A stretch of DNA of 64,000 bases from contig NC_036457.1 in NCBI RefSeq assembly GCF_002775205.1, positions 6,030,024 through 6,094,023 of the forward strand, written 5' to 3'. This DNA comes from Xiphophorus maculatus. Lineage: Eukaryota; Chordata; Actinopteri; Cyprinodontiformes; Poeciliidae. The notes under the pieces were generated by a model. That model had not been told where the DNA came from. It did no database searches and saw only the letters and a program-made list of their open reading frames with translations. Below are positions 1-64,000 of this stretch, piece by piece; the first letter of the stretch is position 1, and each line of letters starts with the position of its first letter. A program made the translations under genes and the position numbers.

Positions 1-2309
1 GTAGAAACGGAGCTGTAATAAACAAGCTTTTGCTGGGAAGCACCTCTGGCTTTCATCCTGCAGGATTTTCAGGAAATTACGTGGATGTTGCTTGTTTCTT
101 AACATTTTTCTGAGCATATATGACATCCCCGCTGAAGTTAGCTGAGTGGAGCTCCATTCCTAATATGGTGTCAATTTCTTACAGTAAGCCTTTGTGGCAT
201 GTTTCTGAGGAAGTACGCCCAGACAGTGAGTCAGAGCTGGAAGAGTAAAGATGGGAACTCTGAGCACCAAAGGGTCAATTCCCATGATTTGTGGGAAAGA
301 TTTGAAGTGGAAAAAAGGTTCAAACCTTCCGTCTGTAAGCAGTTAAAAAGATAAGTATTGGCTTCTGAAACCCATTGTTCTGACGTTGATCTAAAGCTGT
401 GCATGAAAGTGCGAGTAAAGGAACAGAAATCTCCCATAAGCGAGCCTGCTGTGTTCTCCGTATGCTGGCGACGTTGATATGTTAGTTTGTGAGAACGGGA
501 AGTGGAATAACAAAAGAAATCCTAGGAAGAAGAACATATCAGAGGGAAAGAGGGAGGAGAGATGGTGGGAGTGGAAAGCTGCCTTTTGCATTTCTTTGGC
601 ATTTTGTTTTTGATATTTGGAGTTGTGAAAGATGAAGAAATATTTGTCAGCCTCATCAAAGACTATTGTATGAACAGATTCTTCTGTTCGCTCATGAATC
701 AACGTGTTGAGCTGTCTCCACTATTCAAGTCAAGTTTATTTCTGTAGCAGATTTCAGCAACAAGGCAGTTCAAAGTGCATTACACCAGCAGTAAACATTA
801 CATTTAATCAAATGCCTTCATCAAAATCATCAAGCAAATACAAATCAAATAAGTTGATCAATGTTCCACTTATAACTCTAAAGAAGTGGGGTTTTAGCCT
901 TGATTTAAAGAAACTCAATGTTATGCGTGGAGGATAGAAACTGAATGCTGCTTCTCTATGTTTGGTTCTTTTTGCAGAGTAGACTAGAACCAGAAAACCT
1001 GAGTGGTCTGGAATGTGACAGGTGGTATAGACTTAAAGTTGTACCTCAATATTTTGAGATACTGTTGTGAGAATTATGAATGCACCAATATGAAAATTCA
1101 TGTTTGCCATCATTGCTCATGATTATGTTTATGTTTTGGACATGCTTCAGATGTAGTCACCTTCTGAAAAAAGCAAAGTGTTCGTAGAAACGGAGCTGTA
1201 ATAAACAAGCTTTTGCTGGGAAGCACCTCTGGCTTTCATTCTGCAGGATTTTCAGGAAATTACGTGTATGTTGCTTGTTTCTTAACATTTTTCTGAGCAT
1301 ATATGACATCCCCGCTGAAGTTAGCTGAGTGGAGCTCCGTTCCTAATATGGTGTCAATTTCTTACAGTAAGCCTTTGTGGCATGTTTCTGAGGAAGTACG
1401 CCCAGACAGTGAGTCAGAGCTGGAAGAGTAAAGATGGGAACTCTGAGCACCAAAGGGTCAATTCCCATGATTTGCACAGCATGTTTTCAGCTTTAACATT
1501 GTTCCATCTGGTGAGAAGTGGAAAAAAAGGTTCAAACCTTCCGTCTGTAAGCAGTTAAAAAGATAAGTATTGGCTTCTGAAACCCATTGTTCTGACGTTG
1601 ATCTAAAGCTGTGCATGAAAGTGCGAGTAAAGGAACAGAAATCTCCCATAAGCGAGCCTGCTGTGTTCTCCGTATGCTGGCGACGTTGATATGTTAGTTC
1701 GTGAAAACAGGAAGTGGAATAACAAAAGAAATCCTAGGAAGAAGAACATATCAGAGGGAAAGAGGGAGGAGAGATGGTGGGAGTGGAAAGCTGCCTTTTG
1801 CATTTATGTGGCATTTTGTTTTTGATATTTGGAGTTGTGAAAGATGAAGAAATATTTGTCAGCCTCATCAAAGACTATTGTATGAACAGATTCTTCTGTT
1901 CGCTCATGAATCAACGTGTTGAGCTGTCTCCACTATTCAAGTCAAGTTTATTTCTGTAGCAGATTTCAGCAACAAGGCAGTTCAAAGTGCATTACACCAG
2001 CAGTAAACATTACATTTAATCAAATGCCTTCATCAAAATCATCAAGCAAATACAAATCAAATAAGTTGATCAATGTTCCACTTATAACTCTAAAGAAGTG
2101 GAGTTTTAGCCTTGATTTAAAGAAACTCAATGTTATGCGTGGAGGATAGAAACTGAATGCTGCTTCTCTATGTTTGGTTCTTTTTGCAGAGTAGACTAGA
2201 ACCAGAAAACCTGAGTGGTCTGGAATGTGACAGGTGGTATAGACTTAAAGTTGTACCTCAATATTTTGAGATACTGTTGTGAGAATTATGAATGCACCAA
2301 TATAAAAAT
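1..2309. repeat. Tandem duplication of a ~1.2 kb unit (copies 1-1183 and 1184-2309)
   Basis: The sequence at 1 restarts at 1184 and is followed almost base for base to about 2309. Only scattered substitutions are visible, plus one replaced block: about 14 bases near 286-306 of copy one correspond to about 43 bases near 1470-1515 of copy two. From about 1097 copy one continues into 86 bases that copy two lacks, and copy two runs into another repeat at 2310. The second half of each unit (from about 725 and 1937) resembles a common teleost interspersed repeat that I recognise from memory but cannot name. Short open frames inside both copies are shared only because the DNA is duplicated, and none matches a protein I know. 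The first copy may begin before the window. Confidence 0.9.
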
Positions 2310-2769
2310 TCGGGCCGATATTCATATCCAATTTGTGATTTGTTTGATAACTGATATTTGCAGATATGTTTTCGTGCATCCTTAGTGACAATAAGAACTA
2401 TTTATTCAATCTTTTTAAGCAACTGTACGACTGCAGCTGTGTGTCACAGCAATGATAGCCCCACAAACACAAATACTGCTCTTGAAAAACAGGCCTAGTT
2501 GTACTGTACTTCTTTACGACACTAGTCACATAAAGAAGTGTGATTTGTATCACTAAGCTGCACACTGTAACTGTATTTTCAAATTTAATAGTATTTATTG
2601 ATGCTTTCATTGAAGAAACAGTGGAGAAAATAATAAAATTATCAATGACAATAAGCACAGTTTTTAGGTGGTTTAAACATCATCAGTTAGTGTTTACTGT
2701 GACAGCAATAAATCAAAATTCTTATAAGAAATTTATCATGATAAATGATACGATAAATGCCCAGCCCTA
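2310..2769. repeat. Composite AT-rich interspersed repeat breaking duplication copy two
   Basis: It starts with a GGCCGATATT-type stretch and a CGTGCATCC motif near 2376-2385, resembling the ends of the hAT-like element at 52103-52500. It ends near 2769 with a CCCAGCCCTAG motif, the reverse complement of the 'CTAGGGCTGGG' start seen in other repeats of this window. It appears to interrupt an older LINE-derived repeat that resumes at about 2771. The boundaries are approximate. Confidence 0.5.
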
Positions 2770-2770
2770 G

Positions 2771-2960
2771 TCTGGAAGTTTGTTGCAATAACCACAGATC
2801 TTTAATATATTTTTTTGCCTTCTGTTAGTTTCTGTTGTAAACTAACAGAAGTATTTTGAAGTCCATTCTCTGAGCTATGGGGAGCCAGTGGAAGGACTTT
2901 TTATGCATTTGTTTTCTTGAAGATTGGTCATAGGGACAGGGCTTGATGGCTCTACTGTAT
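2771..2960 (-). mobile_element. Degenerate LINE fragment (reverse-transcriptase ORF C-terminal part)
   Basis: On the minus strand the segment translates to a peptide containing SFHWLPIAQRMDFKILLL. This closely resembles the 'HWLPV..RIDFKILLLTYKALN' signature common in the C-terminal part of ORF2 of fish non-LTR retrotransposons. Only this stub is recognisable, so it is a dead fragment. It probably belongs with the repeat in the second half of the tandem unit upstream, split by the insertion at 2310-2769. The family is not assigned. Confidence 0.6.
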
Positions 2961-3896
2961 CTGTAGCAGAGCAAAGCCTCACTGAGCACAGAGGAAAATA
3001 TCTGAATGTGCCATGGCCTTCTTCTGGGATCTCCAGCGGTCTTTAAAGTATGTTGCTTCATGTACCAGCAGAATGATCTGTATATACATCAAAAACTAAT
3101 TGTGTCATTTCAGTTACCAGTGTTTGCAGCAGTAACAGTACGGCATGGGGATGTGGGGAATAGTGTTTCCAGTGCAATTATTCGTTCGGGACGATTCCCT
3201 TAAGTCTTATTAGCAAGGCACTTTGCAGACGGGTGGGAGTAAAGTAATGCGTTGACTTCTCTCTCCTTTCTGAAGTCCAAGAACAAACAGTGCATTTAGA
3301 GGATATTGGAGGCCATGGTAAGCTGCATCGCCAGTCAGCATTTAGATCTGCTAACTCACCGTTTCTGTTGTGACAGAGCAAATTGTGCGCTGTGCCAGGC
3401 CCCTTTTCTACGATCCGTCTCTCTGTTTTCCTCCATCTCGCAAAAGGTCTCAGCCATTAGCCAGGTGACACAGAGGGCCATTAAGAGCAGCCTGCTCAAA
3501 TCCATCAGCCTTTCCCTTTCATTACCTGTGTGTTTATCACTTGAGCCATCAATCTTTGCTCTCACCCTGTGCCATTTAGCAGTTTCTCCCAGCCAATCAG
3601 GCCCTAAAGGCAAACTTTAGACGGGTCACCAAGCAAGGAAAAACAGATGCTGCAGTGTGGACAGGTGACGCAGGGGCATTTCATTCACTTTAAAGTGTGG
3701 TCTGGATTGTTCTAATATTAGAGAAGATCACAGATGGTCAGGATTATTGTTGGCCACACAGTGCAACCGCACAGCGTGGTAGCACAAGGCTTATTGGAGA
3801 TTGCAATTTGTACTGCTTTGACTCTTGTTGCTTTCTACCATTTGCAATGCTTCTTCTTGATGTCCAAAATTCACATTGTGCTGATTACTACTTAAC
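2961..3896. other. Non-coding stretch with a GC-richer block at 3300-3620
   Basis: No exon could be recognised. The block at about 3300-3620 is more GC-rich and complex than its surroundings and carries overlapping open frames on both strands, none matching a known family. It could be a conserved non-coding element or an unrecognised exon. The sequence alone does not decide. Confidence 0.35.
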
Positions 3897-4312
3897 AGAG
3901 CTGCAACTAACAATTATTGTAGTAATTGATTAATCTACTGACTAAAAAAATTGGCACTTTCTACAGATTTTTCATTTGACCACTGATTGGAAATGCATTA
4001 AAATATGCAAATAATTCCAATCCTTTTTTAAATAAGAAAACAATTTTATTCCCTAAAATACAACACCATTCCTTTAGGAAATATTAACTGGGTGAAGTGG
4101 AAACTATACCACTTTAGGAGTTTGGGCTAAAACATATTTACAGATAATGTTGTCTTCATCTTAAATGGCTTCATTACTGCTCAATAATTATTTTTTTTTT
4201 CACCAAATGGCATTTTTTGTGTGTATGTTGCAGTTAAAGACTACTCAATTACTAAATTAGTTGTAGTTTATTTCAATAATCGATTAATCACAAGTAATCA
4301 TTTCAACTCCAC
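3897..4312. repeat. Interspersed repeat with ATCGATTAATC-type ends
   Basis: It begins near 3897 with GAGCTGCAACTAAC and AATTGATTAATC. It ends near 4312 with AATCGATTAATCAC followed by a reverse-complement-like GTTGAAATGATT end. The two termini are imperfect inverted repeats of each other, as expected of a non-autonomous DNA transposon abundant in teleosts. It has no coding capacity. Related sequence recurs near 59470-60250 and 62870-62990. Confidence 0.6.
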
Positions 4313-6754
4313 TGTTTTAGCTCATTGGAAATACGAGGAACATGGAAATATACCTGTGACACTTGCTGTACTGTAAATGTTAATGAATGTCAAACCAGGA
4401 AGTGATGCCACTAGATACAGTGTTATAAAATTGTGCTCACATACAAAGGTTATTTTGTGTAACAGAGCAGTTGTTTCCCTTCTACCCAGCTTACTTATTA
4501 CTTATTAAATAATAATAACTCTATAACTAAATATCCTACTAGAAATTATTTGATCGAAAACTCAATCTGGTCATCTTTATTGCAGCCCAGACAAGCAGTC
4601 TCTTCTCTACAAACTTTGACCTTGGTAAATAAATCTTATTCTACCATATTAGGAAACTGAACTGCAATATGATTTCTACCTTTCAGTCATGTATCAGGTG
4701 TCAGCATTTCTTGCGGCAAGGAAACCAACGCGCTCATGGGCTTACAGTGTGTTCATAACAGCTAAAAATGATGAACAGCAAATTGTTATCATTTCACACA
4801 CTGATATTTCAATGCTGACACATTGTGGAGTCCTTACTTAGACGTTCATGTGGCGTGACTTGACACTGGCCCACATTAGTAATATGTCGCCTTCAAAATA
4901 AAACGTTTGTTCAGAACTGACACTTTATACATCTTTCTATTCTCTCTTTTTTTCCTTTTTTGTTGTTTGCCATAAAATACCCACGTCTAATTTTTAAGGA
5001 TTATTCATGAGTGTTGTTGAAGCTTTGTTTTCATTGAAAGATGGAGCTTGTATGTTAAAGCTTTAGTTTGGGATCAGTTGTTTGAATTTGACAATAATTT
5101 CGAGGAAACAATAAAGCCAAGCAGCAGAGATACGGTTTGTAAATAGATTTTCTGGGAAGCGAGTGTTGTCTGGAGCAGCATGCAGTCGTAATGATTTCCA
5201 AAGGGTCTCATCGAAGGGACCAGCCCGCTGAGTAGAGGACATCTCAAACTAATGAGCTGCTAAATATATCCCCCAGCCTCTCCTGTCTTCTGCTGCTTTT
5301 ACTTCACTTTTTTTTTTTTTTGCTTACATCGAAACAGTCGCTCCTATTCTTGAATTTTATCTGATATCCTGAACTGAAATGGGTTTTTAGGCTAACGATG
5401 AGGTTGAAATGTCACAATGGCATTTATTGACGAGTTAAGTCTCTGGAATGTCACTAAATTATATTATAAATATCAATATTTTGAGATTGGATTTCAGTTC
5501 TGCTTTAAGTACCCAATGTTCTTTTTTTCTTGGTTCTTGTAGCTTTTCTCTCCTCTCCTATCTCACTTCCTCCTCGGTGCTGCTTGGTCTCCTCGTGTGT
5601 GGTTTTTTTCAGACCCACCGACAGTGTGGGTTGTTTTTGTCGTCACACGGTTAGTCAACACCAGCATCCTGTTCAAACAAGCTCCTCGCCTTGCACACGA
5701 GGCACAAGGCATTCTACACACATGCTGACTTTGCCTGTTGGTGAGACGTCCAAACTGTTTTAGAGCAACCACGACCAAAGCTCATGACGCTAACACGTTT
5801 AAAATATTATCTGAACATCTCGAGCTGCTTTCCTTTGTCCTACCGTTAAGATATTTTACAGTAAGATTTCCCTACTTTACAGCTTACTTGACTGTTAACA
5901 AAATGTTCCCTTTGCTGACTAGTTGTTATCATGATTGGAACTAAACATGATGTCTGGTTGGTTATCTTCTGCAGCAGTACAAAGCTAACATTCATTCAGG
6001 CCCCAGCACGTCTCAATGTGGGTAGAGTGGAAATATGGCAACAGTTCCCACAACTTTCCGTCAAGTCCTTCCTGTTTTTTCAGCTTTTTCTTTGCCACAT
6101 CTTCAACTTTGGAAAGCTTTAAGAAAATAAATAAAGGCCTGTTTTTTTTGTATTATTTAAATAACTGGCTAAAAGTGAGTGTATATTAAGAACTGACATC
6201 TAGCTGGTATGACAGACTAGCTGATACGCTGCTTAAGGGGTAGGGCTGGGGTGTACATGTGCTAGCCTGCTACATTTACGTAACCTGTTGTCATGAAAAT
6301 GAAGGAGTCAACGCACAGCTGTTTCACTTTAACCCCCTGCTTTTATTTTATGAGAACATTTCTTCTTCATTCATAGTGATTGTAAGTAGAAGAGGCGAAC
6401 AATGACTGTTCCTGATTCCCATCTGCCCTGCTTTTAAAGAGCGGTTACACTAGAGATATGAACTGGAGTTTTCTCTTAAATGTAGCTTCATTGCTTGCAC
6501 TTTGACATTGCTGAAATTCCCCTATTGAGGCCCTAAACAGCATTCAGTACTTACACATGACTCTTCATCCGGTCCCTGAAATATTTTGTGACCAGTGGCC
6601 TTTCCTCCACACTGATGCCCTCTGTCCTTATTGCCTCATCTGCAAACAAAACCTCAACGATGATGATCTTTGTAGTGGCTTGATGTGACTCCATTTAGGT
6701 CATCCTGTCAGCATTTAACTGTGTGCTGCTGTGTATTGAGAACCAGGTAAGCCA
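4313..6754. other. Non-coding DNA, nothing recognised
   Basis: AT-rich sequence with no supportable exon. The stretch at about 5140-5290 is more complex and could be a conserved non-coding element. The open frames around 5448-6122 are short, overlap each other in different frames and match no family I know. A poly-T run lies near 5310-5322. Confidence 0.5.
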
Positions 6755-7140
6755 GTCACAATAATCAATTAATCGCATGATAAATTAAAATGAGCTTGAA
6801 AATTTGAGAATTCTTTGAAGGGCAATTTTGTTTAGACGCATCATAATATTTTTTTATGGTTTCGGTTGCAAGTGGTTTTTATTTCTGTATTATTTATTGT
6901 TTTTGGATGTTTTGGTTGTAATGAACAGCAAGTGTTCATTACAAAATTAGGTTTTATTGGTCTTCAGACGGGCAAACTTGCATTTTTATGCCATTATCAT
7001 TATCTTAGTTGAAAATGGTCTCAAAATAACAAATATTGTTTATTGCAATAATTGTTTTTATCTTCCAGCAAAATCTGTTATGGTGACAATCCCAGTTACA
7101 GCATTTGTAACGCTCCAGCCAACTATTGGAGCACTTTAAT
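6755..7140. repeat. Dispersed AT-rich repeat (copy related to 27535-27905 and 49490-49660)
   Basis: The segment contains CAATTAATCGCATGA near 6764-6779 and a downstream stretch with GGTTGCAAGTGGTTTTTATT near 6863-6885. The same features recur in srsf5 intron 3 (about 27535-27905) and max intron 2 (about 49490-49660). No coding capacity or clean termini were found, so the boundaries are approximate. Confidence 0.5.
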
Positions 7141-7723
7141 TTGTAATTGCTGAAAGAAAAATGATATTATACTCTTTGTGAATATATTTATATTTGAGTA
7201 AATTACTGCTCCATTGCTGGATTGTTTAAAAAATGTCATAACATTGAAGTTGTGTTGATTGGAGGAGAGTGGTTGCGGTTTCCGGTTTGAATTTACTGCA
7301 GGGGTTATTGAAAGAGTTTGCAATTTGTGATTGTTTGCAAAACACACAGTTTGCCTGAAAGGTGACACAAATTCACACACACAGCTAACCGCATGCCTTT
7401 TCTCTCATCAGAGCAGGCTGCTTGTGTTAAGAGGTTACACAGAGATGCTTGTTGCCATTTTGTTCGCCCTCATGGAGACTCGTTGGAGCAGTTGGCCTGA
7501 GAGTCCAGTTGGACTTCATTACTGTGATGATGGACAAAGGGCTCGAACAGGAACAGCTTTGTTGCATAACAAACTGTAGAGAACTATTTCTGTCTCCTTT
7601 CGCTTTTGGATTGCACTTCTCTTACAATGAAATTTTGACTAGATTATATCGGTGAACATAACTTGTTTCAGACACAAAATTTTGATAACATTTTATTTGC
7701 GTTACTCTTAACCACCATTTGGA

Positions 7724-8310
7724 CTGGGCGATAAATTGATTTTATTGACTAACTGAAACTTTGGTTTTTGGAAAAGAATTAACTCATTGGGTTCAGAGTG
7801 ATGTCAGCACAACCAGAACCGCCATCTTATTTGACAGTCAAATAAGATGGCTTCTACGTATAATTTGGACATTGAATTCAGGAATGTAAGGGTTCAGGCT
7901 GAGATTTTAAAAAATAAAATCCTCATGTTACAAGATTACAGTTGTATTAACATGAAAATAAAGTCTTAATATTACCAGAATAAAGTTGTAATATTCAGAA
8001 AATGAAGAAGTAATTTAATGAGAACTCCAACACAAAAAAATAATAAATAATTTATTATTCAAGGTTTTTTTTTTTTTTTCATTAAAATTATTTTAAATTA
8101 CTCTTGTCATTTTAAGACATTTTTCTGGTAAAATTGCATCTGTACTCTGGTAATTTTATGACAAACTTTTCATAATTAAACAAGGATTCTTGTAGCCTGA
8201 ATCAAATACTCCGTATAATTCAAATAAACACTTCTCCATCATTTGTATTTAATTTTTTTTAGAAAAAACTTGGATCTTGTTAGATAAAAAATCAGAGATT
8301 TTATTTTTAA
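7724..8310. repeat. Interspersed repeat, GGGCTGGGCGATAAATTGAT family
   Basis: It starts with ACTGGGCGATAAATTGATT, then has GTGATGTCAGCAC and CCGCCATCTTATT, and then a run of degenerate ATAAAGT..TAATATTA units. The same order of motifs is found at 43137-43830 (almost complete), 20640-21215 and 53360-53430, with the later part alone at 17955-18500. It probably derives from a non-autonomous DNA transposon. No protein is encoded. Confidence 0.65.
7821..7851. repeat. 31-bp perfect inverted repeat (15+1+15)
   Basis: GCCATCTTATTTGAC at 7821-7835 is followed by one A and then its exact reverse complement at 7837-7851. It lies inside the interspersed repeat above. Other copies of the family keep only the left arm, so the palindrome looks specific to this copy. 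Confidence 0.9.
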
Positions 8311-11300
8311 TTCATATAGCCAGACCCTGACCACAAAGGACATGCAGACTCTGATAACCAGGGTTGCCTTCAGCCGACTTTCACCTTCAACCAGCGTCCC
8401 GGACTCGGCGCTCATTCCTCTTCTAGCTGGCAGGCTCGAGCCGCTGAAACACGATCAGCCCACAGTTACTTTGACAGTTTTTCAGTGAGGGGGATGTGAT
8501 CGGCTGAGCACATGCACGTGTGTGTGTGTGGGAGGGGTCCCACACACTCTTTTGTTTTCTTGTGAAAGCCTAGAAGTAGGAATGTCTGCCTCCCAGCTGT
8601 CGTCAACGGAGACGGCAATGGAAGAGAAGAAGGGAGCGCTCGCTGTTCGCCACCTCAGAACATCCTCCCATCTGTTGTGTGAGGGTCGAGAGTGTGTACA
8701 TGTTTGCATGTTGGGGGGTCACACAATGGCTGCCCTCACCCGCTTTGGCCTCACATGCATATTTAACCCTTCAAATGCAAAGTTGTCTGTTGTCCTTTTC
8801 AGAGGCACGCTACTTAAATCTGTCACTGTGCCCCGTCCACGGCGAGCGAGGACAATGGGGCACACGGGCAGCACACGTGGCTCACTAAATGCATCGGAAC
8901 AGCAGGGGTGGACTGAATGAGGACAGGGAGGATTTTCCTCTGCATTTAGACGCTTCCATCTCTGGGTGTTTGCCTGTGCTTTTGCAACCTTGTGTTGCAG
9001 CTGCAGGAAGACGTGTTTTCTATAAATGATCTTTTGAGACCTGCAGCTGCTTGACTCATGTTTGCCGGATGGTTGCCTATTAACTGTTACAATGAATCTG
9101 GTAACTAACTAATAAATATCGTTTGATATTTAAGGGGTATATCACACATGAAACACAGATTAGGAAAACAAACCTTAGGAGAAATTGAAAAGTTTAGTCT
9201 TGACTGGTTCTTACATTTCGAAACTCTTTTTATCTTGGTGCTAGGACCTCCCACACACTCCTTTCTCTTCTTCATTGTTCTCATTTTAAACTTCTCTCTT
9301 TATCAGGTTGCTAAATCTTCTCTCAGAAACTCATTTCTGCAGAACATAATATTTTGAGGCTTCAGCTTTGTTCTGCATCATTTCCACCCTGCAGATTTCA
9401 ACCTACCCTTTTGTGGTTATTATGTTCTCATTTTTTTTCTCAGCATGCTTCGTTCATACCTATTCTCTTTTACTAAACACCCAGATATTTTTTTTTGGTC
9501 CTCTTTCTGTCTTTCTACTGTGAGGTTTTCCTGAGGTGAATAAGAGAAGCAGTGGGTTTTGTAGGAAGGAAACTTAGAAGTTGTTCTGAAAAGAAAATGA
9601 CCCTGCTAGTATCAATCACACACTATCTGTTTCGTGTGAGTCTCTCAGCTCAAGTAGCACCTCTTATTGCTTGAACCATGTTTGACTGCCTTGGCTGATG
9701 TGTGATACTTGAGTTGAAGTGAGATGGAAAAAAGGGATTTAAATTGCATGAGTTGGAAATGCATCCTTTAGTGTCGCACAATACGGTTCTGTGTGGACAT
9801 TTAGAATATTGAGTTTTTCTATATTTATTACCAGTTGTCAAACCAAAAGTCCAGACTTTTGGGGTTTAGTTGAGTCATATGGCTTTTTGTTAACTTATTG
9901 GTTTAATTGTTTTTATTTCCAACAAAGAACAATTTGGTAATTGACGACTTATAATAAAATATTAAATTATTATACAAGATCAGATTTTCACTCAATGCTG
10001 AACTTTACCATAAATTTTGACTTCTTTAAATAAGCCTAAAGTTATAGATGTTTTTGAAAACAGGTATTGATAAATAAAATTCACCTAAAGTGATCCTAAA
10101 TAGCTGTGTCCATGTTGATATTAAAGATGGAATAACTCTGATTTATTGATATTTCTTAGGTTTTTGTTGTTCTGCAAAGAAACTTTAAGCAACACAAAGA
10201 TAAAAAACTGTATCTGGCATTTTAAAACCGTCTTTAGCATCGTATCATTAGTGTTCATTTATTGCAGTTAATTAGGTTAATGCTAGCCATAGAAATGCAT
10301 TTCTTTGTATATACATTATCCATAAAATAAAGAGATGCTTACCTTAACTATTAGATTTCCTGTAGACTTCCAACATTTCCTAATACCAATCATCTTCCTT
10401 CTGAATTGGACTTTTTAGAAGCATTACTATCAGCTTTGTTCTAAAATGTTCAGATTTCTGTGAATTGTTGAATTCTCGACTCCCTGTTGTCAGCCTGATG
10501 AAACAGCTGACATGCGTCTGCAGAAAATAGTTTTTTTTTTTAGAAGCTGGTAAAAATTTTGTAGTATATTCCAAAGTAGCAACTTTATCACCAATGAGTG
10601 TTTTTAATGGGAAATTTCAGGAAATTTTCAGATGTAAAAGCACCTTCAGCTTCCAACAGACTCATGACTAATTGGGGGAGTCAAAAATACCTTCAGTTGA
10701 AATTTTCAGGTATGTTTACAAATTTTTAAGTTAAAAATAAAAGATATTTTCTGTGCAGCTTTTATTAAGTTACCTCCAATTTAAACACACTTGGAAAAGC
10801 CACAACTAAACTTACTCAGGCATTCTTTTTAAATGCTTCTAACCTATATGAGAGTAACAACACAAACCCCAGCTTTAATCCCCTGTTAATATTTACGACT
10901 GAGCTTATCTTTTAGTGGCAGAAATTAGTGCAAGTGCTGTTATTTTTCTGACACCACCACACCGTGGGCTCTGCTTCACTGTACTACACTCTAATAACAA
11001 CAGCTTGGCTTAAAAAATCCCACGGATTAGCTGGAGAGACAAGAGAGCATGGAAAAACAAAAACATCCTGGTTTCCAAAATGATTGCAGTATCATCAAAA
11101 AAAACCCAACAACAACAAAGGGATTGGGCTGAAGCCAACTAATATACAAAACGTATTTATCAGGAAAAATGGACCACATCTTCATCTTTTCAGTTTGTAG
11201 CCTAATCCAAGCACAGCCCCCCTCGCTCCGTTATTTATGTAAACACACACATAGAGGAAAACACACCCTCTTTTATGGGCCATTGTAGAAAGCAGCATAG

Positions 11301-14300
11301 CCAGCTGACTGTTTAAGTAATCAGTATCTGATCTGCTGTAATGCTCTCCCAGCTTGTAATGGAGAACAATTAGAAATTTAATTTGCCTGGGCAATGATTG
11401 CTAAAACCCACATCTTTCTCCCACCCTGATTTTTTTTTTTTCTTCTTTCTTCATCCCAGTCCACCCCCCTCTTGCACTCACCAGACGTGTGCCATTAGCG
11501 ACAGATGGGAAAGGAGAGATATTCACAGGCAGTCCGGCACCTCAGGGCTAGGAAGGGGATTTTGATGCCCCCCCGCCCATGGGCTGAGTGTCCTCCAGCA
11601 CAGCTTTGCAGCTCTAGCTGTTGGGATTAGGAATCAGATTCACGGGTGGTGTGTCCAGGCAGAGTCTCTCTTCGATGTGAAGTTATTCTCTGATCTTTAA
11701 GCAACTAAGTGCTTTGATCAGCTTACAATTGTGTGCTCAAATGGACTCTAATAGTTTAACCTTTTTAAATGTCTCCTTCATTTTCAGAGCTTGGATTTCT
11801 ATCTTATTTTTAAAAAATTGTCTTTCAGTAGCTTTCAGAGAGCACACACAACTCTGTTTTAGTCATTATTGCTTTTTGCCATTTCTTAAATTAAATTTCT
11901 CTCGCAAGACTCAGATAACAGCTTGTGTTTTCCTGTGACTCATTCCCTCCCTGAAAACCACAGAACATGATGTGCTAAAGTTTGACTAGGCAATGGAAAT
12001 CAACTCGGTCGGTTCTTTTTATCTTTTTGTTTCGATATTAACTTTCGGCTAATTGACAGGGAGACGCACAGGTTGAATCGTAAACATTGCACACATTCTG
12101 GCCATCTGGACTGAGTTCATTCTTTCAGCTAACAGAACCTCTTCATCAGGATTTCAGCCTCACCTTCAGGCTATTATAATTGTCATGCATTACATCCAGA
12201 AGTATTGGTTCATTCTAACTTGCCAAAACATGTTTCCTTGTAGCTTGTAATTTCTTATACCCTATTTTCCTCCTGATGTTGTCACATTTCTCCTCCTGTC
12301 TCCATCTGTTTGCTGTTTTATGGCCTCATCTTTCCATTTACCCTATATCACTTTCTGTTGCAGTAGTTAAAGCATTTTAAGTTTCATAGTAGCCAGAGTG
12401 GCATAAATGTACAATTCCCACCTTTGGGATTGTTTTTCAGATGACCTGCGTTTCAATTTCTCTTAAAGAAATTGTGTGCGAGTGTCTTTGTTGGAGAGGA
12501 ATGGTTTTATTTTTAGCCGGATTGTATTTAGATCCTTTGTTTTCTGTGTCTGTTCTTATGCAAGCTGTGGTGTCGTACTTGGTTGCACTGATTGTGATTA
12601 ATTCAGACTGAAACTGTTTAGTTTCACATGGTGGTTTAATTGTGCTCTCAACAATGTGTTTGTGTTGAGAGCACAAATACATTTTTTTTTGGGGATTTAT
12701 TTTTCCTTTATTTTTGTTTCGTCAGTATGATGATTTATGTTTAAGGAAAAGTTATGGAAGTTTTGAAAAAAGTATATAATGTGAATAAATGTATAATCTC
12801 CTGATAAAAAACAAACAAACCATTATGTAAAATATGAGTGTTGTGATGGTGATGGTCCAGCGCTCCGTAGGAGTTTAACTGAAGTAGCGATGAAGTCGGT
12901 TTTTTTTTGCTTTTTCTTTGAAGTTTCAAAGGGTGGTGAAATATATTTAACATGCAATATCAATAAATACTGATTATTGGCCATAACAGCAATATTTATA
13001 TTGGTTATTGATATTGGACCAAATGTTCACATCGGAGCGTCCCAAGTTTTTTGCCTTCAACTCATTCTCATAAAGCCTTTCATTTCAATATGGTGTAAAA
13101 CAATATTAACAATCCAGCCTTTCTTCTAGTTAAGATCTATGTAATTAACTCAGTTTTATGCCTGGGTTATTGGGAAAGCAGCCATACATAAAGGCACCCA
13201 TGCATTTCTAATTTTAAGGCTCTCCCCCAAATAAAAGCATTTCAAAGGGGGGGAAAAAGATTAGTATCATTACAACTCATCTGTCCACATCAGCTCTACT
13301 GACCGCCTTGTGGGTCACCACAAAGGATAACAACAGGGGTTAAAGCTGCTGCCCTGAACTGCCCCCTAAGGCCTTTTTTGTCCCCTCCTGCCTCTCAGTC
13401 AGACGTAATCAATTCATCACCTTTACCACCTCCATTACCTCCATCTTCTCCTTGGAGAGCCGTTATTCTCCCCGATGCCTTCCAGGGAACAACTGCTCTG
13501 GTCACGGTGTCAAATAACATCCTGAAATGTGGATGTGCAGACGGCGTTTGGGTGTGTGAGTCAAAAGGAAGGATGTAGAAAGTTCAACTTTAAATGCATA
13601 CATCTTGGTGTTGTTTTACCACATGAAGCACACTTTGGGGACAAATCTGAGATTGACCTATCACTGGAAATCGTTTTCCGAAAAGGATCCTGGAGGAAGA
13701 AGGATTTCTGTAACTTTGCATTTTATAAAAAATGTTGTAGAATTAATGGAAGTTAAAATTATAATATTTAATCAAGTAAATATATAATATTTTAGAAAAA
13801 GAACTGTTCTCACTCCCAGATAAATGAGTTGATAATCGATATATCTGTTGAGCAAGACATTTTATGACCTATGAAATATATAATCCCCAAGTTATGCAGC
13901 ATGTTTTTATTTCTAAAGCAGCATGAAACCTGAATTTTATGACGTAGCTGTTATAACCCTGTGGTAACTGAATGTTTTGTTCATCTTTAAACCTCTTGAG
14001 TAAACACATCCAGTCTCTCCGCAGCAGAGTTCAGTAACACACCCACTGGTGTCAGTCTTGTCAGCCCTGGGCGTGCCTTTGTTTATGGGTGTTGACTTTG
14101 TTTCCCTGCATGTGTGTGTGTATGTGAGAGAGAGAGAAAGCCTCACACATTTGAGTGTTTGCATTTAATCTTCTGGTGCCAGCTTAAAGCGTCGTTTCTC
14201 TCTGGAGATTAGAGAACGTCTGAGGCTCTGCTGTGGAAATGGTCTCTTTTCAATCTCTAAATACACACTGAAGTGGGGCGATGTGGCTGTTTGCTCTGTT

Positions 14301-16635
14301 ACTGTTTGTTTGTGACAGTCAAGTTGTCAAAAGTTTCAAAAGAGGATGGGTAATAAGATTTTTATCAAATTGAATGAGGAAAGTAGATTTTTACTCCCAT
14401 TTTAATTAATAAAAGATTACTATGCAATGTTTAACTTTATAAAACAGATTAAAGAAGTGAAACAAAGAGTTACAATGCCAACATCAACCTATTATTAGAA
14501 GATTAATTTATATATGCAATAGTAATAGATCCGGTAATAGCCTTTTATATCTCATCATGACATTCTTGGTTTCTACTGAAGTCAAGCTCTAATTCTTACA
14601 CACCTGTTTTACTTTGAGTTGTATAGGAAATCATGAAGCCAAAGGAAAAAGGTCTGTGAGATCGCCTTTGTTTGCATTTGACACTTTAACAAATAAGCCT
14701 GAGCAATATATCACAATTAAAGCAGTAACTGTATGGAATATACACATCACATAAAACTGCAACAAATCCTTTAAGTCTCATTCTTTCAAGCTCTCTATTG
14801 CTGCAGCTTTTTATGTGGTCCTTTAGACTCCAAATTACATCAATAAGTTCCTCCAGTTTTTCACAAATCTGCAAAATTCACACAAAAGCAACAAATCTCC
14901 ACATTTTTTTTCTGATTGTTCTGCAAATTTTCTCAAAATTGGTCAAAAATATTGAGTTTAAGTGACTGCAGCCTTACGTGATGTCAAGTTATAGTCCATA
15001 ATTGATATGGCAAGTAATGAAAAGTCAGATTTAACATCATACATTAGCGCAAATATCATAAAAATTACTTTCTAAATTGGCACCACAGAATCTGCAATTT
15101 TGATTGGAAAAAAGAACACTAAAACAATCTCCAAATCCTGGAGGAACAGCTATTTTTTTATATTTTAACAGTTTAATTGGTTTTATCAATGTATTCTGGC
15201 ACAACCGGCCCTTTAAGAACATTCAGGTTTTTGATGTGACCCGTAATAAAAATTAGTTCAACCCCCCTGTACTAGATGGTCAGTTGATCCTTCGATATGG
15301 GGGGAAACGAATTAAATGACAATATCATGGTCTGAATACTGGATTCCACACTCTTGATCCCAACACACATGCACTGTTCAGAAGGGGAGCACTTACTTAT
15401 AGATATGACTGGACATGTTTCACAAAATCCCTTTCGTTTCCCCACATTTAGACCTCCTTAATACACCAGCGTACATGGGACGACGGGAAACGGCGTGACA
15501 GCTGCTCTACATTACCTGCCATCAGGTGGCGTCACACCAGATTTACTCAGATTACTGTCTGGGCCCCGAGTTTTACTCAGTTTACACAGGTGCTGCAATG
15601 TTGTGTCAGATGTGCTGGATTTAGACGCTCTCCCTCGCCAGATCGTAGCTTTAAATGTGGGGGTTATTCCGAGGAACACAACACACATTTAGATGATTTT
15701 CTCTCACCGCGGTAAAACAAGGCTCCACAAGGAGCTGGCATTGCCCTGCTGCGCCGTAGATGAAGCCTGGGAAGGTGGATCAAAACATGATTAACTCTAG
15801 GCTACTGCCTCATCCTGTGTTTCTTGGCTTGCTCAGCTATCAAAGTCTGCCATTAACAGAAAATAAATGAACCCAGAGTAGGACCCAGACCTACTGCCAG
15901 ATTGAACCATTACCAGTTTGGGAAGAGGGTGGTTTAATGAGCAGGAGCTAATCTAGAAGAATTGGATCTATACGGAGCTCACTGTGACATTTTAATCCTC
16001 TGCACAGTAGCGAGACTTCCTCCATCCAACTCGTCATCTTGATCCAGTGTTCCTCTTTTTGTGGTGTGAGATGCAGCAGAGTTTTAGTTACAATACCAGT
16101 GCACTTTAATTATCAGCTCTACTTGTCAACAGTTTCCCTTTTGAAAGGTCGTTTGACCCGACGACAGCTGCCTTCAGGGTAGACCAGGCCAAGGTTTATG
16201 TCAGCGTAATAAAACAGCGCAGTGACATTAATGCAGCACTCAGATGCCAGAGTGGCAATAAAACAATTCTTGTCTACACACTGAGTAAATTTTATGTGAT
16301 ATTTAAAAGTAAATCCAAATTATAAACAGAACATTTCTCCAAAGCTAAACAATTTGTTTCTCCACTTGGCTGGCACATGAAAATCTCTTCCTAAATAAAA
16401 AAATAATATACACCTCCTGTTTTGAGGCAAGCTAAACTCTGTTTACTTACATAGCACATAATTACTTTTTTATCTTGCATTATTAAATGTGGATTATGAT
16501 CTCAAATTGGCTGCCAGGCTGCTGCAGGGAGTTGGTTACGTAAGCCGGAGGAGTGAAGCTCAAATCCCATTTGTTTCCCAATCCTTCCAGCAGCGAGCTG
16601 ATAAATATTCCTGTCATTGTGTTGTGTGACTTTAG
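8311..16635. other. Long non-coding region upstream of, or in a 5' intron of, susd6
   Basis: No exon was recognised in these 8.3 kb. The signal-peptide exon of susd6 was looked for (a start codon followed by a hydrophobic run and a phase-1 donor) and not found, so it probably lies before the window. Stretches of higher complexity at about 8330-8940, 11450-11690, 13260-13560 and 15480-15700 could be conserved non-coding elements. A fragment near 12945-13045 resembles the hAT-like element of 52103-52500. Short GT and GA microsatellites lie at about 8515-8531 and 14110-14140. Confidence 0.45.
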
Positions 16636-16830
16636 GTTGTGTGCCGCCACTCAGAGTGCAGCATGGAAGCCTGCTGAACCAGACCGAGTCCAAGCAGGTC
16701 TCCTACCCTCCTGGCTCCCAGCTCACATTTGGCTGCGATCCAGGATATACTCCAGATGGACCAGCTATTGTCTTTTGTACCAGCGATGGAGTTTGGTCCC
16801 GGTCACCTCCAAATTGTATCAAAAACTATG
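16636..16830 (+). CDS. susd6: Extra sushi (CCP) exon of susd6, phase 1-1
   Basis: This 195-nt exon has a TTTAG acceptor and a GTGAGC donor and is open throughout. It encodes a complete CCP module with four cysteines in the expected order (CVPP, FGCDPGY, FCTSDGVW, PNC) and the family's G-Y and G-x-W positions. Both borders are phase 1, the usual arrangement for shuffled extracellular modules, so the exon can be included or skipped without changing frame. It sits 823 bases before the sushi exon shared with human SUSD6. It could also belong to another upstream gene, but its strand, phase and spacing favour susd6. Confidence 0.8.
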
Positions 16831-19800
16831 GTGAGCAGCAACCTTATTGCTGATTTAAAAGAAATGTTATTTCATGTTGATAAACTTAAAGATGGAGTAC
16901 TTCATACCCCTTAAAATCTTTAATATTTTACTGCAAAAACAGAAATCTGACCAAGTATTTTTGGTCTAGTTTCTAGTGCAAATATCTTAGTTCACTTGAA
17001 ATAAAACAAAACTAACTTAAAAGTAGCTTTGTAGCTACATAAACAGGCTTGTTTTAAGTAAATAATTCCTTAATATTCATAAAGAAGTACTAGTTCCATT
17101 GGCAGATTATTAAACTTATAACAACATTTTTTTCCCCATGTGTTAAGTTAATTTATCTGCCAATGGAACTAGTACTTTTTCATCAATATTAAAGAGTTAT
17201 TTACTTAAAACAAGTGCCTATATCTTGAAATTGCAAAGTTTCTTTTAAGTTCATTTGTCTTATTCCAAGTGTACTAAGATATTTGCACTGGAAACTAAAC
17301 CAAAAATGCTTGGTAAAATGTTGTGTATTTGATGTATTGCAATTTTCTATATTTATCACAAAATTGAAGTAAAGTGATGCATGGTTACTTTCAGACAGTA
17401 GTACAGACTTTTGAAGTCGAACTTCAGCACATAATACACGAGCAAACCCAAACTGAAAATTCTCTTCACCACGCCACTACACAATACAATAACACTGACA
17501 GAAACGTTTGTCCTTGAGAGTTGGCAGGAAGCAGCGTGTCATTCTCGGTAAACTCTGAGCTCTGAAGTCTCTCCACAGGTAGAAATGATGACAAACAGAT
17601 TTTCTGGCCACAGTAATATTAATCAAACATCCATTTCATCTTGCTCTCTCCAGTGTGTTCGCCTCCTACGGAACCAGAGAACGGAGGCTACCGCTGCCAC
17701 CCGACTCCCTGCCACCGTCTCATCCACAACACCGTCATCGAGTATTTCTGTGATGAGGGATACACGATGAAGGGCGACTACAAGTACCTCACCTGCCTTA
17801 ACGGCGAGTGGGACAATCCCATGCAGATCAGCTGCAGACTAACACAAGGTTTGTTATCCTATTTATTGTTTTTTTTTTTTTTTATTTGTTTAATTTTCTC
17901 TCCTTTTTTTTTCTTTGAAGGCTTGAAAATGTGTAAAATTATGACGGAGGATAAGGGTCACAATAAAAAAAGAAAAAAGTCGTATTTGAACAAAGTCGTA
18001 ATAATGCAAGAATAAACATATATTGTGAGAAAGTTGTAATATGATTTAAAAAGTCATTATGAGAATAAAGTCATAATATAAGAAAAAAGTCACATGACAA
18101 TAAAGTCAAAATGATATGGGAGTAAAGTCATAATATTACCAGAATACAGCTGTAATATTAGTAGAATGAAGCAGTAATTTTATGATAATTACTACACCAA
18201 AAAAAATTATACAAAATAAAAATTAGTTATGTTGTGCATCTTATAAAATTATAATTTGGAAAGAATTGTGCAAACTACTCTGTCTGTTTCAAAGAAAGAA
18301 TCGTGAACTAGACAAGCTGCCCACGTCAGATCTTGATCAATTTCAAAGCTTTTCTCTCATTAAAACAACTTTATTCTAATATGTCTTTCTTATGATGCTA
18401 TTGTGTCATTATTGTTCTAATATTTTGTCTTTATTCTCATTACATTATGACTTTGTTCTTGTAATTGCAAAAAAAAAAAAAAACTCAGTCCGGCCCTAAT
18501 ACTCTGTCGTATTAAAGATTTGAATAACGTGTATATTTGATTTTAAGTCACTCACTCCCATTTTAGCAAGTTACAAATTCATTGTGAACCTTTCTATTTA
18601 TTCTTATAAAATTGGTTAAAAGTCCGAAGATCTCTGGAAATGTGCGTATGAGTCAACAATCTTAACTACTTCTACTCTGATCTGTCTTGGGTCATCCAGA
18701 CAAGGAGCCCAGCCTGCCGTTGGGGATGCCAGCTCTGTCCATCGTGTTGACCACAGCGAGTTCTGTGTTACTCATCCTGCTCTTAGTGGTGCTGTTTGTC
18801 CTTGTACAGCCAAAACTCAAGTCCTTCCATCACAACAGGTAAGATAACTTCCACGTCAAAGCTTTTCTTTTTCGTTTCCTCATACCACAAAACTAAACTG
18901 GTTTCATACAGTTTAGCCTATGTTGTGTTTTGTTTGTTACTGAAGAGAATGTTTTCTGCATCTTATACTAGGTGTAGTTGGTAATTACAGTGTTTTTTTT
19001 ACCAAAATGTATTAAATCTATCAAATTAAAAGGTCCATATGTTCACTTCTTTTGCGCTCCCACCTGTTAGTCACATGTTTTGGTTGACTCTTGTTGTGTA
19101 ATTTAGCTCGTGTATGACTTGTTCTGCAAGCTTTCATTTCTGACATTCCTGGCCAATAAAAATAAAAGCATTTCAAAAAGTTAATCTGATCACATTTGAC
19201 AACTGCATCTGCTGGTGCTCTGTGGTAGAAAAGCCAGGGTGATTTGATTTGATGCTCATTGGCAGTCTTGTTGATTGTGTAATGGACCAGATGGCTTCGT
19301 ACAGTCCGATAAACAGTCAACACTAATCACTATGAGATTTTGCTGCATTTCACAACATGTTAGACCTTAACCCAAAACTGAGTTTCGTGTGAGGGACCTA
19401 TTATGTAAAAAATAATATTTTATACATCTTTAGATGCATAAAAAAAAACAACTTTTTTGCCAATAAGTTAATGTTTTTTGGTGTCTGGAAAAAGAGCCTT
19501 TTCAAAAACCTTCTGATTGTTAACTCACATTTATAGGGCACTGCCCTGTTACTTAGCAACCCCAGAAAAGCCAAACCCATCACCTAACAACCCAAGCTGA
19601 ACTCCAGCATGTTTAGTTTGCTGGTTTTACAGCTGTTTGTGCAGTACAATGGCTGCTGGAAAGACAAGTGTTGTTGACTTGCCATCCAAAAAACCACTTG
19701 CTGCATTCTTGTTGGTTATCCAGAAGGTTCTACTAATGCTTTTCAAAGATGTATGGTTGTATAATTGTAACAATTTTTGTCTGCCAAAGGCTCAAAATAG

Positions 19801-21478
19801 GCAGACGTAAGCAGACTACAATCTCATTATCCAAAAATGTATTGAACATGTTTTGTATAACCCATAGGAAGCATAATATGTCAGATTTAGATCACTTTGT
19901 CCATATTCGGTTTAGCATTAAGTGTTAAATTATTCTGCGTTTGTATTTGGTCATTAGGAGGGAGCAGGGCGTCTCAGGCCAGACCAGCTCCATCGTGGTG
20001 GAGGGCGTCCAGGTGTCCCTGCCCTCCTACGAAGAGGCGGTATATGGAAGTAGCGGACCCTGTGGTATGTCTGGCCCTCCTCCTTCTCCACCACCGGCTG
20101 CAGCTTCACCAGAGTCGCGGGTCCCCATCGTGCTCTCCGAGGGGCTTCCTCAGGGAGCCGCGGGGGGCCAAAGCTCCAGCAGGAGCCGCCAACACAGAGA
20201 ATTAGACTTCTGTCTCCCATCAACCTCTTCCTCCTCCTTCTCCTCCCGCCGTCACGCAGAGACGGTGTTGGTTCATCAGGCCCCCTCATCCTCCTCCTGC
20301 TCTTCTTCGACTTCATGGGCTAGAGAGCACCTTGCGGGTGCTTGGGCGGGCCCCCTACCTCTCCGTAGAGACTCTGAGAGCAGCGACCAGCACAGTCTGC
20401 TTTCAGTCGCCTCTGTAGACGAGTTTGCTGACGGTAAGAGGAAAATCTACTCAAATCTTTTACGAATATGACTTAATGATGCATTGTTTACATTTTCTGT
20501 TTGACTGATTCATTTTTTTATTTACATATGTTATAAATATTCACATCCCTTGAATTTAACATTTTATGTACGCATGTGCACTTATATTCAGCTTTCTTAA
20601 GTCAAAATCACTTTTTAGCAGCAACTCTTCAGGGTATGTTTATACTAGCTGGTAATTTTTGGTTTTTGAAGATTTAATTTTTGGAAAACCTGATTTTTAT
20701 TTTATTTTTTATTTTTTTGGCCAATGCACCCCTTGGGTTACCATAGTTCATAGTGATGTCAGCACACACAAGGCGGCCATCTTGTTTGACAGGCGTGTTT
20801 TTCAGCTTCTGTTTATTTGAACTTTGAATTCAGGTCAACTCTATAATGGAGTCTATGTAAGGCTACAATTTTTTTCTTCTTTTTTTCCCCTTTCAATTAT
20901 GAGAATGAAGGCATGATATATTAAGAATACAAATATTATTTTCACAATAACTCACCACAAAAAATTACTAAACTTTTCTTCATTTTATTTCATGTAATTT
21001 TAAGTCTTTCTGGTAAAATTGCATAATTTTTTTTGCTGAAATTATAACTATAACCTTGTTATTAATAATCCACAAAGGATTGATTGAAATAAAAAACACT
21101 TTTTGAAAACATCTTCTGTCATTTGTAATTTCTATTTTAGAAAACCCCCCCATTAAAATCAAGAAATTGGATCTGGTATGAAAAAATCTGCGATTACATT
21201 TTTACCCTGCTCTACTTTCAATGTACTCCAACCCTTAATTTCTTGGTGCAGAAAAAAAGTTAAGTCACACAATAAGAAAAGCAACATTTAATGTCATAAC
21301 CTGCACAGAGGAAAGCAGAAACACAATCTGTAACAGAAAAATGCAAAGCTGGAAGTGAAAACATTGCTTTGCACAAACTGATGCAGTTTTGCACCAAAGT
21401 TGACGGAATAACCTTCGCTCTGCTCTCATATGACTCCTCTGTTCCCCTGCAGATATCCCTCTGTTGAAGGAAGCATGA
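16636..21478 (+). CDS. susd6: Sushi domain-containing protein 6 (susd6), 5' end missing
   Basis: Exons: 16636-16830, 17654-17848, 18700-18838, 19958-20433 and 21453-21478, with stop TGA at 21476-21478. All have AG/GT borders and compatible phases (1-1, 1-1, 1-2, 2-1, 1-end). Exon 2 encodes the sushi domain known from human SUSD6 (PTEPENGGY...KGDYKYLTC). Exon 3 encodes the stalk and one transmembrane helix (LSIVLTTASS...LLLVVLFVLV) followed by QPKLKSFHH. Exon 4 encodes the cytoplasmic tail with LPSYEEAVYG, a possible WW-domain-binding LPxY motif, and a Ser-rich region. The last exon gives the conserved end DIPLLKEA. The first exon listed is an additional sushi domain not present in the human protein as I remember it. 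Human SUSD6 is a p53-responsive type I membrane protein reported to act with TMEM127 and WWP2 in MHC-I turnover; the same role in fish is inferred. The signal-peptide exon is not in view. Confidence 0.93.
16929..17341. mobile_element. Foldback (near-palindromic) element between the two susd6 sushi exons
   Basis: The left arm from 16950 and the reverse complement of the right arm ending at 17314 match at about 45 of the first 49 positions and keep matching, with gaps, to a centre near 17130. The transcript could therefore form a hairpin more than 150 bp long. Arms begin with an ACTGCAAAAAC-like end. Related copies lie at about 33330-33525 and as the split ends of 49266-50302. It is a non-autonomous element with no coding capacity. 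Confidence 0.8.
17955..18500. repeat. Interspersed repeat in susd6 intron (ATAAAGTCATAATAT units)
   Basis: Degenerate units of the ATAAAGTCATAATAT type occupy this part of the intron between exons 2 and 3. They resemble the second half of the family at 7724-8310 and 43137-43830. The copy ends near a GTCCGGCCCTAAT motif. It has no coding capacity. Confidence 0.55.
18839..19957 (+). other. susd6 intron between transmembrane and cytoplasmic exons
   Basis: The intron is bounded by GTAAGA and TCATTAG. The interior is AT-rich, with short chance open frames and nothing recognisable. Confidence 0.6.
20640..21215. repeat. Interspersed repeat in the last susd6 intron
   Basis: It contains TTTTTGGAAAA, AGTGATGTCAGCAC and GCGGCCATCTTGTTTGACAG in the same order as the copies at 7724-8310 and 43137-43830, followed by AT-rich filler. 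The boundaries are approximate. Confidence 0.6.
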
Positions 21479-21495
21479 AGCCTGCGACCCTCTAT

Positions 21496-21535
<40 letters not shown>

Positions 21536-23800
21536 TCCTTCCTCTATCTGTCGCTGCTGTCCAGAACTGACTGTGGCTGTCTATTTACTTCCCCACAACT
21601 CCCCTCTGTCGTCCGAGCAGCCAGCAGAGAAGTGACTAGAACAATGCTCAATCTCCTACTGCAGCCTCTTCTGCTATTACTGTTTTCAAGCAAAACCAAC
21701 AACCAATACTGCAATATAAGCAATGATGGAGCCCACCGGACCCAAATACTGGTTGAACATGCGCAAAGGCCAGATGCATTAAGTGGAACCCAGTTGACGT
21801 AAATCCTGTAGATCCTGTGAATAAGAGTGAAAAATTACTTATTGAGTCAGGATTGTTACCATGCACTTGCCTCTCGCCCAGTGTAGTTATCTGTATCTCC
21901 ACTGCAAACAGTGTTGTTTTTTTTCAGCAAACGCTATAGACTCATCAGTTCTGATCAGAATCTTTGTTGATACAAAAAAAAAAAAGTTTGATTAACTTGT
22001 GATTTTTGGCTCCTGAAGCTTCGGCACTCAGAACCGTCTTCCCGCTGTACTTGAAAAGTCGTGAGTCACACTTGACTTTTCGCGGCCCTCTTCTGCGAAT
22101 GCTGCATGTTGTTTTTCAGTTCACTGCTGTCACGGCGCGCTGAACGACGCATGAAGCCTCCTCTGTTTCCTTCGCTCTCTGTTCACCGCCGCTGTCTAGC
22201 AAATGGATTAGCCGGAGTGACAACCGTGTCACAAAAGCTAAAAGCAGCGCGCGGCGTTTCATTAAGCACCATATCACAGCTATAAAAAGCCCTGCTTCTT
22301 TATTTTCCGCCTCCAGCTGCAGCCGTATCTAGAGGCCACTGCTTCTGCTGCATGAGTGGGATTGATTGGTGTTTTGGCTGCACATCTTACACTTCTCGTA
22401 CAGGGAGAGGGGTGACGTGGTTTTCTGCCTGAGCTGAAGTGAGATGCCTGTTGTGATCGGACAGCTGGTTAAACTTTTTAAGGTTCCTATCGTTAAATTT
22501 TTTTCCTCAATGTATTTATTGTTTGCGTGTGACTATTTGCTTTGAGTTGCCGAATCGGAGTGTGTATGTGTGTGTACTTCTTGTGTAGCCAGGCAGGAGA
22601 AAACATGTCCAGATATGGTAGGCCTTGATGCAGCCCTTTTCCTGGTTTGCTTGTCCTCAGATTGAGGACAATGTCCCAGTCTTTCACCATAGGAAAACAT
22701 CCCTCCCATCGCTTAAAAAAAAAAAAGTCACATGAACAAACCAGCTTCACTTGTGGCATTGAGTTTGCAACACAATAAGGGTATTATTTATCCACTCTCA
22801 AGCTAGAATACGGCTGTAAAACTTCACTCTCCTTAAAGGAACTGGCTCACCCGTTTTCATGCTGAACTAAAGACTGTCCACTGTTAAGAATTGTGGAAAC
22901 AAACTGCAACTGGTTGCAGTAAAATGAAGAAAAGGCTTTGTTAGATAGCAATACACCCCCTTCTGTCCCCCTCAACATACTCACTCACTCTTAACGCCAA
23001 GTGCAAATTAAAGAGAGAAACATGTCCTTCTGTTCGAAGTCATTATCTGTTTTCATTGCCACTTGAAAAGCTTTGAGCTGGCCACAGTGGAAACAGCATG
23101 GCTCAGACAAACCCTGACAATTACTTCTTGAGCTTTGAAAACACACAGACACACACGAGCCGTCTAAATAGTTGTTCTAGTTTTTATTTGGCTTTTTTTT
23201 TTCCTGTCATTGTCAGTGGCTACATTATTCATGCAAACAAAATGTTGCCTTAGATTTGTACATTTTCTTTTCTTTTAATATGTATAATCTTAAGCCTCCA
23301 AATTGATTGCTTTACAGTTTTTGCAACTTGTTATTTTCCCAATTGCCTTACTCTATTCTTTTTCTATTCTATGCATAAAAAAGTCTTTATTTATCAATAC
23401 GTTTACTTCTGTTGTGGGCTCAACTAGGCGAATGTCTGTCCCTTTCTGTTCTCCCCCACTGTTTTTCCAGCAACTGTGATGATTGACAATAATAACAATG
23501 ACCCTGAAAGCACCTATATTTCATTACCTTTTGGCTTCTTTTGCTGCAAGGCTTCAAGTTTTAAGACGACTGGAGGAAAACAAAAGTTCTAAAGAAGCAC
23601 TGTTGTACGGTGTTTATTCCCCAGAAATAACAGGTTAAAATTACCCATCTGGACTCTTAATTTCAATGCTTTAAACTTTTTTTTCTCTCTGAACATGGCA
23701 GTGGATTTGAAGATAGTAATTTAATATTTGTATAAAGTTTAATTTAATTTTACAGTGTGTATATAACTTTCTAATTAAAGCTTTCTTTTAAATGTGGATG
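21479..23800 (+). other. susd6: susd6 3' untranslated region (about 2.3 kb)
   Basis: From the stop codon no splice signal or open frame of interest follows. A candidate ATTAAA polyadenylation hexamer lies at 23774-23779. The human gene also has a long 3'UTR, as far as I recall. The true 3' end is inferred from the hexamer only. Confidence 0.6.
21496..21534 (+). repeat. (CAG)13 trinucleotide tract in susd6 3'UTR
   Basis: Thirteen uninterrupted CAG triplets start 17 bases after the stop codon. They lie outside the reading frame of the conserved C-terminus, so they are not expected to be translated as polyglutamine. Confidence 0.95.
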
Positions 23801-24823
23801 AAGGTGTGAATTTTGTTCAATGTCCTCCTTATTTCTTTTCATGATGCACTGAATGTTAAGGAAATATTCTTGCAAACATTTTTATATGGGCAGTTTTAGA
23901 CCAGTTTTAAACAAATGCACACATAATTTTTGAAAGTGTATCATGCAAGCAGGGTTGCAAGTAACTTTTTTACATTTTGCTATGCTATATCTACAAATTT
24001 TAAGCCAATTTGAGGTAATTTGAGATTTATTGCAGTTTTATGAGGAACACTATATGTTTTACAAACAATTTGACAAATGAATGTCTGAGAAGTGGGAAAA
24101 TGAGTGCAAATAGAGAACATAATGGATGACTATGATCATCCTCTTTACAGGATTGTTATACAAAAGCTTTGTTGTTAGTCAGAGGCTTAACAGAATCTCT
24201 GTAAGACAGACTGCTACTGGAGATCTTGCCCACAGCCATATCAACTCTAAAAAGAAACATGGATATTATGAGTTACAACATTTAGTGTTTGTTCAATTGA
24301 ACGTAATGTCTGATAACTTAACCACTACACACTCAATAATAAATAAATGCATGATGCACTTTTAAAGTTTTGACTACAAAACAATGTTGGAAAAAATAGT
24401 TATCTTTCACATAAATCCCACTTTACTTAATGTAAGAAATACCTGAATGTGTTGAATAAATCCAAGTACATTCAAGCAGCTGAGGTTACATCGCATGTTT
24501 TCCTTCGGCTTTGATAAATTCATAAATCATTTGCGAATTTATCGTGGAAGACCATAATGTCATAGTTAAAGATTTATTTTAGGACTGTCTCTATACATGC
24601 TGTTTTGTGAGTCTAAAAAACGCAGTTCATCTTTCTTAGCCTATTATTTAGGTTGTTGAAAAGTTAAAGAATATTTAAAGAGTTAAAAAATATTTCTTTC
24701 GACGTTTATCACGTCTTTTGTCTTAAAAACGCAAGCAGCCATTGTTTGATTAAACTCAGTAGTGTGTCAGTGACCCCCAGTGGTCAAAAACTTAACTACA
24801 TCAGTTGGAAAAGACGTGTTTAT
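23801..24823. other. Intergenic region susd6-srsf5
   Basis: AT-rich spacer between the susd6 polyadenylation site and the srsf5 promoter. The open frame near 24126-24365 has no recognisable content. Confidence 0.6.
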
Positions 24824-24960
24824 GACGCCATATTCGGAAAAGTTCGGAATACGTTTCGGGTTTGTTCGTGTTCTGCAGTCTGTGCTTTCGCTCTAGGTCA
24901 CGTGAGGCTTTTTCTTTAAAAAGACTCCGCCCTGAAACAGCAGCGGCACCATTTTGTTTC
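24824..24960 (+). promoter_or_regulatory. srsf5: srsf5 promoter region with YY1-like and E-box sites
   Basis: GACGCCATATT at 24824-24834 is the reverse complement of an AATATGGCGTC YY1-type site. CACGTG at 24899-24904 is a canonical E-box. TTTAAAAA near 24916-24923 is a weak TATA-like stretch, and CACCATTTTG near 24948 is a second YY1-like site. The sites lie just upstream of the presumed non-coding first exon, which would end at about 25041 before a GTAGGT donor and splice to an acceptor ending at 25223. The start site is inferred. Confidence 0.55.
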
Positions 24961-25247
24961 ATCTTGCATTACAGTCGACGGTTGAGGGGATAGAAAGAAA
25001 AAAATAAAAATAAGAAAGAATAGGTCTACAATCTTCCTGGGGTAGGTACATAAAGTTAGAATATTTATATTTTCACTATAGCGATTCTGCATAGTTAGAA
25101 GAAGCGGTATAAATAGTTTCAGCTGTTATTTTTGATGCAGTAGCTTGTAACACAGTTAAGGCCTCGCCGTTGACTAGCATATGCTAACGGGGGAAAAATG
25201 CTTAAAACATCTTCTGGTTGCAGCAAATTAAACTAAAAACTGTCGAC

Positions 25248-28200
25248 ATGAGCGGATGTCGTATCTTCATCGGCCGCCTGAGCCCGTCGGCCCGAGAGAA
25301 GGATGTGGAGAGGTTTTTTAAAGGATACGGCCGCATTCGGGACATTGACCTAAAGAGAGGCTTCGGCTTCGTGGTGAGTCACCGCATGAGAAAGTAGGTC
25401 ACGGTGAAATTACTGTTTGTGAACCGGAGAGCGTCTAATCAAAGTGGGGTTAAATTATTCCAGAGATTTCCACCTTATAAACCTAACGTTTGACTGCAGA
25501 GGGAGTGATTTTTTTTTGCACCTCTTATTGAATTTTCAATGAGAAAAAGGAAAGGATGCCCCTGCCCCCTCTCCAAACCTCACCATGCTTCTCTGCTAGC
25601 CTGAGCAAGCACCAACCCGACATTTCGCATGAGTCTGAAGCGACATTAATGTACGCCTTGCGGGCAAGTTGAGCAATTAAAAACATCAGTTTTGCAAGCA
25701 ATGATTAACTCAAACATGCATGTGTTAGAATACCAATCTTGCAAGAGTAAGATGTTGAGGTTGCATAGCTCTTTTATGAATGCCTCTTTGTGTTTTTTAG
25801 GAGTTTGATGATCCTAGAGATGCTGAAGATGCTGTGTATGAACTCGATGGCAAAGAGTTGTGTAATGAAAGGTGAGATTTTCCTGTTTTAAGTTAATGGA
25901 CTTATTGAACTTGGTTCTGTTTTACACAATGTTCTTTCAGGCCGTATTAGTTCTTTGTTTCTGTACAGATGGGATAGCCACAAACCTGGATGTGCAAGGT
26001 TTTCCCCAGAAAACTTTCTAAGCCCTGTGCTCAGAGCACATGGGCAGTATTTCATCCAGCTTTTTCATCCATGTTTTTGAGTTAAAAAATGTTTAAGGTT
26101 GACATGAAATTTGAAAATATCACTTGATAATGATGCGTTATTGGAAAATTAATATCTGAACCCCAACTACAAAGTCTTAAAAAATGCAACAAAAATTTTT
26201 TTTTTATATAAATACGCAATGCTCAGCCTGGTGGGGGAACAAGTAAAGCCTGGTGGCCCACCAGGCTTATAATACTCTGGGGAAAACCCTAATGTGTATT
26301 TTATAGGGTTTTATGTACAGGGCTGCAAGTAATGTAGAAAAAAAGCAGAAAGAAAAGGATTGTTTTTACAAATAAAACCTGCTTAAAATCTTTAAACGCT
26401 TGAATTTCAAATAGTTTGTTTTGAAGGTTTACAAATTGCTTGATTTCTATTAAAAGTGAACAGTTAAAAGTAGAAGTTTTGTAAAAAGCCTAAATTTGGA
26501 AAATATTATTTAAAGTTGATATCAGATGTTTTCATACCCATAATAAAAATGCTTGCACGTTTTTTTGTCCATGTCTGACTAAACTTCTCTTACTGACTGT
26601 TTTAGGGGAGTTATTTTATGCAAGAAGCTTCTCTTGGCTGTAGAATATCATATATTTGGTGCTGGAAAAGTGCTTGAACCTTACTGTGGGAAAAAATGTA
26701 CAAACCCTGAAAATGTAATAGAAATTGCAGGTATATACTGTTATACCAGCAGTTGCAATACTAACTAAACAAACTTATTTTGAGAAGACAGTGGTGAGTA
26801 ATTGTAAGACATCCTGTTATACTGCAGTCTGTAGACGTGCAGACTTGGACCAAAACACTCATTTGTGGTGAATTATGATTCTGAAGTATTGACTCAGGAA
26901 GGGTTCAATGTAAATGCATGCCACTCCATTCTATCACATTAAATTAGAATCATTTGTGGTTGTAGCTTGGAGTTTAGGGAGTAAATAAGCACCAGCTTCC
27001 TACTCACATCGGCCCTTAATTGGCTTTCTAAATCATGCCTGTCAACTGAGCTTTTCTGTTTGTATAACTATGGAGTTTCTATTTTTTAAATCCAAAATCT
27101 TCCCTTGTGAACCGCAGGGTCACCATTGAGCATGCTCGTGTGCGTCTGCGGGGGGGCCGCGGGCGAGGAGGCGGCGGCGGAGGAGGAGGACGTTTCTCTG
27201 ACCGCTACGGTAGAGGTTCCCAAAACAGTCGGAGGTAAAGAGAGGCTTTTACTTTCCTATTGTTTCTGTTTTATGGGTTTGTATGGGTGTGAGATATCCA
27301 TTCAAACAGAACAACTTTGTAATAAAGTCCAATTTAACGCTTGATCTCAATCTCGTTGTAATCTGTAGATGACAATGACAAATAAATCTTGTCTTATCTT
27401 GATCAAACGCCTAAACTTGGAAAGTGTTATTTACAGTTGAAACCATTTATTTTGATACACCTTAAGACAGTTTGAAGTTAAAGCAGACTGAACTTGTTTT
27501 AGGTTATTTCTATGTGCTAAATATACCCCTGACACAATAAACAACAAATCAATTAATCGCATGAAAGAAGAAAAGAAACTCAATCATTTTCATTTGCTTG
27601 ATTTATCATCTTTTTCTTTTATTTCCTCTCTTTTTTACCAAAACCTGAATGATAAAAGTCTTCAGTCTGGTGTTTTGGTCTCAACTGTCCCTGTTTTTGA
27701 AAGATAATTTTGGTTACAGAGACATCATAATTTATTTTACTTGTTGTTTCTGTTTATTTTTGGATATTTCAAATGTCTTCCTGTACCAGTGTTTAAATGT
27801 TCATTAGAATTTAAAGTTTATTGATCATTGAGATATTGTTTATTTCCTCCCTTCTTTTTAAAGTCTGTTTGGCTGTGAACACATAACTCTATAATTGTTT
27901 TTTTTTCTTGGGAATAGTTTTGTGCTACTTTTTTGTCTTGAAATAAAGGTTTACTTCTTATTTATTTTTTAATTTCCTTCTAGCCGAAACCCGCCTCCGA
28001 TGCGCACTGAGAACCGTCTGATTGTGGAAAACTTGTCCTCCCGCGTGAGCTGGCAGGTTAGCATTTCTTTTAAATGTATTATTTTTCACAAATATCACCA
28101 CCTGCATTTATTTAATTCCAACAATACACATTCTTGTACAATTGACTGCTAAAAACCAACTTTAAAAAATGTATTTGTATTATCATACTTAGCCAGGTGA

Positions 28201-30928
28201 GTTGGTTTCAGTAATTTTGTAATTGTTTCAGAATTAAACACTTATTGATATTTTTTAAATGCAGTTTTAGCTAAACACAAAGCAACAAAACACCAAATTT
28301 GTTCATGTTTTCACATTTTAACCAATTCTCCACCCCTTTATTTGCCAGCTTGACTGTTGTGTCATGTGGAAGAGCTCGCTTATGGTGGAGTTAACCCCTT
28401 CTGGGTCCTTCAGTCTGGGTTGAGCCTGTGCTGTCAGCCAGTGTGTCCTACTCCTAGTTGATGCCTGCTGGTCATGTGAGCGCTCGCTCCACACTAGAGG
28501 CGCTGGCGGCCCTTCGCTCGCTCGCACCGCCTGCTGTGTGGTTGAGGGCGAGAGAGAGAGGAAACAGAGTTGGCAGAGAGAAAGCAGAGGAGAGAGCGAG
28601 AGTCGATGGTGGTGGCGTATTGATCGATGGTTCGTTAATTTGAGGGGCTTCGATCGATCGATATCCCCCCATCCTTCCTTCCCCCGTGGTGTCCCCCACT
28701 CATCGTGAGAGAGAGAGAGAGGGTGTGAGTTCCTCCCAGGGGCCCGTGGATAAAATCTGCTGTAATCCTGGTAATGGTGGGCTCGGAGAGCCTGCGGCCC
28801 ACCCCAAAGGGTATCGCTCTCAGGTAGTAGTTTCCTCTCTTCCACCCTGTTCACTCTTTACTGAGGTGGGGTGCCGAGACGGGGGCGGTCCCGGCGCCCG
28901 GCACCACCCGTACCCTCCTTGTCGGGGGGGAAATGGGGCTCTTGGTGCCAGATGCTGCAGCCCAGTGGATGAAGATGATGATCATCTGTGTAGTTTTAAA
29001 GGAGCGATGAGCTCACAGATCTCAATGCTGCTGGAAGAAACTGACCTTGTGCTGCAGTGATCCCTGACAGAAAGGGTTTACATCAAAACAAACCCATTAT
29101 TATTATTTTAATCTGTATTTTTTTATTTTTCTAAAACCAATCCTGTTAGAAGCACTGAGTCGGTGAGCAGCCATTGAGTTTCTTGGACTCATCCTCTGTA
29201 ATTGCTGTAGTCTGTGTAGTTCTGAGAATCTAACTATCTCTCCTTTTGGGTAAATCAGTGCAGTTAATATCTCAGCCTGTGCTTGTTGCTCGCCGCACCC
29301 CTCCGAAAACTGACCTGAGTTTGCGTGTGTAGGACCTGAAGGATTTCATGAGACAAGCTGGAGAGGTGACATTCGCAGACGCACATCGGCCAAAACTCAA
29401 CGAAGGGTAAGACTCAGGGTGCTAACAAGAACGGGAGGGAATTTATCCAGAAAAACTTCCCGTAAGAATTTACATTTATTTCTGTCTTGCACAATAAATC
29501 AATAACGGTATATAAACATTGTTAAAATTGTGTTTTTGTTCGTGTTTTCTTCACACAATGATGATTTATTGCCATCTTAAGGCTGGGCAATAAATAAATA
29601 GCAATATGTAATGACAGACAAGTGATCAATATCAATAGATGATACACCTGATGGCTTCCGTTTCATTTTCTTTTTTTAAAAAAAGTTTCTTCTATTTTCC
29701 CCTTTCAGGGTGGTTGAGTTTGCCTCTCATAGTGATCTGAAAAATGCCCTTGAAAAACTGTCTGGAAAGGAAATCAATGGAAGGAAAATCAAACTTATTG
29801 AAGCTTCCAAAAAGAGGTGAGTTTCCTGCATGAAGTTTGACTGAAACCTGCATCAAATTTTCCCTCTACTATAAAATTAAACATTGCAAAAGTAACTGTT
29901 TCAGCAAGGAAAGTATTGGCTATAACTTGAAAGCTTGAATTTCAATTAAGTATATAAGGTGCGGAATATCACAGTTTTGTAATAAAATGTAATCTAACGT
30001 TTTATTGAAAACCTAAACTTGGAAATCGTTACATATGGTTGAAACCAGATATTTTAATACACCTAATAATAAGACTTTTTTTCTCACTCTGAAGTTAAAT
30101 TAACAAAACTTTTCTTCTTTTAGGCCAGTTAGAATCACCAAAGTTATTTATATTTGTCAAATGTAAGAAAACTTGGCGAGAAGATTATTTTAGAGATTTA
30201 TTTTTTACTGCAACGTTCTTGGTTTTAGCGTTTAATTTGAGCATTGAGGTCATTTACCTCAACACTTAATTGTTTGGATTGTTTCAGTGCCTTCTTGATA
30301 TGTATTTGAAATAAAGATTGGCTGTATAAACATTTAAATGTTTATACATTAAACATTATTTAAATAGTTTTTTGTGTGTTCTTGGAGGAGAGGCACTTCA
30401 GAACAGTTTCTTTGATATAGAATATTGTCACAAGACATTATTAACATATCATTTAATAGTGAATTGAAACTTGCTGGAAGAGTTTGAAAACATGCCTTGG
30501 AAAGTTCTTAAATTTGTCCAAACTGTGAGATTTTCCTTTCAGTTGTCACCAGTTTTCCATCCTAATTGTTTTATTTCTGCTTGTTTAGGTCAAGAAGCCG
30601 TTCCCGTTCGGACAGCTCGTCCCGCTCGCGCTCCCGTTCCCGCGGCCGCTCTCAGTCCCGCTCGCCCAGACGTTCCCGGAGCCCCGCCAAGGCCCACCAC
30701 CGCTCCCACTCCCGCAGCGGCACGCCGGCGCGCGGCGCCTCCTCGCCCAGCCCCAAATCAAAGGACCCCAAACGCTCGTCCAAAAACAGCAAATCAGTAA
30801 CGCCGTCCTCGCCGCCGGCGGCTCAGAGGTCGTCCAGATCCCGCTCTCGTTCAAGATCCCGCTCACGCTCCCGTTCTCGCTCCAGATCCCCACGATCCCG
30901 CTCTCCTTCTACCGACAGTCAACGCTAA
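25248..30928 (+). CDS. srsf5: Serine/arginine-rich splicing factor 5 (SRp40)
   Basis: Coding exons: 25248-25373, 25801-25871, 27118-27234, 27984-28056, 29333-29406, 29709-29816 and 30589-30928, giving 302 residues. The start codon is the conserved MSGCR start, and the stop TAA is at 30926-30928. RRM1 covers about residues 1-70, with RNP motifs IFIGRL and RGFGFVEF. A Gly/Arg-rich linker follows ([14 protein letters not shown]), then the pseudo-RRM2 with the signature [19 protein letters not shown] (about 126-148), then an RS domain of about 110 residues rich in SR/RS dipeptides, ending STDSQR. SR proteins of this type bind exonic enhancers and promote splice-site choice in the nucleus. The C-terminal tail is longer and richer in Pro, Ser and Lys than I recall for human SRSF5. 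Teleosts can carry srsf5a and srsf5b; which paralogue this is was not determined. Confidence 0.96.
25997..26290. mobile_element. hAT-like non-autonomous element, copy 1 (srsf5 intron 2)
   Basis: The ends are imperfect inverted repeats of the AGGGTTTTCCCCAGA type (left AGGTTTTCCCCAGA, right ending TCTGGGGAAAACCCT). Flanking octamers GATGTGCA and AATGTGTA match at six of eight positions, consistent with an aged 8-bp target duplication as made by hAT transposases. An internal palindrome contains GCCTGGTGG/CCACCAGGC. Two more copies lie at 49668-50098 and 55525-55810. Confidence 0.75.
26465..26600. mobile_element. Worn Tc1-like terminal-repeat fragment (srsf5 intron 2)
   Basis: It contains CCTAAATTTGGAAAATATT followed by GTTGATATCAGATG and CATACCCATAATAAAAA, resembling the CAGTTGAA..GAAG..TACATACAC pattern of Sleeping Beauty-type Tc1 ends. 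Parallel fragments occur in introns 3 and 6 of the same gene. No transposase remains. Confidence 0.4.
27405..27520. mobile_element. Worn Tc1-like terminal-repeat fragment (srsf5 intron 3)
   Basis: It contains CCTAAACTTGGAAAGTGTTA and CAGTTGAAACCATTTATTTT, then GATACACCTTAAGACAG, close to Tc1/Sleeping Beauty-type end sequence. It is similar to the fragments at about 26465 and 30020. Confidence 0.45.
27535..27905. repeat. Dispersed AT-rich repeat (srsf5 intron 3)
   Basis: It carries CAATTAATCGCATGA and a later TTAAAGTTTATTGAT stretch, shared with 6755-7140 and 49490-49660. It is not coding. Confidence 0.5.
28340..29060. other. GC-rich block with GA microsatellites in srsf5 intron 4
   Basis: Within the 1276-base intron 28057-29332, this part is much richer in G and C than every other intron of the gene. 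It contains GAGAGAGAGA tracts near 28550 and 28706. Open frames run through it on both strands but match no known protein. It could be an alternative or poison exon, a retained-intron element or an internal CpG-rich promoter. Its function is unknown. Confidence 0.4.
30020..30200. mobile_element. Worn Tc1-like terminal-repeat fragment (srsf5 intron 6)
   Basis: It contains GGTTGAAACCAGATATTTT then AATACACCTAATAATAAG, followed by TTAGGCCAGTTAGAATCACC and a TTTATATTTGTCAAATGTAA stretch. The order is what is seen at the ends of Sleeping Beauty-type Tc1 relics. No open reading frame remains. Confidence 0.45.
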
Positions 30929-31840
30929 ACTGGTTTAAAAAAAAAAAAAAAAGCAACTAGAAAACTCCCAGTGCCTCCTGCGAAAGCGGCGAGATGAGGT
31001 TTTGTTTCAGATTTTTGTTTCCTTTTTGGATTGTTCTTGTGACTGTCCTCAAGTTATTTTTTTACCAACACAAACCAGGCTCATCTGAAATGATTAGCTG
31101 TCGTTTTTCCATTATTAATTGGCAGGATTTTCCCAGAATGCTTCTGAACTCGGAGTGACGCCTCACCTCTAATCTGTGTTATGTGTTACCTCTATATGTG
31201 TTATAACACAGCAGTACAGTTGCGATTACAAAGTGAGCCACCATAAACCTGGCTGAATTATGGGACCCGGTCATTTCTTTTTCTTCCTTTTTTCTTTTTC
31301 TTTTCTTCCTTCCTTCAGGATTTTTGTTTTCCATCCAGATTCACTCATCCAACCTCACATAAAACATGCTTTTTTTGTGCTTGAAGCTAAAATACAAAAC
31401 ACAGATTTTCCTTGCATTGGCAGCTTCTCTTCCAGGCTCACAACTGTACAGCTGCAGATTATTCCACTGGTTTAAACCTGTATATTCTCTTCATGTATGC
31501 TAGTTTTTTGTACAGAGGCAAAACTCTTGAGGATGAAGCTAACCCTTCAGTTGCCCTCTGTGAGCAATATTGTTGCTTATTGGAGTGATATTTCTTAAAT
31601 TGGGGATTTATGTACATACTGCAGTCTTCTGCTAAGTGTTGAGATGTGTACATGTTACCACTAGGGTACTCCGACAGATGTTACTGTGTGTGTACATATA
31701 GACATGAATCTGAGGGGAAAAGTTTTTTTTTTTTTTTTTGTACATGAGGATTTTTATTTTCAGTGACAATAGATGTTTGTATGGTGTATTGAAAATAGAC
31801 TTGATGAATAAATCAATTTTAATAAACCATAAGTTTTGTC
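30929..31840 (+). other. srsf5: srsf5 3' untranslated region
   Basis: It starts after the stop codon with a poly-A stretch at 30940-30954 and contains a poly-T run near 31724-31739. Two AATAAA hexamers at 31806-31811 and 31821-31826 mark the likely polyadenylation region. The gene is tail-to-tail with slc10a1. Confidence 0.75.
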
Positions 31841-32339
31841 TTTAATATGGCTATATGACACTTTTCCACTTGTTTAAAGTGATATTTTTTATTTGGGGGA
31901 TGCGGTGGTCATGCAGTCTCTTCAGAAACCTCCTTCAGCTTCTCCTCTGTCGACGTCGGCCGGTATGATTCTGTTGATCAATTAAATTATTTTATTAAAT
32001 AAAGAAAACATGCATATGGCTAAAGCTTTAATAAAAATACATAAAAGGACTCTTGAAATGGTTATGTTAAGGTTGTTTGTTATTCTGAAGTTTGCTTCCT
32101 GGAAATCTATAATATTTAATTTTTTTTTCTTAATTATTTCAGCCAACCTTTCTTGTCTAAGGAGCAAAATTATTCTTTCAGTTCTGGACATAAAACAGGA
32201 AATGATTAAACCAACCAGGAGCTAAAAATAAAACCTATCAAAATGAGGTACTTTGTGAATTTTAATTTATTTTAGTGGTAGTTGCAGTGTAAGATACAAA
32301 TGTGAGTTTTGCCAGAGCAGAAACTACTTTTTGACTATT
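31841..32339. other. Intergenic spacer srsf5-slc10a1 (tail to tail)
   Basis: Short AT-rich spacer. Overlapping open frames around 31982-32225 on both strands are low-complexity and are not supported as genes. The 3'UTR of slc10a1 may extend into it. Confidence 0.5.
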
Positions 32340-32343
32340 TTAA

Positions 32344-32759
32344 CCCTTTCATGCATGATTTAGGATCCCTTACGTCAGGATTTTTGATTTTCTTGAGGCA
32401 TAGAAAAAAATTAATAGGATTTTTTTTTCTAGGTGATCAGTTGTAATTTTCTCCAAATACAAAGTTGTTATTTGGAAAGTACGTCACCAGTATTAGTCTA
32501 TAGGGGTTACATGATGTCACAATATTTTTACCTGCAAGAGTTTTACAGCAGAAGGAAGGACTGGATATTTCTGAGTCGCTTTTTCGTCTGTCTGCCATAT
32601 TGAATTTAACAAATATTTTCTTGCACTTGCAGTGGATGGCCAGTAGTTGGCAGTGTATTGCATGATGCACTGTTGTCCACTTCAGTGGTCTGTGTGCATT
32701 TCTAACGTAAAAATCCACAAGAAAATGGCTTTTAGGAAGCTGTCCACTGCATGAAAGAG
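32344..32759. mobile_element. piggyBac-like MITE flanked by TTAA
   Basis: TTAA at 32340-32343 is followed by CCCTTTCATGCATGA. The other end reads GCATGAAAGAG followed by TTAA at 32760-32763. The ends are inverted repeats with one mismatch over the first 11 bases, and TTAA is the target site of piggyBac transposases. There is no coding capacity, so it is a non-autonomous copy. Confidence 0.65.
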
Positions 32760-32863
32760 TTAATTATGAATATGTAAAGAAATAATCAGTGCTATTCCCA
32801 TCTTCAGAAGGTGATAAATTAAAGATAAACCTACTATAAAAGTATTATTTTCTAAATTCATCT

Positions 32864-35800
32864 TCAGTGGGTCTCACCTTTTCCTTTTGTTGTGAACCAG
32901 TGGTAACACCTGAACAGAACGACGAGCAGCGCCGCCTCGGTCAACTGGAAGAACCCCAAGACCAATGGGAACAGGTACATGGGTCCGATCACAGCGGGGG
33001 GGAAGGCTACCTTCACTATGGTGGCACACAGTTGGATGTTCTGACAGCCAGTTTCCATAGCAACGGTCCTCCGCTCTCTGAGGGGTGAGGGAAGATTTAT
33101 ACATAAGTCATGAATGTATGTAGAGAAACGTTCATGGTTCACTGCTTAGCTGACGCAGAATCAGCATTTACACAAACTTAAAGCTGTATTATTTAGGTTT
33201 TTCTGTAGTAGACCAACACAAATGAGTGAATAATTTTAAATCGGAGGGAGATTTCACAAATTAGTATTGGTATTGAGCCACTGTGAGTCAATGCCTTTCA
33301 CTGGTACATGTGACATTTTTCCCGTAAGAGAAATAATCTGCCAATAGGAAAATATCGACATTTTCGTCTCTATTAAGGAATTATTGAGTTATTAAAACGA
33401 GCTCCCATATCTTGCTGAAAATTAACTAGTTAGTTCTGTCGTATTTCAAGTGAACTAAGATATTTGCATTAGAAACTAGACCAAAAATGCTTGGTAAGAT
33501 TTTGTGTTTTTGCAGCTTATTGTGCACTAAAACCAGTTTCACTGCTTGCTCAGGTTGGTGACACAAACATAACCCCATGAGAGTGCATTTTTTGACCTAA
33601 ACTGCCAGAGAAGGTGGTGAGATTGTTCATGATTGACTAGGTCAATAATCGAGGTCAAATGTTTACGATTGACTAGGTCAGTCGTAAACAAGAAAAAACA
33701 TTTTTAACCAATCCGAAGTCAAAAGAAAGACTTAGGCAAATATGGATTTTGGATTGTAGTAAGTGTCCTGATGATAGGCCGGGTAGAAAGGAGGTCAATA
33801 TTATGCAGAAAAATTGCCTAAATATGACTCATGTAATTATGCTATGACGCTACCAGTTTGTAAAAACATTTGATTCATGCATCATTGTGCTTCTTTGTAT
33901 TTCTGGGTTTCAGACACTTGACCCCGGTGACACACAAAATTCAGGTGGAGGTCAGAAAGTGGATTTCTGCGGTTCAAAGCAGCAACATGGATCACAGCGA
34001 GTACGCTAATGTCCTAAATGGGCTGGCACAGACGAGGTATCTCAACGTATATTTAGTTTCAGGTTGAGTCAAATTTAGGATCAAAAGAAGTACTAAATGG
34101 CTGACAACCTGTTTCTACCCAGGTGAGTAGTGAGTTGTGCTATTTTTGTAATTAGTCTTTGATAGCAATCCTATTGCTAAAAACAAGCCAACCCATGTTA
34201 TTTCTATAAGGTTGGATCTCCTGGTAAATAATTTATCTAGCTTCTGTAAACCCAAATTCATGCTAGAGTTGTATGTTAATGTTGAGTCGTTCTGCATTTC
34301 TACAATGTAGGTCAAATATTCACAGCGATCTACAGAAAACCCAGTAAAACTGTTGGACCATATAGCAATAATATTTCTTACCTTACATATGACTGCTTGT
34401 CTTTCTCAGTAACTGTCCAATAAAATATCTGAAAATACAATTTAAACGATGCGATCGTTACCTGTTAGAAAGTGGAAACTCTGGCATTGTTAGTTTCCAC
34501 ACCTCCTGTTTTTAGCCGTAGACTGTTGACACTTTTCTCGTCTTTTTCTGGTAAGTTTTTTAAGATTAACTCCTTTGTGACCGACTAGCTTTGGAGAACA
34601 AAAATAACGTCCATCTTTCTCTCTATTAGAACAGTTGGACCAACCGTACACTACATAGACTTTAGGCATTTTGAAGCTGGATCAACAGAAGTAAACGGGC
34701 TGCGTTTACTTTCTGATCCCCATCTGCATTGCGTGACCTCGGTGCTACGTCACCTGCACAATAAGGTTTGTGGCTCTGACATAAAGCCACTATAAAATAA
34801 AATACCGTTGAGTACTTACGGCTGTGCGAGCCTGAAGACCCAGGAGATGATGTAACCAAAGGCGTAGCCAATCAGGGGCATGAGAGCGGCGATGGCCATG
34901 AGAGGAGGCGAGAGCATGTTAAGGAGCGAGCTTCCAATTTCAACGATGGAAATGATGCAGATGACAGGCATGGAAATCATCAAAACACTGAGGCCCACCT
35001 GAGAACGACAGAAACGAGAAATGGATCAGACTTACAAATTTGTAGTACAGTAGTCTCCAATTATTTCAATTTTTTCTGCTGAGTCATTTTACGCTCTTTT
35101 TTACACTCATTTATAACCAACTTAAAACGGGTTTAAAAAATGACTACCTAAAAGAAAAATATGAAAAAACTAGAATAAATTCTTTCCACATTGAGTCGAC
35201 CGACCTTTGTGATTATCTTTGAATACTGCGGCCGGTAGTAGTTGATGAGGATGCCGGCTCCGCAAGGTATCAGGATCACAACCAGGGATGTGATGATGCC
35301 CACGTACGGCACCGCTTTCTGCAGGTTGGAGAAGCCGTGGCAGTACAGGTAGAGCAGCAGAGGCATCATGGCCAGAGCCAGCAGCGTGGAGCAGGAGGTC
35401 ATCACAATGCTGAAGGGACAACAAAAAAAAAAAACAATTTCAATGCTTGGAAAGGCTTTTCCATCTTCAATATTTATCAATATTTAATATATTTAGGCTG
35501 GATTTAACTTTCATTTATAAAAAGAGCAGTTCATCAACCTGCAATCCTTACACTGAACACAGTTTTATTAAATTCAGATCAATTAATCACAGAATGGTAA
35601 GATTTAAAAAAAGAAACAGAACATTACCTACTTTTTTAATCACAAATAAACATAAACAACCTTTATTATTATTAATTATTATTGTGACTAAGTGCAAAGC
35701 AGAATTTAAAGTTTTTTTCCCACCATTTTGACTTTATTGTTGAAATTCTTCTATGTTAATAATAATAATAATAATAGTCTTTTGTCAAGATGACAATTAA

Positions 35801-38185
35801 CAGTCATCTTGAAAGGTTAGTTCACACAGAAACTATTCCCTACTTGTTATTAAATGAGCAGTATTATGTAATCAACGTTTTTGAGTTTTACATCCTGTTA
35901 TAATGTGATTCCCTCATCAAAAACATACCTGGAATGTTGCTGAGGTTATTTCATGTGTGCATTAGGCCTTGGTGGGGGGGACAGAGGTGCAGCTCCCCCC
36001 CCCCACTTGGCTCCTTCAGACTATCCAGCAGCAATTAGCAAACAACTTGTGGAAGTACACATCAGCAGAGCTCATTATTGACCCTTTGTAATTACCACTT
36101 AATCATCCACCATGTTGGATGTTCGAAGTGATAGACGGGAGTATTGAACAGACCGACTTAAATTGTTTTCCAAAGTTGTTTTTGCCAGTTTATTCATGGT
36201 TTCTACTTGTTTTAGTCAAAGTAATTTGTATAAGCAACGTAGCACGCCTGGTTGGGGGATCATAGACGGAGGTATTTTCAAAAGCTTCTCATAGCTAGCT
36301 CAGAAACCGGCCCGTTCCTCCTCCCTCCTGATGTGTTGATCGAATTACCGACTCTGCCTGAATTCACACCATATGATTTATGTCACTATGACATAAACAG
36401 CGTTTCCCTTTAAACCGGAGCAGCATTAAACACGTTCAGGAGACGAGATGCTAACCAGACATGCTAGGCTACATGACGGTGCGGCACTGTCTCCATGGTT
36501 ACCAACGGTTAGACGCGTACCTTCTCCATAATGCGATATTTCATATCTTTCTAATCATACTTACTTATAAAGTATATGAACGATAATCTTCTTATCTTGT
36601 AAAAAGTGTCTGCTGCGCGATTTCACCGAAATTTCACCGCAGCAAACACTGTCATCATTATAATAATAATAATAATAATATTATTATTCTTATGCTGTCA
36701 TTATTATAATAATGACAGCATAAGAATGCTGTCATTATTACTGACAGCAGCTATTCATCGCCTCCGGAAATTTCCTCATTAAAAAGTTAAATAGCCTATA
36801 ATAAAATGACACGTTTGGTTTCTATCCTTGTCTGTTCATGCAGACCTGTTTATGCAGAACCCCATGACCATTTTTAAAGTGAAATCAACTAAATATAAGT
36901 GATATTAGGCTACAGACGTCTGTTTCTAGACGAGCTTTAAAGGAGCGCATTGGTTTTCGAGAGCGTGTTGTTTTGACTTCCTCAAGGCGGAGTTTCAGAA
37001 AGAGCAGGAGGTTTTATTTGCTGTCCTGAACATGTCTGTGTACCTGAGGTTCATGTCTCCCTTTATAGCCAGAGCCAGGATGTTGGACATGGCTCCTCCA
37101 GGACAGCAGCCGCAGATCAGAATCACCACAGCTGTGGCTTCAGGCACCTGGAACCCCTGCAACACAACAACACAGGGTATATGAGGAACATATCAAGACG
37201 AGTCGCGTTAATAAGAAAAATAAGCAGCTTAGTTGATGTCCTGCAGGTCATTCAACTCAATATATCAGTAATCAGGGTACTAGTTATTTATGAGTCTCTG
37301 TGAAAGACTCATAAATAAAGATGCCTGATGATTAGGAGAACATGTCAGCGGCGACATAAATCATTAGAGCTGAATGACCTGCAGAGCATCACCTGCAATT
37401 ATTTGAGCTTGTTAGCACAGCTCCTCAAAAATATTTTAACAATTTTAACAGAAGCTTGAAATGTTGCGACTCAAAGTACCTGAAAAATAATTCTGATTTG
37501 TTTGCTTACACAGAAACTTTCTTGTTTCAGTCCTCAGATTTTCCCACATTATCTTCAGAATCGTTAAAAACATTCTGGTTTTTTTTGTTGTTGTTTGTTT
37601 GTTTACTTGTCAAACTTCTAAACGAACACCGCCAGGCTTGAATATTTTAACGTTTTTCTATTCTTTTCTGTTTTTTGTTGTGTAGTGAGGTTTTTATGAT
37701 GATGCTTTCTCAGCTTTTGCAGGTTTGAACCAATTTACAAATGTGATTGAAGCCTGTAAACATGTATTTAGTAAATGAACAGATTTAAATCTGCTGTACA
37801 AACCTTAGTCAAGCAAAACGCTGTTAAAGGCATGATGCCATACTGGGAGAGAATTGCGATGGCCACACCTTTCGGTTTCAGTATGTGATCCTGGAAAGCA
37901 GCAGAGAGTAGAAATATTACAGTAATGTGATCAAGAGAAACTTTAAAACAGGTGGATTCATGTGGATGAGCTGCTTACTTTGATCTTGGTCACCTCCATG
38001 GTGCATCCCAGTGAAACCATGATGGTTAACAGCACTATAATCATTATTATGTTGATGGTTTTGTCCATCACTGGTGACAGAAGAAACGGGTAAAGCGAGC
38101 TGGTGTTGGCAGCTGTCAGATTGGGCGAGAAGCCATCATTTTTCAGAAAATCTGACTCAGAAAACGGATTTTCTGTGTCGCCCAT
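32864..38185 (-). CDS. slc10a1: Sodium/bile acid cotransporter (NTCP family)
   Basis: Coding exons in transcript order: 38185-37979, 37890-37804, 37156-37044, 35409-35205, 34998-34820 and 33077-32864, giving 334 residues with TGA at 32866-32864. Phases agree at every junction. Family blocks in order: SLGCTMEVTKIK, KPKGVAIAILSQYGIMPLTA, GCCPGGAMSNILALAIKGDM, SIVMTSCSTLLALAMMPLLL, RPQYSK, LMPLIGYAFGYI and METGCQNIQLCATIVKVAFP. The Gln of SQYGIMPL, the Ser-Asn of GAMSN and the Glu and Gln of METGCQN correspond to sodium-site residues of human NTCP, so transport activity is plausible. The hydrophobic segments fit a multi-pass bile acid:sodium symporter of the hepatocyte membrane. The start ATG lies 14 bases inside an exon that begins at 38199, so a non-coding first exon should lie upstream. 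Naming as slc10a1 rests on similarity and the susd6-srsf5 neighbourhood. Confidence 0.93.
33078..34819 (-). other. slc10a1 intron 5, containing a foldback-element fragment
   Basis: A stretch at about 33330-33525 matches the right arm of the foldback element of 16929-17341, including CTAAGATATTTGCATTAGAA and CCAAAAATGCTTGGTAAGAT. A direct repeat of GATTGACTAGGTCA-type sequence lies near 33633 and 33667. The rest holds nothing recognisable. Confidence 0.6.
35410..37043 (-). other. slc10a1 intron 3, with microsatellites and a perfect palindrome
   Basis: An AAT/TAA microsatellite lies at about 35757-35776 and a second one at about 36657-36686. The second runs directly into a 42-bp palindrome annotated separately. 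The remainder is non-coding and unrecognised. Confidence 0.7.
36686..36727. repeat. 42-bp perfect palindrome
   Basis: The 21 bases at 36686-36706 (starting ATTCTTATGCTGTCA) are followed with no spacer by their exact reverse complement at 36707-36727. A further GCTGTCATTATTA copy follows at 36728-36740. The site sits at the end of a TAA microsatellite in slc10a1 intron 3. Confidence 0.95.
37157..37803 (-). other. slc10a1 intron 2, no feature seen
   Basis: AT-rich intron between two well-supported exons. An imperfect inverted repeat around GAGTCTCTGTGAAAGACTC lies near 37290-37312. Nothing else was recognised. Confidence 0.6.
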
Positions 38186-38199
38186 GTCGAGATCCAGGC

Positions 38200-41100
38200 C
38201 TGAAAAACAGATCAAGCTGATGAAACAAAGGTACAGCCTCAACTGTCATCTGAATATTCATTCTGAAACTTTAATGGTTCATTAAACTGTTAGAACTTCC
38301 TCTGTTCCACAAATAGCAACCCATTATTATCAGAGAGCAGATGAAGCCAAATTAAGAAAAAAAATACTCTAAATCTGACACTTTTTTCAGTCTTTGCTAA
38401 AAGCAGACATGTTGCTTTTAGTCCGACAGGCAGGATTATTTCAGTAGTTAAGATCAGTGATTAAAAAGCGCTTCGTACGTCAGTTCAGAGTACACGTTTT
38501 ATAGTCCTGGAGCCTTTGAACTTATGTTACACGAGCTGTTCTGAATCTGATTCTTTCATTATTTAAGCACAGATGGATCTTTGCGTTTTGGGTGACAATC
38601 AAGAAAACCACTAAGGTATGAAAGTTTATTTTTCCTTGTGTTGTTGGAAATGAGCTGGATTGAATAGTAATTGTACTGAAGTCTTTAAAACAAAAGACTG
38701 ATAGCATAAGTATGAAATTAGACATAATTCATGCTCAGACTGGTTCGAGTTAGAATTAGATCAATCCAAATGGTTTAATTCAGACTTTTTAATATGAACA
38801 ATTAGCTAAAAATACAGTGATATTCAGCAAAAAAATATAGAAACTGAAAACATAGAATCTGATAAATCTATCAACAAAGAATATGCATCATATGGTGTTT
38901 CTATTTATATCTGTTTCTGCCTCCATCTCCAGAACTGACAACCACATCCTCCCTGCAGGCGCACACGCATGCTGTGTGCAAACAAATAACTTTCACAGGA
39001 TTTCTGTTTCTCTCTCTTAAAATTAAACAATCGTATGGAAAAAAAAAAACAAACTACCGATGCAAGAATGTTGTCAAAAGACTTACTGTACAAGGCTGCA
39101 GGTGAAAATTGCACACCTGTTTGAGGAGGTCAGATTGTAGGAAAACTGTGATTTCCCCAGAGACAATCACTCCTCAGCTGGGAGATGTGTTTGCAGCTTT
39201 TTTACCTGTTGGGCAACACGTTTCCTCTTATCTTCTCCCCTCCTACTTTACTCCTCTCTGAGATTAATCAGGTCAACTAAGTAATCTATGACTTATTTGA
39301 GTAAATTAGTTTAAAAAAACAACAACTCTTGGGTTCAATAGTTGTCTTTTGTCCTGAAAACTGGCATTAAATTAAAATATTTTCTGACACCAGTCCAGGA
39401 AATATATAATAAGTTACACTATGATAAGCCTCCCATTATAGTAACTTAAAATGGGAGACTATTTACCCGTTATAATCTTGAATATACATTTTTTTTAAAC
39501 TTTGGAGTTGAAACGTCAGTGGAAATGACCAGTGCTTATTTGTGTCTGTTCCCCCTTTATTCAGGCAGACAACTTTTACTTGAATGTTTTTACTGCAGCT
39601 AAAATAACACATTGGTTTTGTTTTATGTTAAATAAAAATTTTAAAAGATACTATCATTCCTCTTTCTTATTTTGCTTAATGGCATTTAGTTCTGCAAGTC
39701 ATCCCTGAAATTCTGATGCACAAGTCCAAGAGTAAACTGTGTTACAAAGAGTTAATACAATAAAAACATGATTATCTGCAGTATTATTCACTAAAAGAAC
39801 ACAGCACTGATGTATTAAATAAATTACACATACAGTACACTTAATGATATTTTTAGACCATTGCATTAGGGGATACATCCAACGAGCTACTTTCCAAACT
39901 TTAACTGTTTTTAAAAACAATTACTCATTCACTTTTAATCCAGCAAACATTGAGTGAGTAATCTGGAGCTTTGCTAAAGTACATTTTTGTCAATTTATTT
40001 GTACTTTTATTAAGTACAGTGCTGGAAACAGACAAACAAACAAAAAAACAGAATTATTTTGTAAAAACTCGGAAATGTTCCCTCAAAATGTAGCTAAGCT
40101 GTGCGGATGTTAGAGAAAGAGTTGTAATGTGATTCATAAACAGTTTTTACATTAAACAAAAGTCTCGTTTCACTCCGCTGCTCTCCAAGGTTAACTTGCC
40201 CTTCTCTGTGTCTGACAGGCGGGGAACCAGCAGAGGTGGGTCAGGTTTGCCCTGTGTATTGTCTTGAAGGCATGACCCCAGGTCAAACTGTGGAACAGAT
40301 TGGTTTCCTCCACATTTGGAGAAGTTTGTGAAGTTATGTTATGTGTTTTATTGAATTGTAAAGACATAAATGTTAAGGAGAAGTAATTTGCAAAGCGTGC
40401 TCACTTGTCTAAGGTTAATTATTAAAGTTAAGGCTTGCAGGTTATTTTTGTTTATGCCTAGAGTGAAAGTAAAACCAAGATTTACGTGCTGAACTCTTTA
40501 AATATTACTATTGAGTAAATTATTAATGATGAGTACAGTTTGAGTCTGCTGTAATTTACACTATGTCAGCATAGCTGTCTAATGTCTTAAATATTCAATG
40601 TTTAATTGATATTAAATGTTTATTGTTGAGAAGATACATATTTGGATGTTATGAATAAGTTTATTTGAAGACACTGGAAAGGGACATTTTAAAGCACCCA
40701 GGTTTCAGTTATTAGAGACTACAGTATAGGAATTGGAGCTCAGGGAAATGTTTGAATAGAATAAGCTTTTGCAAAACAAAGAGATGCCAACTGGATGACA
40801 CAGACGCAGATGACCATCATACCATTGGCGCTGGAAAGGTGGTTCGCCCAGGGCGCCAAACAGGCTGGGACCGCCTCTGTAAACAATTATGTAGACAAAA
40901 AGGAAACACTACATGGACAAACTAACTACAGCTTATCATGACTCAGTAGGTCATAAAACCACATTTATGTGCATGAACATGCAGTATCTGCTTTCCATAT
41001 GACTCAATTTGTTTCACATCGATGCTTCTTGCATGACTTGGTTTGAGACAAACTTTAGCTAGAATAGAGGTAGTTCCTGTTATTGCAAAGCAAGTTCAAA

Positions 41101-43136
41101 TCATCAGCCCTCTTAACAGCCGATATGAGGTGTGCATGCTGGTCTGCATTGCAGCTAAGCAGCCATTTTGGTCTCAAATGTCCAGGGGACACTGTTGGAG
41201 AACTCTTGCGGTTGGTTAAAATGAGGTTTGCTGCGCTACAGTTTTGTTTTTAGAAGAGAAGCTTTATTTGGAAGCCTCTGTAAACAAGTCAAACTTGTTC
41301 CGTATTTTTCATGAACCATAACATTTAAAACACCGACTGAAGCCCGCAGAGTTCAACATGAAGCTTCTGTATTTTGTTTTTCTCACGTTGGGTGGAATTT
41401 ACTGGAACATGGACTTCCTGAGAAGACTGTCAGCTGTCCTCAACCACTCGTGAATATTCATTGTTGCTGCAGAATAATGGCCTTCAAACCATTTTCTGAA
41501 ATTGCCTCATAATCCTTCTCAGGTTGATAAGCGGGGACAGTTGCCCCACAGAAGCAACCGCCGATTTCTTTCGCCATTTCGTGTTGCGTTAAAACGGACA
41601 CATACGCTTCAGCGCAGCAAACTAGCATTGTTTGTGGCTTTAAAGTTGTTGATTCTAAGTTAATCAAAGCGATTTGATTCCCTTTTAGGTTCCCAACTGG
41701 ATCAGTGAGGACTGAATTTGGATAAAATAGATTCAGTCAAATATGCTATGAATTGGACTTTGCTGAGAGGTTGTTTGTTGCAAACCAGCATTTTTTTTTT
41801 ACTGGTAAATAAACTGAATTATATTATTAAAATTCTAATTTTTCTCTCTGACAGTAAGATAACAGATTGTTGGATTTAGAGAAAAAGGAGAATTTATGAA
41901 CAATAAACACATCAGAGGACAAAATTCATTAATAATTTTTTTTTTCAAAATGCTACAGGAAAAGCACACATTCCAAAAATAAGACTATATTTAAAAAAAA
42001 ACCCAAAAAACCCAACAACAATAATATCACCACAACTGAGACAAAACCCCCACCATCATAGCAATAGTTTGGTAAAATATCATCATTTAACTGAAATGTC
42101 ACTACTATAGTATATTTTGCTTATGTGTTTTAAAAATATTTCATAGGTTCCTTGTTTGGTGATTGTTAAAATACTTTTGCCCTTATGGCACAAATTGTTC
42201 CTTTAACAAATACACTTAAATGCATGCAGTAGATGGCTTGAGACTTGCTGATTGACTATCCTGCTATTTTACATCTCTTTTAAGTCACACACTTACAACA
42301 GCATAAAAAAAGTGCCTAAATATTTATATATTATAGTCTGCTCTTTTGTGTTTTTCTTTATAAAAACTACAGGAGAGACTGGGCTTTTCTAATGCCAGTC
42401 AGACTTAAAATCTATACTCTTTTTTTACAATCTTTCTTCCTCTTTCAGTTCTATAATCAGTGATTTCCCATCAGACTGAACACTATAATCTGAAATAGAG
42501 CTGAAACTGTTCATTACTGAGCCCAGACCAGAGGGAATACACTGACTGTGAGGCAAGACTGAAGAAATATTTCCATTTTAATTAACACATTTTTCTGCAC
42601 CATTATCCATGACTTTGGGAATAAGAATGTAATTGTGGTTTGCAGTTGTTGTTTCTTCTTGTCGTCTGTGAAAACGAAGAGGCTTCTCTGGATCAGATGC
42701 ATTATTAAAGCCTGGCCTTATTACAGTTTCATGTTTTAGGCCATGCTGTCACATGCAATATTTCTTGGTAAACCTCTTCTTGCGTTTCAATGGCGCGGCC
42801 TTCAGTTTAATTCATCCCAACAGCGATTTAGGCGCAAGCGAGCGATTTGGCGGGATGATCCGCAGAGAGATGATAAGATGGAGGCCAGTGCAGATCTGCA
42901 GGAGAAGGAGAGGACAGCATGGCGTCTCCTGAAGCTGCTGTGGCCTCTTGACCTGCTAGTGGAAAAGAGAAAAGATGTTTCCAGCTTGTTCTGATCCACC
43001 GTTGCTGTGCCACATAATCCACACTGTAAGCTTCTTATCTACAGTGTAATTTGGTGAAAAAGGAAGAATGAAAGCAGATTATTTGAAATCTGGCAAACAC
43101 ATTACACTTTTAGCCAGCATGATGCGCTCAAATTAG
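38200..43136. other. Intergenic region upstream of slc10a1
   Basis: Divergent spacer between slc10a1 (-) and max (+). A non-coding first exon of slc10a1 is expected here but was not located. The open frames (for example around 39699-39920 and 42743-42994) match nothing known. A more GC-rich patch lies at about 42785-43000. Confidence 0.5.
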
Positions 43137-43830
43137 GGCTGGGCGATAAATTGATTTGATCAATTAATCACATTTTTTCTTTTTAACGATTTCATTTTTG
43201 GAAAATCAGATATATAATTATCTTTTTTGCCAATTGATTACTTGTCTTTCCATCATCAGAGTGATGTCAGCACGCTAAGGACCGCCATCTTATTCGACAA
43301 ATGTGTTTTACAATTTATTCATAGGGTTAGGCTATGTTTGTTCTTTTTTAATTTTGAGATTAAAGTTATAATATTACAAGAAAGCCGTAATATTAGGAGA
43401 AAAAGGTTTATGAGGACCCTAACACAAAAATATCAAAAAGGTCAAATGAGATCTGCTGAATCTTGTGAGGTTATGTAAAGTTTTATAGATAATACTTAAT
43501 AATTAATAGAAATATGTAATCTTTTAACACATCAGCACCAAATTATTATCAGCAGCATGATTTTCAGCAGGAATCACAATCTATCAAAACTTTTTTTCTC
43601 ATTAAAACAATTTATTTTCTTGCGATTTTAAGACGTCCTGGTAATATTATGCCTATATTGTCATAATTAAACAAACATTAATGTAGCTTCTCTCTGACTC
43701 ATACAACTGACAGACGAGATGACTGGAATAAAAGTAGCTTTTTGAAAATATTTTTCTTTCATATTTTTGTTCTTTTTAGAAAAGAAAGCAAGAAAAAAAT
43801 TACACCAAATCAATCAGCTCTAGCTCAGCG
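43137..43830. repeat. Interspersed repeat, GGGCTGGGCGATAAATTGAT family, nearly complete copy
   Basis: It opens with GGGCTGGGCGATAAATTGAT, then ATTAATCACAT, GTGATGTCAGCACGC and CCGCCATCTTATTCGACA, then ATAAAGT..TAATATTA units, and ends near AAATCAATCAGCTCTAGCTC. The order matches the copies at 7724-8310 and 20640-21215. Confidence 0.65.
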
Positions 43831-44978
43831 TAATTGTAACAGAAAAATAAAAACTGTGCTACACTCAGTATGAGTTAGATGTCTGTTTTAATAAAAACTG
43901 AGGAGGTTGTTCCCCACACAAGACAATCCACGTATGGACAGAGGAGCAGGAGCCTCATCTGCAATAACACTGGGCCTTCTCCAGTCCAAAAGGTCAAGAT
44001 AGAGGTCATGATGAAAGGAGTTTGGGGCTAAGTGAAGAAGCTTATATGGTGAGGAGCTCCATCCGGACCTAGAACTATCATGTTGCGCTACAACAAAAAT
44101 AGTTTGTTCTCATAGTATGTAGACTGGAAAATGTGTACACATTTTTAAATTAAAGAACAACTTATTTATTTTCATAGAAAATGGCATTTAAAAGGTCACA
44201 TAGTTTACAATCTGCTAATAAAAAAAGAACATTCCTCACACAACTCGTGCTTTTCTTTGTGAAAATTCAAAAATTCAAAAATGTATTAATTCCAAAGGGA
44301 AATTAAGACGTGAATGTTGAGGTCCATTCATCCTCCCATCAACCCTGACTGGCTTCCCTATTCCTGCTGAAGAAAAGGTTCAGCGCAGCATGGTGCTGCT
44401 GCTGCCACCACGTTTCACCATGAGGATGATTTTTCAGGGAGATTTGCAGATTTAGCATTATTTTGAGATTTATATTTGTAAAAACGTTTTAATCAATCCA
44501 GTGCATTTTTTATTTCGCTTTCTACTTATAGGCTCATTTGTGATGATCTGTGACCTGAAATCGGTTGTATGTACATTAAAGCTATACAATTTATATGAAA
44601 AAGTTTGATTATGGATGGATGGACGGAAACCAGCATAAAAACCAATTATTATAAAGACATATCAATCTTTAATGTTTTTTCCCCTATTTATTTTTAACCT
44701 AATTCTTATTGAAGCCATCTGTGTTGTTTTTGCAACTCCAATACCGGCCATTTTAAAACAAAAAAAGAAAAGAAAATTAAAAGAGGCACAATATTATGAC
44801 AAAATTTAATGTGCATTTTTTTTTTTCCAATTTTTATTTATTTACTTTACAGCCAGTAAGTCTAAATAAACTCAGATCATTGTCTTGGTAATATTCTCAT
44901 GCTGTAGTCTATTCTTGAAATTCACGTGTCTCAGCCATGGCCTTTTTCAGCTCCTTTGAGAATACAAATGTGACTCAG
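43831..44978. other. Intergenic region upstream of the max promoter
   Basis: AT-rich DNA with a short CTGCTGCTG stretch near 44396. No gene was recognised. Confidence 0.5.
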
Positions 44979-45294
44979 ACTACCACTCCCATAGAGCAAC
45001 ACGAAAAAACAAACGATGTGACGTCACAGACAGACGTTCGGATTTTGGGGCATTGTAGTTTAAAAAACAAAAGTTGCGTTTTTAATTAAACATCTTGAGG
45101 TATTTATGTTAATCGCTATAACGCTAATCGTTGTGAAATTGTATTAAAGTAACACTTGTTCGTTTAAATACTTGGAGAGTCCGTATGTTTTTGATTATTT
45201 GTAGAAGACGACGTCGTCGGACTACAACTCCCACATAAATGTCGCGCATGCGTGTTGCGCAGCAACAGTCGTGCGTGTGTAGTGTAATCACGTG
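44979..45294 (+). promoter_or_regulatory. max: max promoter cluster: ZNF143-like x3, CRE, NRF1-like, E-box
   Basis: ZNF143/SBS-like ACTAC(A)..TCCCA cores are seen at 44979-44992, 45047-45061 (reverse strand, GGGGCATTGTAGTTT) and 45219-45236 (ACTACAACTCCCACATA). A palindromic CRE TGACGTCA lies at 45019-45026, an NRF1-like GCGCATGCGT at 45244-45253 and a CACGTG E-box at 45289-45294. The cluster lies within 450 bases of the start codon, with no TATA box visible, typical of a housekeeping promoter. The E-box is the sequence the MAX dimer binds, so autoregulation is possible but inferred. ZNF143 and NRF1 names rest on motif similarity only. Confidence 0.6.
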
Positions 45295-45416
45295 GAGACG
45301 GTTCTGTCCAAACAGAAGGTGAGCTGCTGCTGCTAGCCGCGCCGCTCGGTGCTCAACTGATCCATGCTGTGTTTGTAGCTACCCGTCCCTTTAAAACCAG
45401 ACTATTTCAGCGAAGA

Positions 45417-48400
45417 ATGAGTGATAACGATGACATCGAAGTCGATAGTGACGTGAGTATACCCACTTTTTCGCTTTTTAGGGACGTTATCCGCAGCTAG
45501 CTGGCGATTTAGCATTCAACTAGCTGCCCAGCTAGCTGACTAGCTGCTCTTTTTTTGAGTTATTTTTTAAATCAGGATTCTGGTTAATTCACAAAACCCC
45601 TTAGCCGGCCTTGTTGCTAATAGGCTGAATTGTGTTACTTTTTAGAAACCTCAGCGTAATAGTTAAGAATTGCCGAGCAGTTATGGCTACAATTGTACTT
45701 TTTGTTCTGTTTTTTTGCAGGAAGAATCACCGAGATATCACTCTGTGGTGCGTAAAGCTGTGGGGGGATTTGTCCACTGTCGAGAAAATGTTTTCCCTGC
45801 TGTTCAGTTATTTTTATTCATCAAATTTGTCTTGTTTTGGTATTTAATGTTGCCCCAAGGACATGGCTGTAACGTTATAGCGTTAAGGGGTATTGCTTAA
45901 CTAGGAAAATATTTAAACAATCACATTCGTGGTTGTTGCATCGAGAATTGAATTAATGATGCGTTTCTACTACTGAGGCGTTTTTGGCTCGCACTGTGCG
46001 CTGCAGGGTGTTCCCCTTACGGAGTCCACTCGTTCACGACGTCTATATTTAGACCAAAGCTTTATCCCGCCACAAAGACTGGTTTTGTTGCAGGTTTGTT
46101 ATTTTTTCCGGTAAACACAAAGCTGTTTGTTCTCCGTGGCAGCAGCCTTCCTCCTCCCCCTCCTACCGGCGCTTGACTTCCCACCGCGGGGATTCCGCTT
46201 ATGATCGGGGCTTTCTAGCATTTCACGCAGGCCATCATCTCGGTAAACAGAGTCGGGTTAGGATGAGGGAGTCGGGGAGGAGAGAGGCTTTTCTGTTGAT
46301 GTTGTTTTGTTATTGGTGTGGTGAAGCCGCGCCTGCATCTCGGACTGCGGCGGGATGTTTTTTCCTGTATTGCAGCCAGAGATTAGAGCCATCTTCTCCC
46401 TACAGGCGGCTAAATGAATGACGTATCGCTGCTTCTCAAACCGGGAAGAGATGCAGCCAGCGCAGAACTTGGATGCTGCACGAAAAACACCTCCCTTTTT
46501 TTTTCTTTTGGCGTCTAAATTTAAAATGTTTTTATATTTTTTTTTAAGCATTAGAACTGGTATTATGATAGAATAGATTAAACTCTACAGAAGCGGAAAA
46601 CAATCAAGTTTATAAAGTAAACATTCTCAGTTTCACCCTAAAAGCATTAAGCTGGAAACAAAACAAAACATTTAGTTTTTGAGGAGCTTTTCCCTCACCA
46701 GGAACAATCAGGGAGTGGCTGTGACGATTAACGCGTGCCACACTTTTCAGATTTGTATTTGCTAAAATATTCGCCACCAACACCTGGCCATCCACCGTAA
46801 GCGACAAATTTGTGGTCTGTGTTTTGGAAAACTTTACATCCCGCACTATTTCAAATAACCGTGACTATGGGGAAACATGTTGGCGGCGGCATTATGCTGT
46901 GGGAACCTTTTTTGTTTGTTGTTTTTTTTTAAGCAGGGAAAAGGAACAAGTCGGTGTTTAGGCTTGTAAGAAAACCTAGAGGTTGTTGAAGACTTGAATT
47001 TCACAGTTTTGTGGTTTAGCTCACAGCATGTTCATGTCCCAAACTGTTACCTAATTAAAAGCGTTTTGGCAGTAATTAGATTTTTGCTGTATAATCATTG
47101 TGAGCTTGAGCTACTTTGTAAAAAAGAAAAAAATGTTATAAAAGAAATTTGCTAAAAAAAACGGCTGAATGCCACACTTTACAGATTCTTTGTGAAAATT
47201 GTTTAATAAAATAAAAAGAAAATAATATAAATGCTACTTGAGTTTCTACAAAGATGCAAACAGCTAGACGCTTTATAATCAGACAAGTTATAATTTTGGA
47301 CTCTTTGTGACACATTTTTGACAAAAAGGAGCTTTTACTTTTGACTTTAGTTATGAAAACAAGAACCAGTGTTTCCCAAATTCCCCATAGGCGCGTTCTG
47401 TCATGAGCTCTAACTGCTCCAGGTCAGTTACCCCCGCTGGCATTGTCGTTTTCTCTCGCTACTTCCTGTTTGTACCCGTAAGCAACGCTTTTCAAAGCGA
47501 TGCTCCTTACAATAGCATATCAGTTTGTTTGGTTTTCTGTACAAGAAATGACCAAATCTACAAAGTTGCACAATATCAGAAGGCAACAACTTACCATATT
47601 TAAAATTATCTTAAATTATCTTAAATGAATAAAGCTGCTTTATTCATGCAGCTAAAATGACGTAATATTCATCGGCACGGTTGGAATCTCGTCTATGATC
47701 TTAGTTTGAATTTGAAACTGAAACTTGAGTGAAGAGAGAAACCTGTTTTGTGTAGCGCAACAATAAGAAGCTGATATATTAAACATTTCACTCATAACAC
47801 TAATAAGACTTTTAAGAAGTCGGTTTCTTTCAACTGGAGAAATTGCATATATTTGTAGCTTTTTTGTTTTTGGATTTTACTCTGGATCTGCATGGATCAT
47901 TAGTTTAAATATAATAGAAGCAGTAATTATTATGGGTTCATGTTAGGAACGTGTCAAGTTATGTTAGATTTATTCTTCTGCTTTATTCCTTGCATAAAGA
48001 AAGCACTCTGCTAAGGAGGAGCCCAGGTTTCCATACGCAAATGGTAAAGCGAAGGCGGCTTTGGGCTTGGCACCCAGCCCTCTTTTGTAAAGCTTCGCTG
48101 TCAAAGTATGTAAAGAATGGAGGAGCAGCGGAGTCGGCGTGTCCTTTTAGGTAGCTGGAAAAATGCTACTTTTATGTGATGAGTTAATAATCACTGCATC
48201 CCGTCAGTAATTTCATGAATTTTTCCTACTCAATTTGTCTTTTTTGTAAAGCTGAGAAGGCACAAAAGTCGTGTATATTTATAAAAGCAGACTTAGCATC
48301 AGTGAGCCTCCAGAAGTAGGTCGTTTTAATTAACTGAAAAGAAGAAAAATCTGATTAACATGGGTGTGTAAAGTGAAAAGAAGAGGTGAGTTCTGAGAGC

Positions 48401-51400
48401 CTTTATAAAATATAAAACACACATCTATTTAGGTGTGTGCTCTATAAATGTGTGATTTTATGTCAGAGACGTCTTAAATAATGCTCACTGTTGTAGTTTG
48501 TATCAATGAAATGAGGTTTTGGACACAAAGTTGGACATATTTTATCTTCTAATCTGAAGCTAGCAGGCCGATGTGAGTTGTTAGCCTGAAGCCCAACCTG
48601 CTGCTTCAGAAGAGGCCCCATTCCCAGATCTCGGTCACCGTTCTAAGAAACGTCAGCCCCCTCGCTCTGAGATCACTCTCTCACATTTAGCAAATGTTTT
48701 CCTCGTCTCCAGATGTGCGGAAAATTAGCTCTTCGGCTTCTGTGGTGGCGGTGGAAGCCGACGACCTGCTGCCCTCTCTGCACTTTTTTTCCCGTTGGTG
48801 CTGAAACCGTCGCTGCGAGAGCGGCTGCCAGACTTGTAAATGCACATACCTTCAGAGGTTAGTCATGTGTTTGTTTATGGCAGGGTTGATGCAGGGAGTG
48901 GATGCCAGGAGGCACGTGGAGTTTAGCTGATGCTATGGCAGCGTCACAAGACGCCGGGATGTGGTTGGTGGAATATTTCTGGTTTTTGCTGCAGTTTTAG
49001 TTTCAGATGAGTGACATTAAGGGTCATTTTTGGGCAGCGTGTTTCAATCCCTCGTATGTTGTGTATAATTTCAGAGACTCAAACTTTTGGCGGCGTCCTT
49101 CCCATGTTGCCCCTGAAACTGAACTTGTTTCGGCCTGCTTTATGGCTCATTTGTGGTCACTTTGGTTTGTCATTGTGACGCTTGACAGCATGAGTCACAT
49201 GTCTGCTACCTCGTCTTTAACTCGGTTGCAGAAATCTCATGACCAAGTGCAACGTTGGCTCAGCTCTGCACTTCAAAAACACCAAGTTTTACTGAGTATT
49301 TTTGGTCTAGTTTTTAATGCAAGTATCTTAGTGCACTTGGAATAAGAGAAAACTAACTTTTCAGCAAGACATTGGAGCTTGTTAAAGGTTATAATTCCTT
49401 CATATTGATGGAAAGGTGCTAGTTATAAGTAAGCCTGTTGCAAAGAGCAATTAAAATGATCTTGATAGTTCCCATTCTGATATTTTTTGGAACAAATTTT
49501 ATTTGTTTGTAATATTTTATTTTATTGTAATATATTTTATTTATGGCTTTGGTTGTAAGTGGTTTTTATTTCTGTTTTGTTTATTGTTTTATTTTTTATA
49601 TTTAAAATGTCTTCCAGTTCCAGTGTGCAAAATTAAAGTTTATTGTTTTTTGCGAGGGCAAACTTCCAGGGTTTCCCCCAGTGTAATATAAGCCTGGCGG
49701 GCCACCAGGCTTTACTTGCCCCCCACATCAGGCTAATTGACTTTTGTTTATTTTAAATAAACAAAAGACACATATAACCTTATTTGAAAAATACTGTTGT
49801 ATTTTTTTAAAATGCAAAAGTTATAGCAAAGACAGGTTAAGCTAGGTCTATACATAATAAAATCAATCAACAATCTTCAACAGACAATTGTCTATTTAAA
49901 AAGTTGATGGTGTTTGATTGTACATACACAACCTACAGAAAGATTTGTTTTATTTAATCTGCTGCTATATATATATATATATTTTTTGCTGTTGATGATT
50001 TACTTCCAAAATTTCCTGTCAGCTTTTAGCATTTTTTAACCAAAACACGGTGGGGAAACGAGTGGACCCTGCCACTCTGGACTTCTGGAGGAAACCCTGC
50101 ACTTCTGTTGTTATGCCATTTCTTTCCAAAATGTCTTGTTCCACTGTTATTGCACTCATAGCTTAAACTTTTCATTGATTTTTAGGAATAATTGACTTAA
50201 ACAAGCTCATGCCTTGCTGAAAAGTTGCTTGTTAGATTAGTTTTATCTTATTTTGAGCGTACTAAGGTAGAAACTAGACCAAACGTACTTGGTAATATTT
50301 ATTGTTTGTGCCGTGTGTTTTATTGAAGACGCTCAGTCTGGCTCGTCCCGCCTCTGGTTTCAGTGTTGGGCTTAATGTCTGTGCCCTGAGAGCATGGATT
50401 AGTCCAGAAGCACGTTTGATTGGAGGATTTGATGGTTTGGCCTAAAAACATAGAAGTGAGCTGATCTCCAGCTTGGCTCTGGTCATGTAACAGTGGCAGC
50501 CATGTTGTGCCTTGTACAGGGCAATTATGATGCAAATCTGTGTTTTTGTGTCAGTTTCAAGCTGGTGTTTAATGATTGTACAAGAAGTTTAGCAAAATCA
50601 AACAAGAATGGCATAATTAAATGATGCATGAACAGAGAATTTGCACATCTTGGGTCTTTATGTTCTGGAACAGGAGCCATAAACAATAAAATATCCTAAC
50701 ATCGTTTTAAATTGAGTCTTTCGGTGAGATTTTGTTGCCCTTTTTTCTCTCCGGTTTGGTATTCATGGTGTATTTCGTAGCAGGTCTGAGAGACAGCTGT
50801 TGATGTGACCTGGGTTTGGACCCGCTGTGGGTTTTCAGGAGGATGAGGGTCTGATGTGCGGCTGCAGGACGAAGTCATGGTGATGGAGTGACAGGATGGT
50901 GACCAGGTCATGTGGCAAAGAAGTATTTATTCCTTCAAATGGACAACTAAAGCTTAGCGGGTCGTCTCTTTGAGTTGTTGCTTGGTAAACCTCAGAAGGC
51001 TTATGATTTTGTTTTTATCTTTCGATGGGTTATTAAAATATCCTTTTAGTCAGATGGGCATAAAATCTGGGTCGATATATTTGGCTTATTGGAGGTAAGT
51101 TATAGGAATTGTGTACGTATTTGTAGAAAATATGCATTATTTTAGCTTTTTATATTTATTACTGCAAAGTAAGAAGTGCACTATCATGATTTAAAGATGT
51201 TTCAGTTTAAAAAAACATGTTTCAAAAACAATATTGAACTAGTCAAGTGCCGCTGAACATTTTTGTCCCCAAATTGCAACCGATCACAATCTGATTCTAC
51301 GTTAAAGTTTTAAAAGAATAACAACTCTTTGGCTTCAAAAGGTTGCAAACAAACACCAAAAATGAATTTCTGAACATGGCTTACGCTGTGTCGCACTTTA

Positions 51401-54400
51401 AATATCTGCAGTTTGTATTTTTGCTCGCATTGTTGTCCGCTTCCCTGTTTTTGCAGGACAGATTCAATATGCCTCCATAACAACGGGTAAACAATGAACA
51501 CGCTTGGGTTCTGTGTAGGCTAACACATGAACATTGGGAATCTAGCATATTTCTGCAGGTCTGGTTAATTTTGTGCAGAAAACATTTACTGAAAAATACT
51601 TTCTGGTTCATAAATCAACTGCTTTGCTTTTCTTTATCATCTTTTTTGTCACTTTACAAGTAGAAATTGTTTTTAATGGGCTTTTATATGGCAAACTTGC
51701 ACATTGTTGTGCGTAATTGTGACATGAAACAATATCTAGCCGTGTTGTGAAAATGTGTGATATTGCCCCTTAGATTAAAACAAAAATTGGATTGTGTTCG
51801 ATGGAAATAACGGAATCATTTTTTAGATGAGCAAAAGGAGTTTTCAGTCGTGGAAAAAGACGTGATTATTGTCTGTAATGTACAAAAACAAGGCAGGATT
51901 TTTTTTGAAAATAAAGCCATGTTGTGATGACATCCTGAAGGCAGAGTTTCAGGAAGAACTGGAGTTCTTAAAGAGACGGATACAATTACAAGGCGTCAAA
52001 TGAAAAAGTAAAATTTCTTTTAAGTCATATTTAATATATAAAAAGCCCTTTTATAACAACTTATGGTAACATAGTTACCGTACTTGATTGTACTATAAAA
52101 ATTAGGGATGCACAATATTGGATATACTGAAACTCATTTAACCGATACCGATATATCTTTCCTATACTTACTTACTGAAACCGTATGGCTTTCTTTTCTG
52201 TGGATTAAAGTGCTGCATTATTTTTGTAAATTTAGCCTGTTACCAAATGCAAATGGTAAAAAGGAGGCTGAAAATGCATTATGTGTAATGTCAAATTTAT
52301 TTATGACCTTTGCTCTCTCTAAGACAATGACAGCACTCAGTGCAAAGTTGACGTTATGCTGTTCTGCAGGTATCATTGTCTCTGGTTTATCTTACAAAAT
52401 CTACGTCTTTTATATCAGCGAGTTATTTTGACAGAATGGACAATGCCTATTAAATTTTACAGCTAATATCGGCCGATACCGATAATATCGTGCATCCCTA
52501 AAAAAAAAGGCTCTGTAAGCCTAGAAAATATATAATACTGCTCCTTTAACTTTTGGACATTTATGAACTTTCCGTTTTAATCCACTGTACATTTTAGAAA
52601 TTTCTGGGGTTTTTTGTAATTTCTGAATTTCCAAACTAACACCTTTCTGTTCATCAGTTTAATCGATGACTACATGAATTATTTCTCAGTAATTCCCAGT
52701 GAATTTAAATGAATAATTCTGCCTTTCTGTAGCACAGAGTGGATGTAAAGCAGCGTTGCGACGCTGTGCAGCGGAGCAGCTTGTGTAGGTGTGAGCGGGG
52801 ACGGCCAGCTGGACGCCCGCTGTCCTCCTACCCACGCTGCCCTGCTGCCAGGCTGAAGGCCCTGTGACTTCTCATTGCAGGCAGACAAACGGGCACACCA
52901 CAATGCACTGGAGCGCAAACGTAGGGACCACATCAAAGACAGCTTTCACAGCCTGCGGGACTCGGTACCTGCCCTGCAGGGAGAAAAGGTTGGTAACATT
53001 CAGACTCTCAGAAAGGAGAACTGCTTCATCCGATTTTTGTTTTTGTTTTAAATTGAATGTGCACCAGGGAAATGGTTGCAATGACTGGGAAAGGAGCAGA
53101 TGGTGGGAGATTGTAGATTGGCAGCAATGAGGCAGTTTAAATACTTGGACCGGCGTCAGGAAGTTATTATGAGAACATTTTGCTGCTCACTTCCTGTTTT
53201 CACATCAGTGTCATTGAGAAGATTTGGACACATCGGGCGCAGAGTTTGTCATCACACCACAAAGAGCCCATTCAGGGATCTGAGGCAGAGCTGAGTTAGC
53301 TTTAGAAATGTTACACTGGGCAACAAATCAGTTTTAGCAATTAAAATCCAGATTGTTTTTCACTAATGATCTCCTTTGGTTTCCATAGCACAGAGCCGCC
53401 ATCTTGTTTGACAAGCTTCTATTTATCTGGACTAGTTTGAAGTTTTAAATGACATTTAATAACTTTTCTACATATTTCTCTGAATCAACTTTTTCTAAAT
53501 TGTTTCTCACTGTATGTAATTTATCTGGAGTATATTTTTGCGGCTTGTATTTTATGTGAAGCAGCTTAAAAAGTGCTTCACACATAAGGCCGTATTGTCT
53601 GAAATACTGAAATAATTCATGGGAGGTCATTTGTAGCAATATTTCAGTATGTTTAGGTATGAGATATCAAGCATTTGCATTAGCTTGGACTTTATGTTTC
53701 TAGTAAAGATTAGACTTAGTCATTCTGAAACTTTAATCTGGGAGTTTTACTTTCTGTTGTTGCTAATTGAATTATCTAGAGAAGAAGTAGTACTACTTGT
53801 TTACCTCCACGAGGAAAAACGTCTAAAACCGCTATGTTATTGCAGTTGCACAATCTCACTTTGGTCATTTTAATAAATTATAAACCCCATATTAAAAAAC
53901 TAAACACCTCTAATAGTAGATTTTTATTTCTAATACGATGTTGTCTCAAAGAAACGAAGAAGGAATGCACTTTACTGAGGCTCTTTTGGAACAGAAAGAG
54001 GCCCGCAGCATCACAGACCCTCTACCATACGCAACAGTTTAACTTCAGAGCCACCTGGCTGCCAGAGAGAAATCTCACATCAATCAAATTAACAGAAGTG
54101 GCAGAAAAAAGCTTTTTCAAACAACTGGCTGAAATTGAGATGGTTGTCAGACAGCAAGATTAGGAGATTATCCTCCCATCTCTGCAGTCTAATCCAGGCT
54201 TTTCCAGTCAATCTAAGCTGTTTGCCTCTGGTTGTAGTTGAAGGTAAGTTAAGATTATGAACTTTTTAAAATTTATTTAGACTATTTATTACTTGTGAAA
54301 ACATTTTCTCCTAATTGAATCGGTTGTTTTCTTGCTTTTTTACATTTTAAAGAGTGACAGTGATGGATTATTTAACTTCTTACACACTGATCAAATTAAA

Positions 54401-57400
54401 AGAATAATATAAATGCCTTTTCTGTATTTTCATGTGGTAAAAATGTAGTTTTGTGATTTAGCTGCTGGTAATTAAAATGCATTTTGCACATTTGCTAAGG
54501 GTAATTGTCTTAAAATATTATGTAGCAATAAAAATGTCATATATTTTTGTTTTTTGAGTTGTTACTTCACTTCATTGTTGTTTAGAGAATTTAATTTATT
54601 AAATGAATAAATGATGCTCATCTCTGGTTCATACTTGCCAATGTATTAAAGATTGCATAAGTGTGTTTAGATGTAAGGGGAATAATTTTCAGTGAAGTGA
54701 CAGATAGCCACTGAGCGCGCTCAGAACCGGCGCTGTGAACCGTTCAGTCAGCCCGAAATGTGAAAGCGTCGCCCCAGATTCTCGTTTTTAGTCGTGACAG
54801 AAGCAGGGAGACTCTGTGAAAATGTGATGAATCCTCTGTGATGTGTGTGTCATTGCTTCACTTTCTGCATGTGTCACTAACAGCAGTCTACCAAACAGGC
54901 GTCTCGAGCTCAAATCCTAGACAAAGCCACAGAGTACATCCAGTACATGAGGCGAAAAAACCACACGCACCAGCAGGACATCGACGACCTGAAGAGGCAG
55001 AACGCTCTGCTGGAGCAGCAAGGTAACCGCTGCTGGAGGCCGGACCCTCCGAACGTGTTAGTGTTCATCTGCAGAGTTGCTGCAACTGAGAGAAAAACCT
55101 GGTGAACTTGATCCAGCAGAAAGAAAAATCTCTGGTTTTAGAAACTAAAAATATAGAAATGTTAGAAAGCTCCAAGTCAGTTCTTGATGGGACTTTTGTC
55201 GCTCTGAAGAGCAGTTTTCACATTGGACCTAAATCCATTTGATAAACTGGGTGCAGACTTTGACTGGGCCGTTTTAGCACATGAATGTGCCCTCATCTAA
55301 GCTTCAAAGTTCAGCTCTAAAGGGCCAGTGACCTGCAACTTTAAGATAGTCCAACGTACCTGGATCACATGTCAGAATGACCTCATCAGCATGCAGTCAG
55401 AGTCCTGTTGACCCGGTTATTTGAGCTAAAGGTTGCTCCTCAAGGATTGGGGTCTTATGGTGTTTTCACACCTGAAAGTCCGGTAGACTCGGTTTGTTTG
55501 GGGACAGAAATTGCAACATTTGGAAGGTTTCCCCCAGAAAACTTGATAAGCCCAATGGTTGGTGCCAGGGCAGTCATTCATCTAGTGGCCCGTCGTGTTT
55601 TTGAGTTAAAAAATGTTTAAAGTTGGCAGGAAATTTGAAAATATCTCTTGATGATTGTGTTATTGAAAGATTGGAAGATTAATGCCTGAACATCAACTAT
55701 AAAGTCTTAAAAAATGAAAAATTAAATAAAAAAAGCATTGCTTAGCCTGGTGGGGGCACAAGCAAAGCCTGGTGGCCCGCCAGGCTTATAATACAATGAG
55801 GGAAAACCCTGATTTGTTACATTTTCAGCCACTGCGGTTTGTTTTCTCACTGCGCTGTAAAATGAACCAAACCCTTTGAAAAATCTGTTCCCCTCCTCGC
55901 CTGTGGTGGCGCTGCACTGATGGAAACTACATGAAACCCTCTGAAGAAGACATGAGCGCAACTTCTTTATTCATGAAATGTAAACAAAAATGAAGTGCCG
56001 TCAGATTTTAGCAGTTGTTGGATTTCACTTTTGTCTCTGGCAAAAGACAGTGAAACATTTCCCTTGCTAGCAGTAGACTCTTTTGTTTGTATTGGTTATA
56101 TTTACCCAGAATGCCCTGCGCTTCAGTCTCCTTGCTGCTTTTCACAGATATTCAGACAACTAGAGTTTGATTTTTTTTTAAATACGTTTAGTGTGAATTT
56201 GTAAGCAAACCCTGGTCTGACCTAAAACCCCAGGGATCTCTGTTTGGTTGAAGTGAACTCTGGCACAGCAGGAAGCTGACTGTAAAGCAGAGCATTCTGG
56301 GTAAATTCAACCAAAACAAACACACCAGTCGAGTGCTAGCAGGAGAAATGGCTCTTGGATTTTAGATTGAAGACAAGAGACAAGACTTTTCATGAAGACA
56401 TGCGTGCAATGTCTTCCTCAGAGGTTTTCATGGTGATTCCTTCAGGGATTCTTGTTGCAGCGCCCCCACAGGTGAGGAGGGGAACAGGTTTTTCCAAAGG
56501 GTTTGGGTTGTTTGTAAAAATGCAACAAATGTTGCAAATGTTTGGTCCACAATCGAACCGATTCTACCGAACTATCCCTAACCTCAATATAAACTCCACT
56601 GTCGCTCAGTCTCACATATACACTGCCTGGCCAAAAAAAAAGTCGCCACTAAAAAATGGTCACACTCTCTAATATTTTGTTGGACCGCCTTTAGCTTTGA
56701 TTACAGCCCGCATTCGCTGTGGCATTGTTTCAATAAGCTTCTGCAGTGTCACAAGATTTATTTCCATCCAGTGTTGCATTAATCTTTCACCAAGATCTTG
56801 TATTGATGATGGGAGAGTCTGACCACTGCGCAAAGCCTTCTCCAGCACATCCCAAAGATTCTCAATGGGGTTAAGGTCTGGACTCTGTGGTGGCCAATCC
56901 ATGTGTGAAAAAGATGTCTCATGCTCCCTGAACCACTCTTTCACAATGTGAGCCCGATGAATCCTGGCATTGTCATCTTGGAATATGCCCGTTCCATTTG
57001 GGAAGACAAAATCCATTGATGGAATAACCTGGTCATTCAGTATATTCAGGTAGTCAGCTGACCTCATTCTTTGGGCACACAATGTTGCTGAACCTAGACC
57101 TGACCAACTGCAGCAACCCCAGATCATAGCACTGCCCCCACAGGCTTGTACAGTAGGCACTAGGCATGATGGGTGCATCACTTCACCTGCCTCTCTTCTT
57201 ACCCTGATGCGCCCATCACTCTGGAACAGGGTAAATCTGGACTCATCAGACCACATGACCCTCTTCCATTCCTCCAGAGTCCAATCTTTATGCTCCCTAG
57301 CAAACTGAAGCCTTTTTTTCTGGTTAGCCTTACTGATTAGAGGTTTTCTTACGGCTACACAGCTGTTCAATCCCAACCCCTTGAGTTCCCTTCGCATTGT

Positions 57401-58170
57401 GCGTGTGGAAATGCTTTTGCGTTCACAATTAAACACACTCCTGAGTTCTGCTGTTGTTTTTCTTCGATTTGATTTGACCAAACGTTTAAGTAATCGTCGA
57501 TCACGATCATTCAGGATTTTTTCCCGACCACATTTCTTCCTGGAAGACGATGGTTCCCCACCATCCTTCCAGTTTTTCATGATGCGTAGGACAGTTCTTA
57601 ACCCAATTCTAGTAGTTTCTGCAATCTCCTTAGATGTTTTCTCTGCTTGATGCATGCCAATGATTTGACCCTTCTTAAACAGACTAACGTCTTTTCCACG
57701 ACCACAGGATGTGTCTTTGGCCATGGTTGTTTAAGAAATGAGGAGTTACTCATTGCGTCAGCTGGGGTTAAATAACTTGTTGCCAGCTGAAAGATAATCG
57801 CCTATGCAGTACTTATCCAATAGGAGGCTTGTACCTATTTGCTTAGTTAAATCCAGGTGGCGACTTTTTTTTTGGCCAGGCAGTGTATTTACCATGTCTT
57901 CTGCATTCCTCAGTCTTTTTTATTTTTATTTTCTCTGCCTGATGTTCTCAGCCGCTCATGTCTTTTGTTTGTTTGCTTTCAGTCCGCGCTCTGGAAAAAG
58001 TGAAAGGCTCCACCCAGATCCAGACCAACTACTCGTCACCTGACAGCAGCCTGTACACCAACCCCAAAGGCAGCGCCGTGTCGGCGTTCGACGGCGGCTC
58101 CGACTCCAGCTCCGAGTCGGAGGCGGAGGAGCCGCCCACCAGGAAGAAGCTGCGAATGGAGGCTAGCTAG
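45417..58170 (+). CDS. max: MYC-associated factor X (bHLH-leucine zipper)
   Basis: Coding exons: 45417-45452, 45721-45747, 52881-52988, 54899-55022 (alternative starts 54884 or 54887) and 57983-58170, with TAG at 58168-58170. With the 54899 acceptor the product is 160 residues, the length I recall for the human long isoform. In order: acidic N-terminus [12 protein letters not shown], the short exon-2 peptide EESPRYHSV, basic region [11 protein letters not shown] with the E-box-contacting His, Glu and Arg, helix-loop-helix to about QYMRRK, a leucine zipper ([21 protein letters not shown]), and an acidic tail with [10 protein letters not shown] and the basic nuclear signal [13 protein letters not shown] dimerises with MYC, MXD/MNT and itself on CACGTG sites in the nucleus. 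Introns 2 and 4 are heavily loaded with transposons. The neighbour fntb is tail-to-tail, as in human. Confidence 0.97.
45721..45747 (+). CDS. max: 27-nt alternative exon 2 of max
   Basis: The exon is bounded by TTTTTTTGCAG and a GTGCGTAAAG donor, phase 0 on both sides. It encodes EESPRYHSV, aligning to EEQPRFQSA, the nine residues that distinguish the long from the short MAX isoform in mammals. Skipping keeps the frame, so the two-isoform system is probably conserved. Confidence 0.9.
45748..49265 (+). other. 5' part of max intron 2
   Basis: A moderately GC-rich, CpG-containing stretch continues to about 46430, as expected behind a housekeeping promoter. Beyond it lie AT-rich sequence and short chance open frames. 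The stretch at about 48560-48950 is more complex and could be an intronic regulatory element, but nothing specific is recognised. Confidence 0.5.
49266..50302. mobile_element. Foldback element split by nested insertions (max intron 2)
   Basis: The left end (49266-49440) carries TATTTTTGGTCTAGTTTTTA and CAAGTATCTTAGTGCACTTG. The right end (about 50195-50302) carries the inverted counterpart, including AAACTAGACCAAACGTACTT. Both belong to the family of 16929-17341. Between them lie an AT-rich dispersed repeat (about 49490-49660) and a hAT-like element (49668-50098), so the original copy was interrupted at least twice. Confidence 0.65.
49668..50098. mobile_element. hAT-like non-autonomous element, copy 2 (max intron 2)
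   Basis: The left end is AGGGTTTCCCCCAG and the right end GGAGGAAACCCT. The palindromic GCCTGGCGGGCCACCAGGC lies near the left end, so orientation is opposite to copies 1 and 3. Flanking octamers AAACTTCC and GCACTTCT share ACTTC in register. A TA microsatellite at about 49966-49983 makes this copy longer (431 bp). Confidence 0.7.
50303..52102 (+). other. max intron 2, middle part
   Basis: Non-coding DNA with short unrelated open frames. No element or exon was recognised. Confidence 0.5.
52103..52500. mobile_element. hAT-like non-autonomous element with TAGGGATGCAC ends
   Basis: The left end TAGGGATGCACAATATTGG and the right end CGATAATATCGTGCATCCCTA form an imperfect terminal inverted repeat. 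CCGATACCGATA repeats lie next to both ends. This pattern is common in teleost non-autonomous hAT elements, as I recall. An 8-bp target duplication is not clear because the flanks are A-rich. Related fragments lie near 2310-2440 and 12945-13045. Confidence 0.7.
52501..52880 (+). other. 3' end of max intron 2
   Basis: AT-rich to about 52730, then a GC-richer stretch up to the acceptor of exon 3. No separate feature was seen. Confidence 0.5.
52989..54883 (+). other. max intron 3
   Basis: It contains a fragment of the GGGCTGGGCGATAAATTGAT repeat family at about 53360-53430 (ATAGCACAGAGCCGCCATCT, TTGTTTGACAAG). The rest is non-coding. Open frames such as 53834-54163 have no recognisable content. 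Confidence 0.55.
54884..54898 (+). CDS. max: Optional 15-nt 5' extension of max exon 4 (tandem acceptors)
   Basis: Three AG dinucleotides precede the conserved ASRAQILDK codons: after 54883, 54886 and 54898. Use of the first would add QSTKQ in frame between GEK and ASRAQ, the second STKQ, the third nothing (the human arrangement). My unverified memory is that zebrafish Max has a similar five-residue insertion (QSIKQ), which favours the first site. The stretch TCACTAAC just before resembles a branch point. If it is the branch point, it is too close for the first AG and would favour the last. Confidence 0.55.
55460..56600. mobile_element. Palindromic element in max intron 4, interrupted by a hAT-like insertion
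   Basis: The arm from about 55487 (AGTCCGGTAGACTCGG) pairs with the reverse complement of the end at about 56573 (AGTTCGGTAGAATCGG). Further in, AAACCCTTTGAAAAATCTGT near 55869 pairs with AAACCCTTTGGAAAAACCTG read on the other strand near 56500. The following CTGTGGTGGCGCTGC and CTCTGAAGAAGACAT also have counterparts. The left arm is broken by the element at 55525-55810. No coding capacity was seen, and the exact ends are uncertain. Confidence 0.65.
55525..55810. mobile_element. hAT-like non-autonomous element, copy 3 (max intron 4)
   Basis: The left end is AGGTTTCCCCCAGAAAAC and the right end GAGGGAAAACCCT, with internal GCCTGGTGGCCCGCCAGGC. Flanks CATTTGGA and GATTTGTT share ATTTG in register. 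It matches copy 1 at 25997-26290 along most of its length by eye. Confidence 0.72.
56621..57885 (-). mobile_element. Full-length Tc1/mariner transposon with intact transposase
   Basis: Perfect 29-bp terminal inverted repeats lie at 56621-56649 and 57857-57885 (outer sequence CACTGCCTGGCC, then nine A, then GTCGCC). TA dinucleotides flank both ends at 56619-56620 and 57886-57887, the Tc1/mariner target duplication. The element is 1265 bp and encodes one uninterrupted transposase on the minus strand. It lies antisense in max intron 4, with its end 97 bases before exon 5. Perfect ends and an open frame imply a young insertion. Confidence 0.95.
56669..57724 (-). CDS. Tc1/mariner transposase, 351 aa, DD36E spacing
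   Basis: The start codon sits in a good context (ACCATGG) and the frame ends KGGPTKY-stop. The N-terminal third carries the paired-like helix-turn-helix region ([19 protein letters not shown], then [15 protein letters not shown]) and a second DNA-binding helix set around [20 protein letters not shown]. The catalytic DDE domain shows D in [10 protein letters not shown] in FQDDNARIH and E in DLNPIENLW. Between the D that precedes NARIH and the final E there are 36 residues, not the 34 of classical Tc1, placing it by signature near the DD36E group. The enzyme would cut and paste the element through its terminal repeats at TA sites. No stop, frameshift or missing catalytic residue is seen, so it could be active; expression is unknown. 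Confidence 0.95.
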
Positions 58171-59420
58171 AGAGTCAATAAGCTGAAGACTGCCGAAGGA
58201 CGGGTGAGACGAGCTCCCCTCGTCGTTCTCTCTCGCGCTGGAGACGAGTGTCCCCTGAAATGTCCCACCACCGCCGCCGTTTATCCTTCCAGCAGAGAAG
58301 AGGGAGCGAGCCGGACGGACGGAGGACGACCGCTCGCTTCAGTGCGTCTAGAGAGCTTCAGGTTTCCCCAGCTTCCCCTCGTCCCCGTTTGTCTTAGTTT
58401 TTCCCTCCGTCGTCGGTGCCCACCCTGACCTGTTTCTTAGCAACAACAATCCAAAACTCAAAAAAAGGCAGCTTGGCAACTCAAAGACTTAAAGCTTTTT
58501 GTACCCCACCCCTCCATCGCTCCCCGTCTCTACTCCTCAAGATAAATTTTGGGGCGAGAGGGGGAACCAGGTGTCCTCTTCCAAGCACTGCTTTGTTGTA
58601 TTTTGTTTATTTTTATGCTTGACTAATGAAAAAATAAACTGTTTAAGTTTTTACACACACCTCGATCTGTTGTCCTGGGAAAGAAAATCCACCTTTCTAA
58701 AAATGTAAAAAATTTCTAGTTTTCATGCCCCCCACCTCCACTCAAGAATGTGAAGCTGCTTTGAGCAAATGGCCGCCTCAGGTCCACAGAAGTGCAGATG
58801 TTTTCTGCCCGTCACATTTAACACAAAATTATATATATATTAAAAAAAGAAAAATCTAAGTCCTTTTGTTGAAATTGATGTTTTGAAGGAGAATATTCCT
58901 AAACTTTGTATCATATTTTGTCCTTTTAGCTTGAAGTAGTGAATGACTTTAGGTGGCTGGATACGTTAGGCATCTCATTTATATATTCAGATTGGATGTC
59001 TTCAAAACCATGTAATGCATTTTTTATTTTATTTTGTGGTAACCACACGATTCATGGAGAAAAGACCAATTTGTCGCACGTAGTGTTAACGGGTTTGAAC
59101 TACAGTAGGTGTTGAATGTCCAGGTAAACGGAGGCCAGGTGAGTCCCTGTCGACGTGTTGTGCTTCACTCAGTAAAAATGTTGCTGACCCCTGACCCCTA
59201 CACTTCATCCCTCCCCCCTCCCAAGGAAAATTAATATCTCTAGGAGACGTGTGTGTATGTATATTGTTTCCATTTTATTTCCACTTAGGAGGATATAATT
59301 AGTGTGGTAGGTCTGACTCCATTCCATGGAAATTACAAGTATGTTGTACATACTGCCAACAATTGTCTTGCAAGTTGAGGCCTACCTTTACTATGAAACT
59401 ATAAAATAAACTATTTTATC
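58171..59420 (+). other. max: max 3' untranslated region
   Basis: It follows the stop codon. AATAAA hexamers lie at 58633-58638 and 59405-59410, predicting a short and a long 3'UTR. The last 150 bases before the second signal are of higher complexity and could be a conserved 3'UTR element. Confidence 0.75.
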
Positions 59421-60455
59421 CTTTAACGGGCTTCCTGTGGTTCCTGACGTCACGATGTAAAAAGTTTTCTGAAGCAGATTAGTCAGGAATCGATTAAAAT
59501 AATACATTTTAATTTAAAGAAAAAATCAATTTGCTGAAAGAACAAAGTCAAAAATATTAATTTTGCATTTAGATATATAAAAAAAATGCTAGGGCTCAGT
59601 TTCAGCGCTATACTAGATTATTGATAAATTAAGCAGAAAGGGTTTTTCAGTTTTTTTTTTTAGATACAAATCAAGCAAATGTTAAAATGTTTTTATTTGA
59701 TAAAGGAAGTATTTGTATTTACGTATTTCTAAAAAAAAAAAAAAGGGTTGAAATAAATTGATTATTGAAAGAAACTAATTTAGTTATCAATTAGTTAATT
59801 GGAGTATATAGACTCAAAGTCAATTTACCGAAACAGTCAGCAGTAATTTAAGCCAAAATTGTGCAAAAATATACATTTTGCATTTAAGAAAAATAAAATA
59901 TCTGACAAAACCCAATTGGCAGTTGTAGCTTTGGTTCAAATTGTGTAAAAAATTTAAAAAGCACATTTTTCTGTCCGATTATTAAGTTAAAGAAAAAGTT
60001 AACCAGATTTGCCCTAAACTTGATATTAAATCAAACAGGGTGGAGCTTTTGACATGTTATAAAACTTTTAGCTGCAGATTCATCCTTTGCTCCAAATTAT
60101 CAAGCATAACTAAATAATGCTTTATTAGGTAATATTTAAAAAAAGTTATAGGTTTATTTGTAATGCATTTAATATTGAATAAATGAGGCTTAAATGGGTA
60201 AAATAAAAATAGGAATTTTTATCTTAGAGTAATCGATTACTAAAATAATCCTCAGTTGGGTTTCATATTTAACCTCCCATCTCAGAAAAATGTCTGCCAT
60301 GTTTTATGTTTACAAAAAGAGTAGAAGTCACTGCTGGAGGGGTGAGCACAACTCTTCAGTTCGCAGAAAACTTTGAGTCAACAGGACAAGCTTTGGTTGT
60401 ACTGAGGATTATCAGGATTTATGACAGTACCATGATGAAAACTGCTGTATAAACC
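59421..60455. repeat. max-fntb intergenic spacer made largely of ATCGATTA-type repeat DNA
   Basis: From about 59470 to 60250 the sequence carries repeated GGAATCGATTAAAATAAT, CAATTAGTTAATTGG and AATCGATTACTAAAATAAT motifs typical of the family at 3897-4312. It probably represents one long or two overlapping copies. No gene is present. Confidence 0.5.
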
Positions 60456-60461
60456 TTTATT
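60456..60461 (-). terminator. fntb: Candidate polyadenylation signal of fntb (AATAAA on minus strand)
   Basis: TTTATT on the plus strand gives AATAAA on the minus strand about 240 bases downstream of the fntb stop codon. It is the nearest canonical hexamer downstream of the stop that I found. Confidence 0.55.
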
Positions 60462-60699
60462 AAGTAAGGTGATACTGAAATTATACAAAGTTACAATTTT
60501 TCCTTTCATAGGAATAAAACCATCTGCAATATGAGCAGGAGTTCCTCTGAATGTGTAAGCTGTCCAGACAATACTGTTGACCTGTATGGAGGTATAATGC
60601 TGCTAAACTCTGGCCCTCGTCTCTACCGAGGGTCCGTCGTCCTGTCTGCTCCCTTATTAAATCCTATTGGATCCAGTTCAGTACCCGGAGACTGGCGAC

Positions 60700-63647
60700 C
60701 TAGGACTTAGGCCCAGCGGAAGCAGAGGCCGGTTCTGACGGCTCGGCATCAGCAGGAGGTCCCGCCTGCCTGCTGGCGCCAGGAACCGACAACTGGCGGA
60801 AGTGCTGCACGGCTTTAGCCACCTTGTCGGGACAAATGTTGTAAACTGGATGAGTGGGAGCCTAAAGAGAGAAAATGAAAACCAGGAGAAGATTTCAAAT
60901 CCCTCTTCAAGTTTTTGCTCAAATTATGATCATTCTTCAGAAAAAACACAAAACACACACTGGCCCACTGACTGAATGTTGCCAATCTACCCTCCAAACC
61001 CTCCTTCCAACCTTTCTTCCCTTCCTAATGTCTACCTTGCTGTTTAGCTTTGTAAACACTGTTCTGTGGGATTTTTGCATTTTCACTCTTCTACAGTTTT
61101 TCGATTTGCAGGTTTTTGATTTTTGCAGCTTCTCCCCCTTAATTACATTTCTGCAAGTCTTCTGCAATTTTCACCAAGAGGCATCCAGCTTTCAGCATTC
61201 ACACTGCATTTTCACAGGAAATGCAAAGTTCTTACAAAATTACTACTTTATTCTCCTAATATTACAACTTTATTCTTCTAAATAAAAATCTTATTTTGGC
61301 CCTAAAATTCCAGAGTTGACCTAGAAGCTGTAAAACCAAAAATGTGATTAATCAATAATATCCATTAAGTCTTTTTATCTCTTTGCACAGCGCAACTGCA
61401 TTGTTTTTTCCTTGTATTTGGCATAAACAGGAGACCCCTAATGCACCATTTTTACCCTGTAAAATGAAACTTTTCCTTGCACTATGACCCCACCCTGCCC
61501 ACTCACCAGGCGGTTCTCCTCCGTGCCGAGGATCACCTCGTGGTAATGCTCCTTGTTCCCAAAGTGCTGCGCTACGGAGAGGCCGCTGAGGCAGTAACAT
61601 GTGTGGTAAAAGTCTCTGGATCTGGACACAGGAAGAAATCATAATGAAATGATGAATCCCACCTGATTGTGTGTGTGTCAGACGGCAGGGTACTGACTTG
61701 CCAGGCTTGTCCAGAAGGCCGCCTGTTGGATTCTGGCAGCACAGGAGGATGTACTCCTGCAGGGCCTGCTGGTCGAACATCCACCGCTGCTGACTCAGCT
61801 CCGACTCTCCTGCACCAGAGAAAACATTCACAAAAAGAATAAATACTCAAACACGACTCTGTTCAAACACACTGAAAATACAGTTTAAAACCTCTCTGAA
61901 AAATTCTAACAAATATGACAGACTTCCTTGCTTCTCTTTTATTACATTTAAACAAAATTTAGCAGTGGACTTAAAAAAACAACCAAAAACAAGTTAGGCC
62001 CTGCTGGCTAGAATCATTACATGAAACTGAAAGGATCTTTAACATTGAGATGCATCACTGCAGCATGAAATGGAGAAATATGCATCTAGACACTAAAGTG
62101 AAAGCAAATAAATTTGATGTTTACAAAGTTCGTAAACATGTTTCATGTCAAATTTCACCTTTTTCTAATTCAACATTTTAGAGCTCCTTTTGCCTTTGAG
62201 CAAGTTTTACATAGTATGGATACAAGTTACATTTATGTCGCAATTTTTCTTTTTCACAGAGGCAAAACTCTTAATATGCATATTGCAAATAGTAAATAAA
62301 TCTGACAGACTGATAAAAACATAAAGAGATAGATAAACAGATGAACAGGAAAAAAGGGGGAACGGATGGGTCGACAAAAAGATGGACGGACGAGATCTCA
62401 AAACTGAACAGCTTTCCTTTACCTGAAATTTGAACAAACAACCTTTTTTGTTTTCTCAGCAAAAAAATGAAGTCCAACTGATTGTTACGCATCAGTGGAA
62501 CGGATCTTAAAGTTACTCAGTCTGCTTCGTTTGAAGACACTGATCACTTTGACAACGTACCGTCGTTGAATAATGCTCTGTGCAGGAGAGGCAGGAGTCC
62601 AGCCTGCCAGAAGGAGTAGCATCCGTCCACCAGTTTGTTACAGCGACCCTGGAAGCCCCCTTCAAATCGCATCTGTCTGCTGATCACCCAGCGCTGGGGA
62701 CGAGAAACACCTTTACATTAAAGACAAACCGTCAACACGGGTTCTAATAAACACTCACTAACCTGTGAGACAGGAACACTTTTTATATTTAGAAAAAAAC
62801 TAAATATTTCACAGGAGGTGAGGGCAAAGAAAGTCCTTCAATCATGTCAATAAAAACCAAAATTTGTGTAACATTTAATCGAATACTGAATTAGTTCGCG
62901 ACTATTTCAGTAATCGATTTATCATGACTATTATGCTTTAAATTCTTCTTTAAACATACGGATTGCAAGTGACTTTATATGTTTTCTGACTGATTTCTTG
63001 TGACGATGTGACCAAAAGACTAAAATAATAAAAACTATCACACAGGGACGTTAAACGGGTGGTTCAGCGGTAGTTAACATTTTATGGCTGCTGAACCAGA
63101 GCTGCTCACATGCACACTTGAATTATAACTGCATCTGGAGTGATATTTTAACATGTTCTCCTTTAAAGAAGCAGCAACACCAGAGCATAACATGGTTTTC
63201 ATCCTTTCCTGATCCATTTTTATTTTATTTCATCACAGCTGGTGAATTTCTGACAATATTCAAGTCACAAAACCTCGGTAAAAACCTTGATTGGATTAAT
63301 TAGAGAGGCAGAGCGGCCACTCACTAGCAAGGCCTTCAGATCCAGCATGTGTTCTTTGCCCAGGATCACGAGGGCGGCCGTGCCACAGAACGTGTAACCG
63401 CCATGAGCCTCCAAGCCTGGCACGCCGCTCAGGCCGCCCTCCCAGTTCTGACAGCTGCATTCAGGACAAAGACAGGAAGAAAACTGCTGTCAGAATAAAA
63501 ACCGGGCGGCTGCTAAACAAACAAAAACACAAATCTCCTGTGGCGACGTTGTGGATGTACCTCAGGATCCAGTTGGTTGTGTCTTCAAACAGCGTCGGTG
63601 TCATGATGTTCGTTAGCGACGCTACAGAAGCGGCGCAGTAAGCGCTC
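60700..63647 (-). CDS. fntb: Protein farnesyltransferase subunit beta, C-terminal half
   Basis: Exons in transcript order: 63647-63561, 63454-63325, 62693-62561, 61809-61698, 61621-61507 and 60861-60700, with TAG at 60702-60700. The joined frame encodes about 245 residues; earlier exons lie past the window end. All junction phases agree. It matches human FNTB from SAYCAASVASLTN onward, including EAHGGYTFCG, FQGRCNKLVDGCYSFWQAGL, DQQALQEYILLCCQ and SRDFYHTCYCLSG. The Asp and Cys of LVDGCY and the His of FYHTCY are the zinc ligands (D297, C299 and H362 in mammalian numbering). The His of EAHGGY and the Arg and Lys of GRCNKL line the farnesyl-diphosphate site. With the alpha subunit the enzyme farnesylates CaaX-box proteins such as Ras in the cytosol. 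The C-terminal tail is Ala/Pro/Ser-rich and divergent, as in other vertebrates. Confidence 0.96.
60862..61506 (-). other. Last intron of fntb, no feature seen
   Basis: AT-rich intron between well-supported exons. Open frames on both strands across it match nothing recognised. Confidence 0.6.
61810..62560 (-). other. fntb intron, no feature seen
   Basis: AT-rich intron between the LVDGCY and QQALQEY exons. It holds no recognisable element. Confidence 0.6.
62694..63324 (-). other. fntb intron with ATCGATT-type repeat fragment
   Basis: At about 62870-62990 the motifs TTAGTTCGCGACTATTTCAG and TAATCGATTTATCATGACTA resemble the repeat at 3897-4312. The rest is unremarkable. Confidence 0.5.
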
Positions 63648-64000
63648 CTGGGAGAGGAAATAAAAACCGGATTCAGATCCACAGAGATAGCTTTAAAATA
63701 ATCTTAAATGTTTTACCTAAACAATACTAAAGTTTTACTTTAAGTTATTAAAATAAGTAGATTGTGGCAGCTTGACTATTGCCACAATGCCAGGTGCTGT
63801 GTTTGTTTGAAACCTGCTTGTTTTCTGTTCAGAGTTTTTAAATAAAGTAAAGCTGCGGTCAAAATTAGTGAAACAGAACAACAATGTTTTAAAATGTGTA
63901 GAAAAAATTAACTGATTTTGTGCGGCTTGTGAGTGAAGTTCAGGAATGACAAAACCGACCCTGCCACCACGGTTGGTTTATTTATACCAACAAATTCAAA
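63648..64000 (-). other. fntb intron running off the window
   Basis: Non-coding sequence upstream of the first visible fntb exon. The next upstream exon is not inside the window. Confidence 0.6.

Follow-up and report, generated by a model that had tools for sequence, protein, structure and literature searches.

The 1265-bp Tc1/mariner element lying in the last intron of the Xiphophorus maculatus gene max belongs, with high confidence, to a young DD36E (Incomer-type) family of cut-and-paste transposons with many copies, which spread in a burst and then decayed neutrally. It fits a group that has already been described (DD36E, Incomer). Three features went beyond expectation: how large and how recent the burst was, the footprint of local hopping among the copies, and their enrichment at contig ends. 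The window, i.e., the whole 64-kb stretch of DNA analyzed here, corresponds to C15:6030024-6094023 of the 704-Mb assembly that was searched, and no second copy of the element was present in it.

The element boundaries proposed in an earlier note on this DNA proved to be exact (Table 1). Its ends form an inverted repeat at 56618-56649 and 57857-57888, 32 nt long when the ATA/TAT flanks are counted, inside which lies a perfect terminal inverted repeat (TIR; 29/29 bp) with TA at each outer edge, in agreement with the earlier description. Alignment of 68 copies gave a family TIR of 30 bp, of which the copy in max has lost base 30 (C to T at 56650). The placement inside max was likewise borne out: the element is antisense to the gene and ends 97 bp before the last exon. 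The exons were located by tblastn with a human MAX query, which also gave plus-strand matches at 45417-45470 and 52869-53039. The insertion probably does max no harm and is carried along in the intron as a passenger. The observed/expected CpG ratio was 0.40 in the element versus 0.52 in the window, so CpG content is no indicator of youth.

Table 1. Features of the element and of the surrounding max gene (positions in the window).
Feature	Position	Strand	Basis
Complete Tc1/mariner element	56621..57885	- (strand of transposase gene)	Among 68 aligned full-length genomic copies
TIR, 3' end of transposase gene	56621..56649	+	29 bp perfect
TIR, 5' end of transposase gene	57857..57885	-	29 bp perfect
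TA target-site duplication, left	56619..56620	.	Sequence; both flanks TA in 36 of first 40 copies
TA target-site duplication, right	57886..57887	.	Sequence; same 40-copy flank comparison
Transposase ORF, 351 codons + stop	56669..57724	-	Pfam; Sleeping Beauty match E 8.6e-41
HTH_Tnp_Tc3_2 domain, residues 76-147	57284..57499	-	Pfam E 3.2e-17, above cut-off
DDE_3 catalytic domain, residues 156-306	56807..57259	-	Pfam E 6.1e-14, above cut-off
Catalytic D160 codon	57245..57247	-	Alignment to Sleeping Beauty triad
Catalytic D251 codon	56972..56974	-	Alignment to Sleeping Beauty triad
Catalytic E288 codon	56861..56863	-	Alignment to Sleeping Beauty triad
max exon, 5' of element-bearing intron	54893..55021	+	Human MAX residues 56-98, 95% identical
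Last coding exon of max	57983..58167 (tblastn match 57982-58167)	+	Human MAX residues 99-160, 77% identical

The element shows the characters of Tc1/mariner transposons, namely a TA duplication and a single ORF of the ~340-aa type, containing HTH and DDE domains and flanked by TIRs. No ORF exceeded 198 codons in 1000 sequences simulated by a first-order Markov model of the element. A further, weaker match to HTH_23, below the Pfam cut-off, covered residues 16-58 of the transposase. The closest solved structure by sequence was that of Sleeping Beauty SB100X (PDB 5cr4, E 8.6e-41), and alignment to its triad identified D160, D251, and E288 as the three catalytic acids that had been recognized in the 351-codon frame. 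Counted in this alignment, 36 residues separate D251 from E288, the same number as in the earlier note, versus 34 in Sleeping Beauty; the element thus lacks the spacing of 34 residues between the second D and the E that characterizes DD34E/Tc1. The structure predicted from the single transposase sequence was unusable (mean pLDDT 37.6).

The max copy differed from the family majority at 8 of 1265 sites (0.63%). Four of these differences are private amino-acid changes, all N-terminal (Q46L, I49M, K68E, and M97V); Q46 and I49 fall within the HTH_23 stretch, and K68 lies in what we take to be a GRPR-like stretch. The description of the element as apparently intact holds for the frame, which is open, and is qualified by the base lost from the family TIR and by the four private residues of the protein; whether this copy is active is uncertain.

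Across the genome, a 19-base string made up of TA and the initial 17 TIR bases had 443 exact occurrences, and its reversed control had none. Of 864 first-look candidates in a DNA search, 40 places were scored, all of them complete or almost complete in length and 98-100% identical; the search of the genome that the earlier note had called for thus revealed a large family of close copies. The 100 listed end matches (of the 443), on C1-C5, collapsed by hand count to 71 loci, two pairs of ends on C5 (2.5 and 4.2 kb apart) each being counted once. Copies were retrieved by the similarity search (39) and from the list of end matches (40). The 68-copy alignment comprised the max copy, the 39 found by similarity, and the 28 of the 40 end-matched copies that were full-length in one piece. 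An end-anchored sample, picked by ends rather than by similarity, comprised 37 of the 39 loci (hand count) on C1-C3, retrieved by either route, of which 25 were full-length; the two missing loci were both on C3.

Full-length copies were 95.6-99% identical to the max copy, with 93.9% for the lowest single piece. TA was found on both sides of 36 of 40 copies, including one (L021) with an eroded right end, and the other four kept one TA; the target preference in the 36 copies was the palindrome AnATA|TATnT. No miniature derivatives were found among the 100 listed end matches (of 443, C1-C5), where the closest facing perfect ends spanned 1216 bp, and three short truncated copies had no common inner sequence. 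One copy (L070) was considered as a self-nested insertion and rejected, since its two pieces are separate. Another (L055:880-1284) is interrupted by about 405 bp of inserted DNA, at whose edges a few bases are duplicated.

Mean non-CpG divergence from the column majority was 0.68% in the 68 copies and 0.74% (range 0.16-1.40%) in the 25 full-length copies of the end-anchored sample. The family age is roughly 1.5-1.8 My at a published fish rate, which may not be the rate of this species. Variation was star-like, with 256 variable sites at which one of the 68 copies deviated, 92 with two, 35 with three, and few with more. Under assumed indel rates, the open frame of the element bounds its neutral divergence at 1.4-2.3% (95%), in agreement with the copies. 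Single-copy non-CpG substitutions in the ORF comprised 182 nonsynonymous, 54 synonymous, and 15 stop changes (72.5/21.5/6.0%), close to the neutral expectation of 68.3/27.6/4.1%, which indicates that single copies decay under little or no constraint; the family majority sequence retains the open frame while they do so.

It may well be, with a probability a little short of even, that the element is a dead relic, i.e., that an extinct family left an inactive copy in max with a frame that happens to be open. The near-neutral decay of the copies, the four private changes of the max copy, and the age of about 1-2 My at the cited rate would all fit such a history, as would the 18 of 25 end-anchored full-length copies without the 351-codon frame (kept in 7/25). 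Against it, 32 of the 68 aligned copies keep this frame from its ATG, and 56 of the 117 listed protein matches (hand count) run from residue 1 to 351 without a stop, although these are the best-scoring candidates and some have no start codon. Moreover, two copies at different sites, L033 and L050, differ at only 0.16% of sites and are flanked by unrelated DNA. The copies examined were young and many of their frames were open, as the earlier note had supposed; the situation it had named as fatal to its claim, with all copies old and this frame open by chance, was not encountered.

Derived substitutions were compared in 67 of the copies, L015 being left out of the pair counts as a tandem duplicate. 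At least three common non-CpG derived substitutions were found in 15 of 2211 pairs. Fourteen of these pairs were on the same contig and 13 were within 2 Mb, against shuffled means of 1.16 and 0.33, respectively, and neither value was equalled in any of 2000 shuffles. Ten pairs came from one five-copy group at C2:29.24-30.09 Mb (L033, L050, L056, L078, and L080), so the 15 pairs are not independent and independent cases are few. The remaining five were L053/L075, L075/L082 (on different contigs), L016/L065, L049/L089, and L062/L063 (3 Mb apart). Neighboring copies with private mutations in common are the footprint of local hopping; a literature search of limited depth turned up no report of one for any DD36E family in nature.

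L053 and L075 (C2:0.08-0.56 Mb), whose flanks are unrelated, had in common 12 derived substitutions and a deletion of one base that shifts the frame, so this defective lineage was copied again, presumably in trans. Other stops and start losses found in more than one copy may be recurrent, since several are at CpG sites and one start loss is found in three copies that otherwise share nothing.

Segmental duplication or gene conversion, rather than local transposition, could also produce neighbors with common mutations, but we consider it improbable. One true tandem case exists (L015/L028, 3.1 kb apart, the 400 bp to their left being identical), and the weight of a single five-copy group in the 15 pairs leaves room for such an origin. 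However, in the 11 pairs whose flanks were compared (ten over 333-500 bp, plus L033/L050), the flanking DNA was unrelated on both sides, with the exception of an 89-bp match at 91% beside L033/L056. In the C2 group, moreover, the common changes are distributed over the element and show a tree-like nesting, with one conflicting site. On C20, three copies of the DD36E element at intervals of about 3.15 kb (C20:16405273, 16408423, and 16411569), two of them with an identical 400-bp left flank, represent a tandem duplication carrying the element.

The distribution of the copies along contigs was also uneven. Among the C1-C5 end-match loci, 46 of 71 were less than 3 Mb from a contig end (12.8 expected), as were 48 of 99 protein matches on C1-C21 (20.0 expected). 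A second DD36E family of the same genome was also enriched at ends (14/26; 5.3 expected), whereas two DD34E families were not (3/21 and 4/18, for expected values of 4.2 and 3.6, respectively). The counts of protein matches left out C22-C24 and small contigs; the 99 of 117 matches also exclude two tandem C20 copies and count a split match once, the 26 of 31 matches of the second DD36E family also exclude two mid-contig matches, and the DD34E lists were hand-picked.

A search of the same genome with Sleeping Beauty retrieved numerous DD34E copies along with a 338-aa DD35E family, and one with a DD36E bait retrieved the second DD36E family (L110, L111, and L112; about 336-343 aa, motif QDDNAPIHTAR...LNIIE). 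Seven catalytic-domain residues present in L111 are missing from L110 and L112. Leaving aside its own family, the window protein scored best by BLAST against the DD36E protein L111 (290 bits, 40.8%), followed by the DD35E protein L105 (201 bits, 36.6%) and the DD34E protein L092 (192 bits, 34.6%), the latter being used as a DD34E row though G replaces its catalytic E.

In a maximum-likelihood tree of 21 rows from which loop columns had been removed, the five DD36E rows (the window protein, L106, and L110-L112) grouped with support of 98/96, and 14 DD34E rows lay beyond a 100/99 branch; this tree is unrooted, contains the families of one genome plus Sleeping Beauty, and has long branches that meet. 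With a distant, short IS630 outgroup, support was weaker for the DD36E clade (66/44) and was 99/99 for the DD34E branch. A first tree, without the second DD36E family, also placed the window family outside the DD34E rows. L104 (200 aa) was left out of all trees, L107 and L113 of the IS630-outgroup and 21-row trees, and L109 of the 21-row tree; L107 was included in the first tree. In the same genome, one DD34E family (L099 and about 12 equal-scoring places) has many 349-codon open frames with equal scores against Sleeping Beauty, and is possibly even younger than the DD36E burst.

The grouping of the window family with other DD36E rows, outside the 14 DD34E rows, does not support the view that it is a DD34E/Tc1 element with a two-residue insertion of its own, unrelated to other DD36E elements, which the earlier note had named as a possible refutation and which we regard as very unlikely. 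Compared with Sleeping Beauty, the two extra residues do fall within a single loop; a truncated DD34E frame (L104; 36.8% over 204 residues, 141 bits) is per residue as close to the window protein as the DD35E rows are; and a later paper from the group that described Incomer allows for DD36E being a subfamily of Tc1 and not a family of its own (PMC7731502). Nevertheless, the DD36E rows hold together in the tree without loop columns, the BLAST ranking puts L111 well above the DD35E and DD34E rows, and, in the IS630-outgroup tree, forcing DD36E into the Sleeping Beauty group cost 37 log-likelihood units (p-AU 0.006), with a DD34E sample made up of one genome and Sleeping Beauty, without Tc1, Tc3, Minos, or Bari. 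That the element is a domesticated transposase, or an exon or regulator taken over by max, is hardly credible despite its intact ORF just upstream of the last exon, as it is antisense to the gene, retains both transposon ends intact, is one of hundreds of family copies, and carries four amino-acid changes among its eight differences from the majority.

The history that we favor, a burst of a DD36E transposon followed by neutral decay, would have run as follows. By homology to Sleeping Beauty and Tc1, the N-terminal helix-turn-helix domains of the transposase would bind the 29-30 bp inverted ends, and the D160/D251/E288 site would cut the element out. It would then be inserted at a TA, preferably within the AT-rich palindrome, with duplication of that dinucleotide; the TA flanks and the palindromic preference of the copies support such cut-and-paste movement. 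Hundreds of copies probably spread about 1-2 million years ago from a source whose 351-residue transposase was intact; each copy then decayed neutrally, and some mutated copies were mobilized again, often nearby. The copy in the last max intron is one such insertion, with an open frame and uncertain activity of its own.

More tentatively, and in our opinion unlikely, the family could still be moving, mainly by short hops, with mutated or frame-shifted copies mobilized in trans and with these hops having built the clusters at chromosome ends. If so, the local hopping of a native vertebrate element could be read from the natural record in this genome. DD36E elements that are young, present in many copies, and in part intact are candidates for transposons naturally active in vertebrates, and nested sets of mutations in neighboring copies offer a means of measuring hop distance in nature from a single assembly.

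Outside the fish genome, no relatives of the transposase were found in protein searches of viral contigs and of a genome-contig collection, nor in a search of phages. Distant tblastn matches occurred in 52 plasmid records, and the 20 listed comprised 19 annotated as IS630 and one without annotation. A 16-base end pattern occurring in three viral contigs was attributed to chance, BLAST giving only short matches there, and a literature search for the end sequence returned only an unrelated mouse paper.

Compared with known systems, the transposase resembles Sleeping Beauty (5cr4) in its triad and in an identity of about 35-36% over the C-terminal 224-228 residues. It differs in the spacing of 36 rather than 34 residues and in having one short TIR of 29-30 bp per end, whereas Sleeping Beauty has long IR/DR ends. 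The target AnATA|TATnT resembles ATATATAT, the site described for Sleeping Beauty, and the clustering of mutation-sharing pairs resembles the local hopping reported in the available text on that transposon, in which about 80% (frog) and about 75% (mouse) of new insertions were at most 3 Mb from the donor (PMC3271037), and on ZB, for which 4 of 8 mapped jumps were on the donor chromosome (PMC7913693).

L105 and L108, two DD35E proteins with 338-aa open frames, are Traveler-like, judging from the description of Traveler (TR) in the available part of PMC7093834. By BLAST against the window protein they ranked after the DD36E rows (36-37% identity), and they differ from the window family in their 35-residue spacing, in DG for DN, and in their separate branch.

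The closest likeness is to Incomer (IC), described by Sang et al. (2019) as a DD36E element of about 1.2 kb, with a transposase of about 346 aa, TIRs of 22-32 bp, and a TA target (PMC6875036). According to the available text of that paper, Incomer is found in 132 species of ray-finned fish, with intact copies in 33; intact fish copies measure 1169-1229 bp, with a transposase of 314-356 aa, full-length fish copies 1099-1467 bp, and fish TIRs 24-32 bp. At 1265 bp, the window element is longer than the intact fish Incomers but within the full-length range, and length is not a defining trait. It shares with Incomer the DD36E signature, which the paper uses as its criterion of presence, a 351-aa transposase, TIRs of 29-30 bp, TA, a fish host, and intact copies. 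Only about 41% protein identity links the window family to the second DD36E family of the same genome; the separation of the DD36E rows from DD34E matches the account of the tree in PMC6875036, where DD36E is closest to DD34E. Membership of Incomer, compared here through its published description, fits the element by its anatomy and by its grouping with another DD36E family.
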